This document shows positions 1 to 64,000 of a stretch of DNA of 64,000 nt, piece after piece; position 1 is the stretch's first letter; every line of letters starts with the position of its first letter. This stretch comes from Sulfurimonas denitrificans DSM 1251 (GTDB lineage Bacteria; Campylobacterota; Campylobacteria; Campylobacterales; Sulfurimonadaceae), in assembly GCF_000012965.1 (NCBI RefSeq), contig NC_007575.1, positions 1,054,001 to 1,118,000 of the forward strand. Direction: 5' to 3'. The position numbers and the translations under genes were made by a program. The notes below the pieces were generated by a model, which saw only the letters and a list, made by a program, of their open reading frames with translations, did not search any database and had not been told where the DNA came from.

Positions 1-573
1 TTTGAACTTCCAAAAGAGGTCTCTTCAAAGGTAGCAAAACCAGAGCCTATAAAAAAAGAGATAGTTCAAAAATCAAAAGTAGCCAAAGTTGAAAAAAAAG
101 TGGAGGTTTTAGAGCCTAAAAAGATAGAGCAAGAAGTGCAAACTCCTGCAAAAATAGCAAAACCTCTAAAAGATAAATCTGCTCAAACTAGTAGTGCACC
201 ACAAGAGAGCACCAAGGCGCAAGAAAATCATGAAGCAAAAGAGGATGTTATACAAGAGAGTATAGCGCAAAGCGAGGAAGCAGAACAAGAAGAGTATGAA
301 AAAACAAATTTTCATAGTATCCGAGATATGGTTTTGGCAAATCTAAAATATCCAAATAATGCAAGAAGAATGGGACTTCATGGAACAGTTGAGATAGTTT
401 TGGTTATAGATACAAATGGAAAACTTATAGATGTTATTTTGCATAAATCTTCAGGACACTCTCTTTTGGATAAGAGCGCACTCAAATCAGCAGACAAACT
501 ATGCAAAGCAACTCTGCCAGCACCTCAGAGAGTCTCAAGAGTAATGCTTCCAATCTACTTTGCACTTAACTAA
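1..573 (+). CDS. tonB: TonB energy-transducing protein, C-terminal part (5' truncated by window)
   Basis: The reading frame is open from base 1, so the N-terminal membrane anchor lies outside the window. What remains is a long Lys/Glu/Pro/Ala-rich linker, typical of the periplasm-spanning part of TonB, then a C-terminal TonB domain of about 80 residues with the family pattern LKYPNNARRMGLHGTVEI and a final 'LPIYFALN'. TonB couples the inner-membrane proton gradient (with ExbB/ExbD) to outer-membrane receptors. The gene directly precedes a TonB-dependent receptor, which fits a shared iron-uptake role. A GTG at base 100 is in frame, but I see no reason to start there because the upstream frame is also linker-like. 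Confidence 0.9.
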   Translation, partial: FELPKEVSSKVAKPEPIKKEIVQKSKVAKVEKKVEVLEPKKIEQEVQTPAKIAKPLKDKSAQTSSAPQESTKAQENHEAKEDVIQESIAQSEEAEQEEYEKTNFHSIRDMVLANLKYPNNARRMGLHGTVEIVLVIDTNGKLIDVILHKSSGHSLLDKSALKSADKLCKATLPAPQRVSRVMLPIYFALN

Positions 574-650
574 AAACTCTAAAAATATTGATTTATGATA
601 AAAGAGCTAATCGCAACCCTGATAAAAAACAGAGCTCTCAGTTGTATGTT

Positions 651-665
651 TGATATTAGTTATCA
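651..665. promoter_or_regulatory. Fur-box-like site upstream of TonB-dependent receptor
   Basis: TGATATTAGTTATCA matches the 7-1-7 Fur consensus (TGATAATnATTATCA) at 13 of 14 symmetric positions. It lies about 20 bases upstream of a -10-like TATAGT (684-689), so a bound repressor would cover the -35 region. Fur control of the receptor is an inference from the match and the gene type. Confidence 0.65.
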
Positions 666-702
666 TAATCAGAAATAATTAAGTATAGTTTTTATACCAT
701 TC

Positions 703-717
703 TGATATTAAATATCA
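703..717. promoter_or_regulatory. Second Fur-box-like palindrome next to the ribosome binding site
   Basis: TGATATTAAATATCA is a perfect 7-1-7 palindrome that matches 12 of 14 Fur consensus positions. It ends just before the AAGGA Shine-Dalgarno of the receptor gene. With the site at 651-665 it brackets the likely promoter. Confidence 0.55.
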
Positions 718-731
718 AAAAGGAAAAAATA

Positions 732-2831
732 GTGAATAAAATAAAGTTGAGTCTTTTGGCTGCATTGCTCTTAAATTCGCAAATAAGCGCAAGTGATACA
801 GTAGAACTAGAGCAAATTAGTATAGCTACAAAAACTTCAAAAAGTATAAATGGAGTTGCGGCAACAGTTGAAGTAGTTACACAAAAAGAGATAGAGCAGA
901 TGGGGGCGTATAGTCTCAAAGAGATCATAGAAAGAGCACAAGGGTTAAATGTCATGTACGGTACATTTCCAAATGCCTCTTCAAAGAGCAAAGCTTCTAT
1001 AACCATAAGAGGAATGAGTGCAAACGGCACTCTTATTTTGCTTGATGGCAGACGATTGGCAGGTGAAGTGCAAAACCCTTACGACCTTGAGCGGATTCCT
1101 GCTTCTGTTGTTGAGCGCATTGAGATTGTAAAAGGTCCTATGAGTTCACTTTATGGTGCAGATGCTGTTGGAGGTGTTATAAATATCATCACAAAAAGAC
1201 CTAAAGATGCTCTTAAAATCGATGCAGGTGCAAGATATGGGGCAAATGGTGATGGTGAGGCAGATAGCTTAAATTTAAATCTCTCTATCCAAGATAAGAT
1301 AGATAAATTTGCATATAGTGCGTATGCGACTATGACTACTACAAAACCATACACTCAAAAAGAGAGCGAGAATGTTTGGGCACCAGTTCCAGGAAACAGA
1401 GTAGCTCCATCTGCTCATCCAAATCCAAATATAAGCGGCAATATAAAAGACAGCTACAAACAAGATGTAACTTACCGTGAAGATAGTGATGTTTATACTT
1501 TAGGCTCAAGAGTGAGTTATGACTTTTCATCAGATTTTACACTTGGGTTTGATGTTAACTACTTTGTGGAGGAGCGCGAAGGAGCATATATAGGCTACTT
1601 CCATCCATCTGCTTATGGGGTGCCTCTTTTTAATGTTCCTGTTAACTCAAGCGATAAGAACAACCGCTTAGATTTGAGTCTTGATGCTACTTATAAAGCT
1701 ATGGATGAGTTAGAGATAAAAGCAAGAGTTTATAACAGCAACTATGAAAAAAGAAATAAGACTACAGCAAGAGAGTACGCTGCTATGGGGTATGCAAGTG
1801 AGGAAGCATCTGCACAAAACGGTATGGATGCGGATGTGGATATAAAAGTAGCTGAACTTAGCGCACTATACATGGCAAGTGATGAGCACTTAGTTACTAT
1901 AGGAGGCGAGTATAGAGAAGAGACAAGGGATTCAAGTGTTTTTTCTCAAGCAAGTACCCTCACTAGAAAAGAGATGGATTATAAATCGTTTTATCTGCAA
2001 GATGAGTGGCAGATGAGTGAAAAACTAAGCGCAATAGTTGGTGCTAGATATGATGCGATAAGCAATGCAGATTCAAAAGCAACTTTTCGTCTAGGCGGTG
2101 TTTATGAGTTTGACAAAATGGCATCTCTTAGAGCAAATTTTGCGCAAGGGTATAGAGTGCCAGATATCAGAGAGATGTATATCTTTAAGCAGACTCCAGC
2201 AGGGCTTCAAGTTGGTGCCCAAGCAATGGGATATGACTTAAAGCCAGAGTCCACAAACGCTTATGAGATAGGACTTGGTGGACAAAATGGAGTTGTGAGT
2301 TATGATTTGGTCTTTTTTTACAATGATGTCAAAGATATGATAGCTCAAACAATGGGGCTCTATGGTGGAAATGCTGCTTATACATTTGAGAATGTCGCAG
2401 ATGCAAATACTAAGGGTATTGAGTTGTCATTAAAGTATAAGATAAGCAGTGATTTGAGCAGCAGTTTCTATTGGAGTGAATTAAGAACAAAAAATGAAGC
2501 AACAAAAAAAGATTTAGAGTTTCAGCCAGAGAGAACTGTAATGCTAGGAGTTGACTATAAGTTTACACATGCACTTAGCGGAGGCATTTTTGCAAAGTAT
2601 ATAGGAGAACAGTACTATACAAATGTGTTAAACAGAGGTGCGCCAAACGAGAGCCGTATGGAAGCAACAGCTGATGGATTCACAACACTAGATTTAAGAG
2701 GCGAATACAAGCTAAATAAAACTTTTGATATATATGGAGGTATAAACAATATAACGGATGAAAAAGTAGAGGATGTACTTGGCTCAAATGTGGGCGTTTA
2801 CTATTTTGCAGGTCTAAGAGCACACTTTTAG
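732..2831 (+). CDS. TonB-dependent outer-membrane receptor (CirA/FepA-like)
   Basis: A 699-residue receptor that would import an iron chelate or similar ligand across the outer membrane using TonB. The GTG start follows AAGGA at 719-723. Residues 1-20 form a signal peptide ending 'SQISAS'. A TonB-box/plug region follows with 'VEVVTQKEIEQMGAYSL', 'TIRGMSANGTLILLDG' and the diagnostic 'SLYGADAVGGVINIITKRP' (about residues 138-156). The rest is a 22-strand-type barrel ending in aromatic Phe ('YFAGLRAHF'), as expected for outer-membrane insertion. Full length for the family. Two Fur-box-like sites upstream suggest iron repression. Substrate cannot be told from the sequence. Confidence 0.93.
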   Translation: MNKIKLSLLAALLLNSQISASDTVELEQISIATKTSKSINGVAATVEVVTQKEIEQMGAYSLKEIIERAQGLNVMYGTFPNASSKSKASITIRGMSANGTLILLDGRRLAGEVQNPYDLERIPASVVERIEIVKGPMSSLYGADAVGGVINIITKRPKDALKIDAGARYGANGDGEADSLNLNLSIQDKIDKFAYSAYATMTTTKPYTQKESENVWAPVPGNRVAPSAHPNPNISGNIKDSYKQDVTYREDSDVYTLGSRVSYDFSSDFTLGFDVNYFVEEREGAYIGYFHPSAYGVPLFNVPVNSSDKNNRLDLSLDATYKAMDELEIKARVYNSNYEKRNKTTAREYAAMGYASEEASAQNGMDADVDIKVAELSALYMASDEHLVTIGGEYREETRDSSVFSQASTLTRKEMDYKSFYLQDEWQMSEKLSAIVGARYDAISNADSKATFRLGGVYEFDKMASLRANFAQGYRVPDIREMYIFKQTPAGLQVGAQAMGYDLKPESTNAYEIGLGGQNGVVSYDLVFFYNDVKDMIAQTMGLYGGNAAYTFENVADANTKGIELSLKYKISSDLSSSFYWSELRTKNEATKKDLEFQPERTVMLGVDYKFTHALSGGIFAKYIGEQYYTNVLNRGAPNESRMEATADGFTTLDLRGEYKLNKTFDIYGGINNITDEKVEDVLGSNVGVYYFAGLRAHF

Positions 2832-2879
2832 GAGTTAAATAATATTTACTAAGTGTAAATAATGATTTAAGAGCAAGAG

Positions 2880-2896
2880 GGCACCTACTTGGTGCC
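2880..2896 (+). terminator. Weak hairpin after the receptor gene
   Basis: GGCACC and GGTGCC form a perfect 6-bp stem around a 5-base loop, 49 bases after the receptor stop. No clear T-run follows, so termination here is uncertain. Confidence 0.35.
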
Positions 2897-2954
2897 TATA
2901 ATTTAAAACAGACACAAAAAACTACAAGCCAGCAAACTCTTCAGATAGCATTCT

Positions 2955-4235
2955 TTGATTTTAATAGATGGCAAGAGAATAAGTGCTAGTGATTCGCTTA
3001 TTGGGATGAGTGATTTTGCATATAGCTGGGTTCCTCTTAATGCCATAAAAAAGATAGAAGTCATCAAAGGTCCTATGAGCTCACTTTATGGCTCTAGTGC
3101 AATCGGCGGGGTGGTAAATATCATTACAAAAAAACCAACAGATAGTTTTTTTGGAGAAGTTGATGCAAAGTACGGCTTTAGCAGTGCAGATGGCGGAGAT
3201 GAACAAGACTACTCAATAAATGTTGGAGGCAAGATAACCGACAAACTCTCAGCAACTATTTTTGCTCAAGCAATTAAGATAGAGCCTATGAAAGATGGCA
3301 CAAATGTTTTAGCCAAAAGAGAGGGCAGGGATGTTAAAAATGCTATTTTAAACCTCTGGTACGATATAGATGACTCACAACAAATAGCTATCTCATCCAT
3401 GAGAGGAGATGAGATTAGAGATAATCTGAAATACAAAGAGTACTACGATATTGAAAAAAGTCATGACTCCATAGAGTATAGAAAATATTTTGATAATGTA
3501 AAAATGAATCTAAAATATTACATGACATCACTAGATGCTCACTCGGATGATACAAGTCTGCTCTATACACATAAGATGGATGATGAGGTCATGAATGCGG
3601 AGTTTGCAATAAGCGCGATTGATGATAACTACATCATACTCGGCGCAGAGAGAAGAGTTGAGAAGTATCATAAAGCCTATGATTTTACTCCTGCAAAAGA
3701 TTTTAAAGATGAGATAGATTACACATCGTTTTATCTTCAAGATGAGATAGCAGTTGGAGAAAAAACTCTTCTTACTCTTGGTGCAAGATATGACAAGCAT
3801 GAGAAGTTTGGAGCAGAGCTAAGCCCAAAAGCAAATCTTGTTTATAAACTTGATGAATATAACAGATTAAAAGGCGGCTACGGACATGGCTTCAACGCTC
3901 CCTCTTTAACTCAAAACTCAGATGATTATGTCCTTGCATACCCCATAAATACCTCTTCTATGCCTATGCAGTTTTACAGATTTAGGGGAAATAGCGCTCT
4001 TAAGCCAGAAGTCTCCGATAGCTTTGAAGTTGGGTATGAGTATGCAAGAGATACAACCTCATTTAAAGCAACTGTTTTTTATACAAAAGTGAGTGATCTC
4101 ATTACCTATAAAGATAACGGAACAACTGTAGCAATGCCTATAGCATATCAGGAAAAACTATATTCAAATGTTGATGAAGCGGCTATTTATGGGCTTGAAG
4201 TGGAGTATGAAGAGAAGGAGATTTTATCTAATTAA
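2955..4235 (+). pseudogene. Truncated second TonB-dependent receptor
   Basis: The open frame encodes about 426 residues of a TonB-dependent receptor but lacks both ends. It begins inside the plug domain ('LIDGKRISAS', then 'SLYGSSAIGGVVNIITKKP'), so the signal peptide, TonB box and first half of the plug are gone. At the other end it stops after 'GLEVEYEEKEILSN', without the last barrel strands and terminal aromatic residue. The stop codon (4233-4235) coincides with the left edge of an IS-like repeat, so insertion-associated deletion probably removed the 3' end. The nominal start is a TTG with no convincing ribosome binding site. I regard it as non-functional. Confidence 0.85.
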
Positions 4236-4356
4236 CTCAACTTTCGCACATAGAAAATCCTAAATTTCCTACATTCAAAAGCATCAATAAAGCCCATAAA
4301 TAGGCACATTTTAGTATAATTTGTTACCACAACATCTTAACATAAAGGCTTATTTT

Positions 4357-4512
4357 ATGGGTATTGATAATTCTATCGAAGTTGCTATAAGCAATGTATT
4401 AAAAAATCCAATTTTAACCGCACTCCGTGAAATTAACATCTCAAAAATACTCAAAGAGAGTAATTACAAAAACTTTCTATTTTTATCTCTTTTAAATATT
4501 TTAAAAAAATAA
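4357..4512 (+). pseudogene. Possible N-terminal remnant of a transposase inside copy A
   Basis: A 51-codon frame starting at an ATG preceded by 'aaagg', lying wholly inside repeat copy A. It encodes a short hydrophobic/basic peptide with 'NPILTALREINISKILKESN', which loosely resembles the N-termini of some IS4-type transposases as I remember them. It then ends early in a Leu/Lys-rich tail. No catalytic DDE region is present. It could also be a chance frame; the assignment rests mainly on its position between repeat ends. Confidence 0.3.
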
Positions 4513-4517
4513 CTTAC

Positions 4518-4549
4518 TTTAGTTTCCACTCTCTCATGTGAAAACTAAA
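4518..4549 (-). terminator. Repeat-borne hairpin downstream of tpsB
   Basis: TTTAGTTTCCAC (4518-4529) pairs with GTGAAAACTAAA (4538-4549) with one mismatch around an 8-base loop. Read leftward it lies 11 bases after the tpsB stop, with a 7-T run starting 8 bases beyond the stem. It could therefore end tpsB transcription. The same hairpin with a different mismatch recurs at 12561-12594. Confidence 0.45.
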
Positions 4550-4559
4550 TAAGATGAGA

Positions 4560-6263
4560 TTAAAAACTAACCCCACCCTGAACTAAAACCCTAGTGCTGT
4601 ACTTAGGTTCACTTGTTACTTCTTCACTACCTATTGCAGTTGCAACTTGAGCTTTAGCAAATAGTGATTTGTATGAAGCGTAGTAACTTACTCCTACATC
4701 TTGAAGAGTTCTGTTTTGAAAAGTAGGGTCTTTACTGTCATCTTGCATTGAAGCATATCCAACGTCATAGAATAGTCCAAATTTATGAGAGTAGCTATTT
4801 ATTGTAGGGAGTGCTCTTGTTAACTCAATACTCCAGAGTAAGGCATTTTCTGCGCTGTGTTCTGAATCTGGAAATAGTTTAACACCGTTACTTCCACCTA
4901 TGGACATATCTTCACTTCCATCAAGGTTTTTACCGCCTAGAGCTTTTTGAGCTTGTAGGTTAGTTTGAAGTGTTAGCTCTTGTGGCAGTAGCGTTGAAAT
5001 ACCAACATAACCATTTACTTTAGAGTAGTTTCCTTGTGTGTTTGCTCCTGCTGCATCTGCTATTTTTGAGGCAGCGTCAATAAACTTTAAATTTCCATAA
5101 GTGTATGAGACTCCTGAGTTTATCTGTGAGTCAAGTCCAAAGAGTTTTTGCTCTTTAGTGTAAGAGAGGGCAAGGTTGATTGACTTAGCATCTTTATCAC
5201 TTGTAGTTACTCCTGCTTGTTTATCATTTAAACTCTTTATTGCTAGAGTAGATGAGACTCTTAGAGTCTCTAATCTTGTTCTGATGATTGGATAAGATAG
5301 AGTTGCATCAAGTGTGTTTGATGTTCCATAAGCATCAAGAGATTTGTACTCTTGAGCTAAAGAGTAATCTGTTTTAGAGTAACCTACCTCTGCTCTAAGA
5401 CCATTTGCCATAAGAGGAACACTATAAGCAATTCTTCCGTTTTTTAAATCTCTCTCACTACTCATAAGCCCACTTAGACTGAGCTTATCTCCTAAACCTG
5501 CAAGAGAGTTAAGGTTTACTCCTACCATTAGTCTATTTTCGCCTGTATATCTGCTTCCGTAGTTATCGCCTAAGACATATCCGTCATACCAAGGTTTAGT
5601 TTCTGTTGTTATAGCAAAGTCACTTGTTCCTACTTCTTGCCTAGGTTTAACATCTGCTGCTGTTACTTTTGCACCAGGGGTGTCATTTATGATAAGCATG
5701 GCACGCTCTAGTGTATTTGTGCTTACTATGTTTGCACTCTTTACATCATCAAGCATCGCTTGGACTATCGGTGTTCTTACATGTGAGTTATTCTCTAGTA
5801 TAAACTTACCGTAGTTTCCCTCTATGATTGCAATCTCTACAACACCATCTTGCATACTCTGAATAGGGATATAAGCACGAGCCACAAAGTAGCCATTGGC
5901 ACGATACTCTTTAGTGATGATAGAAGCTACCTCTTGAAGCTGTGCAAATGTTAACTCTTTGTCCATGTAAGAGCCAATGAGAGATTGAAGCTTTGATTCT
6001 GACATGTGAATAGCACCTGTGATTTTAAAGCTTTTTACAAAGATTGTTTTTCCGCTTTTATCATCTTGCATAACAGGTGCATACTTTTGCACACCACCTA
6101 CTTCAACCAAAGGAGTTACTTTTTTTGGTAGGTCTTTTGGAGGTTGAACCTCTCTTTGGATATCGCTGCTTGAGGGGATAGAAGCCCCAACGAGAAGTGA
6201 GCTTGTTACAAATGATAAAGTCAGTGCTTTAGCTGTTAAATTTGTTATTTTCATTATTTTCAT
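4560..6263 (-). CDS. Two-partner secretion outer-membrane transporter (TpsB, ShlB/FhaC family)
   Basis: TpsB proteins export a large TpsA partner across the outer membrane. This one has 567 residues, the usual size. Residues 1-30 are a signal peptide. A periplasmic POTRA region follows (about 70-160, 'VKSFKITGAIHMSES', 'YRANGYFVARAYIP', 'GVVEIAIIEGNYG'), then a 16-strand-type barrel ending in 'TRVLVQGGVSF' with terminal Phe. The ATG at 6263 follows AAGGA; a second in-frame ATG three codons later is possible. It lies 11 bases downstream of tpsA in one operon. The gene is intact although its partner is frameshifted, so it may still act on another substrate. Confidence 0.92.
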   Translation of the reverse strand: MKIMKITNLTAKALTLSFVTSSLLVGASIPSSSDIQREVQPPKDLPKKVTPLVEVGGVQKYAPVMQDDKSGKTIFVKSFKITGAIHMSESKLQSLIGSYMDKELTFAQLQEVASIITKEYRANGYFVARAYIPIQSMQDGVVEIAIIEGNYGKFILENNSHVRTPIVQAMLDDVKSANIVSTNTLERAMLIINDTPGAKVTAADVKPRQEVGTSDFAITTETKPWYDGYVLGDNYGSRYTGENRLMVGVNLNSLAGLGDKLSLSGLMSSERDLKNGRIAYSVPLMANGLRAEVGYSKTDYSLAQEYKSLDAYGTSNTLDATLSYPIIRTRLETLRVSSTLAIKSLNDKQAGVTTSDKDAKSINLALSYTKEQKLFGLDSQINSGVSYTYGNLKFIDAASKIADAAGANTQGNYSKVNGYVGISTLLPQELTLQTNLQAQKALGGKNLDGSEDMSIGGSNGVKLFPDSEHSAENALLWSIELTRALPTINSYSHKFGLFYDVGYASMQDDSKDPTFQNRTLQDVGVSYYASYKSLFAKAQVATAIGSEEVTSEPKYSTRVLVQGGVSF

Positions 6264-6274
6264 CTCTTTATTCC

Positions 6275-9200
6275 TTAGTTACTTTTTTTCTTAGGAGTTT
6301 TAGTTACATAGAACTGTTGATCTACGCCCTCTGGTAGATGCACTCCACCGTTTACAAGGTCTATGATAGAGTTATATGCGAACGGTACTCTTACATCTTG
6401 AGTTGAATCTCCCATAGCCTCTTTTATCTCGCTTAGTGTTACGAGTGCATTAGCTTCTTCGCCTTTGGCGGCTATAGAAGTTATTTGTACACTACCAGTT
6501 TGTACCCCAAAGTTTGTAGCTAAGTTTGTATTTGCTTGTTGCATCGCTAGAGAAGGAGTTACACTAGGTGCATTTGTTGCCAAGAGATTTACTAAAATAT
6601 TTGGAACTTGAACTGTAGTTTGGATTCCATTGATAATAGGTGTTAGTATATCTCCTGTGTTATTATGCTTTTGAGGTGTAGGCGGAGTAATTGGTTCTGG
6701 AATAGGTTCAGGTGTCGGTGTCGGAACTGGTGTCGGAACTGGTGTTTGTGTTGGTGCAACATCCGTTTTAATCTTCCAAATAGGTGTTGCTCCATTCATA
6801 CTAAGCAGAGGAGTTCCAACAGCTAAAGCACTATCGCTTGCAATATCCCATCCAGCATCATTAAAGGTGCTAAATTTTTGAAGCTCTGCTGTTGTTTTGC
6901 CAGCAACACCTGAAGACCCGTTTCCTACACCAACGGTAGGTTGTCCTGTTGTTTGCATGTCCCAAAAGCTATTGGTTAGAGTTGTTCCTTTGCTCCACCC
7001 TACTAATCCACCCAACTTAGTAGTTCCAGTTATTAAACCTGTAGCATAGGTATTAGTAATGAATCCTATGCTTGACCCTGCCAATCCACCTAAATTATCA
7101 GTTCCACTTACCGAAGTTGTGGCATAGGCATTAGTAATAGTTCCAGAGGTTGATCCTACTAATCCACCTATATGACTATTTCCACTGACTGAACCTGTGG
7201 CATAGGCATTAGTAATGGTTCCCTCATTTGCTCCCACCAGTCCACCAACATACACTTTTCCAGTAATATCAACACTAAGGACACCTATATTTTTTATTGT
7301 TCCTTCATCTACATTTCCAAAAAGCCCTACACAGTCTTTTGCACTATCATTTATATATAAGTTTGAAATTGTATGGTTTAAACCATCAAAGGTACCTTTA
7401 AACTTATTGGTTTCATCTCCAATAGGATTCCAACCTGTACCGCTGTTTGTGTAGCCTGCGGTTGTACTCCCCATGTCATTGGATAGATTGAAGTAGTAGT
7501 TGTGTGTTAAGATATTGCTGTTGTTAATATTTTGGAGTTGCGTCCAGTTGGTGATGGTGTAGGGGTTTAGTGCGGTTCCAAATCCACTGTTAAAAAGAGT
7601 GTTGTCAAACTTTGTGGCACTTCGTAAAAAGGGTAATGTGATTGCATCGGTTGTATATCCACTGGTTTGGGAAGCCGCTGTTCCCCAAATCGTATTCTCC
7701 CAAATTGCATCTGTGACTAAAGCTAAAAGTTGGGCTTTTGTTTTACCATAACCACTATCACCCATAGTGCCTGTATTGGCTTGATTGTCATAGTAAGCGT
7801 TTGTGATAGTTCCTCCAATGAAGTCAAGTCCAACTAAACCACCCACATAAGTCGTTCCACTTACTGTTCCTGAAGCATAAGAATTTATGATGGCTGAACT
7901 GCTATATCCTGCTAATCCACCTACCTTTCGTGTTCCACTCACCGTGACTGTGGCATAAGAGTTTTTGATAGTTGAATTGTTGACATTAGCTCCTACTAAA
8001 CCACCTACCCACTCATACCCATTTACCAAGCCTGTGGTATAAGCATTTTTGATAATTGATGTACTACTATTATTTACTCCTACCAAAGCCCCTACGTAAT
8101 TGTAGCCTGTGATATTAACACCAACTAAGCCAACATTTTGTACTGTAGCAGTATCTATTATTCCAAAAAGTCCTGTATGGTATCTTGTAGTATCATTGAT
8201 GGTTAGATTTGAGATGGTATGCCCCAGTCCATTAAAGGTTCCCGTAAAGCCAAAATAATTAGTAATATATTCATACATCTCGGAATCATATATCACTTCA
8301 CTTGTAAAAATTGGTATCCACCCTTTACTACCATTCCAAGAAGAAGTCACACTCGCATCTATATTGCTTCCTAATTCATACTTCCCACCAAGTGCTTGAT
8401 TCATCCACTGGAGTTGGTTGACATTGTGGATAATGACTTTACCATCTACGCCAAAGACAACTTTATTGCGTACATTAGCTGCATTGAAATAGACACCACC
8501 GTTTGTGGTGTTGGTGTTTTCTATGGTTTTATTGACATTTATACTATCGGCTGATAATGTTAACTGTTTGTCTGTGCTCCAAATTATATTTTCATTGACA
8601 GTAATATTGGTAGTTGCTTGGAGTTCTATATTTGCTGTGCTAAGGGCGTTTTGAATCGCAGTTACACTCACACTCTCTCCTGTTAAAACATCTCCACCGC
8701 TAGATTCGATAATGACATTATCAGGGTCAATGAGCCATTCTTTGGTTTTGATAATGGTAGAATCTTCTACATGTAAAGATTTTCCCGAAGTCTCCACAAA
8801 CCCATCTTTTGCAGTGATAGTTCCGCCAATCTTTACCGTTCCGCCATGAGCAAAAAGCTCTACCTTGCCTGTTATACCATCAATAGAGTTAGCTTCTATG
8901 ATACCTGTATTGTTAACAACACCTTTTAGCAGTTCATTTACTGCATTTGTAGTTAAGTAAATCTCTCCGCCATCAGCGTAAATGGCACCTTTGTTCTCTA
9001 CAAGTGCATCTAACACCCCTTTATCTACTCTTAGATTTACAAGTGAGTTTCCATTTAGGTTGATAGTTGCTTCACTAGCGCCTGTTAGAGTTACCTTTCC
9101 TCTTATGGCTGTGATAGTTCCATCATTTCTTACACTATTTGCAAGAAGTGAAGCGTAACCGCCATCTGTAATGTTGATAGTTCCCATGTTGATAACGCTT

Positions 9201-9674
9201 GCTGTACTCTCGCCTGTAAAGTTATAGTTACCTGCGTTAAAGTCTGCATCTGAGATATTTTTTGTTGTAGCTACAAGTCCAGCTGTGTTTATGCTTGCAC
9301 TCTTGTTAAAAAGCACACCGTTTGAGTTTAGTATCCAAACTTGTCCGTTTGCGTTTAGTGCTCTCTATTACACTTCTCTCATTTCCAACTATACGGTTAA
9401 GAGCGATAGCATTTACATTTGGCTGAGCAAAATTAACTGTCTCATTTGCACCGATAGAGAAGTTTTGCCAGTTGATGGTGGCTTTGTTTGTGCTTTGGGT
9501 TATATTGGTTATTGCACCGCTTTGAGAGATGTTTGCAACACCGCTTGTTACTACTCCGCCTGTCGGCGAAGCTGAAAGTATTGTGATACTTCCTATTAAA
9601 GCAGAGACGACTAAGCTAATCTTTCCGCCTTTTAGGATGCGAAATCGTGAGCTAAAATCTGGATTGTACTTCAT
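6275..9674 (-). pseudogene. Filamentous-haemagglutinin-type TpsA exoprotein, frameshifted
   Basis: Two overlapping frames (9306-9674 and 6275-9316) together encode one TpsA of about 1,130 residues. The first part has an extended signal peptide (start ATG 9674, AAGGA upstream, preferred over ATG 9704) and the start of the haemagglutination-activity domain ('GVVTSGVANISQSG', 'INWQNFSIGANETVNF', 'LNRIVGNERSV'). The frame breaks at (CT)3, 9361-9366. The second frame resumes exactly with 'ALNANGQVWILNSNG', the next conserved block. Downstream come about eight GLUG-type repeats ('VGGLVG' motifs), a Pro/Thr-rich linker near 6680-6760 and a Lys-rich end. Losing one AG unit explains the shift. As read, only a 122-residue secreted fragment would be made. 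Confidence 0.85.
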
Positions 9675-9759
9675 TTTAAATTCCTTTAAAACATTTATTT
9701 TCATTACTTTAACTAATGAGCGTTTGAAAAATGTTTGATGAAACTTAAAAAAAACTTAT

Positions 9760-11640
9760 TTATAAAGGAATTTTAAACGTTAATGATGTTCCGTTATTAT
9801 CAAAAAATATCACATCGGTTTTGAATCTGCTTTTTGCAAGAGTTTTAATAATATCCATCCCAATACCAGAACTTTGCTTCTTTCCTTTAAAGCCTATGCC
9901 GTTATCTGAAATTAAAACATTGATGAACTCTTTGTCTTGCGTGATTGTAAGTGTAATTTTGGGTGAACTTATGCTTTGAAAAGCATATTTGATAGAGTTG
10001 CTGACAAATTCATTGATGATGATGCCAAGAGTGATAGAGTGAGACGCACCTAGATAGATTTGTGTAGAATCTATCTCTTTTTGTATCTTTAAAACAGAAC
10101 TTGCCAAAAGATTATCTAAAAGAGCGCTAACATAGTGTTTTATCTCTAAGGTTTTGTGCAACTCATCTTGATGAAGTTTATCGTGAGCTAAAGAGATTGC
10201 ACTGATAGTATTGTGAATATCTTCTAGTGACTTTGATATATCTTCTTGGCAAGAGTGCAAAGAGACTATGCTTGAGATTACTTGAAGGTTATTTTTGACT
10301 CTGTGATCTAACTCTTGGTACAATAACTCTTTTTCTCTCTCCATCTCTTTTCGCATCGTTGTATCTCTGCTAATACCGTGGTAACCAATGATATTTCTAT
10401 TTTTATCATAGACCGCTTTTGAAACTACCTCTCCCCAAATAAAAGAGCCATCTTTGCACTTGTGTTGTACTTCAAAAATAGAATGAACATCGTGTACGGC
10501 TTGTTCTTGATTCTCTTGTCTTTGTTTAATTCGCTCCATGACAATAGCTACTCCCTCGGGCGTAAACATTTCAAAGACATGACGACCCACCAACTCTTCA
10601 GGTTTAAAGCCTAGTTTTTCTTCGACACTTGGACTGATATAGGTCAAAATATGATTACTGTTAGCTTTCCAAATCACATCTGTAACATCTTCAGTAAGTT
10701 CACGATAAAGTGTTTCACTGGCTTTGAGTTTTTTTTCTGCAAGTTTTCGGTACTTAATTTCTCGTCGCAAGAGATAAATCCAGTAACCAACTACTGCAAG
10801 TATCACAAGGAGCAAAAGAGCATATTTTACAAGTGTTTTAACATTTGTACTATTATCAATACTAAGCCAATGATAAAATATTGCATCAAACTCTTCTTTT
10901 GGGGTAGTTGCCATCGCTTTTGTCAAAATGGGAGCAAGTGGTTCGTTCCCTTTTGTTAGTGCAAATGCTTGATAGCTTACATACTCTGTTTGACCCGAAA
11001 AACGCAGTGTACTAAAATCATTTTTCCTCATAACAAAATCTACAATATTGGCATCACCTACATAAGCATCGGCTCTATCATCTGTCACCATTTCTAAAGC
11101 TTCTTTCGTACTAGAAGCCAGTACAAGCTGAATCTTTGGGTATTTATTTTTTATAAATTCTCCCATAAAATAGCCTTTTTCAACAACTACACGCTTATTT
11201 GAAAGCTGTTTTAAACTTCCTATAAAAGCACCTTTTTTATTATCCACAATAATAGTTGGTGCAATATGGTAGGGTTCACTAAAGGTAAGATATTTTGAAC
11301 GTTCAGGTGTTTTAACCGTGCTTGTGAGCATATCTAGTTCACCCTTTTGTGCAAGAGTAAGTAGCTCATCCCATGATTTGTTTTTTAGTATCTCAAAACG
11401 TACATCTAGTATCTTTTCAAGTTCATGAATATAATCTACAACAACACCTATGTGGTTGCCATTTTTATCTATCCACTCATAAGGTGCATAATTTGGATCC
11501 ATTCCAACAAGGATGCGAGGATTATCTATAAGCCACTGTTTTTCTTCTTGAGTGAGTCCTAATTGAGCTGATTTTTGGGCAATTGATGTTGTAGCAAAGA
11601 GATGAAAAGTAATAAGAAAAATAAAAAAAACAGTTCTCAT
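9760..11640 (-). CDS. Sensor histidine kinase with periplasmic solute-binding domain and PAS domain
   Basis: Residues 1-20 are a signal peptide/first membrane anchor. About 25-260 form an SBP_bac_3-type binding domain ('ILVGMDPNYAPYEWID', 'ELDMLTSTVKTPERSKYLTF'), followed by a membrane helix near 270-290, a PAS domain (about 310-430), and a HisKA_2 kinase core with the phospho-His box 'ELDHRVKNNLQVISSIVSLH' and an HATPase end ('NEFVSNSIKYAF', 'DNGIGF'). The start ATG at 11640 overlaps the TGA of the regulator gene, so the two are translationally coupled; an in-frame ATG 21 bases upstream is less likely. It probably senses an amino-acid-like or other small ligand. Its position upstream of tpsA on the same strand suggests control of that locus. 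Confidence 0.9.
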   Translation of the reverse strand: MRTVFFIFLITFHLFATTSIAQKSAQLGLTQEEKQWLIDNPRILVGMDPNYAPYEWIDKNGNHIGVVVDYIHELEKILDVRFEILKNKSWDELLTLAQKGELDMLTSTVKTPERSKYLTFSEPYHIAPTIIVDNKKGAFIGSLKQLSNKRVVVEKGYFMGEFIKNKYPKIQLVLASSTKEALEMVTDDRADAYVGDANIVDFVMRKNDFSTLRFSGQTEYVSYQAFALTKGNEPLAPILTKAMATTPKEEFDAIFYHWLSIDNSTNVKTLVKYALLLLVILAVVGYWIYLLRREIKYRKLAEKKLKASETLYRELTEDVTDVIWKANSNHILTYISPSVEEKLGFKPEELVGRHVFEMFTPEGVAIVMERIKQRQENQEQAVHDVHSIFEVQHKCKDGSFIWGEVVSKAVYDKNRNIIGYHGISRDTTMRKEMEREKELLYQELDHRVKNNLQVISSIVSLHSCQEDISKSLEDIHNTISAISLAHDKLHQDELHKTLEIKHYVSALLDNLLASSVLKIQKEIDSTQIYLGASHSITLGIIINEFVSNSIKYAFQSISSPKITLTITQDKEFINVLISDNGIGFKGKKQSSGIGMDIIKTLAKSRFKTDVIFFDNNGTSLTFKIPL

Positions 11641-12289
11641 CAAAGTCCATCCACTTTGCATCCAAATCCACCCAAATACTCAAAAATAGTATGGTTTAAT
11701 TTTTTCTTCAAACGATAAATAAGTCCTCTTTTTGTCGAATCATTCACGTATTCCTCACCCCAAATATAGTACTCAATCGTGTGCATGGGAACAAAGGAGC
11801 CTTTACTTAGATAACATATGTGAAAAAGTTGAGATTCTTGTTTTGAGAGAGTTATCTGCTCATTTTTATAAAAAAGCATCTGCGTTTCTTTGTTATAATA
11901 ATAATCAAATGTGAGATTTTTGCCTTTGATGGAGGCTGAAACTAGCATGAGTGTAGCACTTAAACACTCTCCTTAAAAGGCTTGGTAATATATGCAACGG
12001 GATGAGTTTGAAGTGCTTTTTCAACTATCTCATCATCGCCATAAGAAGTAAGATAAACGACACTAAAATCACTTATCTTTTTTAACTCTTTTATCACCTC
12101 TATGCCTGATTCATTGTCTTCAAGCTTGATATCACTGAGTATGATATCGGGTTTATTGGCATGAAAAAGTGCATGAGCATCTTCAAAATTTCCCACATGA
12201 CCCGTTACTTCAAAGCCTTTTTTTTCTAAAATTTTTGTAAGATCCAAAGCAATGAGAGGCTCATCTTCTATTATCATTACTTTATACAT
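11640..12289 (-). pseudogene. Response regulator (receiver plus OmpR/PhoB-type winged helix), frameshifted
   Basis: The frame 11960-12289 encodes a receiver domain with acidic pair E8-D9, phospho-acceptor D53 ('IILSDIKL') and 'YITKPFKE', then stops. The frame 11640-11948 encodes a winged-helix DNA-binding domain ('LSKQESQLFHICYL', 'KRGLIYRLKKKL'). Removing one AG from GAGAG (CTCTC on the plus strand, 11967-11971) joins them into one regulator of about 216 residues. As the sequence stands, the receiver ends early; the DNA-binding half could still be made alone from an internal ATG at 11948. It pairs with the kinase gene immediately downstream. Confidence 0.8.
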
Positions 12290-12343
12290 ACTGCCCTTTG
12301 CTAATTGAGATTTTTTCTAATAACAAATTTTAATAAAAATATT

Positions 12344-12600
12344 ACTCAACTTTCGCACTTAAATTCAAGTAATTCTTGAGTGATATTTTATAGTGTAGCA
12401 ATTATACTCATAAAATCTTTATTTCAATTTGTCATATTTTAAGCCTACATGTATAAATTTACCTACAATTGTGTTTATGAAAATAGACATAGATATAGGC
12501 TGTTTTTTTGTTAGTGCTGCTCGTATAAAAAGCCTTTTTTAGAAAAAAAACTGTAGCAGTTTTAGTTCTCACGCTCTCTCATGTGAAAACTAAATAAGAT
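12344..12600 (+). repeat. IS/MITE-like element, copy B
   Basis: Starts with the same 15 bases as copy A (12344-12358) and ends with the same 27 bases (12574-12600), in direct orientation. It contains no open frame of note. The right end carries the hairpin TTTAGTTCTCAC (12561-12572) with GTGAAAACTAAA (12583-12594), one mismatch. This element fills the gap between the response regulator promoter side and the small-protein operon. With copy A it brackets the secretion and two-component block. Confidence 0.6.
12561..12594 (-). terminator. Repeat-borne hairpin downstream of the small-protein operon
   Basis: Same stem as at 4518-4549, here with a 10-base loop. Read leftward it follows the 64-residue gene by about 27 bases and is followed, after about 10 bases, by an 8-T run (12543-12550). 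It may end the Fur-controlled operon. Confidence 0.4.
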
Positions 12601-12621
12601 AACTGATTTTGCAACTCCATT

Positions 12622-12816
12622 TTAATTTAATATCTGGATTTCAAACCCTTTTTCAAACTTGTATCTAATTTTATTGCAGTCAAGAATGTATTGAATATCT
12701 AAAAACTCATCTACTTCAAGCTCTTTTGCAGTTTTTATATTTACAACTCTGTTTTTTTTATTATCAAACTTAAAAGTAATAAATTTATTTATCTCATTGA
12801 TGATTTGCTGCGCCAT
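12622..12816 (-). CDS. Hypothetical 64-residue protein, third gene of Fur-box operon
   Basis: I do not recognise this protein. It is small and charged, with no signal peptide or membrane helix, one Cys ('DCNKIRYKFEKG'), and predicted strand-rich segments ('FITFKFDNKKNRVVNIKTA'). It starts at ATG 12816, 11 bases after the DUF2325 gene, behind 'gaggagt', a good ribosome binding site. Its operon position behind Fur-box-like sites suggests a role in iron limitation, but that is only context. Confidence 0.65.
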   Translation of the reverse strand: MAQQIINEINKFITFKFDNKKNRVVNIKTAKELEVDEFLDIQYILDCNKIRYKFEKGFEIQILN

Positions 12817-12827
12817 TTTTTACTCCT

Positions 12828-13160
12828 CTATTTATAGTTACATTTTGCATATTTATCACACTCAAAACAGTTCTGATTTTTCATAATTTTTATATATTCG
12901 TTATAAAGGCAGCTACTGTTGTTTTTTGAACACACTATTGGCAACTCTCTTTTTTTTGCTTCATTTCTAAAGTACTTCATAGCGTTGTGGTTTAAAAAAG
13001 AAGTTAGCATGACAACACATTCTATATCAATAGGTATGATTTTTTTGCATGTACTAGCTTTTTTTCTTGCATCCCAGTGGACTATTGACAAAACTCCAAG
13101 GCTCTTAAGGATTGACTCAATTGAGCTAATTTTATCTCCACCAATTACCAATACACTCAT
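12828..13160 (-). CDS. DUF2325 family protein with C-terminal Cys cluster
   Basis: The 110-residue sequence has the family pattern: 'VLVIGGDKISSIESILKSLG' start, 'VHWDARKK' (about 27-34), 'LTSFLNHNAM' and 'NEAKKRELPIVCSK'. The biochemical function of DUF2325 is not known to me. Unusual for so short a protein, it holds seven Cys (38, 48, 77, 84, 98, 101, 107), with a C-terminal CxxC-x5-C arrangement that could bind metal or an Fe-S cluster. It starts 9 bases after the preceding 54-residue gene and 11 bases before the next, so all three are one transcript, apparently under Fur control. Confidence 0.8.
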   Translation of the reverse strand: MSVLVIGGDKISSIESILKSLGVLSIVHWDARKKASTCKKIIPIDIECVVMLTSFLNHNAMKYFRNEAKKRELPIVCSKNNSSCLYNEYIKIMKNQNCFECDKYAKCNYK

Positions 13161-13169
13161 AATTTAGCC

Positions 13170-13334
13170 TTATCTCAGGGCTTGTGAAGCAAATTTACAT
13201 ATTTTAAAAGTGTCAATATGTGGATGACGCATTTTAAAGATTTTTGCTATTGGACAAACCAGTTTTTGATTTTTGGCAAATCCAGACTCTGCTATAAGTT
13301 TGTTAATTTCACTTTTTATTGATAAATCAGACAT
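13170..13334 (-). CDS. Hypothetical 54-residue protein, first gene of Fur-box operon
   Basis: A short gene with a strong ribosome binding site (AGGAG, read leftward about 8 bases before ATG 13334). The peptide is basic, starts 'MSDLSIKSEINKLIAESG' and has a C-terminal half rich in Lys, His and Ile with two Cys (27 and 46) and 'KMRHPHIDTFKICKF'. I do not recognise the family. It is the promoter-proximal gene of the operon and lies 16 bases from the nearest Fur-box-like site. Coding is supported by the tight spacing to DUF2325 and the RBS. Confidence 0.65.
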   Translation of the reverse strand: MSDLSIKSEINKLIAESGFAKNQKLVCPIAKIFKMRHPHIDTFKICKFASQALR

Positions 13335-13349
13335 TTAATATCTCCTATA

Positions 13350-13364
13350 TGATAATTGTTATCA
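13350..13364. promoter_or_regulatory. Fur-box-like site, promoter of small-protein operon
   Basis: TGATAATTGTTATCA matches the 7-1-7 Fur consensus at 13 of 14 symmetric positions. It lies 16 bases upstream of the first gene (13334, leftward), overlapping the probable promoter. Confidence 0.75.
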
Positions 13365-13401
13365 AAATAATATCAAAGAGGAGCTTAATATTTTCTGATT
13401 A

Positions 13402-13416
13402 TGATATTAATTATCA
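13402..13416. promoter_or_regulatory. Second Fur-box-like site of small-protein operon
   Basis: TGATATTAATTATCA matches 13 of 14 consensus positions. It is 37 bases from the first site. The pair lies between the glmU stop and the small-protein operon, so repression of the operon rather than of glmU is expected. Confidence 0.7.
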
Positions 13417-13453
13417 ATTTTAAAAGATATTGCTTATTTTAAGGTTCTTTATT

Positions 13454-14758
13454 TTATTTTTTAGCAAAAAATTTATAGTAAAAATCTTTTATAATCCTTG
13501 ACTTAGAAGCGCTCACCACAAGCTCACCGCTGTTTACTTTTCCGCTTCTTAGAGTTGTTCCAGCTGCTATCATTACATTGTCTTCTATTACTACAGGGGC
13601 AATTAACTGCGAGTCACTTCCGATGAAAACATTTTTGCCTATAACTGTTTTATATTTGTTTATGCCATCATAGTTACATGTAATAACCCCTGCGCCTATA
13701 TTTGTGCCCTCATCAACGGTTGCATCGCCTATGTAGCTCAAATGTCCTGCTTTTACACCTTTTAGGGTAGATTTTTTTATCTCTACAAAGTTTCCTATAT
13801 GAGTATCTTCAATATTTGAAGCAGGGCGTAGGTGTGCTAGAGGTCCAACATCTGAGTTTTTTACTATGCTATCTTCTATGACACTATGTGCTTTTATATG
13901 AGAGTTGATTATTTTTGACTCTCCTGTAATGCGGCATCCATTCTCAACAATACACTCACCTTCAAAAACAACACCCTCTTCAATATATATAGTTGAGGGG
14001 AGTTGCATAGTTACACCTGACTCCATTAGAGAGTTTTTAATTTTATCTTGCATAATAATTTCAGCATCAGATAGGTCTTTTTTTGAGTTTACACCTTTGT
14101 ACTCATTTTCATTGACTAAAAGCGGAGTTATTTTTATTCCATCATTTCTTGCCATTGAGATTATATCTGTTAGATAGTACTCCTCTTGGGCGTTGTTATT
14201 TTGTAAAAGAGGGATATATTTTTCTATAATTTTTTTAGAAAATGCGTATATCCCAGCATTTACACTCTGAACTTTTAACTCTTGTAGCGTTGCATCTTTT
14301 TGCTCTACTATTTTTTTTACTTCTGCATCTTCTATGATAACACGACCATAGCCACTTGGGTTTTGTAGATTAAAGATAGACATAACAACATCGCCTTGTG
14401 CTTCTAAAAACCCATCGAGAGAACTTTTTTCTACAAGTGGCATATCGCCGTTTAAAACTAATACTCTCTCATTTTTTATATTCACACCCTTCATAGCTCC
14501 GCCAGTTCCAGGAAAGTTTATAGCGTCTTGTGTTACAAAATTTATATCATTGAAGTAGCGGCTCATAGACTCTACTACAGCATCTCTTTGATGTGCTACT
14601 ACAACACTTACATCATCGCTTATCGCTCTTGAAGTTTTGATGATATAGTAAAGCATCTCTTTACCACAAATCGGGTGTAAAACCTTCGCTTTGGAGGATT
14701 TCATGCGGCTGCCTTTTCCCGCTGCTAATATAACTATACTAATTTTATTTTTATTCAT
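13454..14758 (-). CDS. glmU: Bifunctional GlmU: GlcN-1-P acetyltransferase / GlcNAc-1-P uridyltransferase
   Basis: Makes UDP-GlcNAc for peptidoglycan and LPS in the cytoplasm. The N-terminal pyrophosphorylase has the nucleotide-binding motif 'LAAGKGSRMKSSKAKVLH' (residues 12-29), and 'VLNGDMPL' and 'GTGGAMKG'. The C-terminal half is a left-handed beta-helix of hexapeptide repeats with 'HLRPASNIEDTHIGNFVEIK', 'IGAGVITCNYDG' and 'IGSDSQLIAPV'. Its 434 residues are slightly short of the E. coli protein, as in relatives. Upstream it diverges from motA with 141 bases between them. Confidence 0.96.
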   Translation of the reverse strand: MNKNKISIVILAAGKGSRMKSSKAKVLHPICGKEMLYYIIKTSRAISDDVSVVVAHQRDAVVESMSRYFNDINFVTQDAINFPGTGGAMKGVNIKNERVLVLNGDMPLVEKSSLDGFLEAQGDVVMSIFNLQNPSGYGRVIIEDAEVKKIVEQKDATLQELKVQSVNAGIYAFSKKIIEKYIPLLQNNNAQEEYYLTDIISMARNDGIKITPLLVNENEYKGVNSKKDLSDAEIIMQDKIKNSLMESGVTMQLPSTIYIEEGVVFEGECIVENGCRITGESKIINSHIKAHSVIEDSIVKNSDVGPLAHLRPASNIEDTHIGNFVEIKKSTLKGVKAGHLSYIGDATVDEGTNIGAGVITCNYDGINKYKTVIGKNVFIGSDSQLIAPVVIEDNVMIAAGTTLRSGKVNSGELVVSASKSRIIKDFYYKFFAKK

Positions 14759-14899
14759 AGTTGCTCTTTTTTTTAGTTAATAAAATTATATCTCTTAGCG
14801 GTTATATTTGAAATTAAAATATGAAAAATACCCTTTTAGTGTGGAGCCTAATATATTTTGTGGTATTATAAGCCCAATATTTTGCTATAAGGTATTTGA

Positions 14900-15664
14900 A
14901 TGGATTTAGGTACGGTCATAGGTATTGTTTTGATTATGGCACTTCTTTTAGGTGCTATGGCTATGGGTGTTGGTATTGGTCCGTATGTAGATATTCCCTC
15001 TGTATTAATTGTTATTGGTGGAAGTATCGGCGCACTGATGATATCATTTAAACCTTCGCAGATGAAATCTTTTGTTAAAATTTTTATGATAGCTATAAAA
15101 CCGCCACAAGAGGATAAAATAGAACTTATTAAAAAACTTGTACAGTTTTCAACCAAGGCAAGAAAAGATGGTATTTTAGCTCTTGAGAGTGAAGTTAACG
15201 ATGAACAAAATGCATTTTTAAAAAAAGGGCTCTCCATGGCAATTGATGGAAACGAGCCAGATAATATTAGAGAACTCTTAGAGATTGAGATGGAACAAAC
15301 AAGCACTAGACATAAGATGAATGGTTCAATCTTCTCTCAGTGGGCTGGATTAGCGGGAGCTATGGGTATGGTTGGAACGCTTATTGGTCTTGTTGCTATG
15401 CTTTTAAATATGGCGGACCCCTCTGCAATTGGTCCATCAATGGCAGTTGCCCTACTTACTACTATGTATGGTGCGATTATCGGAAACGTTGTCGGAAATC
15501 CAATTGCCAATATTTTAGGTATTAGAAATGATGAAGAGTCACTAGTTAAAGAGATGATTTTAACAGGAATAATGTCTATCCAATCAGGTGATGCACCAAG
15601 AGCATTAGAAGCAAAACTTTTAAGTTATTTAGCTCCAAATGAGCGTGTGAGTCAATTTAACTAA
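14900..15664 (+). CDS. motA: Flagellar motor stator protein MotA
   Basis: Inner-membrane stator subunit that forms the ion channel with MotB and drives flagellar rotation. The 254 residues show four membrane segments (about 4-24, 33-50, 150-172, 182-204), the cytoplasmic loop, and the conserved 'AGAMGMVGTLIGLVAML' and 'GPSMAVALLTTMYG' blocks. The ATG follows 'aagg'. The stop overlaps the motB start (TAATG), so the two are coupled. A TATTAT -10-like hexamer lies about 35 bases upstream of the start. Confidence 0.96.
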   Translation: MDLGTVIGIVLIMALLLGAMAMGVGIGPYVDIPSVLIVIGGSIGALMISFKPSQMKSFVKIFMIAIKPPQEDKIELIKKLVQFSTKARKDGILALESEVNDEQNAFLKKGLSMAIDGNEPDNIRELLEIEMEQTSTRHKMNGSIFSQWAGLAGAMGMVGTLIGLVAMLLNMADPSAIGPSMAVALLTTMYGAIIGNVVGNPIANILGIRNDEESLVKEMILTGIMSIQSGDAPRALEAKLLSYLAPNERVSQFN

Positions 15665-16455
15665 TGGCGAAAAAAAAGTGCCCAGATTGTCCTACATGTA
15701 TGCCAGAGTGGTTGGCAGCTTTTGGGGATTTAATGTCTCTGCTTTTATGTTTTTTCGTTCTTCTTCTATCAATGTCGAGCATGGATGCAAAAAAAGTATC
15801 TGAAGCTATTGGCTCACTATCAGGTGCGATGAGCGTTTTAGAAGGTGGCATAAAAACTGAAGTCTCAAAAAGACGTATCCAAGAATCAACTCCAATTGAG
15901 TCAACTGATGAGACTTCAGAGCAGGTAAATAGAATTTCAGCTGCTCTAAAAGAGATGAATGAGATACAAGAGGCACAGGCTTCTACGCAAGGAAGTGCTG
16001 CAGTAGTATCTTTAGAAGAGGCTCAAGATGGTTTTGTAATAGAACTTCCAGCATCTCTTCTTTTTAAACCAGGAAGTGCAGTTATACAAAATGAAGATTC
16101 ACTTCTGTTTTTAAAAAGAGTAGCGTTAATAATTGGCGAGCTGCCAAATGAGACAACTCTAAGCGTATGTGGTCATACTGATGATCAAGGTCCAAGCGTA
16201 AAGGGTCCATATAAAGATAACTGGGAACTCTCATCAGCTAGAGCTATATCTGTATTACAAGAGTTGCTTTTAGATGGAGTAGATCCAAAGCGCATAAGTG
16301 CTGCTGGATATGCAGAGTTCTCTCCAAAGGCAACAAATGCAACGGAGAGTGGAAGAGAACAAAACCGCAGAGTTGAACTTCGTTTTTATGCTGGTAAAAA
16401 CGCAGATAAATCAAAAGTACAACAGAGTGTTTTAGATAGGGCAGCAGCTCAATAA
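15664..16455 (+). CDS. motB: Flagellar motor stator protein MotB
   Basis: Peptidoglycan-anchored stator partner of MotA. Residues 15-38 form the single membrane helix with the proton-binding Asp in 'FGDLMSLLLCFFVLL'. After a plug/linker, residues about 115-245 form an OmpA-type peptidoglycan-binding domain ('LLFKPGSAVI', 'VCGHTDDQGP', 'RAISVLQELLLDG', 'NRRVELRF'). The very N-terminus carries two Cys pairs (KKCPDCPTC), also seen in relatives. Start and stop overlap motA and fliP by TAATG junctions. Confidence 0.95.
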   Translation: MAKKKCPDCPTCMPEWLAAFGDLMSLLLCFFVLLLSMSSMDAKKVSEAIGSLSGAMSVLEGGIKTEVSKRRIQESTPIESTDETSEQVNRISAALKEMNEIQEAQASTQGSAAVVSLEEAQDGFVIELPASLLFKPGSAVIQNEDSLLFLKRVALIIGELPNETTLSVCGHTDDQGPSVKGPYKDNWELSSARAISVLQELLLDGVDPKRISAAGYAEFSPKATNATESGREQNRRVELRFYAGKNADKSKVQQSVLDRAAAQ

Positions 16456-17195
16456 TGTTTAGAATTTTTCTCTCTATTTTAATGTTAAGTGCAATCTCTC
16501 TTTTTGGGGCAGATAGTGTTGCTATTCCTACTATGAACTTTGAACTCTCAGCGCCAAAAACACCAGAGCAGTTGGTAAGCTCACTAAATGTTCTTGTCCT
16601 CTTAACACTTCTTTTTTTAGCACCGAGTATGGTGCTTGTTATGACAACTTTTACAAGGTTTGTTATTGTATTTGGTTTTTTACGACAAGCTCTAGGCACT
16701 CAACAAGTTCCTCCTACTCAGCTATTAGTTATGCTTGGTATGATTTTGACATTTTTTGTAATGGAACCTGTTGGAATAAAAGCTTATGAAGATGGAATAA
16801 AACCATATATAGAAGAGAAAATAGGGTACGAAGAGGCGTTTGATAAAACAGCTCTTCCATTTAAAAACTTTATGATTAGAAATACAAGAGAGAAAGATTT
16901 AGCACTTTTTTTTAGAATAAGAAAGATGCAAAATCCTACAACAATAGCTGAAGTACCTCTCTCTATCATCATTCCAGCTTTTGTTATAAGTGAATTAAAG
17001 ACAGCTTTTGAGATAGGTTTTTTGTTGTTTTTACCATTTTTGGTAATTGATATGGTTGTGGCATCAATCCTTATGTCCATGGGTATGATGATGTTGCCGC
17101 CAGTTATGATAGCTCTGCCCTTTAAGATACTCATTTTTATTCTTATAGATGGATGGAATCTGCTTATTGGCAATCTTATAGCGTCAATTAAATAG
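16455..17195 (+). CDS. fliP: Flagellar type III export protein FliP
   Basis: Core membrane component of the flagellar export gate. It has 246 residues, a cleavable signal peptide (about 1-19) as known for FliP, and conserved blocks 'LLFLAPSMVLVMTTFTRF', 'LRQALGTQQVPPTQLLVML' and 'VIDMVVASILMSMGMMMLPP'. Translation is coupled to motB by a TAATG overlap. Its inclusion with motAB in one operon is a local feature; fliOQR are not nearby. Confidence 0.95.
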   Translation: MFRIFLSILMLSAISLFGADSVAIPTMNFELSAPKTPEQLVSSLNVLVLLTLLFLAPSMVLVMTTFTRFVIVFGFLRQALGTQQVPPTQLLVMLGMILTFFVMEPVGIKAYEDGIKPYIEEKIGYEEAFDKTALPFKNFMIRNTREKDLALFFRIRKMQNPTTIAEVPLSIIIPAFVISELKTAFEIGFLLFLPFLVIDMVVASILMSMGMMMLPPVMIALPFKILIFILIDGWNLLIGNLIASIK

Positions 17196-17209
17196 ATAAA
17201 GTAGATAAA

Positions 17210-18319
17210 TTGAATTGTAAATATTTTGGAATATGTGGTGCATGTATAGTATATGATGGTGGATATGAGACTCAACTCTCACAAAAAGTAGAGTTAAACA
17301 AAGAACTGTTTGCACCTTTTTATATGGGTAAAATTTCTGTTTTTGAGTCTCCTCGCAGTAACTACCGCTCAAGAAGTGAGTTTAAAATCTGGCATGAGGG
17401 AGATGAGAAAATCAATTATGCTATGAATAGAGCAGATAAAGGCGGTGTTATCCTTATTGATGAGTGTCCGCAAGTTAGTAGTGCTATTTTTGCTCTTATG
17501 CCAAAACTCTTAAGGGCAATAAAACGCCATAAGATAGACTTTAAACTCTTTGGCGTAGATTTTTTAAGCTCAAATAGTGGCGAGATAGTAGTCTCTTTGC
17601 TTTATCACAGAGCTTTAGACTCCACTTTTAAAGAGATTGCAGAGATAATCTCTGATGAATTAGACATCTATATAATCGGCAGAAGCAGAGGTCAAAAAGT
17701 AGTTATCAAACAAGATTATGTAACTGAGATACTACATGTAGATGGTGTTGAGTTCAAATTTAATTATATTGAAAACAGTTTCACACAGCCAAATGCAAAA
17801 GTTAATGAGCAGATGATTGGATGGGCGCTAAGAGAGCTTCCTAATATGGACGCCGATTTGTTAGAACTATATTGTGGTGCTGGAAATTTTACAATACCTT
17901 TTGCTTCAAAATATAGAAAAATTTTAGCAACAGAAATTTCAAAATCTTCAATAAATGCTGCAAAATCAAATATGTCCTTAAACAAAGTGAAAAATATTTC
18001 CTTTGTTCGCATGGGAGTTGAAGAGTTTGTAGAAGCTCTTGATGGTGTGAGAATTTTTAATAGAATGAAAGAGATAGATATAGACTCTTATGAGATTAAA
18101 ACTATCTTTGTAGATCCGCCAAGAAGTGGAATGGATGAGGCTACATGTAGATTTGCCTCAAGATATGAAAATATAATTTATATCTCATGTAACCCTCAAA
18201 CTCTTCTTAGGGATTTAGAACTTCTTACAAAGACACATAACGTGATAGATATGGCTCTTTTTGATCAGTTCCCATATACACATCACGCTGAAATGGGTGC
18301 AAAACTTGTTAAAAAATAG
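17210..18319 (+). CDS. trmA: tRNA (uracil-5-)-methyltransferase TrmA
   Basis: Methylates U54 of tRNA using S-adenosylmethionine. The 369 residues include the SAM motif 'LLELYCGAGNFTIPFA' (about 215-230), 'IFVDPPRSGMD' and the catalytic Cys in 'IYISCNPQTLLRDL'. Absence of a TRAM domain, and length, favour TrmA over RlmD. The start is TTG at 17210, giving an N-terminal 'CKYFGICGAC' Cys motif. It begins 14 bases after fliP and is probably co-transcribed. Confidence 0.88.
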   Translation: MNCKYFGICGACIVYDGGYETQLSQKVELNKELFAPFYMGKISVFESPRSNYRSRSEFKIWHEGDEKINYAMNRADKGGVILIDECPQVSSAIFALMPKLLRAIKRHKIDFKLFGVDFLSSNSGEIVVSLLYHRALDSTFKEIAEIISDELDIYIIGRSRGQKVVIKQDYVTEILHVDGVEFKFNYIENSFTQPNAKVNEQMIGWALRELPNMDADLLELYCGAGNFTIPFASKYRKILATEISKSSINAAKSNMSLNKVKNISFVRMGVEEFVEALDGVRIFNRMKEIDIDSYEIKTIFVDPPRSGMDEATCRFASRYENIIYISCNPQTLLRDLELLTKTHNVIDMALFDQFPYTHHAEMGAKLVKK

Positions 18320-18334
18320 CCAAAATATTAATGC

Positions 18335-18340
18335 TATAAT
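18335..18340 (+). promoter_or_regulatory. -10-like TATAAT before the TrkA-type gene
   Basis: A consensus TATAAT within 'atgctataattgcgc', 27 bases before ATG 18367. It argues against an earlier in-frame TTG at 18340 that overlaps this hexamer. Confidence 0.45.
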
Positions 18341-18366
18341 TGCGCAAACAATTTAAAGACAGCATT

Positions 18367-19773
18367 ATGAAAAAGATACTAATTATTAGCGATGGCGAAA
18401 CGGCTGAACATTTTATTAACAGAGTTGTGGATGCATATACAAGTGAAAACATATACTATGTAGTGCAAACAAAACAGAAGAAATTTCCAAATGCAAATCC
18501 TTCACGCTTTAAATTTTATGAGTTTGATCCAACAAGTTTATATAAACTAGCAAATCTTCTTAAGATGGATTTTGTTCAAGTTATCATAGTTATGGACAAC
18601 CCACTAGATGTTGAAAATACAATTTTAAACATTAGAAGCATAAAAAAGAATCTGCGTATTATTATCCTAAATAAGTGGAAACTAAAAAATGAAGATCCAA
18701 ATATAGTTTTAATTAACTCAAAAGAGATTCTATCTTCAAGACTTCTTGATTATCTTCCAAATGTTCCTGTAATCGCCCAAAACGTAGGAATAGGCGAGGG
18801 TGAAATAATGGAAGTTTTAGTTCCATTTGGAAGCTCTTTTGTATATAAACATATCGGAGTAATTGAGCAAAAAGAGTGGAGAATTGTTGCAATTTACAGA
18901 AACAGAAAACTTATTATGCCAAATCGCCGCCGTATGATTCAGCCAAATGATTTGTTGGTTTTAGTTGGCGAGCCAGCGGTTTTAAGGTCAGTTTATAGAG
19001 CCATAAAAAGAGAGCTAGGACAGTTCCCAGAGCCTTTTGGCTCAAACATCTATATATATTTAGATATGGATTTAATTAAATACAAGCAGGTAGCAAAATT
19101 TATAGAAAGAGCCATCTTTGCACATGAGAAATTTGGACACACCTTAATCATAAAAATAGTAAATCCGAGTGACATCGAGACACTCTGGAGAGTTAAAGAG
19201 TATAGAAGTGATAACGTAATTATAGATATAAATTATGAGAGCAAAAATCTAAGAGAGAGCTTTTTTAATGATATAAAAATTTATCATGTTGGATTAGTAA
19301 TTGTCTCTAATGAGATGTTTAAAAACTATAAGATGAGAAATATTCTCTATGAAGCACACGTTCCAGTTCTTAAAATTGCAGAGAAAAAGCTCTCTTCAGT
19401 AAAAGATGCTTCTATAATTCTTGGAGATAATCGTGATTTGGAAAAAATTTCATCAACTATTTTTGATATCTCTCAAAAAATGAACCTAAATATAGAGCTA
19501 TATAACTACATGAATGAGCCCCAAGATGCAAAAGAGATGGTAATTGAACACTACTATAACCTCTCTACGATTTTTTCAAAGACAATTAAAGTTCTAAAAG
19601 AGAGTGAAAATCCGATTAAAAAATTAAAATACAAAGAGGATTTTATTCAGATTTTGCCATTTAACAAAAAATTAACACAAAAAACCATCTACTCTCTTCT
19701 CTCAACAGATAGTGAGAGACTTTATCATAAGCTAGATGGTAATCATCAAATCTTCATACCAATACAGATTTAA
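18367..19773 (+). CDS. TrkA/RCK-domain protein (COG3400-type)
   Basis: A 468-residue cytoplasmic protein with a TrkA-N-like Rossmann region at the start ('KKILIISDGETAEHF'), and a TrkA-C/RCK segment near 125-200 ('LVPFGSSFVYKHIGVI', 'IMPNRRRMIQPNDLLVLVGE'). The C-terminal half is not recognised. Such proteins bind nucleotides or ions and gate potassium channels or transporters, but no channel gene adjoins, so the partner is unknown. The start at ATG 18367 is chosen because a TATAAT lies just upstream. Homologues sit beside aroB in related genomes, as I recall. Confidence 0.75.
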   Translation: MKKILIISDGETAEHFINRVVDAYTSENIYYVVQTKQKKFPNANPSRFKFYEFDPTSLYKLANLLKMDFVQVIIVMDNPLDVENTILNIRSIKKNLRIIILNKWKLKNEDPNIVLINSKEILSSRLLDYLPNVPVIAQNVGIGEGEIMEVLVPFGSSFVYKHIGVIEQKEWRIVAIYRNRKLIMPNRRRMIQPNDLLVLVGEPAVLRSVYRAIKRELGQFPEPFGSNIYIYLDMDLIKYKQVAKFIERAIFAHEKFGHTLIIKIVNPSDIETLWRVKEYRSDNVIIDINYESKNLRESFFNDIKIYHVGLVIVSNEMFKNYKMRNILYEAHVPVLKIAEKKLSSVKDASIILGDNRDLEKISSTIFDISQKMNLNIELYNYMNEPQDAKEMVIEHYYNLSTIFSKTIKVLKESENPIKKLKYKEDFIQILPFNKKLTQKTIYSLLSTDSERLYHKLDGNHQIFIPIQI

Positions 19774-19849
19774 GCAGCCTCTTTAGCGATTTTTTATCCT
19801 TTTTTAAGTATTATATATCCACTTATTTTAATTAATTTTTGGACATATA

Positions 19850-20899
19850 ATGCAAGTACATATAGAGCTTAAAAAAGTTGTAGATAACTCTTACGACATA
19901 ACCATAGGCACACTTCCTACCCTCCATTTTGACACAAAAGTAGCAGTTGTTACAAACTCTACAATCTCTGCTCTTCACTTAGAGTATCTCTTGTCAAAGA
20001 TAAGCGCAAAAGAGCTTTATGTTGTAACTCTAAGGGATGGAGAAGAGTATAAAAATCAACAGAGTATTGACACAATCCTTGAGGCTCTTTTTGAAAACCG
20101 TTTCAACCGCAAATCAATGATTATTGCATTTGGTGGCGGAGTTATTGGTGATATGAGCGGATATGCTGCTAGCATCTATCAAAGAGGGATAGATTTTATC
20201 CAGATTCCAACTACACTTTTATCTCAAGTTGATGCAAGCGTTGGCGGTAAAACAGGGATGAATAACAGATATGGAAAAAATCTAGTCGGTGCATTTCATC
20301 AACCTCGCGCTGTCTATATAGACCCACACTTTTTAACAACTCTTCCACCAAGAGAGTTTGGTGCTGGAGTTGCTGAGATAGTGAAGATGGCTGTTACTTT
20401 TGATAAAGATTTTTTTGAGTTTTTAGAGAGGGCTGATTTAAGCAAGCCAGAAATCTTGCAAGAAGCGATAAAAAAAGCTCTTCAAACTAAGGCTAAAGTT
20501 GTAACTCAGGATGAAAAAGAGCAGGGGATTAGAGCTGCACTAAACTATGGGCACACATTTGGACATGTTGTTGAAAATGAGACTGCTTACAAAGAGTTTT
20601 TACATGGAGAAGCTGTAGCCATCGGAATGGTGATGGCAAACGAGATGGCGATAAAGATGAACTACATGTTTGAAAAAGAGGCTCTAAGGGTTAAGGCACT
20701 TTTACAAAAGTATAACTTGCCGACAACTTATGCCATTAAAGATGTAAAAGCGTTTTATGAGGCTTTCTTTCTGGATAAAAAGAGTTCTGACTCTGCTATA
20801 ACTTTCATTCTTCCTCTTGGAATTGGGGATGTTGTAATTACAGATAAAGTTGACACTGGTACCATTATGTGTGTTTTGAACAAATTTGGAAAGCAGTAG
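19850..20899 (+). CDS. aroB: 3-dehydroquinate synthase
   Basis: Second step of the shikimate pathway: DAHP to 3-dehydroquinate, NAD- and metal-dependent. The 349 residues include 'LRDGEEYKNQQSIDTIL', the NAD-binding 'AFGGGVIGDMSGYAAS', 'QIPTTLLSQVDASVGGKTG' and the metal ligands in 'LNYGHTFGHVVEN' and 'LHGEAVAIGM'. Full length. The mscS gene starts directly after its TAG, so the two are one transcript. Confidence 0.97.
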   Translation: MQVHIELKKVVDNSYDITIGTLPTLHFDTKVAVVTNSTISALHLEYLLSKISAKELYVVTLRDGEEYKNQQSIDTILEALFENRFNRKSMIIAFGGGVIGDMSGYAASIYQRGIDFIQIPTTLLSQVDASVGGKTGMNNRYGKNLVGAFHQPRAVYIDPHFLTTLPPREFGAGVAEIVKMAVTFDKDFFEFLERADLSKPEILQEAIKKALQTKAKVVTQDEKEQGIRAALNYGHTFGHVVENETAYKEFLHGEAVAIGMVMANEMAIKMNYMFEKEALRVKALLQKYNLPTTYAIKDVKAFYEAFFLDKKSSDSAITFILPLGIGDVVITDKVDTGTIMCVLNKFGKQ

Positions 20900-22546
20900 A
20901 TGAGTAAAATATTTTTTTATCTACTTATCGCCTCATCACTACTCTTTAGCGATATTTTAAAGAGTGAGGTAAAGCCTACTCAAGAAGAGCTAGAACGTAT
21001 AAAAATAGAGCAAGAGAGAGCTGTAAAAGATAAAATTTCTCAACTTGTCTCAGAGTTAAAAGTTATTGAAGAGAGGATTTCTAAAAGAGATAGTGTTTGG
21101 ATAAAGAGTTATGCCTCTTATCTTACCTCTTTGGAAGTTCGAGAGAGTCTTGATAAAATTGTGGAGAGAATTAACTATCTTCAAAAAAAGAGAGATAAAT
21201 CACTTAGTGAAGCAGATGAGCTAAATGCGCTTCTTGGTCGTGAGAAGATTTTAACATCACAAATTGAGAAATTAAAAAGAAAAGATAGCTCACCATTCTC
21301 AAACCTGATAACTCCGCCAAATATCGATGAGATTGCATCTGTTACAAATCCGTTAGATATTTTTATGGGTATCTCTTTGATGAAAACTCTAGATAAAGAT
21401 TTCAGTGATTATGTTCTAAAAAAAGATGAACTAAATAAGCTAATAATACTATTAAGAGCAGAAATAAATATATACACTCAAATAGAAGCGATAGATACAG
21501 AGCATAAATATAAAGAACAGCTAGATTTTAAACTAAAACAGTTAGAGAGATTTGAATCAGCACTAGACACTATGAATGTTACAGTAGATGTTTATGAAAA
21601 AAGATTAGATATCATAACGGTAAATATAAATAAAGATATAGAAGTTCAAATTTTAAAACTTATTAAAATAGCTGTAACTATTTTTGTTGTTTTCTTGATA
21701 TTTTTCTTATTAAAACTTATCATTAAAAAATATATTAAAGATAATGAACGCTTCTATATGGCAAATAAAATTATCACTTTTATCAACTTTACGCTCATTA
21801 TTTTAATTCTATTTTTTAGTTACATTGAAAATGCAAACTATCTTGTTACTATTTTGGGGTTTGCTTCTGCTGGTATTGCAATTGCTATGAAAGATTGGTT
21901 TATGAGCATACTTGGCTGGCTTGTAATTGTCTTTGGCGGAAGTGTACATGTAGGAGATAGAATCCGTGTTGATATGGATGGAATGCAGTATGTTGGTGAT
22001 GTTATGGATATCTCACTTCTTCGTATGACTATACTTGAAGATATAACACTCACCGCAGTTACTCAAAATAGAAGAGCTGGACGAATTATTTTCATACCAA
22101 ATAACTATATCTTTACAAGAATGATAGCAAACTACACACACAGTTCACTAAAGACCGTTTGGGATGGAGTTAAGATAACTATAACCTTTGATTCTAACCA
22201 CAAAAAAGCGATGCATTTAGCAAAAGAGATAACTAAGAAATTCTCAAAAGGCTACACAGACATCACAAGAAAACAGCTCAACAAACTAAGAAGCAACTAT
22301 AGCCTTAAAAATACAAATGTTGAGCCTAGAATTTTCTCTTTCATTGAGCCAAATGGTATCTGTATAGATGCTTGGTATTTAACAAATGCTTATGGAACTC
22401 TTACACTAAGAAGTGTCATCTCAACAGAGATAATAGACGCTTTTTTAGCAGAAGATGATATAACTATTGCGTATCCTACACAGATGCTTCATATGGAGGC
22501 ATCTGCTAAGAGAAAGCCTCCATTTGAGAGCGATGAAGTAGTATAA
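20900..22546 (+). CDS. MscS-family mechanosensitive ion channel
   Basis: A large MscS homologue (548 residues) likely protecting against hypo-osmotic shock. A signal peptide (1-17) is followed by a long charged, coiled-coil-prone periplasmic region (about 25-240), at least three membrane segments (near 250-275, 290-310 and the pore helix), then the MscS core with 'GFASAGIAIAMKDW', 'GWLVIVFGGSVHVGDRIRV' and the beta domain 'VGDVMDISLLRMTIL', 'IFIPNNYIF'. It lies base-to-base between aroB and mtaB in one operon. Confidence 0.92.
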   Translation: MSKIFFYLLIASSLLFSDILKSEVKPTQEELERIKIEQERAVKDKISQLVSELKVIEERISKRDSVWIKSYASYLTSLEVRESLDKIVERINYLQKKRDKSLSEADELNALLGREKILTSQIEKLKRKDSSPFSNLITPPNIDEIASVTNPLDIFMGISLMKTLDKDFSDYVLKKDELNKLIILLRAEINIYTQIEAIDTEHKYKEQLDFKLKQLERFESALDTMNVTVDVYEKRLDIITVNINKDIEVQILKLIKIAVTIFVVFLIFFLLKLIIKKYIKDNERFYMANKIITFINFTLIILILFFSYIENANYLVTILGFASAGIAIAMKDWFMSILGWLVIVFGGSVHVGDRIRVDMDGMQYVGDVMDISLLRMTILEDITLTAVTQNRRAGRIIFIPNNYIFTRMIANYTHSSLKTVWDGVKITITFDSNHKKAMHLAKEITKKFSKGYTDITRKQLNKLRSNYSLKNTNVEPRIFSFIEPNGICIDAWYLTNAYGTLTLRSVISTEIIDAFLAEDDITIAYPTQMLHMEASAKRKPPFESDEVV

Positions 22547-23794
22547 ATGAAGAAAAAAGTATATTTTAAAACATTTGGATGTAGAACAAATCTTTATGAT
22601 TCTCAAGTCATGATGAGCTCACTAAAAGAGTACGATATAACTGAGAATGAGAGTGAAGCGGATGTTGTAGTTATCAACTCCTGTACGGTTACAAATGGAG
22701 CAGATTCACATGTACGTTCATATATCTCACATGTAGAAAAAAACGGTGGTGCTAAAATCTTTTTAACAGGATGCGGAGCACATACAAAAGGTGAGAGCCT
22801 TTTGTCACAAGGCAGAGTCGCTGGAGTTTTTGGGCAGAGTGAAAAAGTAAAAATTGATGAGATGTTAAACAAAGATGAGCCTTTTTATGAACCTGGGGAT
22901 TTAAACCACATAGATGAGAGCGTTGTTGATGATTTTATTGGTAAGAGCAGAGCTTTTATTAAAATTCAAGAGGGTTGTAACTTTCGTTGTTCCTACTGTA
23001 TCATCCCTTATGTTCGTGGTGATGCTAGAAGTATGGATGAAGAGAAGATTTTAGAGCAGATAAGAAGATTGGCTCGTAATGGTTTTGGAGAGTTTATTTT
23101 AACTGGAACAAATGTTGGAAGCTATGGTCAAAAGAATGATAGTTCGATAGCGTCACTTATGAAAAAAATATCTCAAATTCGAGGTGTTAGACGCATTAGG
23201 GTTGGAAGTGTTGAGCCTATTCAGATAAACGATGAGTTTAAAGAGATTTTGGATGAGCCATGGCTGGAGCGTCATCTTCACATCGCTTTGCAACATACAT
23301 CTCCGCAAATACTGAAATTGATGAACAGGCGAAATGTTTACAAGCAAGATAGAGAGCTTTTTGAACTACTCTCAAGTAAGGGTTTTGCTATTGGAACAGA
23401 CTTTATAACAGGACATCCAGGAGAGAGCAGTTCGCTTTGGAGTGAAGCTATGAGAAATGTAAAAGAGCTACCACTTACTCATCTACATGCATTTACCTAC
23501 TCAAAACGTGATTCAACTCCATCAGCTACAATGAAGCCAGAAGTAAGTGGCGCAGTAGCCAAAGAGAGACTTCATGAGTTGGAGAGTATTGTAAAAGAGA
23601 AAAATTTTGCTTTTAGAAAAGCCTTTAGAGGTACACTTGATGTTCTTATAGAGAGTCAAAAAGATGATTTTTTTATAGGATATGATCAACATTTTAACAA
23701 AATAGTTGTGCGCTCAGATGAAGATTTACTGGGAAACTGGATAAATATTAGTGATTATGAGGTAAAAGAGGAGTCTAACTATGGTAGGGTCTAA
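22547..23794 (+). CDS. mtaB: tRNA t6A37 methylthiotransferase MtaB
   Basis: Radical-SAM enzyme that adds a methylthio group to t6A37 of tRNA. Three domains are visible: N-terminal UPF0004 with the cluster Cys in 'FKTFGCRTNLYDSQ', 'INSCTVTNGAD' and 'LTGCGAHTKG'; the radical SAM core with CxxxCxxC in 'GCNFRCSYCIIPYVRG'; and a C-terminal TRAM-like part. The 'SCTVTNGAD' and 'IPYVRG' forms favour MtaB over MiaB. It overlaps the next gene by 14 bases. Confidence 0.93.
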   Translation: MKKKVYFKTFGCRTNLYDSQVMMSSLKEYDITENESEADVVVINSCTVTNGADSHVRSYISHVEKNGGAKIFLTGCGAHTKGESLLSQGRVAGVFGQSEKVKIDEMLNKDEPFYEPGDLNHIDESVVDDFIGKSRAFIKIQEGCNFRCSYCIIPYVRGDARSMDEEKILEQIRRLARNGFGEFILTGTNVGSYGQKNDSSIASLMKKISQIRGVRRIRVGSVEPIQINDEFKEILDEPWLERHLHIALQHTSPQILKLMNRRNVYKQDRELFELLSSKGFAIGTDFITGHPGESSSLWSEAMRNVKELPLTHLHAFTYSKRDSTPSATMKPEVSGAVAKERLHELESIVKEKNFAFRKAFRGTLDVLIESQKDDFFIGYDQHFNKIVVRSDEDLLGNWINISDYEVKEESNYGRV

Positions 23795-25424
23795 AACAAA
23801 TAGAGTTGTACTTTATGTATCCGCATCTTTAGTTGTTATACTTATCTTATTTGCGATGTTAAGGGATAATGCAGAGCCTATTACACTTGCTAATGCTACG
23901 AAAATTTTAGAAAACAAAAGTGTAAAAAGTGTTATCTCATCACAAGATTATATATATTTAAAAACTGATAAAGAGATATATAAAATAGCATCTTCGCAAG
24001 TATCGCCAAAAATGTTCACAAACTATGAAGTCTCTATAAAAAATAGCTCCAATATAGTAATATATTTTCTTTTTTTAGTTCTATTTTTAGGTTTTGCAGC
24101 ACTGTTATATAGATGGTTTCAAAAAAATGAGTACTTTAATGTTGCCAAGGCAGATAGTGGCAGTTACGGCTCCAAACAAGAGGGTTCAAGACCAATAGAG
24201 TCTATTAAAAGTGATGTTACTTTTGATGATATTGGTGGGATAAGTGATGTAAAAAGTGAGCTTGAAGAGATTATAGATTTTATGAAAAAACCAAAACGAT
24301 ATAAAAGTTTTGGTGCAAGAATGCCTCGTGGCGTGCTCTTAGTTGGTCCTCCTGGAGTTGGAAAGACAATGATTGCAAAAGCTGTTGCAAACGCTGCTGG
24401 AGTACCATTTTACTACCAAAGTGGCGCCTCTTTTGTTCAGATATATGTTGGAATGGGTGCAAAAAGAGTTCATGAACTCTTTGCTGCTGCTAAAAACAGT
24501 GCTCCTGCAATTATATTTATAGATGAGATTGACGCTGTTGGTAAGAAAAGAGATGGACAAAGAAGTGATGAGAGAGAAGCAACACTAAATCAGCTCTTAA
24601 CAGAGATGGATGGTTTTGAAAATTCAAGCGGAATCATAGTCATAGCCGCAACAAACAAGATAGATGTTTTAGATTCAGCACTCCTTAGGGCTGGAAGGTT
24701 TGATAGAAGAATCTTTGTAGAGCTTCCAACAAATAAAGAAAGAGCACTGATACTCTCTAAATATCTACAAAAAGTTCCTAACGAGGTAGATGTAAAAACT
24801 ATAGCAAATATGACTGTTGGCTTTAATGGTGCATCTTTGGCAGCACTTGTAAATGAAGCTTCACTTCTAGCTATCAGACAACATGATTTTCAAGTAACCA
24901 TAGATCACTTTGATCATGTAAAAGACAAAGTGATGTTTGGTAAGAAAAAACTTCAAATTCTAAGTGAGATGCAAAAGAGATTTCGTGTTACTTATCAAGC
25001 AGCAAAAGTTGTTTGTGCCACCTATTATGATCTACCTTTTGAGAAGATATTGCTCTCAAACGAGAAGCTTACGCCATCAACTGATGAGCCACTTATAAAA
25101 CATGAGCTAGAGTCAAGAGTAAAAATGCTCTTAGCTGGTATAGTTGCATGTAATATCAAATATAACGAGCATGCAAGCAGTGCAAAAGCTGATTTGGATG
25201 AGGCAAAAGAGATTATCTTAAAAATGATTGAAGAGTATGGAATGGGCTCAACTCTTATTGCAAAAGAGAGTGAGAAAGAGATACTAATAAATAGACTCTA
25301 TAATGAGACAAAAAGTCTCTTAGAATCGCTGCAGAGCGTTATTAAAAGAGTAGAAGATGTCTTAAATGAGAGAGAGAACATATCTAAGTTAGAAGTTAAA
25401 AAGTATATAAATGAAGTTTTATAG
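23781..25424 (+). CDS. FtsH-like membrane AAA+ ATPase lacking the protease HExxH motif
   Basis: The 547 residues have two membrane helices (about 9-27 and 92-110) flanking a short periplasmic domain, as in FtsH. The AAA domain is complete: Walker A 'GPPGVGKT' (189-196), Walker B 'IIFIDEIDAVG' (244-254), arginine fingers in 'LLRAGRFDRRIF', and the FtsH pore motif region 'GASFVQIYVGMGAKRV'. Where FtsH has HEAGH, this protein reads QAAKV (about 406-410), so the zinc-binding His pair and catalytic Glu are all missing. I infer an unfoldase or chaperone-like role without proteolysis. The ATG follows AGGAG inside the end of mtaB. Confidence 0.88.
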   Translation: MVGSKTNRVVLYVSASLVVILILFAMLRDNAEPITLANATKILENKSVKSVISSQDYIYLKTDKEIYKIASSQVSPKMFTNYEVSIKNSSNIVIYFLFLVLFLGFAALLYRWFQKNEYFNVAKADSGSYGSKQEGSRPIESIKSDVTFDDIGGISDVKSELEEIIDFMKKPKRYKSFGARMPRGVLLVGPPGVGKTMIAKAVANAAGVPFYYQSGASFVQIYVGMGAKRVHELFAAAKNSAPAIIFIDEIDAVGKKRDGQRSDEREATLNQLLTEMDGFENSSGIIVIAATNKIDVLDSALLRAGRFDRRIFVELPTNKERALILSKYLQKVPNEVDVKTIANMTVGFNGASLAALVNEASLLAIRQHDFQVTIDHFDHVKDKVMFGKKKLQILSEMQKRFRVTYQAAKVVCATYYDLPFEKILLSNEKLTPSTDEPLIKHELESRVKMLLAGIVACNIKYNEHASSAKADLDEAKEIILKMIEEYGMGSTLIAKESEKEILINRLYNETKSLLESLQSVIKRVEDVLNERENISKLEVKKYINEVL

Positions 25425-25932
25425 CGGTTTTACTCTGAAAAATGAAAATATATATTTTGATAAATATATAAATAAAAGCAGATATACGATTTGTGGGTTT
25501 AGTTATGGAGCAATTAAAGCTATAAAGGATGTTAAAGAGCATTTGAGAGATTTAAAAAGAGTAGATACTCTTCAACTGTTTTCACCAGCTTTTTTTCAAA
25601 ACAGAGATGAAAAGTTTAAAAAAACGCAAATAGTCGGGTTTATAAAAAATAGAGATTTATATATAGAGAATTTTACTAAAATGTGTTTTCACCCATACCC
25701 TCAAAAAAGCGTAGAGCATAATGAGGATGACATTGACGAGTTAAGAGAACTCCTCTTTTATGAGTGGAACAAAAATGAGCTCCAAGAGATAGCTCAAAGT
25801 GGCGTAAATATAGAGGTTTATCTTGGCAAAAAAGATCAGATTATAGATACTGATATTGCTAAAGCTTTCTTTTTAGAGTTTGCTACACTAACATGTATAA
25901 AAGATGCAAACCACTTTTTATTAACTTCTTAG
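25411..25932 (+). CDS. bioV: Small alpha/beta-hydrolase, probable pimeloyl-ACP methyl ester esterase BioV
   Basis: A 173-residue hydrolase with the nucleophile elbow 'CGFSYGA' (Ser about residue 31), a probable Asp in 'YLGKKDQIID' and a C-terminal His in 'KDANHFLL'. These form a plausible Ser-Asp-His triad in a reduced fold. BioV of Helicobacter is a short esterase of this type that releases pimeloyl-ACP for biotin synthesis; I assign the name by size, motifs and lineage, not by a search. It overlaps the FtsH-like gene by 14 bases and precedes mog. No other biotin gene is near. Confidence 0.6.
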   Translation: MKFYSGFTLKNENIYFDKYINKSRYTICGFSYGAIKAIKDVKEHLRDLKRVDTLQLFSPAFFQNRDEKFKKTQIVGFIKNRDLYIENFTKMCFHPYPQKSVEHNEDDIDELRELLFYEWNKNELQEIAQSGVNIEVYLGKKDQIIDTDIAKAFFLEFATLTCIKDANHFLLTS

Positions 25933-25941
25933 GAGAAAAAT

Positions 25942-26472
25942 ATGAACACAATAAAAATAGGCGTAATAACAGCAAGTGATAGAGCAAGTAAAGGAATATA
26001 TGAAGATATATCTGGAGTCGCCATTCAAGATACAATGAAAGAGTATTTAAAGAGTGAGTTCGAGATAGTTTATAGATGTATCCCTGATGAGCAAGAGATG
26101 ATAGAAAAAACGATGATAGAACTTAGTGACAAGCAAGAGTGTTGTTTAATAGTTACAACTGGTGGAACAGGACCAGCGTTAAGAGATGTCACTCCAGAAG
26201 CAACACAAAATGTATGCGAAAAAATGATGCCAGGATTTGGCGAACTTATGCGCCAAGTAAGCTTACAATATGTTCCAACGGCTATACTCTCAAGACAGAG
26301 TGCAGGTATTAGAGGTAAAAGCCTTATTATTAATCTACCAGGAAAGCCAAAATCTATCCGTGAGTGTCTTGATGCAGTTTTTCCTGCTGTTCCATATTGT
26401 ATAGACCTCATAAATGGACCATATATAGAGACAAATGAAGAGGTTATAAAAGCTTTTCGACCAAAGGTTTAG
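25942..26472 (+). CDS. mog: Molybdopterin adenylyltransferase MogA
   Basis: Adenylylates molybdopterin ahead of molybdenum insertion, needed for enzymes such as nitrate reductase. The 176 residues start 'IKIGVITASDRASKGIYED' and contain 'LIVTTGGTGPALRDVTPEAT' and 'LIINLPGKPKSIREC', the MoCF-binding signatures. 'SDRASKG' and 'RDVTPEAT' favour MogA over MoaB. It begins 9 bases after bioV behind AGGAG. Confidence 0.93.
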   Translation: MNTIKIGVITASDRASKGIYEDISGVAIQDTMKEYLKSEFEIVYRCIPDEQEMIEKTMIELSDKQECCLIVTTGGTGPALRDVTPEATQNVCEKMMPGFGELMRQVSLQYVPTAILSRQSAGIRGKSLIINLPGKPKSIRECLDAVFPAVPYCIDLINGPYIETNEEVIKAFRPKV

Positions 26473-26492
26473 TAACTAAAATCTCTTTCTGC

Positions 26493-26520
26493 CACTAAAG
26501 AGACGGAGTTTTCTTTAGTG
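26493..26520. terminator. Bidirectional terminator between mog and nosD
   Basis: CACTAAAG (26493-26500) and CTTTAGTG (26513-26520) form a perfect 8-bp stem with a 12-base loop between two convergent genes. Confidence 0.6.
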
Positions 26521-26528
26521 TGTAATAT

Positions 26529-27749
26529 CTAGTAAGAGGCTTTAAAAATAGGCTTTTTATCTTCTACTAAAAAAATAGGCTCCATAAATGGGGCTACTTT
26601 TAACAAAAAATTCAGCATAGAGAGAACGGGAGATCCATAAAAAAATAGCAATTTGGGATTAGACACCCATAACTGGTCAAGATATAGATACTTTTTATAT
26701 GAGCTATCACCAATATTGTCTTGGTTTCTATCAAATCCCTCATAATCATCCCAGTAGTTTGACTCTATCTCATTTTCATTACTTTTGCCGTTATAACTAT
26801 CTGTCATTATATTATCCATATTGCCAAAGAGCTCATTGCTTTTTATAACATTTCTTACGCTCTCATTTTTAAAATTAAGACCTCTTGTGTTGTAGCTGAT
26901 TCTATTATCTAATATCCAGTTTTTTGTATCACGAATTTTTGGAGAGTTGTCAATATAGAGAGCTTGATTGCATTGCCAAATATTGTTAGACTCTATGCGC
27001 ACATTTGAAGCTCCCCTAAAGAGAATTCCCAAATTTGTCTGAGTGCCATAACGCCCAGCTATACTGTTTTTTGTTATATTGATATCACGACTCCCCTCAA
27101 GAAGTATGCTTACTGCACTATCTTTGATTATATTACTATCAATAATGATATCTTTTGAGTGCTCTGTAAATATAGCATATCTGCACTCTTGTATATAGTT
27201 ATTGCTAAGAGTATTGCTATTTGAGCGCATCAAGACGATATCTCTTGACTTTATAAATGAGTTGCCTTCTATGATATTGTTATGGCTAAACCAAAGGCGA
27301 AGAGCGTCACCTCTAAGACCTATATCTTGTCCATTTGATGAAATTTTATTGTTTAAAATAGCAGAGTTGCTGACATTATCCATAAAAATACCATAAAGAG
27401 AATCTTCAATTACACATTTTTGAATGGTTATTTTTTGAGAATTGTTTATGAAAATAGCAGCATCCATACTATCTAGCCTACTGCCGCTTTTAATGATTTT
27501 TAAATTTTCTAATTTTACAGAAGAACTTTTTATTGTTATCACATTTTGGCTACTAGAGCCTTCTATAATTACGCCTTCTTCTTTGCCTAAAATAGTGATA
27601 GGCTTATTTATCACAATATTGCCTTTATAAATCCCAGCTGATAGTTTTATGGTAGCGCCAATAGGAGCAGAGTCAATCGCCTCTTGAAGTAGATTTGCAT
27701 CTGCACTAAGTACAAAAGCAAAACAGATAAAAAGAACTGTTTTAAACAT
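26529..27749 (-). CDS. nosD: NosD-like periplasmic parallel beta-helix protein
   Basis: NosD is needed for maturation of the copper centre of nitrous oxide reductase. This 406-residue protein has a signal peptide (1-18) and many PbH1/beta-helix repeats, with the NosD-like 'GDALRLWFSHNNIIEGNSF', 'SNYWDDYEGFDRNQDNIGD' and a C-terminal segment on 'PVLSMLNFLLKVAPFMEPIF'. Unlike usual nos clusters, no nosZ, nosF or nosY is next to it here. It may be an unlinked nosD or a paralogue. The -10-like CATAAT and AGGA before ATG 27749 suggest its own promoter. Confidence 0.82.
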   Translation of the reverse strand: MFKTVLFICFAFVLSADANLLQEAIDSAPIGATIKLSAGIYKGNIVINKPITILGKEEGVIIEGSSSQNVITIKSSSVKLENLKIIKSGSRLDSMDAAIFINNSQKITIQKCVIEDSLYGIFMDNVSNSAILNNKISSNGQDIGLRGDALRLWFSHNNIIEGNSFIKSRDIVLMRSNSNTLSNNYIQECRYAIFTEHSKDIIIDSNIIKDSAVSILLEGSRDINITKNSIAGRYGTQTNLGILFRGASNVRIESNNIWQCNQALYIDNSPKIRDTKNWILDNRISYNTRGLNFKNESVRNVIKSNELFGNMDNIMTDSYNGKSNENEIESNYWDDYEGFDRNQDNIGDSSYKKYLYLDQLWVSNPKLLFFYGSPVLSMLNFLLKVAPFMEPIFLVEDKKPIFKASY

Positions 27750-27946
27750 TAAAATCCTAAAAGTTAAACAAATTTTGATTTTGTATTATGCCATATTTTA
27801 AAATTGTAAAATTATAATACAGAGGAGTTGCATCACTTATCATAACTTTTTTCTAATGATTGGATTTATCGACTGCCCCACCATTGAACTGAAATGATTT
27901 GCTAGGTGATTATATCCGACTATTTAGATCAAAGATTTGATGATAA

Positions 27947-28450
27947 TCACTCATTACTAGCAAACTCTAAGCGCTCACTCATTGCCTTGATTGCAACAGC
28001 TGCACAGGCCTCATCTTTTTCACCCCCAGGTGCACCACTTACTCCAACAGCACCGATTAGTATGCCACCAGCATGAATAGGTACTCCTCCTTGCATCACG
28101 ATTAATCCATCAATATTGTTCAACTCTTGTTGAATATCAGCTCTAGCTGCTCTAAATGCGCCAGAAGATGTGCCAGCCATTATCACCAAGTTGGCTTTTC
28201 TTTGGGCAATTTCTATAGTAAATTTTGCTGCCAAATCATCTCGCATAACACTTCGTACATTTCCGTGCTTATCGACTACAACAACCGATACATTAAATCC
28301 ATCATTACGACAAGCATCGACACTCATTTTTGCAATATCATTTGCTGCTTCTAAACCAATATTCTTTTGAGTGAAAACATCACCCCCAAATATATCCGCA
28401 CTAAATAAGCAACACAATAAGATTGTTGATACATGTATGTTTTTTTTCAT
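27947..28450 (-). CDS. Secreted HbpS/GlcG-type (DUF336) protein
   Basis: A 167-residue protein with a signal peptide (about 1-22, 'ILLCCLFSADIFGG') and one GlcG/HbpS domain: 'GFNVSVVVVDKHGNVRSVMR', 'AQRKANLVIMAG', 'GLIVMQGGVPIHAGGILIGA' and 'VSGAPGGEKDEACA'. Family members bind haem or cobalamin or act as extracellular sensors; the exact role is unknown. It stands alone, with a 197-base gap to nosD and a 305-base gap to the frd operon. Confidence 0.85.
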   Translation of the reverse strand: MKKNIHVSTILLCCLFSADIFGGDVFTQKNIGLEAANDIAKMSVDACRNDGFNVSVVVVDKHGNVRSVMRDDLAAKFTIEIAQRKANLVIMAGTSSGAFRAARADIQQELNNIDGLIVMQGGVPIHAGGILIGAVGVSGAPGGEKDEACAAVAIKAMSERLEFASNE

Positions 28451-28755
28451 TATTTCTTCTTCTTAAATTATTTTACAAACGAGTTTATGTTGTTTATTTA
28501 CTCATATTGATATTTTACCTTTTAAATTTTATAATGGGTATTAAAATTCTCAAATCACCAAAATTCAAAATTAATACTAATTGCCATATTTAGGCATTGT
28601 TTTTCTGGGTTCTCTTCTGCTACATACATAGTCCTGATTTCTATATTGAGAGTTATTACGAATAGAGTGAAGCAGCTAAAAAGGAGAATTATGAAAGAAG
28701 ATTGTAGAAAGTTTTTAAAAAAAAAACAGAGAGAAAACCTCTCTATTTTGTAGTT
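28451..28755. other. Intergenic region between DUF336 gene and frd operon
   Basis: The 305 bases are A+T-rich. The left part would carry the promoter of the leftward DUF336 gene, and the right end holds the frd terminator. A 20-codon frame at 28691-28753 has a good AGGAG but runs through the terminator hairpin, so I do not call it a gene. Nothing else is recognisable. Confidence 0.5.
28717..28744 (-). terminator. Rho-independent terminator of the frd operon
   Basis: Read leftward: stem AGAGAG/CTCTCT (28739-28744 with 28728-28733), 5-base loop, then one G and a run of ten T. It starts 12 bases after the last gene of the operon. Confidence 0.8.
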
Positions 28756-29637
28756 TTAGATGAAGTTTATTTCAGTAACATGGTGTTTTAGACCAAGCTC
28801 TGCTGCAGAACAACCAAGAGCAAGACCTATCATCTGCTGCATGTGTAGAACTGGAAGAGATACTTCTCTGCCTATTGCTTCAGAAGCACTTTTTGTTTGA
28901 GTATCTAATTTTAGATGACAAAGCGGACAAGGTGTTACCATCATATCTGCATTGTTGTCTGTTGCGCCTGCAATTGCAGTTCCTGTTAGAACTGCTGCTG
29001 TGTGAGGAGCTTGAAGCTCAACGTGAAAACCACAACACTTATTTTTTTCTTCATAATCGACATTTTTACCACCACAGGCGATGATTAAATCATCAAGAGA
29101 AGTTGGATTGTAAGGATTCTCTTTTTGCTTATGAGACTCATCATGAAGCTCTGATGGACGGATATTGTGACAGCCGTAAAATGGAGCGATATTGAACTGG
29201 CTTAAAGGTTTTACAACCATCTCTTTGATTTTATCCAAGCCAAAATCATCGATAATGGCATACAAGAAGTGGATAACGTTTGAGGTACCTTTGTACTCCA
29301 ATCCAACTTCTGCTAATTTATCATTTACTTTTGCTTTTAGCTCTGGGTTTTTGTCTAGTCTATGTTTTGTCATTGCAGTATTTAGCTGACATGTATTACA
29401 TATTGTAACCATAGTGAGTCCATGTTTTTCAGCATAAGCTATATTTCTAGCATTTAGCACAAGTGATAAAAAATCATCATAATCTTGTAGATGTGAAGCT
29501 CCGCAGCATGATGCTTCAGTGAGTTCTATTAGCTCAATGTTCAATTTTTTAGCTACTGCCATAGTTGACATCATCTGCTCTGGAGTACTCTGTTTTGCTG
29601 TACATCCTGTAAAGAGTGCGTATTTTAATTTTTTCAT
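28756..29637 (-). CDS. CCG-domain subunit of fumarate reductase / succinate dehydrogenase (HdrB/MfrE-like)
   Basis: Third subunit of the complex, in place of cytochrome b anchors. The 293 residues have two CCG-type Cys clusters: 'EASCCGASHL' with 'TICNTCQLN', and 'GCHNIRP', 'NKCCGFHVEL' and 'TPCPLCHLKLD'. The same domain occurs in heterodisulfide reductase subunit B and in the E subunit of type-E quinone reductases and MfrE. It has no membrane-spanning helix, so membrane contact is probably through amphipathic segments. Last gene of the A-B-E operon, 11 bases after frdB. Confidence 0.85.
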   Translation of the reverse strand: MKKLKYALFTGCTAKQSTPEQMMSTMAVAKKLNIELIELTEASCCGASHLQDYDDFLSLVLNARNIAYAEKHGLTMVTICNTCQLNTAMTKHRLDKNPELKAKVNDKLAEVGLEYKGTSNVIHFLYAIIDDFGLDKIKEMVVKPLSQFNIAPFYGCHNIRPSELHDESHKQKENPYNPTSLDDLIIACGGKNVDYEEKNKCCGFHVELQAPHTAAVLTGTAIAGATDNNADMMVTPCPLCHLKLDTQTKSASEAIGREVSLPVLHMQQMIGLALGCSAAELGLKHHVTEINFI

Positions 29638-29648
29638 CTATTTTACTC

Positions 29649-30626
29649 CTAGAACTTTACTGTTGATGATGATTTGATAAGTTTTTGTATCTCATCAAGG
29701 TTGTCAGATTTTACTATATTCCATGGCAATACAATTTTGCCTTTTCTAAACATTTGAAGTGCAACAGGAATATGTTTGACTATGTGAACTCCCTCAGAGT
29801 AGAGCACTAAACCGCCCTCATCAAGAACACCATTTCTTTTGATAGAGTGTAAGAAACCAACTGCATGGCGAGTTGCAACATTACTTTTTGCAACACCTTT
29901 TTTGAATGCCATCTGGTGAAGCTTCGTTATTTTACTAAATGGATTGATACCTTTTGGACAAACTTCTGTACATTCAATACATTTAACACAATCCCAAACG
30001 CCTTGCTTCTCTTCATTTACATTTATAAGTCTTTGTTTGTCACTATCACGAACATCAGATTCAAAACGATAAGCTGCCACAAAGGCAGCAGGACCAAAAA
30101 AGTCGCTGTTTATCTCAACAACTGGACATGCATAGTGGCATGCGCCACACTGAATACAAAGGTCCGCTTCATCTAACTCTTCCGAATCATGAGGAGATAC
30201 TAAATTCTCACATGCAGGAGACTCATCTATATCTGCAACAAGATAAGGTGTGACTGCAGCATGCTTCTCCCAAAAGTCACCCTTGTCGATAATCATATCT
30301 TTTATGGCTCTTTTTGTACTAAGTGGCTCAAGAGTTATCTCATTACCAAAGTACTCAATCATAGTTGACATGCTCTCTTTACATGCAAGTGTAGAGCGAC
30401 CATTTACTTTTATGGCACAAGCACCACAAATACCATGACGACAGCTTCTTCTGTATGAAAAACTTCCATCATAATCCCATTTTATTCTGTTTAAAACATC
30501 CAAAACAACCTCTTCAGAAGTTATATCCATAGTGTAGTTTTCGTAATATGGAAGATAGTCTTCATCGGCATTAAAACGAAACACTTTGAAATTTACTTTT
30601 TGTGTGCTAATTTTATCTGTACTCAT
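29649..30626 (-). CDS. frdB: Fumarate reductase / succinate dehydrogenase iron-sulfur subunit
   Basis: Carries electrons between the flavin subunit and quinone. The 325 residues contain a plant-type 2Fe-2S motif 'CRHGICGACAIKVNG' with a fourth Cys in 'LACKES', then 'CIQCGACHYACPV' and 'CVKCIECTEVCPKG' for the other clusters. It is longer than the E. coli FrdB by about 80 residues, as in the relatives with a CCG subunit. It starts 9 bases after frdA. Confidence 0.92.
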   Translation of the reverse strand: MSTDKISTQKVNFKVFRFNADEDYLPYYENYTMDITSEEVVLDVLNRIKWDYDGSFSYRRSCRHGICGACAIKVNGRSTLACKESMSTMIEYFGNEITLEPLSTKRAIKDMIIDKGDFWEKHAAVTPYLVADIDESPACENLVSPHDSEELDEADLCIQCGACHYACPVVEINSDFFGPAAFVAAYRFESDVRDSDKQRLINVNEEKQGVWDCVKCIECTEVCPKGINPFSKITKLHQMAFKKGVAKSNVATRHAVGFLHSIKRNGVLDEGGLVLYSEGVHIVKHIPVALQMFRKGKIVLPWNIVKSDNLDEIQKLIKSSSTVKF

Positions 30627-30635
30627 AAGTGCTCC

Positions 30636-32348
30636 TTAATAATTTCTTGCTTTTAGTTCGTGCTTACCAAGTTTAACAGGCATATAATCAAGTGAAATAT
30701 TCCCATTTTTATCCATGTAAGCCATAGTGTGTTTTAAGAAGTTTTCATCATCACGAGCTGTAAAATCTTCTCTATAGTGAGCGCCACGACTCTCGTTTCT
30801 AGCAATAGCACTCTCGACTATAAAGCCTGAGTAATCAATCATGTGACCAAACTCAATAGCTTCTTGAAGTTCTGTGTTGAAAACTTTTGATTTATCTTTT
30901 ATACGAATATTTTTAAATCTATCTCTAAGCTCTTTTATTTTTGCAACAGCGATTTCTAAAGTCTCTTTTGTTCTAAATGCTCCAGCATTTGCAGTCATGC
31001 ACTGTTGTAGCTCTTCTCTTAAGTGCGGAATAGTCTCATCTCCGTTGTTCTCAAGGATAGAGTTTATTTCCGCAATTGCAATCTTCGCATCATCAACAGT
31101 TGCTACTCTAAGAGGAATATTATCAATCTCCTCAACCATTGTCTTACCAACAAAACGACCAAACAGTAACGCTTCTAAAACAGAGTTTGCACCAAGGCGA
31201 TTAGCGCCATGAACTGAAACACATGAACACTCACCAGCAGCATAAAAACCTTCAACAAATTCGTTATTGTTTTTACGTACATTACCAGCTATATTTACAG
31301 GAATTCCACCCATAGAGTAGTGAGCAGTAGCTGAGATTAAAATCGGCTCTTTAATCATGTCAAGACCTAAGAAAGTAATAGCTAAATCACGAAGTTCAGG
31401 TAATCTCTCCATAATCAAATCTCGTCCAAGATGTGTTACATCGATAAAAACAGCATCTTTTCTAGGACCTACACCACGACCTTCTCTTATTTCATTTAAA
31501 ATAGCACGGCTTACAACATCTCTAGAAGCCAGTTCCATAGCATTTGGTGCATATTTTTCCATAAATCTCTCACCAAGAGAGTTAAACAAGCGACCACCTT
31601 CTCCACGAGCTGCTTCAGAAATCAATACACCATTACCTGATAATCCTGATGGATGAAACTGAACAAATTCCATATCTTCTAACGGGAGTCCATGTCGAGC
31701 AACAATTGAGAGTCCATCGCCAGTATTTGCATGTGCGTTTGAATTTATTTTGTATGAACGAGCGTATCCGCCAGTTGCAAACATTACTGATTTTGCATTA
31801 AAGATTGCAACTTGTAAATCTCTAATATTAAATGCGACAACACCAGAAACTTTGCCATCCTTATATATAAGGTCTGCTACATACCACTCATCCCAGAACT
31901 TAACCCCAGCACGAAATGCTTGTTCGTAAATAGTTTGAAGAAGTGTTAATCCTGTTCTATCTTTTGCATAACATGCACGAGGTGATGATTGTCCACCAAA
32001 CGGGCGTTGTGCAATTTTTCCATCAGCTGTTCTACTAAATGCAGCACCCATTCTCTCTGCCCAACGAATAGTCTCTGGTGCATTTTTACACATAAACTCA
32101 ACAGCGTCTTGATCAGCTAAATAGTCACTACCTTTTACTGTATCAAACTCATGAAGTTCAACACTGTCTTTGTCGCTAAATGCAGCGTTGACGCCGCCTT
32201 GTGCAGCTCCTGAATGACTTCTCAGAGGATGAAGTTTTGTAATTACCGCAACTTTCTTTCCTGCAGTTTGTAACTCTCTTGCAGCAGCGCAACCAGCTAG
32301 GCCTGCACCAACAACAATAGCATCGTAAGTATAAATAGGAATACCCAT
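30636..32348 (-). CDS. frdA: Fumarate reductase / succinate dehydrogenase flavoprotein
   Basis: FAD subunit that interconverts fumarate and succinate; in a reductive TCA cycle it would run as fumarate reductase. The 570 residues begin with the FAD-binding 'DAIVVGAGLAGCAAARELQ', then the covalent-FAD His region 'LRSHSGAAQGGVNAAF', 'MEFVQFHPSGL', 'ARGEGGRLFN', 'ATAHYSMGGIPVN' and 'GANRLGANSVLEALLFGR'. There is no Tat signal, so it faces the cytoplasm, unlike periplasmic MfrA. First gene of a three-gene operon. Confidence 0.92.
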   Translation of the reverse strand: MGIPIYTYDAIVVGAGLAGCAAARELQTAGKKVAVITKLHPLRSHSGAAQGGVNAAFSDKDSVELHEFDTVKGSDYLADQDAVEFMCKNAPETIRWAERMGAAFSRTADGKIAQRPFGGQSSPRACYAKDRTGLTLLQTIYEQAFRAGVKFWDEWYVADLIYKDGKVSGVVAFNIRDLQVAIFNAKSVMFATGGYARSYKINSNAHANTGDGLSIVARHGLPLEDMEFVQFHPSGLSGNGVLISEAARGEGGRLFNSLGERFMEKYAPNAMELASRDVVSRAILNEIREGRGVGPRKDAVFIDVTHLGRDLIMERLPELRDLAITFLGLDMIKEPILISATAHYSMGGIPVNIAGNVRKNNNEFVEGFYAAGECSCVSVHGANRLGANSVLEALLFGRFVGKTMVEEIDNIPLRVATVDDAKIAIAEINSILENNGDETIPHLREELQQCMTANAGAFRTKETLEIAVAKIKELRDRFKNIRIKDKSKVFNTELQEAIEFGHMIDYSGFIVESAIARNESRGAHYREDFTARDDENFLKHTMAYMDKNGNISLDYMPVKLGKHELKARNY

Positions 32349-32705
32349 TAGCTTTCCTTTGTTAAATGTAATAAAATAAGGTGGATTGTACTGCTTTTAG
32401 CCTTTGTGTATAATAAAAAATGATTTTCTAATATCTACATGTTACTTAATGCGTCACATTCAACTGGAGTAAAATGTCAAAGTGTGAAATTTTTTCTCAC
32501 AATTCTCTCAAAAGCTAAATACTTTAGTTGAGAAATTCTGTCTTTATAATAATTATTCACTTTTTTTGTAAAATCTATCTTTAACTTATCTAAGCTCTAT
32601 TATAAAGAGAGTAAAGCTTCCTAACACAATATTTAGACTGTATTGTTTTTCCTTGAAGTTTAGATATAATTGGGGATTATTTATCATATAATTTAAGAAG
32701 ATTTA
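32349..32705. promoter_or_regulatory. Divergent promoter region frdA / thiL
   Basis: This 357-base gap separates two divergent operons and contains no gene that I can support. It holds TATAAT at 32545-32550 (rightward) and an inverted repeat TGTGA (32483-32487) / TCACA (32497-32501). The repeat could be an operator or a hairpin. The regulator is unknown. Confidence 0.4.
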
Positions 32706-33533
32706 TTGAATTTAGAAAACTATTTTATCTCGCAGTTTAAGAGCGCAAATATTGGTGATGATGGTGCTTTCATAGATGGTATGGTCTATTCTAAAGATGC
32801 TTTTTTTGAGAATATTCACTTTAAAACAAGCTGGATGAGCCACTATCAAATAGGTTATAAATCTATAATGGTAAATATTTCAGATGCCGTTGCCATGAAC
32901 GCTACGCCAAAGTACGCACTTCTTAGTGTAGCTATGCCAAAAGATATCACAAAATCTCAAATGAGAGATTTAGCTAAAGGGTTTCAAGATGCTTGTGCTA
33001 AATATGGAGTTGATATTATTGGCGGAGATACTATAAGTAATATAAAGCTTGATATCACAGTAACTATTGTCTCAAAGAGCAATAAGCCATTGATGAGAAA
33101 AGGTCTAAAGAGAGGCGATTTAATAGCTTATAGCGGAACTCTTGGTAAGAGCGCTAAAGAGCTAAAAAAATTAATGAATTTGGGAAAAATTCATAAAAAC
33201 TCAAAGTTTGTAAATATATTTTTAAGAGATAAGTTTATCTATAATAATAGACGTTTTTTGAGAGTTGGAATGGATATATCAGATGGGATTTTTAGCGACT
33301 TACAAAAGCTATCTTTGGCTTCTGGGGTTGGTTTTAGATTTTATAAAAAAATTCAAAAAAGAGTAGGGTGCAGCGGTGAAGAGTATGAGATGCTCTTTGG
33401 ATTTGACAGAAGATTTAAAAAGACTCTTTTAAGACGGGCAAAATTAACTAAAACACCGATAAATATAATAGCAGAGTGTGTAAGAAAAGCTTACACAAAC
33501 AGATGCAAATCGCATCATTTTAATAAAAATTAA
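32706..33533 (+). CDS. thiL: Thiamine-monophosphate kinase
   Basis: Phosphorylates TMP to the cofactor TPP. The 275 residues are short for ThiL (about 320) but keep the main motifs: 'NIGDDGAFID', 'YKSIMVNISDAVAMNATPKY', 'VDIIGGDTISNIKLDITVT', 'RVGMDISDGIFSDLQKL' and 'CSGEEYEMLFGF'. The start is TTG at 32706. The C-terminal tail is basic. It leads a transcript with truD, 18 bases away, and psd. Confidence 0.9.
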   Translation: MNLENYFISQFKSANIGDDGAFIDGMVYSKDAFFENIHFKTSWMSHYQIGYKSIMVNISDAVAMNATPKYALLSVAMPKDITKSQMRDLAKGFQDACAKYGVDIIGGDTISNIKLDITVTIVSKSNKPLMRKGLKRGDLIAYSGTLGKSAKELKKLMNLGKIHKNSKFVNIFLRDKFIYNNRRFLRVGMDISDGIFSDLQKLSLASGVGFRFYKKIQKRVGCSGEEYEMLFGFDRRFKKTLLRRAKLTKTPINIIAECVRKAYTNRCKSHHFNKN

Positions 33534-33551
33534 ATTACAGATAGGAAAATT

Positions 33552-34625
33552 ATGGATAGATTTTATTCACTCTCTCACTCAAGTATAGATTTTCATTTCA
33601 AGCAGACACCAAGAGATTTTGTTGTAGAAGAGGTGCCTCTTTATGAGTTTTGCGGTGAGGGTGAGCACCTTATACTTTTTGTCAGAAAAAAAGGAATTTC
33701 AACTCTTGAGTTAGTCTCTATGATAGCTAAATATCTAGGTATAAAAAACAAAGAGATAGGTTACGCTGGGCTAAAAGACAAACATGCTATGACAAAACAG
33801 TATATCTCTTTGCATAAAAAATATGAAGAAAAAATGGATACATTTGAGCATGAAGATGTAAAAATATTATCTAAAACTTATCACAACAACAAGATAAGAA
33901 TAGGGCATTTAAATGGAAATAAATTCTATATAAAACTAAAAAAAGTAAATCCGACTTCAGCTCTAAAAATAGATGAAGCGCTTAAAAATATAGCTTCTTT
34001 TGGTATGCCTAACTACTTTGGCTATCAAAGATTTGGAACAGATGGAAACAACCATATTGATGGAGAGCTAATTGCAAAGGGCGAAAAAAAAGAACGAAAC
34101 CCAAAAGTTAGACAACTTCTCATTAGTGCATATCAGAGTCACCTTTTTAATCTCTGGTTGAGTAGAAGATTGGAAATAAATAGCTTAATTCAAAACTTTG
34201 ATGTAAAAGAGCTAGAACCACTTCTGAATATACCTCAAGATGAGCTATTAAAGATGAAATCACAAAAGCACCCTTTTAAACTCATTAGCGGAGATATAAT
34301 GGAGCATTATCCATATGGAAGACTCTTTGAATTTATTGGTGAAGCACATGATTTTGATAGGTTTAATGCAAAAGATATCTCTGTTACTGGGCTTTTATGT
34401 GGTAAAAAAGCAAAACACTCAACTGGCTTATCAAGAGAGATAGAGAAAGATTTTGATGATGAGATAAACGAGGATGGTGCAAGAAGATACGCTTGGGTTT
34501 TTCCAAAAGATATTGATGGAAGATATAAAGATGAAGAAGCACAATATGAGCTAAATTTTTATCTTCCAAAAGGGTGTTACGCAACGGTTCTTATAGAAGA
34601 GATTGCAAAACGCAAAATTGTTTAG
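33552..34625 (+). CDS. truD: tRNA pseudouridine(13) synthase TruD
   Basis: Converts U13 of tRNA-Glu to pseudouridine. The 357 residues show 'HFKQTPRDFVVEEVP', the catalytic motif 'IGYAGLKDKHAMTKQYIS' (Asp about residue 77), 'PNYFGYQRFGTDGNNH' and 'ISAYQSHLFNLWLSRR'. Full length for the family, with the TRUD insertion domain in the second half. Confidence 0.95.
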   Translation: MDRFYSLSHSSIDFHFKQTPRDFVVEEVPLYEFCGEGEHLILFVRKKGISTLELVSMIAKYLGIKNKEIGYAGLKDKHAMTKQYISLHKKYEEKMDTFEHEDVKILSKTYHNNKIRIGHLNGNKFYIKLKKVNPTSALKIDEALKNIASFGMPNYFGYQRFGTDGNNHIDGELIAKGEKKERNPKVRQLLISAYQSHLFNLWLSRRLEINSLIQNFDVKELEPLLNIPQDELLKMKSQKHPFKLISGDIMEHYPYGRLFEFIGEAHDFDRFNAKDISVTGLLCGKKAKHSTGLSREIEKDFDDEINEDGARRYAWVFPKDIDGRYKDEEAQYELNFYLPKGCYATVLIEEIAKRKIV

Positions 34626-34649
34626 AAAAAAAGAGTTATGGAGTAGAGT

Positions 34650-35468
34650 ATGAAAAAACATGTAACGTCAGCTTTGTCACAAGCTTTTGGTAAATTTGCC
34701 AACAAAGAGTTTGCAAAACCGATACAAAATTTTATAAACAGTAGCTATGTAAATATAATGGGGCTTGATATGAGAGAGTTTCATGATGCAAGCACATATA
34801 GGAGTTTAAATGCACTCTTTACTAGAAAATTAAGAGAGCCAAGAGTCTATTCACTCGATAGCGAAGATTTTATCTCTCCGTGTGACTCTCTGATTTCTGA
34901 GTGTGGAACCTTAGATGAGGAGTACGCCCTACAGATAAAAGGGATGAGATACAGAAGTGATGAGCTCTTAGGAGAGCATTTCTCGAAAGAAGATAGGGAA
35001 CTTGTAAATGGTGGAACTTTCATAAACTTTTATCTCTCTCCAAAAGATTACCATCGTTATCACATACCGACAAATTTAAAAGTTCTAAAGGTTGCTCATA
35101 TACCAGGAAAGTTTTATCCTGTAAATATGCCATCTCTTAAAAAACGAATCAACCTTTTTATAGAGAATGAGAGAGTTGTTCTCCTCTGTGAGAGTTCTTC
35201 GGGAAAAAAATTTTACATGGTGTTAGTTAGTGCTTTAAATGTGGGTGTTATGCAAGTTTCATTTGAGCCAAAGATAAAAACAAATGCTGATGCACAAAGA
35301 AGTGCTCTTTATTGCTATGAAAATCTAAACCTTAACAAAGGTGATGACTTTGGCTGTTTTGAGATGGGCTCAACCATAGTAATATTGGCTCAAAAAGAGA
35401 TGTTAGAGCTTAGTGTAAAAGCAGGTGAAGATGTTAAATACGCTCAAAACATAGCAAAATTAAAATAA
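34650..35468 (+). CDS. psd: Phosphatidylserine decarboxylase proenzyme
   Basis: Makes phosphatidylethanolamine at the inner membrane. The 272 residues include 'LNALFTRKLREPR', 'ISPCDSLISECG', 'LSPKDYHRYHIP' and the self-cleavage motif with Gly-Ser in 'CFEMGSTIVIL' (about residue 245), which forms the pyruvoyl group. Starts 24 bases after truD. Confidence 0.95.
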   Translation: MKKHVTSALSQAFGKFANKEFAKPIQNFINSSYVNIMGLDMREFHDASTYRSLNALFTRKLREPRVYSLDSEDFISPCDSLISECGTLDEEYALQIKGMRYRSDELLGEHFSKEDRELVNGGTFINFYLSPKDYHRYHIPTNLKVLKVAHIPGKFYPVNMPSLKKRINLFIENERVVLLCESSSGKKFYMVLVSALNVGVMQVSFEPKIKTNADAQRSALYCYENLNLNKGDDFGCFEMGSTIVILAQKEMLELSVKAGEDVKYAQNIAKLK

Positions 35469-35538
35469 TAAAGTGTAGTTAATTAAAAATATCATACAAT
35501 TAAGCATGCAATAAAAATAAACAACAAAGGGGCATCTA

Positions 35539-35901
35539 TTGAAAATTTTGATTGTAGATGATTCGAAAATTGCTAGAATGGGTGTTATAAAAAGTCTAAA
35601 AGTAGTGCAGCCCGATGCTGAACTTATTCAAGCAACAAATGGACTAGAAGCTGTTGAATTTTATGAAAAAGAGAATCCTGATGTAGTTTTTTTAGACTTA
35701 ACAATGCCCGTTATGGATGGGTATGAGGCACTAAAGAGGATACGAGAGATAGATAAAGAGGCTCAAGTCATAGTTGTAAGTGCAGATATTCAAAGCGAAG
35801 CAAAGCTAAGAGTATTAGTAGCAGGAGCTAAAAATATGTATCCAAAACCGATAAATGTTGATATTATGGTACAGATTTTTGAGCAAGATTTATTATTATA
35901 G
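35539..35901 (+). CDS. Single-domain response regulator (CheY-like)
   Basis: A 120-residue receiver domain only, with acidic residues D7-D8, phospho-acceptor D53 ('VVFLDLTMPVMDGYEAL'), 'VVSADIQ' and Lys in 'YPKPI'. The start is TTG at 35539 behind 'aaagggg'. The next gene encodes a CheC-like phosphatase and the third a diguanylate cyclase, so its signal may go to c-di-GMP or the motor. There is no kinase next to it. Confidence 0.9.
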   Translation: MKILIVDDSKIARMGVIKSLKVVQPDAELIQATNGLEAVEFYEKENPDVVFLDLTMPVMDGYEALKRIREIDKEAQVIVVSADIQSEAKLRVLVAGAKNMYPKPINVDIMVQIFEQDLLL

Positions 35902-35912
35902 GGGCTAAAATA

Positions 35913-36527
35913 TTGAATTTACAATTTAATGAAGATCAACTTGACGCACTAAGAGAGTTTATGAATGTCTCTATAGGTGCTGCTACAGCTAGTATGGCAA
36001 ATCTGCTAAATGCTTTTGGAACAATGCATATTCCTAAAATTGAAGTTTGTAACAGTGATGAACTTGCAGTTAAAATTCAAGAATCTATAGATATAAGGTC
36101 TATGTATTTTGTAACAAAGCAGCTCTTTACTGGCAAGTTTGGCGGAGAGTGTATGTTTGTTATAAGTGAAGACTCATCAATCAATCTTGGAAGACATCTC
36201 TACTCTATAGAAAATCCATCTTTTGATGATATAAATGATGCGGTTATAGAACTTACAAATATACTAACTTCTACAATTGTTAGCAGATTGACACAAGAGT
36301 TAAATACTCAGGTGCAGTTTTTTGTTCCATCACTACAATTTTTAGACCCATCTTCTATAGTAGATGAAGAAGATGTTGCAGAGTATTCAAAGATTATTAT
36401 AATTAGTACAATTTTAGATTTTCAAGATCAACAGATTATAGGCAATATTTATATTCTTACAAAAGATGAAGCGATAGAGAGTTTAAAAGTTTTGATTGAT
36501 AAAAAGATAGAAGAGATTTACGGATGA
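35913..36527 (+). CDS. CheC-like CheY-P phosphatase
   Basis: A 204-residue protein with two copies of the CheC active-site pattern E-x2-N: 'LREFMNVSIGAATASMANLL' near the start and 'NDAVIELTNILTSTIVSRL' near 110. Two sites favour CheC over single-site CheX. Such enzymes dephosphorylate CheY-like regulators, and a receiver gene lies 11 bases upstream. The start is TTG at 35913. The last bases overlap the next gene by 4. Confidence 0.8.
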   Translation: MNLQFNEDQLDALREFMNVSIGAATASMANLLNAFGTMHIPKIEVCNSDELAVKIQESIDIRSMYFVTKQLFTGKFGGECMFVISEDSSINLGRHLYSIENPSFDDINDAVIELTNILTSTIVSRLTQELNTQVQFFVPSLQFLDPSSIVDEEDVAEYSKIIIISTILDFQDQQIIGNIYILTKDEAIESLKVLIDKKIEEIYG

Positions 36528-37807
36528 TAGAGATTAGATATCCTGATGTATTGTTAGACTCACTAGAAAATGGGCATATGATTATTGATGAACATTTTGT
36601 AGTAAGTTATTGGAATAGATGGCTTGCTATAAATACACAAATAAACAAAGAAGATATTTTAGGCAAAAATTTACAAGAGTTTTATCCAGATATAAATTAT
36701 AAAGTCCTTTATAGAAAAATAAAAACTGCATTAACAATTGGTACACCTACATTTTATGATACAAATAGCAGTAAAAAATTTATATCTATAAATCGTAATA
36801 AAGTAACCACGTCTTCGCTTAAACTCATGCAACAACAAGTAACTATCTCTCCTTATATTATCTCAGAGAGCAGAGTAATGATCTCCATTTATGATATTAG
36901 TGAGCTTTTTGAAGCAAAATTATTGATAAAAAAAGAGATGAATAAAGTCAATAAACTAAACGAAAAATTAGAAGCTGATAGAGACATAATTGATAAAAAT
37001 ATTATGGTTATGAAAACTTCTGCAAATGGATTTATAAAAGATGTAAGTAGTTTCTTTTGCGACTCTTTTAACATTAGTAAAGATGAACTTATAGGTAAAA
37101 ATGTATCTATTTTTAAATCAGATGATATATCTGATATTGTTTATAGAAATCTTATAGAAACTCTCAAAAATAAGAAACCTTGGAATGGCGAGCTTAAGTA
37201 CAAAACATCAAAAAATCAAGAGAAGTGGTTGCAGTCAAGAGTAGTGCCGATTTTAGATCTACATGGAGAGGTGCATGAACTTAATGCTGTTTATCATGAT
37301 ATAACAAATGAGAAGCTCCTTGCCGAGCTCTACATAACAGACTCTCTTACAAAACTATACAATCGTGCCTATTTTGATGAAACTATAAATATGATTGTCA
37401 AACATCAAAGAAAAGCAGATAGCGATTTTATTTTAGTACTTGTAGATATAGACCATTTCAAACTCATTAATGACACTTATGGCCATCAAGTTGGAGATGA
37501 AGTGCTTGTAGCAATAGCAAAAACACTCAAAGGTTCACTAAGAGATAACGACCTTATTGCAAGATGGGGTGGAGAAGAGTTTGTAATAATGTTAAAAAAT
37601 ATAACCCTTAATGAAGCGAAAACGATTATTGAAAAGGTTAGAGTAAATATACAAAACTCAATTATTAGAGATAATATAAAAGTTACAGCATCTTTTGGTT
37701 TAACAAAATATATTATTAACGAAGATTCAAAAGAGATATTTAAAAGAGCTGATGATGCCCTATATGAAGCAAAAAAAGATGGTAGAAATAGAGTGGTTGT
37801 AAGGTAA
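36524..37807 (+). CDS. PAS-PAS-GGDEF diguanylate cyclase
   Basis: Makes c-di-GMP. The 427 residues hold an N-terminal PAS domain ('NGHMIIDEHFVVSYWNRW', about 13-120), a coiled-coil linker (125-155), a second PAS/PAC (about 160-270) and a GGDEF domain with 'DSLTKLYNRAYFDE', 'ILVLVDIDHFKLINDTYGHQ' and the active-site loop 'RWGGEEFVIML'. No membrane segment, so cytosolic. It overlaps the CheC-like gene by 4 bases, making a three-gene signalling operon. Confidence 0.93.
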   Translation: MIEIRYPDVLLDSLENGHMIIDEHFVVSYWNRWLAINTQINKEDILGKNLQEFYPDINYKVLYRKIKTALTIGTPTFYDTNSSKKFISINRNKVTTSSLKLMQQQVTISPYIISESRVMISIYDISELFEAKLLIKKEMNKVNKLNEKLEADRDIIDKNIMVMKTSANGFIKDVSSFFCDSFNISKDELIGKNVSIFKSDDISDIVYRNLIETLKNKKPWNGELKYKTSKNQEKWLQSRVVPILDLHGEVHELNAVYHDITNEKLLAELYITDSLTKLYNRAYFDETINMIVKHQRKADSDFILVLVDIDHFKLINDTYGHQVGDEVLVAIAKTLKGSLRDNDLIARWGGEEFVIMLKNITLNEAKTIIEKVRVNIQNSIIRDNIKVTASFGLTKYIINEDSKEIFKRADDALYEAKKDGRNRVVVR

Positions 37808-37864
37808 CGATAGGCTGGCTTTAGGAGTTTTGGATATTTGTTAAAACTTATACAGATAAGAACA

Positions 37865-37948
37865 TGGTACCAGTGGGCGGACTCGAACCGCCACATATTT
37901 CTATACCTGATTTTGAATCAGGCGTGTCTACCATTTCACCACACTGGC
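37865..37948 (-). tRNA. tRNA-Leu (anticodon CAA)
   Basis: Read leftward, the 84-nt cloverleaf has acceptor stem GCCAGTG/CACTGGT (first pair G-U), the anticodon stem CCTGA/TCAGG with loop TTCAAAA, a long class II variable arm, the T-loop GGTTCGAGTCC and an encoded CCA. The class II arm and CAA anticodon give leucine. Confidence 0.96.
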
Positions 37949-38032
37949 TTTAAGCGAAATAATAGTGGTTTATAGCTTAAAAGATTGTGAAGTGGAGTCA
38001 AAGTTTTTTTTCTTTAGTCGATATAGAGTATA

Positions 38033-38048
38033 TGGAACTTATGTTGCT
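38033..38048 (+). promoter_or_regulatory. Sigma-54 promoter of flgL
   Basis: TGGAACTTATGTTGCT has GG and GC exactly 10 bases apart, as in -24/-12 promoters (TGGCAC-N5-TTGC). It ends 48 bases before the flgL start. RpoN control of flagellar hook-associated genes is known in this lineage. Confidence 0.75.
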
Positions 38049-38095
38049 TTATGATAAGGTAGTTAGTTGAGTTCAGTAGAATTGGAGGTCTTGAT

Positions 38096-40201
38096 ATGAG
38101 AGTCACTGGTAACATGTATTATAAAAATGTATTTGGTGAGAGTAATTCACGTTTGAGTCAGAGTCTTTTTGATGTAAATAAGCAGATAGCCTCTGGTCTT
38201 AAAATCCAATATGCCCAAGAGGATATAAGGGCTTTTACTGAAACTATGAGACTTGATAATGAAATAACAACTCTAGACCAGAGTAAAAAAAGTACAGTTA
38301 GTGCTATGAAATTTTCAAATCAGACAGATTCCGTTTTAAATGAATTTGCACTATCTATGGATCGTGCCAGAGTACTTCTGGTTAAGGCTTCAAATAGTGG
38401 TGTAAATAGTGAAGCATCGCTAGATGCTATTGCATATGAGTTAAGAGGTTTAGAGACGCACTTTAAGAGTTTGGCAAATACTTCTATAAACGGACAATAT
38501 CTATTTTCAGGCTCTGCAATTGACACAAAACCGATTGCTGATGATGGAACCTATAATGGAAATGATGCAATCTTAAAAGCATTTACAGGTTCTGGAACAT
38601 CACAACAGTATAACATTAGCGGTCAAGAGCTATTTTTTGGTGAAAAGCAATCAACAAGAAGAGAGATAACAACAAATGTTATTCAATTAAATTTAAGTTC
38701 AAAATACCCAGATTTTACAGATGCAGCGGTAGAAGGTGATACAAAATATCTAAAAAGTAGTGATACCATTAGAGATTTGATGGGTGATACAGACAACTTT
38801 ATTGATGTTGGTACTAATAAACACTTTTTTTACATAACTGGAACTAAAAGCAATGGTAGCTCTTTTAAAGAAAAACTTCCAATGTCTGATGATGAAAAAA
38901 TTAGTGATTTGCTTAAAAAGATTGGAGATATGTATGGAAATACACCTGGAGTTGATGTTGTAAATGTAAGCATGAACCCAAGTGGACAAATAATTATTGA
39001 AGATAAAATAAGAGGCTCTTCTAGTATAGAGTTTCACATGGTTGGTGCAACCGATTTTAGTGGTGGTGCTGCTGCAAATGTTACAAACATAGATGATTTA
39101 GGTGTAGGTGAGACAAGTTTTAATAGCATTATTTTAGGTTCTTCAACTGCAACTAATCCAAATCTACATGTTAAAGAGTTTCTTAAATCTTCTATGACAT
39201 CTGCTGATAATGTTGCTGCTACAAATATTATAGAGGGTACCCTTTATGATAGAGTGGAATTTAATAAAAGTGGTTCAAAGTTGTCATCTAACAGTTCTCA
39301 AATTATAAAAGGGAGTAATGCTTTTGCAACATTATCTACAAAACTATCTGAAGTTGCTGACTTAACTCAAGGCACTTCTGGAACATTGGATGGAACTTCT
39401 TTTGTTCTTGAGGGCATGGATGTAAATGGAACTCCATACAGTGCGCAGATTGATTTAGCAACTGCGGGTTCAACTTTTACAGTTGGCGGTAACACATATA
39501 ATATCTTTAATATGGGATCACCACGAGTAAACGCAAAAGCTGATGAAGTGACATATAAACAACTTAGTGATGTTATAAATATGGTTGTAACTGGAAATCT
39601 TCCAGCAACTTTTCCTGGTACATCTTCAGAGTATGATACTGCGATAAAAGACGCAGATTTAAGAGGAAGAACATTTTTAACTAATGATGGAAAATTAGGG
39701 TTTGAAGAGATAAATGCAAGCAACACAAAAGCAACAATCGCTCTTTATGACTCAAACAGTGGTGATTTTAGCGTTGGTGCGGATGCTTCTGTTATGACAT
39801 TTAATAGTAATAATGCTCTAACGGTGCGCGATCCAAAAACAGATTTCTTTAAAACATTAAATGATGTTATAAATGCAGTTGAGAACTATAAACTTTATCC
39901 AGATAGTAACTCAGGAGATGCAAGAAGTATAGGAATTGAAAACGCTATTGCAATGATAGATGAATTGCATGAACATGTAACTAGATCGCACTCACAAGTA
40001 GGTGCTCAAACAAATGCTCTTAGTAAATCATTGGAGAGAGTTGAAATGTTAAAGATGAGTTCTATGACTCTTAGATCATCTGTAATAGATACAGATATGG
40101 CAGAAGCTCACTTGACCTTGGCACAGTTAAACACTAACTATCAAGCAATGCTATCTACAGTTGGTAAAATTTCTAAGTTAAGCTTGGTGAACTACCTCTA
40201 A
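38096..40201 (+). CDS. flgL: Flagellar hook-associated protein 3, FlgL
   Basis: Junction protein between hook and filament. The N-terminal flagellin-type helix region ('MYYKNVFGESNSRLSQSLFD', 'QIASGLKIQYAQED', 'SINGQYLFSGSA') and C-terminal helices ('VGAQTNALSKSLERVEML', 'DMAEAHLTLAQLNTNYQAML') bracket a large central insert. The 701 residues are about twice the E. coli length, as in Campylobacter. The ATG follows GGAGG and a sigma-54 promoter. Confidence 0.93.
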   Translation: MRVTGNMYYKNVFGESNSRLSQSLFDVNKQIASGLKIQYAQEDIRAFTETMRLDNEITTLDQSKKSTVSAMKFSNQTDSVLNEFALSMDRARVLLVKASNSGVNSEASLDAIAYELRGLETHFKSLANTSINGQYLFSGSAIDTKPIADDGTYNGNDAILKAFTGSGTSQQYNISGQELFFGEKQSTRREITTNVIQLNLSSKYPDFTDAAVEGDTKYLKSSDTIRDLMGDTDNFIDVGTNKHFFYITGTKSNGSSFKEKLPMSDDEKISDLLKKIGDMYGNTPGVDVVNVSMNPSGQIIIEDKIRGSSSIEFHMVGATDFSGGAAANVTNIDDLGVGETSFNSIILGSSTATNPNLHVKEFLKSSMTSADNVAATNIIEGTLYDRVEFNKSGSKLSSNSSQIIKGSNAFATLSTKLSEVADLTQGTSGTLDGTSFVLEGMDVNGTPYSAQIDLATAGSTFTVGGNTYNIFNMGSPRVNAKADEVTYKQLSDVINMVVTGNLPATFPGTSSEYDTAIKDADLRGRTFLTNDGKLGFEEINASNTKATIALYDSNSGDFSVGADASVMTFNSNNALTVRDPKTDFFKTLNDVINAVENYKLYPDSNSGDARSIGIENAIAMIDELHEHVTRSHSQVGAQTNALSKSLERVEMLKMSSMTLRSSVIDTDMAEAHLTLAQLNTNYQAMLSTVGKISKLSLVNYL

Positions 40202-40286
40202 AAATAGCCTTTATGGAACACTTTTAGCTATAATTTCTTTTTTATTTTACATTTATAATATTTATGATTAAAAAGGAAGTTTTGGT

Positions 40287-42506
40287 TTGAAAGATACTCT
40301 ATTTATACTCTGTTTTGGGCTACTTACATATCTTGGATTCGCTACAATTTTTGGAGACACTGCTTTAATGGGAAGTTATGGCGCTGTTTTTGCGCAATAC
40401 AATCACAAATATTTTGGTTATATCTCTTACATGTATATATTTGCTTCTTTAATTCCACTCTATATTTTTTATAAACAAAGCAGTATTAACAGTAGAGTTG
40501 TGGAGTTAAGCGTGGCTTCTGTTTTGGTATTTTTTGCTCTTTTACTTGCTCAAGCATTGCTTATAACTAATGAGTTAAGAGGCGAAGTTGTTGCTGGATT
40601 TGTTAATTTTTTATCTCCATTCATTGGTCTTTTTGGTCTTTGGACTCTTTGGTTTATAATTGCGATTTTATCTATGGTTATCATTTTTGATAGAAGCGCT
40701 CATGAGATGGTTGATGTACTATATGCTAAGCTTAAAAAATCAGGTATCAAGAGAGAAGATAAAGGTATAAAAAAAAGCTTTGAAGCTAAATCTAAGAGCA
40801 ACAGTATTGCTAAAGTATATGCAAATTTCAACAAAGAGCAAAAAGAACAAGAGAGTTCGCAAGATTATACTCAAGATGTTGTTGAGATAAAAGTTGAACC
40901 AGAGATAGAAGTTGAGCTAGAAATAGATCAACCAGCATATCTTAGAAAAGAGCAACCAAAAGTTGCACAAGAGAGCAAGAAAGTAAAAGAGCACAATATT
41001 TTAGAACTTGTTCATGAGATAAAAGAGCAAAAAAATACTATAGTTGTAGAAGAGCTAGAGGAGAATGCCAAGCTTTTAGCAACGATAGAAAAAGGAAGTG
41101 TTGAAAAACCAAAGAACTTTAAACTTCCATCTATTGAGTTTCTACAAAAACCAAACAACAAAGCACATAGCGTAGATGAGAGCGAACTAGATGGGAAGAT
41201 AAAATTTCTTATAGAAAAGTTAGCTCACTTTAAAATAGATGGCGATGTCGTAAGAACTTATGCTGGACCAGTAGTATCAACCTTTGAGTTTAAACCTGCT
41301 GCAAATGTAAAAGTTTCAAGAATCTTAAATCTTCAAGATGACTTAGCTATGGCACTAAGTGCTGAAACTATTCGTATTCAAGCACCAATCCCAGGAAAAG
41401 ATGTTGTAGGTATTGAGATTCCAAACGAAAAGATTGATACTATCTACTTACGAGAACTGATTGATAGTAAACTGTTTCAAGAATCATCTTCTCCTCTTAC
41501 TATCGTTTTGGGTAAAGACATAGTTGGTAAACCCTTTATAACAGACCTCAAAAAGCTTCCGCATCTTCTTATAGCTGGAACAACGGGAAGTGGTAAGAGT
41601 GTCGGTATAAATGCGATGATACTCTCTCTCTTATATAAAAATTCGCCAGACCAGCTTAGGCTTCTTATGATAGACCCAAAGATGCTAGAGTTCTCTATCT
41701 ATAATGATATTCCGCATCTATTAACTCCAGTCATCACAAAAGCAAAACAGGCTATTGTAGCACTCAATAACATGGTTCATGAGATGGAGAGACGCTACGC
41801 TTTAATGAGTGAGAACAGAACAAAAAATATAGAGAGCTACAATGAAAAGGTAAAAAAAGAGGGTGGAGAGCATCTTCCCTACATAGTTGTTATCATAGAT
41901 GAATTGGCAGATTTGATGATGACAAGCGGTAAAGATGTAGAAATATCCATAGCAAGACTTGCTCAAATGGCAAGAGCTTCAGGGATTCACTTAGTTGTAG
42001 CAACGCAAAGACCATCGGTTGATGTCGTAACTGGGCTAATTAAAGCAAATCTTCCATCTCGTATATCTTACAGAGTAGGGCAGAAGGTTGATAGTAAAAT
42101 CATACTAGACCAACAAGGTGCGGAGTCACTCTTAGGAAAAGGCGATATGCTCTTTACTCCTCCAGGTTCCACTGGTTTAGTGCGTCTTCATGCACCGTGG
42201 AGTACTGAAGAGGAGATAGAGAAGATTGTTGATTTTATAAAATCACAAAGAGCACCAAACTACGATAAAAGTTTTTTAATTGAAGAAAATGAAAACAGCT
42301 ACTCATCAAATGAGAGTTATGAAGAGCTTGACCCAATGTTTGATGAAGCTAAAAATGTAGTACTGAGTGATAGAAAAACATCCATCTCATATCTTCAAAG
42401 AAAACTACAAATCGGCTACAACAAATCTGCAAGATTGATTGAACAGCTTGAAAATGAGGGTATCTTATCTGCACCAAACTCAAAAGGGATGCGTGATATT
42501 TTATAA
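40287..42506 (+). CDS. ftsK: DNA translocase FtsK
   Basis: Moves chromosome termini during division. The 739 residues have four membrane helices in the first 145, an acidic/Lys-rich linker, and a motor with 'PHLLIAGTTGSGKSVGINAM' (Walker A, about residue 433), 'LLMIDPKMLEF', 'YIVVIIDELADLMM' and 'LVVATQRPSVDVVTG'. A winged-helix gamma domain is at the end ('ISYLQRKLQIGYNKSARLIE'). Start is TTG at 40287. Confidence 0.95.
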   Translation: MKDTLFILCFGLLTYLGFATIFGDTALMGSYGAVFAQYNHKYFGYISYMYIFASLIPLYIFYKQSSINSRVVELSVASVLVFFALLLAQALLITNELRGEVVAGFVNFLSPFIGLFGLWTLWFIIAILSMVIIFDRSAHEMVDVLYAKLKKSGIKREDKGIKKSFEAKSKSNSIAKVYANFNKEQKEQESSQDYTQDVVEIKVEPEIEVELEIDQPAYLRKEQPKVAQESKKVKEHNILELVHEIKEQKNTIVVEELEENAKLLATIEKGSVEKPKNFKLPSIEFLQKPNNKAHSVDESELDGKIKFLIEKLAHFKIDGDVVRTYAGPVVSTFEFKPAANVKVSRILNLQDDLAMALSAETIRIQAPIPGKDVVGIEIPNEKIDTIYLRELIDSKLFQESSSPLTIVLGKDIVGKPFITDLKKLPHLLIAGTTGSGKSVGINAMILSLLYKNSPDQLRLLMIDPKMLEFSIYNDIPHLLTPVITKAKQAIVALNNMVHEMERRYALMSENRTKNIESYNEKVKKEGGEHLPYIVVIIDELADLMMTSGKDVEISIARLAQMARASGIHLVVATQRPSVDVVTGLIKANLPSRISYRVGQKVDSKIILDQQGAESLLGKGDMLFTPPGSTGLVRLHAPWSTEEEIEKIVDFIKSQRAPNYDKSFLIEENENSYSSNESYEELDPMFDEAKNVVLSDRKTSISYLQRKLQIGYNKSARLIEQLENEGILSAPNSKGMRDIL

Positions 42507-42898
42507 TGACAAAAATACATTTTGTCTTTACAAAACACCAAAACTCTTTTAGTGTACATGTAAAAAATTTAGAACTACTTTTGGTTGAACAGATAAAAGA
42601 GATAGAAACTTTTGTGGAGCTAAGAAGGGGTTTTTTTGATTTTAACACATACACTTTTTCAATTAAAAAAAGAGTTGAGTTTATAGAGTTCAAAGCTCTT
42701 GTGGAGACAATTTTTACTGATTCATTTTGTGAAGAGGTAGTTTTAAAAATTCCACAAAAAAATAGAGTTGAATATGGAAAATATAAAGGGATGATCTACT
42801 GCGATTTACCAGATGTGTATCTTCTATGGCTAAAAAGTAACTATCATGGAAAAGATAGAGAGATTATTGAGGCAGAATTAAAATCAAGAGATTTATAA
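42506..42898 (+). CDS. Small protein with DUF3820-like C-terminus
   Basis: A 130-residue cytoplasmic protein whose start overlaps the ftsK stop (TAATG), so it is translationally coupled. The C-terminal 45 residues ('VEYGKYKGMIYCDLPDVYLL', 'WLKSN') resemble the DUF3820 pattern of GKYKG followed by a P-x-Y-L-x-W block. The N-terminal part is not recognised. Function unknown; the tight link with ftsK is the only clue. Confidence 0.7.
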   Translation: MTKIHFVFTKHQNSFSVHVKNLELLLVEQIKEIETFVELRRGFFDFNTYTFSIKKRVEFIEFKALVETIFTDSFCEEVVLKIPQKNRVEYGKYKGMIYCDLPDVYLLWLKSNYHGKDREIIEAELKSRDL

Positions 42899-42899
42899 A

Positions 42900-42956
42900 G
42901 TTACCATATGAAACATATTTTAAATAAAATATAGAGAATTTGTTTACTATGGTAAC
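42900..42956. promoter_or_regulatory. Inverted repeat in the acnB promoter
   Basis: GTTACCATA (42900-42908) and TATGGTAAC (42948-42956) are perfect 9-base inverted arms 39 bases apart, in the 120-base leader of acnB. Spacing suggests two operator half-regions or a loop rather than a terminator. Confidence 0.45.
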
Positions 42957-43018
42957 ACTATGTTTTTTGTGTTTCTTTATTTAGTTACAATCTTACTAAA
43001 TTTTAAAACAGAGGAATA

Positions 43019-45568
43019 ATGATGTCATTTATTGAAGATTATAAAGCACATATAGCAGAAAGAGAAACCCTTGGAGTTCCACCACTACCATTAAATGCTG
43101 AGCAAACTGTTGCTTTAGTAGAGATGATAAAAGATAAAGTGGGCGATATGGCTCAAAATGTAGATCTTCTTACAAATCGTGTATCACCAGGTGTTGATGA
43201 CGCTGCGTATGTAAAAGCTGCATTTTTAAATGATATAGCTTCAGAGAAGATTAGCATACCTGCAATATCTCCTGCTCGTGCTGTGGAGATGATGGGAATG
43301 ATGCTTGGCGGATATAATGTCAAACCTATGGTTGATGCACTTACTTCCAAAAGCAGTGAAGTAGTAGATGCAGCTAAAGAGGCACTAAAACACACTCTTC
43401 TTGTTTACGATGCTTTTAATGACGTAGAAGAACTTTATAAAGCTGGAAATACTCATGCGGCTGAAGTTATAAAATCATGGGCAGATGCTGAGTGGTTTAC
43501 ATCAAGACCAGCATTAGCAGAAAAAATGACCCTAAGTGTATTTAAAGTAGCTGGAGAGACAAATACGGATGACCTCTCACCAGCTTCTGAAGCGTTTACT
43601 CGTTCAGATATTCCACTACATGCAAACTCTATGCTTGTTGCTAAGATGGATAATCCTATCGAGACTATTAAAAAGCTAAAAGAAAAAGGCAATCCAATCG
43701 CTTATGTTGGTGATGTTGTTGGAACTGGAAGCTCAAGAAAATCTGGTGTAAACTCTGTTCAGTGGCACATGGGTGAAGATATCCCAGGTGTTCCAAACAA
43801 GCGCACTGGCGGTGTTGTTCTTGGAAGCATTATCGCTCCAATCTTCTTTGCTACATGTGAAGATTCAGGCGCATTGCCACTTGAGCTTGATGTATCTGAA
43901 ATGGAAACAGGCGATGTAATTACTATCTATCCATACAAGGGTGAAGCTCACAAAGATGGCAAATGTATTGCAACTTTTAAACTAAATCCTAACACTATTA
44001 CTGATGAAGTACGTGCTGGTGGACGTATTCCGTTGATTATCGGTCGTGGCTTAACTTCTAAAGCTCGTGGTGTTCTTGGTCTTGGTGCATCTGATAAATT
44101 CTTAACGGCTGAACAGCCAGCTGATAGCGGTAAAGGTTATACTCTAGCTCAAAAGATGGTTGGTCGCGCATGTGGCATGAGCGGTGTTCGCCCAGGAATG
44201 TACGTAGAGCCTGAAACATCTACAGTTGGTTCTCAAGATACAACAGGACCAATGACAAGAGATGAGATAGTAGAACTTGCGGCTCTTGGCTTCTCTGCTG
44301 ATTTAGTTATGCAGTCATTTTGTCACACAGCAGCGTATCCTAAGCCATCAGACATTGTAATGCACCACACGTTACCAGATTTTATCTCTAAGCGTTCAGG
44401 TGTTGCTCTTCGTCCAGGTGATGGAGTTATTCACTCTTGGTTAAACAGAATGGTTCTTCCTGATACTGTTGGAACTGGTGCTGATAGCCATACACGTTTC
44501 CCAATTGGTATATCTTTCCCTGGTGGTTCAGGAATAGTTGCATTTGCTGGTGTAACAGGCTCTATGCCTTTAACTATGCCAGAATCTGTTCTTGTTCGCT
44601 TTAAAGGTGAACTACAACCTGGTATAACTCTTCGTGACCTAGTAAATGCTATTCCTCATCAAGCGATAAAAGAGGGTCTTTTAACTGTTGAGAAAAAGGG
44701 TAAGAAAAACATATTTGCTGGTCGTATCATGGAGATAGAAGGTATGCCTGATATGAAGTGTGAACAAGCTTTTGAACTCTCAGATGCATCTGCTGAGAGA
44801 AGCGCAGCTGCATGTACAGTTTTACTAAATGAAGAGCCAGTAATTGAGTACCTAAAATCAAATGTAACTCTTTTAGAGTCTATGATTGAAGCTGGATATG
44901 AGGACAAACGTACAATTAAGCGTCGTATAGACAAGATGAAAGAGTGGCTAGCATCTCCATCACTTATGAAGCCAGATGCTGATGCAGAGTACGCAGCAGT
45001 AATCGAGATAGATTTGAACACTATTACAGAACCTATTTTAGCTTGTCCAAATGATCCAGATGATGTTGCAACACTAAGTGAAGTTCTTGCATCTTCTCGT
45101 CCTACTAAAATTGATGAAGTATTTGTTGGTTCATGTATGACAAATATCGGTCACTATCGTGCTTTAGGCGAAGTTTTAAAAGGTGAAGGCAAAGTTCCAA
45201 CAACTCTTTGGGTTTGTCCTCCAACAAAAATGGATGAAAAACAGCTGACTGAAGATGGTTATTATGTAACTTTTGGTGAAGCTGGTGCTAGAACTGAGAT
45301 TCCAGGATGTTCACTATGTATGGGAAATCAAGCAAGAGTTGCTGATGATGCGGTTGTATTTTCAACTTCAACTCGTAACTTTGATAACCGTTTAGGAAAA
45401 GGCGCTCAAGTTTATCTTGGTTCTGCTGAGTTAGCTGCAGTGTGCTCTATACTTGGACGTATTCCAACTAAAGCTGAGTACTTAGAAAAAACTAAAAAAA
45501 TCATTGGTAAAGAGAGTGAGATATACAAATATCTTAACTTTAATCTTATTAAAGACTATAAACTCTAA
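43019..45568 (+). CDS. acnB: Aconitate hydratase B
   Basis: Citrate-isocitrate isomerase of the TCA cycle. The 849 residues follow AcnB order: HEAT-like start, swivel domain early ('[18 protein letters not shown]'), then the catalytic core with '[17 protein letters not shown]', '[15 protein letters not shown]' and '[13 protein letters not shown]', which supply the 4Fe-4S Cys ligands. Start ATGATG follows GAGGA. It is a monocistronic unit between an inverted repeat and a strong hairpin. Confidence 0.97.
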
Positions 45569-45574
45569 TTATCC

Positions 45575-45599
45575 TAGCGCAGAATTTTTTTCTGCGCTA
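45575..45599 (+). terminator. Hairpin after acnB
   Basis: TAGCGCAGAA and TTCTGCGCTA form a perfect 10-bp stem with a 5-base T loop, starting 7 bases after the stop. There is no T-run after it, but its position supports termination or mRNA 3'-end protection. Confidence 0.6.
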
Positions 45600-45693
45600 C
45601 TCACACAAAAAAATCTCCCACTAATAACAGCAGTTTTTTTATCTTATTTTGTTAAAATATTTAAAAAAAATTAATATATCAGGTTTAAAAAAA

Positions 45694-48069
45694 ATGCAAA
45701 AAATATCTAAAATTGTTATTCTAATTCTTTTTTTAATTGGAGGAACACTTTTTTTATTTAATAACTTTATAAATAATTATAACAATGAGATAGAGAAAAC
45801 ACAATATAAAATTGATGGCATAGAGTTCGCACAAAAAATCCAAAAATTTATACTTAAAATCCAAAAATTAAGAGGATATAGCCAGTTTGATCAATTTTCT
45901 GTGGATGATGCAGGATATAAAAGTATATTAAACAGTGTTGAGTTGATAAAAGCAGATGCAAAAAAAGATATTCAAGATATAAGGGCTTTAAAAGAGTTAT
46001 ATCCATCACTTTATGATGGTGGTTATGATTATGTTATAGATGATGTTAAACTTATAATGGATAGCTCATCTGAAGACAAAATAGTAATGTATCAAAAATA
46101 TACATATGCGATAGAGGAGCTAAAAGAGAAAGCTTACTATCTGGGGTTTAAGTCAAAGTTACTCTTAGAAGCAGATGGTGATAAATACTTTTTTGTAGAG
46201 ATTATGCTTAAGCATCTGCCAAATCTTATAGAAGTGATTGGCAAGATAAGAGCAAAAACAAGTAAAGCTATTTTAGACGAATCTGCAGATAATGAACTTC
46301 TATACACTATTAAGAACAACTGTCTTTTGTGTGAGGAGCATATCAAACTAATATATAAAACAATAAATGAGATTCATGATGATGTTGAAAAAACAAGACT
46401 TCTTTCTCAACTTGAAAATATAAGTAGTGAAACTCAAAAGATGCAGGAGTACGTTAAAAATACAGTTCTTTTACATGATGCAAAGATTGAAGCGTTGGAA
46501 TTTTTCAAAATATCTACAAATGTTATCGATAAAATGTTTATACTATATAGTATAAATGCAGAGTTTTTAAATCAAAAATTAAATAAAAAATTGGATGAGT
46601 TAAAAAAGACAAAATTATATGGAACGATAATAGGAGCTTTTGTTGTTCTTCTTATATTTATAACTATTGCATCTATGGTAAGAAGTTACATGTTGTATGC
46701 AAAAAGTGAAAAAAAGATTAAAAACAACCTAACATCAATAATAAATCTTAAAAATGATTTAGAAAAGTGTAAAACTATTGAAGAAATTGCGTCATCATCT
46801 CTCTATTTTTTCGCAAATAAATTTGGTGTCATTCAGGGCGCAATTTATATATTTGATGAAGAGAATAATAAACTCTATTTAGCATCATCTTATGCTACAA
46901 ATAAAATGAAACCCATAGTAGAGCTTGGAGAAGGAATAATAGGGGAGGTTGGAGTTCAAAAAAAGATTATCCATACAGACTTAAATGATGATAAAAAAAT
47001 AAAGTTTCGCATGGAAGCAATCACTGCAGAGCCTTCAAATATATGCACAATCCCACTTATTAGTTATGATAAAATATTTGGTGTTTTACAATTAGGTTTT
47101 TTAAAAAAACATGAAAATATCCATAACGAAGATTTTGCATATTTTATAGATATGATTATTGGTTTTTTACGTGACGCAAAATATTTAGATACAAATAAAG
47201 AGTATATAGAACTAATTGATAAATATGTAATAACATCAAAAACAAATAAAAAAGGGATTATCACAGAAGTTAGTGATGCTTTTACAAAGATATCTGGATA
47301 TTCAAAAAAAGAGATTATAGGGAAATCTCACTCTATTGTTGCCCATCCAGACACGCCAAAAGAGCTTTATAAAAATATGTGGGAGATAATTCTCTCTGGT
47401 AAAATATATAAAGGCGAGATAAAAAATCTAAACAAGAGCGGTGCGGAGTATTGGATAGAGACTACTATAACCCCAAAAACAGATAAATACAGTAATATTT
47501 TAGGTTTCTCAGCTATCATAAGAGACATTACAGACAAGAAAAGGATTGAAGAGTACTCAATTACTGATGCCTTAACGGGGCTTTATAACAGACGTTTTTT
47601 TGATACAAATTTTAATAAAGAGTACAAAATATCAAAAAGAGATAATAAAAATTTAGTTTTATTGATTATTGATATTGACTATTTTAAACAGTATAACGAC
47701 TATTATGGTCATCAAAAAGGTGATGAGATATTAAAGCTAGTCTCTTTGAGTATGAAATCTTTATTTAAAAGAGCAAATGATTATGTATATAGACTAGGCG
47801 GAGAAGAGTTTGGTATATCTTTTTATACAAACGATAAAGAGAGTGCTCTAAAGAGAGCGGAATCTTTAAGAAAAAATATAGAGCATTTAAAAATAGAGCA
47901 TGCATCTAGTGAAATTTCAGGATACCTATCCATATCTATAGGTATCTCTTTTATACCAAAAGAGTGCGCTATGGAAGTCAATGAAATATACAATATAACG
48001 GACAAAGCACTCTATAGAGCTAAAAATAAGGGTAGAAATAGAGTTGAAGAGGCTTCTATTAGTCTCTAA
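45694..48069 (+). CDS. Membrane sensor diguanylate cyclase (periplasmic sensor, GAF, PAS, GGDEF)
   Basis: A 791-residue signalling protein. Membrane helices near 6-24 and 305-325 enclose a helical periplasmic domain that resembles NIT-type sensors ('KIQKLRGYSQFDQF', 'ALKELYPSLYDGGYD'). A GAF domain (about 350-490), a PAS/PAC (about 515-640) and GGDEF domain ('DALTGLYNRRFFD', 'YRLGGEEFGISFY') follow. I start it at ATG 45694 behind AGG; an earlier TTG at 45649 is possible. The 3' end overlaps the convergent lolA gene by 11 bases. Confidence 0.9.
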   Translation: MQKISKIVILILFLIGGTLFLFNNFINNYNNEIEKTQYKIDGIEFAQKIQKFILKIQKLRGYSQFDQFSVDDAGYKSILNSVELIKADAKKDIQDIRALKELYPSLYDGGYDYVIDDVKLIMDSSSEDKIVMYQKYTYAIEELKEKAYYLGFKSKLLLEADGDKYFFVEIMLKHLPNLIEVIGKIRAKTSKAILDESADNELLYTIKNNCLLCEEHIKLIYKTINEIHDDVEKTRLLSQLENISSETQKMQEYVKNTVLLHDAKIEALEFFKISTNVIDKMFILYSINAEFLNQKLNKKLDELKKTKLYGTIIGAFVVLLIFITIASMVRSYMLYAKSEKKIKNNLTSIINLKNDLEKCKTIEEIASSSLYFFANKFGVIQGAIYIFDEENNKLYLASSYATNKMKPIVELGEGIIGEVGVQKKIIHTDLNDDKKIKFRMEAITAEPSNICTIPLISYDKIFGVLQLGFLKKHENIHNEDFAYFIDMIIGFLRDAKYLDTNKEYIELIDKYVITSKTNKKGIITEVSDAFTKISGYSKKEIIGKSHSIVAHPDTPKELYKNMWEIILSGKIYKGEIKNLNKSGAEYWIETTITPKTDKYSNILGFSAIIRDITDKKRIEEYSITDALTGLYNRRFFDTNFNKEYKISKRDNKNLVLLIIDIDYFKQYNDYYGHQKGDEILKLVSLSMKSLFKRANDYVYRLGGEEFGISFYTNDKESALKRAESLRKNIEHLKIEHASSEISGYLSISIGISFIPKECAMEVNEIYNITDKALYRAKNKGRNRVEEASISL

Positions 48070-48574
48070 TTATATCAAAGTCCAATGGGTAAGTAGGCAT
48101 AAATAGTATCTTGTTTATAGCTTGATTTTGCTTTTGACTTTTAAAGATAATTACAACCCTGTTTTCAAACTCATCTAGATATGAGATAGACTCTATTAAG
48201 TCACCTTTTTTCTTTATGTTAAAGAGAGTGTCTCCATATTTGGCTGTGTAGTTATCTTTTGAGTTCTCTTTTGCGTTTTCTATCATCTTGAAAAAATCAA
48301 AATTTGATTCAATTTTTCTAATAATAACCTGTTCAATCTCTGGTTCAACAATAGTTACATCATAATCGTTAATGTAAACCTCTTTTTTTACAGGTTTAAA
48401 ATAACTCCATCTTGCGTTTTGCGGTTTAGTGGCTATTATGTGCCCATTGTAACTGATTGTCTTATTTTTATCGTCTGTGATATTTTGAGTAAAGTCTGCA
48501 TCAAATGAGACGATAGAGTCCAAAGAGGCGAAGAGCTCAACTGTAATAAAAACTGCTATTAAAAATGGTTTCAT
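48059..48574 (-). CDS. lolA: Outer-membrane lipoprotein carrier LolA
   Basis: Periplasmic chaperone that carries lipoproteins from LolCDE to the outer membrane. The 171 residues have a signal peptide (about 1-17), the family pattern 'FDADFTQNITDDKNKTISYN', 'ATKPQNARWSYFKPVKKEVY' and a C-terminal 'FMPTYPLDFDIIRD'. It diverges from secA, which has a LolC/E-type permease gene after it. Confidence 0.88.
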   Translation of the reverse strand: MKPFLIAVFITVELFASLDSIVSFDADFTQNITDDKNKTISYNGHIIATKPQNARWSYFKPVKKEVYINDYDVTIVEPEIEQVIIRKIESNFDFFKMIENAKENSKDNYTAKYGDTLFNIKKKGDLIESISYLDEFENRVVIIFKSQKQNQAINKILFMPTYPLDFDIIRD

Positions 48575-48750
48575 TATTATCCTTAATTTATAAAAATTAT
48601 ATCTTAGTGACTGTTTACATATTATTTAATATCTCATAAAAAGAGAATGATTTTTTAGTTTATGCAATTTCTAATTATATGTATGATAAAATAAAAATAA
48701 TTTCAGTGGTAGGTGCCTGTTTTACGCACTTATCTATAATAAGGGCGCAA

Positions 48751-51324
48751 ATGCTACAAGCATTAATGGGTAAGATTTTTGGTACTACAAATGATAGAGA
48801 ACTAAAAAGATATAGACAAATAGTAAATAAAATAAATAACTTAGAGAGCAAATATAAAGCTCTCAGCGATGAAGCATTAAAGAGTGCTTTTAATGAGATA
48901 AAAGAGAGTGTTTTATCTGGTGGTAAAAGTTTAGATAGCGTATTAGTCGACTCTTTTGCGATAACTAGAGAAGCTAGCACAAGAGTGCTTAACATGAGAC
49001 ATTTTGATGTTCAGCTTATCGGTGGAATAGTTCTACATGAGGGCAAAATTGCTGAGATGAAAACAGGAGAGGGTAAAACATTAGTTGCTACTCTTCCAAT
49101 AGTTCTTAATGCAATTAGTGGCAAAGGCGTTCACCTTGTTACTGTTAATGACTATCTTGCCTCAAGAGATGGCAATGAGATGCGACCATTATATGAATTT
49201 TTAGGTTTTAGTGTTGGCGTTATCTTAGAAAATATGCATGACCCAGTTGTAAAAAGAGAAGTTTACAACGCAGACATTACATACGGAACAAATAACGAAT
49301 TTGGATTTGATTATCTAAGAGACAATATGAGCTATTCTCGTGAAAATATGGTTCAAAGAGGTCATAATTTTGTTATTGTTGATGAAGTTGATAGTATCTT
49401 GATTGATGAAGCTAGAACTCCACTTATTATCTCAGGACCTACAAACAGAACACTAAGAGACTTTAAAGACGCAAATGACATAGCTCTTAAGCTCCTTAAA
49501 GATGAGCACTTTAGCGTTGATGAGAAAGATAAAACAGTTCTATTGACAGAAGAGGGTATAACAAGGGCAGAGGAGCTTTTCAAAGTTGAAAATCTTTACA
49601 GTCCAGAGAATGCTTCACTATCTCATATATTAGATCAGGCACTAAAGGCGAATTACCTTTTTGAAAAAGATGTTGATTATGTTGTAAATAACGGTGAAGT
49701 TGTAATTGTAGATGAGTTTACGGGGCGCCTAAGCGAAGGTCGTCGCTTCTCAGAGGGACTTCATCAAGCCCTTGAAGCAAAAGAGAGTGTTGAGATAAAA
49801 GAAGAGACTCAAACACTAGCTGATATTACATTTCAAAACTACTTTAGAATGTATAATAAATTAGCGGGTATGACAGGAACAGCACAAACAGAAGCTTCAG
49901 AATTTGCACAAATCTACTCTTTGGATGTTATCTCTATCCCTACAAATATTCCTATTTTAAGAAAAGACTTAAACGACTTAATCTATAAAACAGAAAAAGA
50001 GAAATTTGAAGCGGTTATAGCTACAATAAAAAAACTCTCAGCTACTGGTCAGCCAGTGCTTATTGGTACTGCATCTATTGAAAAATCTGAGATTCTACAT
50101 GAAGTATTGAAAAAAGAGAAAATTGCGCATACTGTTTTAAATGCTAAAAATCATGCACAAGAGGGTGAGATTATTAAAAATGCTGGTGCAAAAGGTGCTG
50201 TAACCATCGCTACAAACATGGCAGGACGTGGTGTTGACATTAAGGTAAATGATGAAGTAAAAGCTCTTGGTGGTCTCTATATTGTAGGAACTGAGCGTCA
50301 TGAAAACAGAAGAATTGATAATCAACTTCGTGGAAGAAGTGGTCGTCAAGGAGACAATGGAACAACACAGTTTTACCTCTCGCTAGAAGATAGTCTTTTG
50401 CGTATTTTTGGAAGCGATAAAATTAAGAGCATCATGGAGAGACTTGGTGTTGAAGATGGAGAGTATATAGAGTCAAAAATGGTTACTCGCGCAGTTGAAA
50501 AAGCTCAGAAAAAAGTTGAAAATATGCACTATGAGGGCAGAAAGCATATTGTTGAATATGATGATGTTGCAAATGAGCAGAGAAAAATTGTCTATAAATT
50601 TAGAAATCAACTCCTTGACCCTGAGTTTAATATATCTATGAAAATTAACGAAATCAGAGCTGAGTATGTGGCTCATCTTTTTGCTAATGTCTCCATTTTT
50701 AATGGCGGGGTAAAAGAGGATTTTAATTTAGAAAAACTCTTTAAACTTATACATGAAGAGATAAATTTAGAACTAAATCCAGCTGATTTTGCATCTTATG
50801 AGTATGAAGAACTCTTAGAAGTTTTAACACAAAAGATTAAAAGTAGCTACGATGAAAAAATGAGTGTGCTTAATGATTCAATTTGTAGTGAGATAGAAAG
50901 AGAGCTATACTTAAAAGAGTTAGATAGTGCTTGGAGAGAGCATCTCTATGCGATGGATAATATGAAAACAGGTATTAGGCTAAGAGCATATAACCAAAAA
51001 GACCCTCTTGTAGAGTATAAAAAAGAGAGTTTTAACCTCTTTACAGAGCTTGTTGAGGATATTAAATTTAACACTATAAAGACTCTTCAAATTATTCAAT
51101 TTAGAGTTGAAGACCCAGAGGAAGAGGCTAGAAGAGTTGCTGAAAAGTTAGATATACAAAGAAAGATGAATGAAGCTTCAATTCAATTTAACCATTATCA
51201 AAGTGAGATGGAAAATGAGAGCAAAAAGATATCCAGAAATGATCTTTGCCCTTGTGGAAGTGGAAAAAAATACAAACTTTGCTGCGGTAAAAGTGGTCCA
51301 AAAAAAGGTGTATTTGCTTCTTGA
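48751..51324 (+). CDS. secA: Preprotein translocase ATPase SecA
   Basis: Drives Sec-dependent export. From ATG 48751 (behind AAGGG) the protein has 857 residues and begins '[20 protein letters not shown]', aligned with other SecA starts; an in-frame ATG 72 bases upstream is not needed. Motifs: Walker A '[14 protein letters not shown]', '[20 protein letters not shown]', '[11 protein letters not shown]', and a C-terminal zinc motif '[15 protein letters not shown]'. The stop overlaps the next start by 4 bases. Confidence 0.97.
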
Positions 51325-52523
51325 AAACATCAATAGTTCCGTACTTAGTAAAGCGTTTTTTACGCTTTGATAATGAGCAGCCGTTTATATTTCTCTCAGC
51401 ACTCTTGGCATTTTTAGGGATATCTCTAGGCGTTATGGTTCTTTTGATTGCGATGGCTCTTATGAATGGATTTGATAACGAATTTAAAAAAAAGTTAACT
51501 ATCATGAACTATCCTCTAACAATAACTCCTAAATTTTATGGTGCTGTTAATGAAGAGTTACTTTTAAATCTTGAGATGAAATTTCCAAACTTGAGTTTTA
51601 GTCCATATGTCCAATCAGCGATTATGGCTCGAAGCGGCTCTAAACTTGAAGGTGGTTATCTATTTGGCGTTAATTTTGAGAGTGAAGTTAAAGTAAATAG
51701 CGTTTTAAAAGAGGCGATAAAAGATCAAAGCTTTGAGAAGTTTGACGTCTTAATTGGCAAAACGCTAAGAGATGAGTTTGCACTCTTGGTTGATGATAAA
51801 CTGATGTATATTTTTACACATGTAGAGCCAGGTGGTATGAATGTTACCCCAAAGATTAAAAGATTTAGTGTAAAAGGTGTTTTTGATTCTGGGCTTTCAG
51901 CTTATGATAAAGCATACAATTACACAACAATCTCTTCTCTTCAAGTGATGCTAAACTTACCAAGCAATCAATATAGTGGCATACATATATTTTCGCAAAC
52001 ACCGCAAGAGGATATTATAAAACTCAAAGAGCATCTTCCACAAAGTGTAAGCATAAAAGGGTGGTGGGAAGACAATGTAAACTTTTTTGCAGCGCTAGAA
52101 CTAGAGAAGGCTTCACTCTTTATAGTTCTAATGCTTATTATACTTATAGCAGCAATAAATATTATCTCATCACTGCTTATGACTGTTATGAACAGAAGAA
52201 GCGAGATTGCACTACTTCTCTCTTTGGGCGCTACTCCCGCTGAGATTAAAAAGGTTTTTTTATATCTTGGAGTTGTGATAGGAACAAGCGGAATTTTAGC
52301 TGGGATAGCCCTTGGTATGAGCGGTTTATGGATTCTTAGCACTTTTGATATAGTGCATCTTCCAAAAGATGTTTATCCTACATCAACATTGCCACTAGAT
52401 TTAAGTGTAAAAGATTTTTTATCTATTGTCTTTGGAGCATTTGTAATTGTAATTATCTCATCATTTTATCCTGCAAAAAAAGCAAGTGAAGTAGATATTT
52501 TAACTGTTCTTAGAAATGAGTAA
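51321..52523 (+). CDS. Lipoprotein-releasing ABC transporter permease (LolC/LolE)
   Basis: Inner-membrane subunit that extracts lipoproteins for LolA. The 400 residues show a first helix near 25-48 ('[20 protein letters not shown]'), a large periplasmic MacB-PCD domain, then three helices in the last third with 'LIIMLMI'-like hydrophobic stretches and '[20 protein letters not shown]', and end 'ILTVLRNE'. One subunit may serve as both C and E. The start is TTG at 51321, coupled to secA. LolD is not in the window. Confidence 0.9.
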
Positions 52524-52525
52524 CT

Positions 52526-55500
52526 TTACTCTTTATCTTTGTTGTCTTTAAATAAGTCAAGAGGAATCATCAGCGTTCTCTTGATGATATTATAAGGTGC
52601 AATTGCTATATCTTTTGCCAGTTGAGTGTTTACATCTGGGTCATCAAGCGCACCAGTTACCGTTAGTGTTGTAGAGATGCTCTCTTCTCCAAGTAAAATA
52701 TGCCCAAGTAGAGGAATCTTTGAGAAAGAGCTTCCAAGTTGTGTTTTTAAATTAAGGTCTAAATTAATACTATTTTCTTTTATGCTTGCCTCTCCAAGCC
52801 CAACAATTTCTATCTCTTGTGATTTCAAATATATATCGCTGATGTTATACACATCATCTTTAAGTTTAAAGTTCATATATGCATTTTTAGTTGTTATGCC
52901 TTGTTTGCTATATCCAGGAAGTGAGAATGTCACAAGAGATGGAACAGTATTTACAAATGCAAGAATATTATTTAAAATTTTATAATCTTGAATAGTAGTA
53001 TCTACAATGTTTACAGTACCGCTATACTCATCTAATTGACCACTAATATAAAACTCCATTTTGCCACCTTTAAACTTTGAGAGAGAAAATATTTTTTCCA
53101 TAAATTCATCATTGAATTTTTCTCCATGTAGATGAAAATCATTGTTTTTGCTTAGAAATGTTGCTTTGCCAGCTTTATATTTTAGCTCTGCAGAGAAGAT
53201 ATCATCTACATATTTAAAGTTGATGCTTTGCGATATTGCTTGTCTATTTTGGCTTAGATAAATATAACTATTTGTTGCATTTACATAAATTGGCAAAGTC
53301 GCTTTTTTGCTCTCTTGCGTGCTGTTTTCATCACTAAAGATATTAATAATTTCATGAATATCAACTCCTATATTATCTGCTTTTATATCTATAGAATCTT
53401 TGATTTTTATATCTATTACACTATTTATACTCAAAGCCACTTCGCTATTTTTTGTGTTATAAGTTCCATCAACTATATATTTTTCAACAGGAATATTTTC
53501 ATCTACAAGAAATTTATGCTCATAATTTAAATCAAGATTAAATAGTATATTTTCATTATTTTTTCTTTTTTCTACTCTTATGCTTCCATCAAGGAGTGCA
53601 TATTTTTCTAAAATTTTTGAGCTTTTAACAATCTCTTCTAAAGAGTTTAAGTCCAATAACCAACCATTGTCACTAAAAATATAATCCAATTTATACTCTT
53701 TAGAACTTAGATAAATTTTACTATTTCTGTTTTGTAAAATAAGCTGAGTAGTTTTTTCATTTTTAAAAATTTCTCCAAAAGTAGAGTTTTTGAGTGTTGT
53801 ATCACTCATATCTACGACACCAATCTCATTTTTAAGATCATACTCAACGCTAATATTTGATTTTAAAACATCTTTATAATCAAGCGCTATATTTTTAAAT
53901 CTTACAAACTCACTTGAGATGTCAACAGAGATGTTATTGAGATTTATTATCTGCTTATCAAGAGTGAAATTTAGAGCTGTTTTTGAAGATATTGAAGTTG
54001 TATCTTTATCATGTATGATTTTTAATTTTGGCATTTGGTTGTCTAAATTTAAGCCAAAGAAATTAAGTTTTTTAACCATTACATCCAAATTTAGCTGTTT
54101 TGGCTTAAAAAAAACATCCCCAGACAGAACAACAGAAGCAAATTCTGAGAGTTCAATTTTAGTAGGTGGAACTTTGGCTTTGAGATTTTTTATATCAAAT
54201 GCTATATTTGTAGCATCTATTTTTATACTCTCTTTATTGTACTTCCAGCTCGATTTATCAATCTCTAGATAATCTTGTTGCGGAGATATAAAGTATGTAG
54301 CTAAGAGTGGATTTTGTGTGGTTTGCAAAGAGAGATTATTATCTTTAAATTCAAGCGAATCAAACCTAAAAGTCAATTTTCCACTTGAATCTTTACCACT
54401 AAAATCTAAATCTACATGTGCGTAAGCTATATCTTCATATTTTGCGCTCATATCTTTAACTTCAACGTGAGTATTATTTATTGATATATTTGCGTCATAT
54501 ATGTCAATATCGAGGTCAAGGTAGTTTATCTGTGCCTCTTTTGCGTAGAAACTTCCAATGGCTTCTACATCAGTAGAGATAAGATTAATATCTAATGTAA
54601 GATTTGTATCAATTGCCCCTCTGTTTTGAATAAATGGAAGATTTATCTCATATCTTTGAAGTAGTTGCAACAAATCTTTATTGGCGCTTCCACTAAAAAG
54701 AAGGTAGAGAGATAGAATCTCTTCTTGTTTTGTAAAGTCAATTTTTAACCAGCTTTTATCAAGGAAAAAATCGTAAGAGTAGGCATTTTGTGGTCTTATG
54801 AAAAGCACCCCGTCTTTAAACTCTAAGTTGGTAGATTTTGTTCTAATAGGAGCGACTTTTGTATCATAAGTATAAATCAAATCATTTGCAACCGCTTTAG
54901 CATAAATGTTTAGATAAGCATCTTTTAGATTTTTATACTCAAGCCATCCATAAAATGAGCTAATCTCAAGACTTGTAAGCTTTATTGCATCATCAACCCA
55001 ATATTTTACTCTCTCATCAATATCAAAGAGTTCAGTAATATGTTTTAAATTTTTTATGGATTTGTCCGACTCTATAGCGTAGCGTAGCTTGTCTTTGTTG
55101 CTATTTGCATATAGTTTGAGTGTCGTACTGTCTTTTACATGTAGTTTAAGCGAAGTGGTAAGTTCTAATTCATCTCTTGAATCAAAAACAATATCACCAT
55201 CTACATTTACATGTTTGTCTAAAATATGAAATTTTTCAATACTAAGATGGAAAAGAGAATCTCTTGAGATAAGTTTAGCGTCCAACTCCATATATGGAGA
55301 GGATATTTTTAAAAAACCATCTTTTGAGATGTTGTAGTTAATTGCTATATCTGTTTGCCCAAAAGATATTTTGTCAATCGTAACCTCTTCAAATAGGTTT
55401 AGATATGAAATATTTATCTTAAGTAATGATAAAAGCTCTTTTATATCATCAATTGAAACATCTTGATTTTTCTGCTCTTTTACAACTACCTCTTTAGCAT

Positions 55501-55693
55501 ATAGAGTTATCTTTTTATCCCATTTTATGTATAATTTCTCAACATTGATGTTTTCAAATGATATATTTTGTAAAAAAATTCCATTTTGTAAAAATATAAA
55601 AAGAGTAAAGAGAAGTAAAAAAATGAATGATAAGATACTAACAATTGTAAAATGGATTTTTGATATTGTGTTGATAATTGTAGTATCGTTCAT
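52526..55693 (-). CDS. Large AsmA-like (DUF3971/YhdP-type) membrane protein
   Basis: A 1,055-residue protein with one N-terminal membrane helix (about 15-37) and a long periplasmic repeated beta-strand body, ending with an AsmA-type region ('LSKFKGGKMEFYISGQLDEY', 'TKNAYMNFKLKDDVYNISDI', 'EIVGLGEASIKENSINLDLN', 'IPLLGHILLGEES'). Such proteins form bridge-like lipid conduits from inner to outer membrane. The ATG at 55693 follows AGG; it lies 71 bases inside the divergent mltG gene. It is convergent to the LolC/E permease, with 2 bases between them. Confidence 0.85.
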   Translation of the reverse strand: MNDTTIINTISKIHFTIVSILSFIFLLLFTLFIFLQNGIFLQNISFENINVEKLYIKWDKKITLYAKEVVVKEQKNQDVSIDDIKELLSLLKINISYLNLFEEVTIDKISFGQTDIAINYNISKDGFLKISSPYMELDAKLISRDSLFHLSIEKFHILDKHVNVDGDIVFDSRDELELTTSLKLHVKDSTTLKLYANSNKDKLRYAIESDKSIKNLKHITELFDIDERVKYWVDDAIKLTSLEISSFYGWLEYKNLKDAYLNIYAKAVANDLIYTYDTKVAPIRTKSTNLEFKDGVLFIRPQNAYSYDFFLDKSWLKIDFTKQEEILSLYLLFSGSANKDLLQLLQRYEINLPFIQNRGAIDTNLTLDINLISTDVEAIGSFYAKEAQINYLDLDIDIYDANISINNTHVEVKDMSAKYEDIAYAHVDLDFSGKDSSGKLTFRFDSLEFKDNNLSLQTTQNPLLATYFISPQQDYLEIDKSSWKYNKESIKIDATNIAFDIKNLKAKVPPTKIELSEFASVVLSGDVFFKPKQLNLDVMVKKLNFFGLNLDNQMPKLKIIHDKDTTSISSKTALNFTLDKQIINLNNISVDISSEFVRFKNIALDYKDVLKSNISVEYDLKNEIGVVDMSDTTLKNSTFGEIFKNEKTTQLILQNRNSKIYLSSKEYKLDYIFSDNGWLLDLNSLEEIVKSSKILEKYALLDGSIRVEKRKNNENILFNLDLNYEHKFLVDENIPVEKYIVDGTYNTKNSEVALSINSVIDIKIKDSIDIKADNIGVDIHEIINIFSDENSTQESKKATLPIYVNATNSYIYLSQNRQAISQSINFKYVDDIFSAELKYKAGKATFLSKNNDFHLHGEKFNDEFMEKIFSLSKFKGGKMEFYISGQLDEYSGTVNIVDTTIQDYKILNNILAFVNTVPSLVTFSLPGYSKQGITTKNAYMNFKLKDDVYNISDIYLKSQEIEIVGLGEASIKENSINLDLNLKTQLGSSFSKIPLLGHILLGEESISTTLTVTGALDDPDVNTQLAKDIAIAPYNIIKRTLMIPLDLFKDNKDKE

Positions 55694-56567
55694 GTATTAC
55701 CTAAATGAGCCTGTAAATTCCCCTAGAGTAATATACATTCCTGAAGGTTCTATTGGCAGAATTATAACACAAATGGATAGTAAAAATTACAATGTTAGCA
55801 AACTTGATGCGCTTTTACTCAGAATTTTTGGCTCTCCACAAAGCGGTTGGATTAATATGAAAACGACGCTCAACAGCAGATGGGATTTTTTATATAAACT
55901 AACAACAGCAAAAGCGGCACTTCAAAATGTAACTCTCATACCGGGGGAGACAACCTATGTTTTTTTAAATCAGTTGGCGGAGCAGTTAAGGCTCAATAGA
56001 GATATTTTAGAAAAAGAGTATGCACTTCAAACATCTTGGGTTGAGGGCGCTTTTGTTCCAAATACATATAGATTGCCAATTGGGATAACAGAAAAAGTAG
56101 TTATTAGAGTTTTGTTAAATGAGTCTGATGCACAAATGAGAAGCTTGTCACAAAAAGTGTTTGGGCTATATAATGAAAAAAAATGGTTTCAATTTGTAAC
56201 AATTGCATCAATAATAGAGAAAGAATCTGCCAATGCAGAAGAGATGCCACTTGTAAGTTCTGTGATATATAACAGAATAAAAAAAGGGATGAAACTACAG
56301 ATGGATGGAACTCTTAATTATGGACAATATTCACATGTAAAAGTGACACCAGCAAGAATAAAAGAAGATACATCAACATACAATACCTACCTTAACAGCG
56401 GTCTTCCAGAGAGTCCTGTGTGCAATGTTAGCATTAATGCTATCAGAGCTGCAATATTTCCCGCAAAAAGCGACTATCTCTACTTTATGCGCTCAAAAAA
56501 AGGAACACATGATTTTTCATGTAACTATTCTACACATTTAGACAATATAAGTCGTGCTACAAAATGA
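55623..56567 (+). CDS. mltG: Endolytic murein transglycosylase MltG
   Basis: Cuts nascent glycan strands at the inner membrane. From ATG 55623 the protein has 314 residues, a membrane helix at about 7-26, and the YceG domain with 'FVTIASIIEKESANAEEMPL' (catalytic Glu), 'VIYNRIKKGMKLQMDGTLNY' and 'TYLNSGLPESPVCN'. An earlier in-frame ATG at 55527 gives a Cys/Lys-rich extension before the helix and is unlikely. The 5' end overlaps the AsmA-like gene on the other strand. Confidence 0.92.
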   Translation: MNDKILTIVKWIFDIVLIIVVSFMYYLNEPVNSPRVIYIPEGSIGRIITQMDSKNYNVSKLDALLLRIFGSPQSGWINMKTTLNSRWDFLYKLTTAKAALQNVTLIPGETTYVFLNQLAEQLRLNRDILEKEYALQTSWVEGAFVPNTYRLPIGITEKVVIRVLLNESDAQMRSLSQKVFGLYNEKKWFQFVTIASIIEKESANAEEMPLVSSVIYNRIKKGMKLQMDGTLNYGQYSHVKVTPARIKEDTSTYNTYLNSGLPESPVCNVSINAIRAAIFPAKSDYLYFMRSKKGTHDFSCNYSTHLDNISRATK

Positions 56568-56706
56568 AACACTATTTTGAAAACAGTGAATACTTAGGCA
56601 ATGTTTCGTCATATTATTTATCTTAGTGGTAAGATATCCCTTGTAAGTTTTTGTAGCAAGTGTTACCTTATTGCAAAAATATAAAATATCACTAAGGACA
56701 ATAAAG

Positions 56707-58896
56707 ATGTCAAAAATTATTTGGTCAAAAATAGATGAAGCACCAGCTTTAGCAACGTATTCGTTACTACCAATCGTAAATGCTTTTACTAAAGCAGCAG
56801 GTGTTGAAGTAGTTACCAGTGATATTTCACTAGCTGGTAGAGTTATCTCTAAGTTTTCTGATAGATTAAAACCAGAGCAAAGAATTAATGATGAATTAGC
56901 TGAATTAGGCAATGTTGTTTTACAACCAGATGGCAACATTATTAAGCTTCCAAATATTTCTGCTTCTGTTGGTCAGCTTATTGAGTGTATTACAGAGCTT
57001 CAGGCTCAAGGGTATGATGTTCCAAATTATCCTGAAGATGCAAAAACTGATGAAGAAAAAGCACTTAAGGAGATATACTCTACTTGTTTAGGTTCAGCAG
57101 TTAATCCTGTTCTTCGTGAAGGTAATTCAGATAGACGTGCGGCTGCAGCTGTTAAGAGATTTGCTCAAAAAAATCCTCATAAACTTAGAGCATTTGAATC
57201 TCCATCTAAAGCTTATGTTGCACACATGAACGGCGGTGATTTTTTCTCAAATGAAAAGTCAGTTATTGTAGAAGGCAACGCTCCTGTTACTATTGAATTA
57301 AACGGTAAAGTTTTAAAAACATTGAATGATGTAGTTGATAAAGAGATTATGGATGCTACATTTATGTCAGCAAAAGCTCTTCAAGCGTTTTATCAAAAAA
57401 CTTTAGATGATGCGAAAAAGAATGGTGTTTTATGGTCACTACACTTAAAAGCTACAATGATGAAAGTTTCAGATCCAATTATGTTTGGTCACGCTGTAAA
57501 AGTATTTTTCAAAGATGTTTTTGCTAAATATGGCGATGAACTAACTGCTATTGGTTACAATGCAAATATGGGTCTTGGTGACTTATACAAAAAATTAGAA
57601 AAATCAAGCAAAAAAGCTGAAATTATAGCTGCTATAGAAGCGACTTATGATATTCAACCTCCAATGGCTATGGTTGATTCTGACAAAGGTATCACAAACT
57701 TACACGCTTCAAACGACATCATCATAGATGCTTCTATGCCAGTTGTTGTACGTGATGGCGGTAAAATGTGGAACCGTGACGGAAAAGTACAAGAGTGTGT
57801 ATCTGTAATTCCTGATGCTTCTTATGCGTTTTTCCATAAAGCAATGGTTGATGATTGTGTTGCTAATGGTCAATACGATGTTACAACTATGGGTAATGTT
57901 GCAAACGTTGGACTTATGGCTCAAAAAGCTGAAGAGTATGGCTCTCACCCAACAACTTTTGAGATTGCTGAAAATGGCAGTGTTGAAGTGAAACAAAATG
58001 GTAAGGTATTAATGTCTCACAACGTAGAAGCTGGTGATATTTGGAGAATGTCTCGTGTTAAAGATATTCCAATTCAAGACTGGGTTCGTCTTGCTGTAGA
58101 GCGTGCACGTCTAACTGGTTCTCCTGCTGTTTTCTGGCTAGATAAGAATCGTGCTCATGATGCAAATATGATTAAAAAAGTTAACGAGTACTTAAAAAAT
58201 CATGATACAACAGGTTTAGAACTTCCAATTATGGATGTTGCATCTGCTGCTAAATATACAAATGCTCGTGTTCGTAAAGGTGAAGATACTATCTCTGTAA
58301 CAGGAAATGTTTTACGTGATCACTTAACAGATATGTACCCAATTTTAGAGCTTGGAACATCTGCAAAAATGTTATCAATTGTGCCACTTTTAGCTGGTGG
58401 CGGTGTATTTGAGACAGGTGCTGGCGGATCTGCTCCTAAACATGTTGACCAATTCTTAGAAGAGGGGCACTTAAGATGGGATTCATTAGGTGAGTTTTTA
58501 GCTCTTGCTGAGTCTTTAAGATTTATTGCTCAGAAAAACTCTGATGATAAATTGGCTGCTGTTACAACTGCTCTTGATATCGCTAACGCTGCGTATTTAG
58601 ATAACAACAAAGCCCCATCAAGAAAAGCTGGAGAGCCAGACAATAAAGCTTCTCACTTCTTCTTGGCTCAATACTGGGCTAAGGCTCTTAGTGAAGGTAA
58701 AAATGCAGAATTAGCGGCAAAATTTGCACCTATTGCCAAGGCTTTAACAGAGAATGAGGCAAAAATTATTGAAGAGTTATTGTCTATTGAAGGTAAAGCT
58801 CAAGATATTGGCGGCTACTATCACCCAGATGATAAGAAAGCAGAGGCTGCTATGAGACCTTCTGCAACTTTAAATAAGATAGTTGATAGCATATAA
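56707..58896 (+). CDS. icd: Monomeric NADP-dependent isocitrate dehydrogenase
   Basis: Interconverts isocitrate and 2-oxoglutarate + CO2; in the reductive TCA cycle it carboxylates. The 729 residues are of the monomeric IDH type, with 'SDISLAGRVISKF', 'NPVLREGNSDRRAA', 'MWNRDGKVQECVSVIPD' and 'APKHVDQFLEEGHLRWDSLG'. The start ATG at 56707 has AAGGAC upstream; an in-frame ATG 36 bases earlier would precede that site and is rejected. It opens the rightward carbon block. Confidence 0.96.
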   Translation: MSKIIWSKIDEAPALATYSLLPIVNAFTKAAGVEVVTSDISLAGRVISKFSDRLKPEQRINDELAELGNVVLQPDGNIIKLPNISASVGQLIECITELQAQGYDVPNYPEDAKTDEEKALKEIYSTCLGSAVNPVLREGNSDRRAAAAVKRFAQKNPHKLRAFESPSKAYVAHMNGGDFFSNEKSVIVEGNAPVTIELNGKVLKTLNDVVDKEIMDATFMSAKALQAFYQKTLDDAKKNGVLWSLHLKATMMKVSDPIMFGHAVKVFFKDVFAKYGDELTAIGYNANMGLGDLYKKLEKSSKKAEIIAAIEATYDIQPPMAMVDSDKGITNLHASNDIIIDASMPVVVRDGGKMWNRDGKVQECVSVIPDASYAFFHKAMVDDCVANGQYDVTTMGNVANVGLMAQKAEEYGSHPTTFEIAENGSVEVKQNGKVLMSHNVEAGDIWRMSRVKDIPIQDWVRLAVERARLTGSPAVFWLDKNRAHDANMIKKVNEYLKNHDTTGLELPIMDVASAAKYTNARVRKGEDTISVTGNVLRDHLTDMYPILELGTSAKMLSIVPLLAGGGVFETGAGGSAPKHVDQFLEEGHLRWDSLGEFLALAESLRFIAQKNSDDKLAAVTTALDIANAAYLDNNKAPSRKAGEPDNKASHFFLAQYWAKALSEGKNAELAAKFAPIAKALTENEAKIIEELLSIEGKAQDIGGYYHPDDKKAEAAMRPSATLNKIVDSI

Positions 58897-58902
58897 TATT
58901 AA

Positions 58903-58933
58903 CTACATGTAGAGATTTTTTCTCTACATGTAG
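58903..58933 (+). terminator. Strong terminator after icd
   Basis: CTACATGTAGAGA and TCTCTACATGTAG form a perfect 13-bp stem with a 5-T loop, followed by a T-rich tract (58934-58951). It starts 6 bases after the icd stop. Confidence 0.85.
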
Positions 58934-59043
58934 CAATCTTTTTCTTTTTTTGTGATACTTTTTAGTATTATAGAAAAGGCAAAAAATGTCTTTGAGTACA
59001 ATATTTTGTTAATATTTTACAATTTAAATTTCAAGGAGTATGT

Positions 59044-60003
59044 ATGAATCAAGGAAAAAGAGTAGGAATTATAGGCGCTGGAAATGTTGGTGCAACTGTA
59101 GCATACTCCTTAGCAATGCTTGGTTCTTGTCATGAGATAATTCTTCGTGATAACAAGATAGATGTTGCTAAAGGTAAAGCACTTGATATGAGTCAGGCTG
59201 CTGCTGCTGTTAGAAGCCACACAATAGTTAGTGTTGCTGAGGAGATGGCAGATTTAACTAACTGCGATGTAGTTGTTGTTACTGCTGGGAGCCCAAGATT
59301 ACCAGGTATGAGCCGTGATGATTTGCTTATGATAAATGCAAATATTACAAAAGATGTAATTGCTGGGGTTGCAAAATATTCTCCTGATGCAATCATAATT
59401 ATGGTTTCAAATCCACTCGATGCTATGACTTATGTAGCACTAAAAGAGAGCGGTTTTGATAGAAGCCGTGTAATAGGTATGGCTGGAATTTTAGATAGTG
59501 CGAGAATGGCTAGTTTTATTCAGGAAAAACTAGGGTATGGTGGAGGACAGATTCGTGCTTCAGTGATGGGCGGACATGGAGATGATATGGTTCCTCTTGC
59601 TCGTTATTCAACTGTAGCTGGTGTTCCTTTAACTGATCTTATGTCCACATCTGAAATCAACGAAATTGTAATTCGTACTCGTAATGGTGGTGCGGAAATT
59701 GTAGGACATCTAAAGACTGGCTCAGCGTATTATGCTCCTGCTAAAGCAACAGCACTAATGGTAGAAGCAATCTTGAAAGATACAAAACAGATTCATCCAT
59801 GTGCAGTTTTTTTAGAGGGTGAATATGGTCACTCAGATGTAGTTTCAGGAGTTCCAGTAATGCTAGGTGCCAATGGAGCTGAAAAAATTATAGAAATATC
59901 TCTTGATGAGTCAGAAAAAATTATGTTTGAAGGCTCATGTAACTCCGTTAGAACTTTGATAGATACATTAAATAAAAACAAATTTTTTGATAAAGGGGAG
60001 TAG
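59044..60003 (+). CDS. mdh: Malate dehydrogenase
   Basis: Oxaloacetate/malate step, NAD-dependent. The 319 residues start with the nucleotide-binding '[20 protein letters not shown]', then '[19 protein letters not shown]' (substrate Arg residues), '[19 protein letters not shown]' and active-site His in '[12 protein letters not shown]'. The '[10 protein letters not shown]' loop favours malate over lactate. The ATG follows AAGGAG. fumC follows 4 bases after the stop. Confidence 0.95.
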
Positions 60004-60007
60004 TAGT

Positions 60008-61399
60008 TTGAGTACAAGAATAGAAAAAGATACAATGGGAGAGATTGCGGTTCCTATAGACGCTTATTGGGCTGCACAAACTCAAAGATCAATTGAAAAC
60101 TTTGCTATTGGCGAAGAGAAGATGCCTTATGAGATAACGAGAGCGTTTTCATATCTTAAAAAAGCTGTCGCACTTGTAAATAAAGATCTTGGCAAATTAG
60201 ATGCAAAAAAAGCTGATGCAATTGCAGAGGCGTGTGACGATATGTTAGCTGGAAAATTAGATGGCGAATATCCACTTGTTGTTTGGCAAACAGGTTCAGG
60301 TACACAATCTAACATGAACAACAATGAAGTTCTAGCTTCTCGTGCTACTGAAATTCTTGGTGGAAATTTTAGGGTAGAAAAACTAGTTCATCCAAATGAT
60401 GATGTAAACAAATCTCAAAGCTCAAACGACACTTATCCAACAGCGCTACATGTAGCAGCTGTTATCGCAGTAGAAACTCGTGTTTTACCAGCAATTGCAA
60501 AACTAAAAGCAACACTGATAGAGAAATCCACTAGATTTGATTCGATTGTAAAAATCGGCAGAACTCACCTTCAAGACGCAACACCTCTTACTTTGGGTCA
60601 AGAGATTAGCGGTTGGGTTGAGATGCTAAATAAGTGCGAAAAAATGGCAAAAGATTCACTAGAAGCTGTTCGTGAACTTGCACTTGGCGGAACTGCTGTT
60701 GGAACTGGACTTAATGCTCATCCAGAATTAGGTGAGAGAGTTGCTAAAAAATTAACAGAACTTACAGGACACAACTTTATAACTGCTCCAAATAAGTTTC
60801 ACGCTCTTACATCTCATGATGCTCTTGTATATGCTCATGGCGCATTAAAAGCACTCTCTGCTGATATGATGAAAATAGCAAATGATGTTAGATGGCTAGC
60901 ATCTGGTCCAAGATGTGGAATAGGGGAGATTACTATTCCTGAGAATGAACCTGGTTCTTCTATTATGCCTGGTAAAGTAAATCCTACTCAAAGCGAAGCT
61001 GTAACTATGGTTACATGTCAAGTTATGGGAAATGACACAACTATCGGCTTTGCAGCTAGTCAGGGAAATTTTCAGTTAAATGTATTTAAACCAGTAATTG
61101 CTTATAACTTCTTACAATCATGTCGTCTTCTTGGGGATTCTATCATCTCATTTAACGACCATTGTGCTGTAGGAATTGAGCCAGTTGAGGACAAAATAGA
61201 TTTTTATCTAAATAACTCACTGATGCTTGTAACTGCACTTAACCCTTATATAGGTTATGAAAATGCAGCAAAAATCGCAAAAACAGCACATAAAAACGGT
61301 TCAACTCTAAAGCAAACAGCAATAGATTTAGGACTGCTCAGTGCTGAAGAGTTTGATAAGTATGTTATACCAAAAGATATGATATCGCCAAGAGCGTAA
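60008..61399 (+). CDS. fumC: Class II fumarate hydratase
   Basis: Malate/fumarate step. The TTG start at 60008 has GGGGAG 7 bases upstream, inside the end of mdh; a longer frame from 59987 would begin before that site. The 463 residues show '[19 protein letters not shown]', '[19 protein letters not shown]', '[13 protein letters not shown]', the H-containing '[17 protein letters not shown]' and the signature '[15 protein letters not shown]'. An oxygen-stable, iron-free enzyme by family. Confidence 0.95.
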
Positions 61400-61420
61400 A
61401 ATTTAAACAAAGGAAAATAG

Positions 61421-62596
61421 ATGAATATACATGAGTATCAAGCGAAACAGATTTTTGCAAAGTACGGCGTACCAACTCCAAAAGGTTTGATGGCTGAGAG
61501 TGTAAAACAAGCAGTTGCTAATGCAGAGACATTAGGTGGTTCTATTTGGGTTGTAAAAGCCCAAATCCATGCAGGAGGAAGAGGTCTTGGTGGCGGTGTA
61601 AAACTTGCTCGTTCATTAGAAGAAGTAGAGCAGTTATCTAAAGAAATTTTAGGTATGACTCTAGTAACTCATCAAACAGGACCTGAGGGTAAACTTGTTC
61701 AAAAGCTCTACATTGAAGAGGGCGCTGATATTAAAGAGGAGTTATATCTTGGTGTTGTTCTTGATCGTGCTCGTGAAATGCCAGTAATTATGGCTTCAAC
61801 TGAGGGTGGTATGGCTATCGAAGATGTTGCTCACAATACTCCAGAGAAGATTATCAAAATAGCAGTAGATCCAGCTATCGGTTTTCAAGGTTTCCATGGA
61901 AGAGAACTTGTATTTGGTTTAGGTATTACTGATCCAAATGAGCAAAAAAAACTTATAAGTTTTGCTTCAAAACTATATAAACTCTATATGGAAAATGATG
62001 CAGAAATGATAGAAATCAACCCTCTTGTAAAAACTGGAAGCGGTGAATTTTTAGCACTTGATGGAAAGATGGGATTTGATGATTCTGCTCTTGGTCGCCA
62101 CCCTGATATTGAAGATATGAGAGATATAAGTGAAGAGGATGCTGATGAGCGTGAAGCTGGTAAATATGGTCTCTCTTATGTAAGTCTTGATGGCGAAATC
62201 GGCTGTATGGTAAATGGAGCAGGGCTTGCTATGGGAACAATGGATACTATCAACTACATGGGCGGAACACCTGCAAACTTCTTGGATGTTGGCGGAAAAG
62301 CTAATGCTGAGACAGTTGCAAAAGGATTTGAGATTATTCTTAAAAATCCAAAAGTTAAAGCTATATTTGTAAATATTTTTGGTGGAATTGTTAGATGTGA
62401 TCGTATTGCAAATGGTATCTTAGAAGCTACTAAGCTTGTAGATGTTCATGTTCCTGTAATAGTTCGTCTTGATGGTACAAATGCAGAAGAAGCAGCAGCG
62501 ATTTTAAGAGATGCAAACATTGCAAATGTTATAGCAGCTACAGATTTAGCTGATGGTGCTGCAAAAGCAGTAGCAGCTGCTGCGCAAGCTAAGTAA
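61421..62596 (+). CDS. sucC: Succinyl-CoA synthetase beta subunit
   Basis: ATP-dependent succinyl-CoA formation with SucD. The 391 residues start '[20 protein letters not shown]' and contain the ATP-grasp motifs '[19 protein letters not shown]', '[20 protein letters not shown]' and '[20 protein letters not shown]' and '[17 protein letters not shown]'. It starts 21 bases after fumC behind AAGGAAA and precedes sucD by 13 bases. Confidence 0.97.
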
Positions 62597-62609
62597 AGAG
62601 AGGTTTTTT

Positions 62610-63482
62610 ATGAGTATATTAGTAAATAAAGATACAAAAGTAATTGTTCAAGGTTTCACAGGAAAAGAGGGTTCTTTTCATGCTGAGCAGTGCTTAGCTT
62701 ATGGAACTAAAATCGTAGGTGGTGTTACACCAAATAAAGGTGGAACTGAGCATTTAGGTCAGCCAGTATTTAACACTGTTAAAGAGGCTGTAAAAACTAC
62801 AGGTGCAACTGTTTCTATGATATTTGTTCCACCTGCGTTTGTTGCAGACGCTGTTATGGAAGCTGCAGATGCTGGAATTGAGCTTGCAGTTATTATCACA
62901 GAGGGTGCTCCTGTTCGTGATATGCAAGCTGCAAAAGCTTACGCAATAAAACACAACATGAAAACAATTGGACCAAACTGTCCAGGAATTATTACAGCTG
63001 AAGAGTGCAAAATTGGAATTATGCCAGGGATGATTTTCAAAAAAGGAAACATCGGGCTTATCTCAAAATCTGGAACTCTAACTTATGAGGGTGCCAACCA
63101 AGTTGTAAAACAAGGTTTTGGAATCTCTACAGCAGTTGGAATAGGTGGAGACCCGATAATCGGGCTTTCATACAAACAACTACTGCCAATGTTTGAAGCA
63201 GATCCAGAGACTCATGCAATCGTTATGATTGGTGAAATCGGTGGAGATTTAGAAATCCAAGCTGCAGCATACATAAAAGAGCATATTACAAAACCCGTTG
63301 TTGCATTTATTGCAGGTCAAACTGCACCTGCAGGCAAAAGAATGGGGCATGCTGGAGCAATTGTTAGCGGTGGCGCTGGAACTGCTGCTGAGAAGATGGC
63401 TGCACTTGAAGATGCTGGTGTAAAAGTTGTAGTGTCTCCAGCAGATATTGGAAAGGCAATAGCAGAGGTTTTAGCAAAGTAA
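62610..63482 (+). CDS. sucD: Succinyl-CoA synthetase alpha subunit
   Basis: CoA-binding and phospho-His subunit. The 290 residues include '[20 protein letters not shown]', '[19 protein letters not shown]', '[20 protein letters not shown]', '[20 protein letters not shown]' and the active-site His in '[20 protein letters not shown]'. Complete. Gene order icd-mdh-fumC-sucC-sucD-oor follows the pathway. Confidence 0.97.
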
Positions 63483-63511
63483 TTTAAAGAATTTGTGCGA
63501 GCCTCATTAGG

Positions 63512-63625
63512 TAACATATATGTTATTTAAGAAGCGTTATTAGCACAATTTAGAGTTACATTAATAAAACTTAGTTAATCTGTTTATGAAAACAAGATTG
63601 ATGTTGATGGAGAAATTAACATCAA
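63512..63625. promoter_or_regulatory. Inverted repeats between sucD and oorD
   Basis: The 190-base gap holds a perfect 14-base palindrome TAACATATATGTTA (63512-63525) and TTGATGTT (63598-63605) / AACATCAA (63618-63625), an 8-base inverted pair. The first is a candidate operator for the oor genes; the second could fold in the mRNA leader. Confidence 0.4.
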
Positions 63626-63672
63626 ATACAAGTAAAAACTTACTTGGTAATTTAAAAAAAAGAGGAGAACAA

Positions 63673-64000
63673 ATGGGAGCTGCGATGATTCAATACCCAG
63701 GCAATGTGCCTGTGTGGGTAAATACAAGCAATTGTAAGGCGTGTGATATATGTGTATCAGTATGTCCTTCAGGTGTACTTGGAATGGTTTATGATGCATC
63801 ATCAACTTTGGGGGCTATGATTTCTGTGAATAATCCTGAATCATGTATCGGGTGCAATGAGTGTGAGCTATCATGCCCAGACTTTGCTATATATGTAGCT
63901 GATAAACAAGAGTTTAAATTTGCAAAACTTACAGATGATGCAAAAGAGCGTCAAGCTGCAATTATTGCAAATAACTATATGTCACTAGACCAAAAAGGAG
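63673..64000 (+). CDS. oorD: 2-oxoglutarate:ferredoxin oxidoreductase ferredoxin-like delta subunit (3' truncated by window)
   Basis: The frame runs open to the window end (109 codons seen). It carries two 4Fe-4S motifs, 'CKACDICVSVCP' and 'CIGCNECELSCP', as in OorD of Campylobacterota, and begins 'MGAAMIQYPGNVPVWVNTSN'. The enzyme reductively carboxylates succinyl-CoA to 2-oxoglutarate, the step after SucCD. ATG 63673 has GAGGAG 7 bases upstream; the frame also stays open to an ATG at 63586, which lacks a good site. oorA, B and C presumably follow outside. Confidence 0.88.
   Translation, partial: MGAAMIQYPGNVPVWVNTSNCKACDICVSVCPSGVLGMVYDASSTLGAMISVNNPESCIGCNECELSCPDFAIYVADKQEFKFAKLTDDAKERQAAIIANNYMSLDQKG

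Follow-up and report, generated by a model that had tools for sequence, protein, structure and literature searches.

The described system that most resembles the locus analysed here is the Cj1384c–Cj1383c–fldA operon of Campylobacter jejuni, in which a gene of the DUF2325 family carries a Fur repression motif. Cj1384c is iron-responsive, Fur-repressed, upregulated in a fur mutant and of unknown function; under bactericidal violet-blue light its expression rose 352-fold, the highest induction in that study, while both PerR and Fur have been linked to the gene, whose mutant was hypersensitive at the highest dose only (PMC9426514, PMC4491227, PMC3815106). Moreover, the Cj1384 protein contains seven Cys residues and resisted purification, and the gene clusters with katA (same sources). 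Among other Fur-controlled systems, the small and basic proteins FbpA, FbpB and FbpC of Bacillus subtilis have been suggested to act as RNA chaperones of the iron-sparing response, their RNA binding being unproven (PMC7430163), and in Helicobacter pylori several Fur operators act jointly on the single promoter of arsR (PMC5007355).

A further point of comparison is the tail domain shared by YqeY and GatB (PF09424, PF02637). For yeast GatB, docking puts the helical and YqeY domains at the D-loop of the tRNA, and deletion of the YqeY domain abolishes activity (PMC4027206). A YqeY paralogue appended to GlnRS confers higher tRNA affinity in Deinococcus, and such a paralogue has also been reported for the GlnRS of epsilon-proteobacteria (PMC3927822). 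No established function of YqeY itself was found in the portions of the literature at hand.

In Sulfurimonas denitrificans DSM 1251, a DUF2325 gene (B) is located between two other small genes (A and C) behind a pair of Fur boxes. The window, i.e., the whole stretch of DNA that was analysed, comprises 64,000 nucleotides (positions 1054001-1118000) of the closed, 2,201,561-bp chromosome. The initial annotation regarded the system as not yet described, which applies to A and C, for which no literature description was found, but not to B, whose homologue Cj1384c is documented as Fur-repressed. What is new are families A and C, the iron-starvation family of B being already known. The C. jejuni operon lacks A and C, which implies that B can work without them, whereas in the S. 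denitrificans window the Cj1383-like gene and flavodoxin are absent after B. Genes for B, a Cj1383-like protein and flavodoxin are consecutive in a locus of the C. jejuni type (L014), and the Cj1383-like proteins are homologous to each other (profile E 1.7e-22).

Operon structure and Fur boxes

The three tightly spaced genes of 54, 110 and 64 codons that had been proposed are indeed found on the minus strand, with gaps of 9 bp between A and B and 11 bp between B and C, and the earlier limits of 12622-13416 correspond exactly to the span of genes and boxes (Table 1). The gene glmU lies upstream of the operon on the same strand, and a scan 3' of C found no terminator. Conservation of the small frames was borne out by pN/pS ratios between 0.17 and 0.41 across the three genes against three Sulfurimonas relatives (0.26-0.41 for A, 0.17-0.21 for B and 0.18-0.22 for C), and in these comparisons A, B and C are all conserved under purifying selection.

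Table 1. Features of the A–B–C locus (positions in the window)
Feature	Position	Strand	Description
Gene A	13170..13334	minus	54 aa; basic, three helices; undescribed family; predicted GatB/YqeY-tail-like domain
Gene B	12828..13160	minus	110 aa; DUF2325 (PF10087); predicted Rossmann-like alpha/beta fold and poorly predicted Cys-containing C-terminal tail
Gene C	12622..12816	minus	64 aa; undescribed family; no database matches
Distal Fur box TGATATTAATTATCA	13402..13416	.	13/14; ~-82 from A start codon
Proximal Fur box TGATAATTGTTATCA	13350..13364	.	13/14; ~-30 from A start codon
Sigma-70-like promoter TTGATA-16-TATCAT	13349..13376	minus	10/12; consensus match alone; overlaps proximal Fur box
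Likely ribosome-binding site AGGAG ahead of A	13342..13346	minus	read directly

Each of the boxes TGATAATTGTTATCA and TGATATTAATTATCA has a single mismatch to the Fur consensus TGATAATNATTATCA and the two are 52 bp apart, in agreement with the near-consensus pair noted initially. They are the only sites in the window with at most one mismatch, the mean number expected by chance being 1.3 even when two mismatches are allowed. Across the genome (2.2 Mb), about ten places reach this level, the boxes of A–B–C included; those with a clear iron or uptake context lie at ExbB/ExbD/TonB genes, at FeoB with a porin and at an ABC uptake operon, and at least two others have no such clear context, one at a ribosomal-protein operon and one between unrelated genes. 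The number of sigma-70-like sites in the region was not above chance in a consensus scan.

Copies of A that stand first nearly always have Fur boxes ahead of them, mostly as a pair. A box with at most one mismatch was found within 200 bp of 16 of the 23 such copies, compared with 13 of 262 neighbouring ORFs (Fisher p ~2e-13), a p-value that, like the one given below for co-occurrence of A and C, overstates independence since the genomes are related. The contrast itself is conservative, because the control ORFs are rich in iron genes. The spacing of 18 box pairs lying 40-70 bp apart is 51-52 bp in 12 and 58-59 bp in 5, and operons of Arcobacteraceae that begin with B exhibit a like two-box layout with a spacing of 52-54 bp. 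H. pylori arsR differs in having three operators, compared with the two predicted boxes at a near-fixed 52 bp in A–B–C.

The iron link suggested by the Fur sites holds well beyond the S. denitrificans genome, with boxes and iron-related neighbours also found in relatives, and A–B–C is predicted with high confidence to be a Fur-controlled iron-starvation module. The three genes would constitute one Fur-repressed operon that is switched on at iron shortage; iron-loaded Fur may bind both boxes jointly over the promoter, and the loss of iron would free it.

A second pair of Fur-like boxes, with two mismatches each and also exactly 52 bp apart, occurs at 651-717 of the window, upstream of a TonB-dependent receptor-like gene with a start near 733. 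Just left of the window, a box with one mismatch at chromosome position 1052852 precedes ExbB/ExbD/TonB-like genes, which makes the left end of the window part of an iron-uptake island.

Distribution and neighbouring genes

B is present in 115 of 200 Campylobacterota genomes. For A, the numbers of genomes are 23 of 135 in Sulfurimonas and 22 of 397 in the phylum, some of these matches being weak; one match interrupted by stops (G196) is left out of the counts. A profile search located C in 16 of 394 genomes and in ten genera, so that its restriction to four Sulfurimonas genomes, as returned by a single-sequence search, proved wrong. A and C occur together in 10 genomes, compared with 12 and 6 that have only one of them (Fisher p ~2e-10, to be read with the reservation given above).

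The trio is found as A–B–C, B–C–A or B–A–C in at least ten genomes from three Campylobacterota families. The order A–B–C occurs in six Sulfurimonas genomes, B–C–A in loci L209 and L220, and B–A–C in L143, while partial sets comprise A–C in L136 and A–B in L131, L139 and G134. Within family f7, three genomes from a single genus have B–C–A and, after it, genes for a Cj1383-like protein, a flavodoxin and a porin, an arrangement paralleled by the order DUF2325, Cj1383-like protein and flavodoxin of the C. jejuni type. The comparison of gene order in other Campylobacterota, proposed in the initial annotation, reveals a group that recurs, though reordered and at times split; judged from this distribution, the trio is a recurrent set and no accident of Sulfurimonas.

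Genes beside A encode ferritin, FeoB, a Fur-family protein, ABC and TonB uptake systems, and imelysin with a di-haem oxidoreductase. In four loci (L133, L136, L137 and L143), A is adjacent to a P-type ATPase gene, and the one such locus examined with Pfam contains HMA_2 together with a gene that weakly resembles the ferritin-like DUF2202. Loci of this composition, which we take to resemble ferrosome operons, are possibly ferrosome operons of Campylobacterota. Small membrane-like genes accompany the P-type ATPase, HMA_2 and ferritin-like genes at these four loci. Furthermore, a Cj1383-related family of ~250 aa recurs nearby (L130, L132, L134, L136 and L146), and the one member tested had no match in Pfam.

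Protein A as a putative relative of YqeY

Protein A is basic (median pI 9.8) and has no match in Pfam, NCBIfam or PDB sequences; PF02637 and PF09424 matched none of its 34 members. The AF2 model of A (pLDDT 93.7) consists of helices at residues 3-17, 23-36 and 42-53, and the structures that match it best are YqeY C-terminal domains from three species, with Z scores of 8.3, 7.8 and 7.1, although helical bundles can reach Z ~8 by chance, and rmsd values of 1.4-1.6 over 52-53 of the 54 residues. Yeast GlnRS comes next, with its tRNA-binding domain (Z 6.1). In hhalign, residues 1-53 of A align with residues 95-147 of a profile of 25 Campylobacterota YqeY proteins, i.e., in the register of the structural match, with a score of 22.8 over 49 columns and a probability of just 19%. 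The maximum in 100 column shuffles was 15.0, and the best of 39 other families, an unrelated one, scored 20.3 over 21 columns only. Since fold match and profile alignment agree in register, neither being conclusive alone, a remote relation between A and YqeY is likely, and A probably belongs among the distant relatives of the YqeY/GatB-tail domain. It would share with this domain a three-helix fold, predicted in end-to-end register with the C-terminal domain of YqeY, but lacks the N-terminal YqeY domain, falls below the Pfam models and is putatively controlled by Fur boxes. The S. denitrificans genome also encodes a full YqeY and GatB.

The YqeY-like register, the part of the YqeY domain of GatB in anchoring tRNA, the YqeY paralogue reported on GlnRS, the basic charge and the lack of a detected Hfq lead us to propose, tentatively, that A binds RNA within a Fur-derepressed module. 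Hfq was not found in the S. denitrificans genome by a search that detects it in Escherichia coli and B. subtilis, and C. jejuni has neither Hfq nor ProQ. Standing alone as a small, basic protein related to the YqeY/GatB tail, A could bind tRNA, sRNA or mRNA and thereby tune translation or RNA fate in iron starvation, as has been proposed for the Fbp proteins, with which it is compared on size, charge and Fur boxes; the likeness is one of analogy and not of homology. The conserved D/H/R/T/H/N/K residues of B would serve to bind a nucleotide or a small ligand, and the protein would take part in this iron and oxidative-stress response, with C as a partner protein. That A is a free-standing YqeY-tail RNA regulator of iron starvation in Hfq-less Campylobacterota and forms a single conserved module with its partners, C and the DUF2325 protein, is improbable. 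Should A prove to bind RNA, the protein would become a candidate for mediating the response to iron post-transcriptionally, in a group in which C. jejuni has no Hfq or ProQ. In any case, A and C are two more conserved small families beside DUF2325 and, thus, testable partners for proteins of the Cj1384c type.

Proteins B and C and alternative functions

The assignment of B to DUF2325, with seven Cys residues and a terminal C-x2-C-x5-C motif, is upheld by a match to PF10087 of 56.8 bits (cut-off 33.6) over profile positions 1-87 of 94, its closest named relatives being from Sulfurimonas. Invariant polar residues in the wide alignment (A4) include D9, H28, R32, T53, H58, N59 and K69. The model of B is Rossmann-like (pLDDT 82) with a Cys tail of low confidence, and a fold search returned many Rossmann-like matches, such as ribose-binding proteins and receivers, none of them specific. 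Searches of PDB sequences gave nothing useful for A, B or C, the only match of C being a cofilin (E 0.26).

The Cys residues of A and B are central to the function suggested at first, iron or Fe–S handling. On this view, they would be ligands of iron or a cluster, and scavenging, storage or delivery of iron would be the task of the trio. The iron control in this suggestion stood, as did the two Cys residues of A, while Fe–S binding through Cys is poorly supported, since no Cys is invariant in the wide alignments of A, B and C. Fur control and iron-related neighbours, including ferritin and ferrosome-like genes, are consistent with metal handling, as are Cys 77, 84 and 101 of B, conserved to at least 90% among closer relatives, and Cys27 of A, present in most members. 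However, A has no conserved Cys other than Cys27, at which some members carry Ser or Tyr, conserved Cys residues are absent from C, and the structural matches of the confident A model include no metal-binding domains of such kind. Metal handling by the trio is considered unlikely.

Protection from oxidative stress appears about equally doubtful; here B, rich in Cys, would serve redox functions or quench ROS, a role suggested for Cj1384, and A and C would be its accessories. The strong light induction of Cj1384c, its PerR/Fur link and the sensitivity of its mutant point in this direction, together with the clustering of the C. jejuni gene with katA and the di-haem peroxidase-like genes near A elsewhere, and the three Cys residues conserved among closer relatives keep a redox role of B conceivable. 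Against this, the mutant phenotype is confined to the highest dose, the Cys residues are not invariant, and A frequently occurs without B, adjoining ferritin or uptake genes.

It is still less probable that A is a winged-helix-like DNA-binding co-regulator fine-tuning the Fur regulon: A is small, basic, three-helical and often promoter-proximal, and its weaker structural matches include the winged helices of Fur (2xig) and AhrC (2p5k), but these reach only Z 4.7 with rmsd values of 2.2-2.4, compared with Z 8.3 and rmsd 1.4 for YqeY, whose register is also backed by the profile alignment. A toxin–antitoxin pair is unlikely, because A and B are each also found without the others nearby.

No match to Pfam, NCBIfam or PDB sequences assigns protein C to a family. 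Its identification as a fragment of an EAL protein, raised by a match to RimA in NCBIfam (E 0.036), was rejected because the match is confined to one member. As a separate observation, several Sulfurimonas genomes (L035, L037 and L002) encode an EAL-domain protein immediately after A or C.
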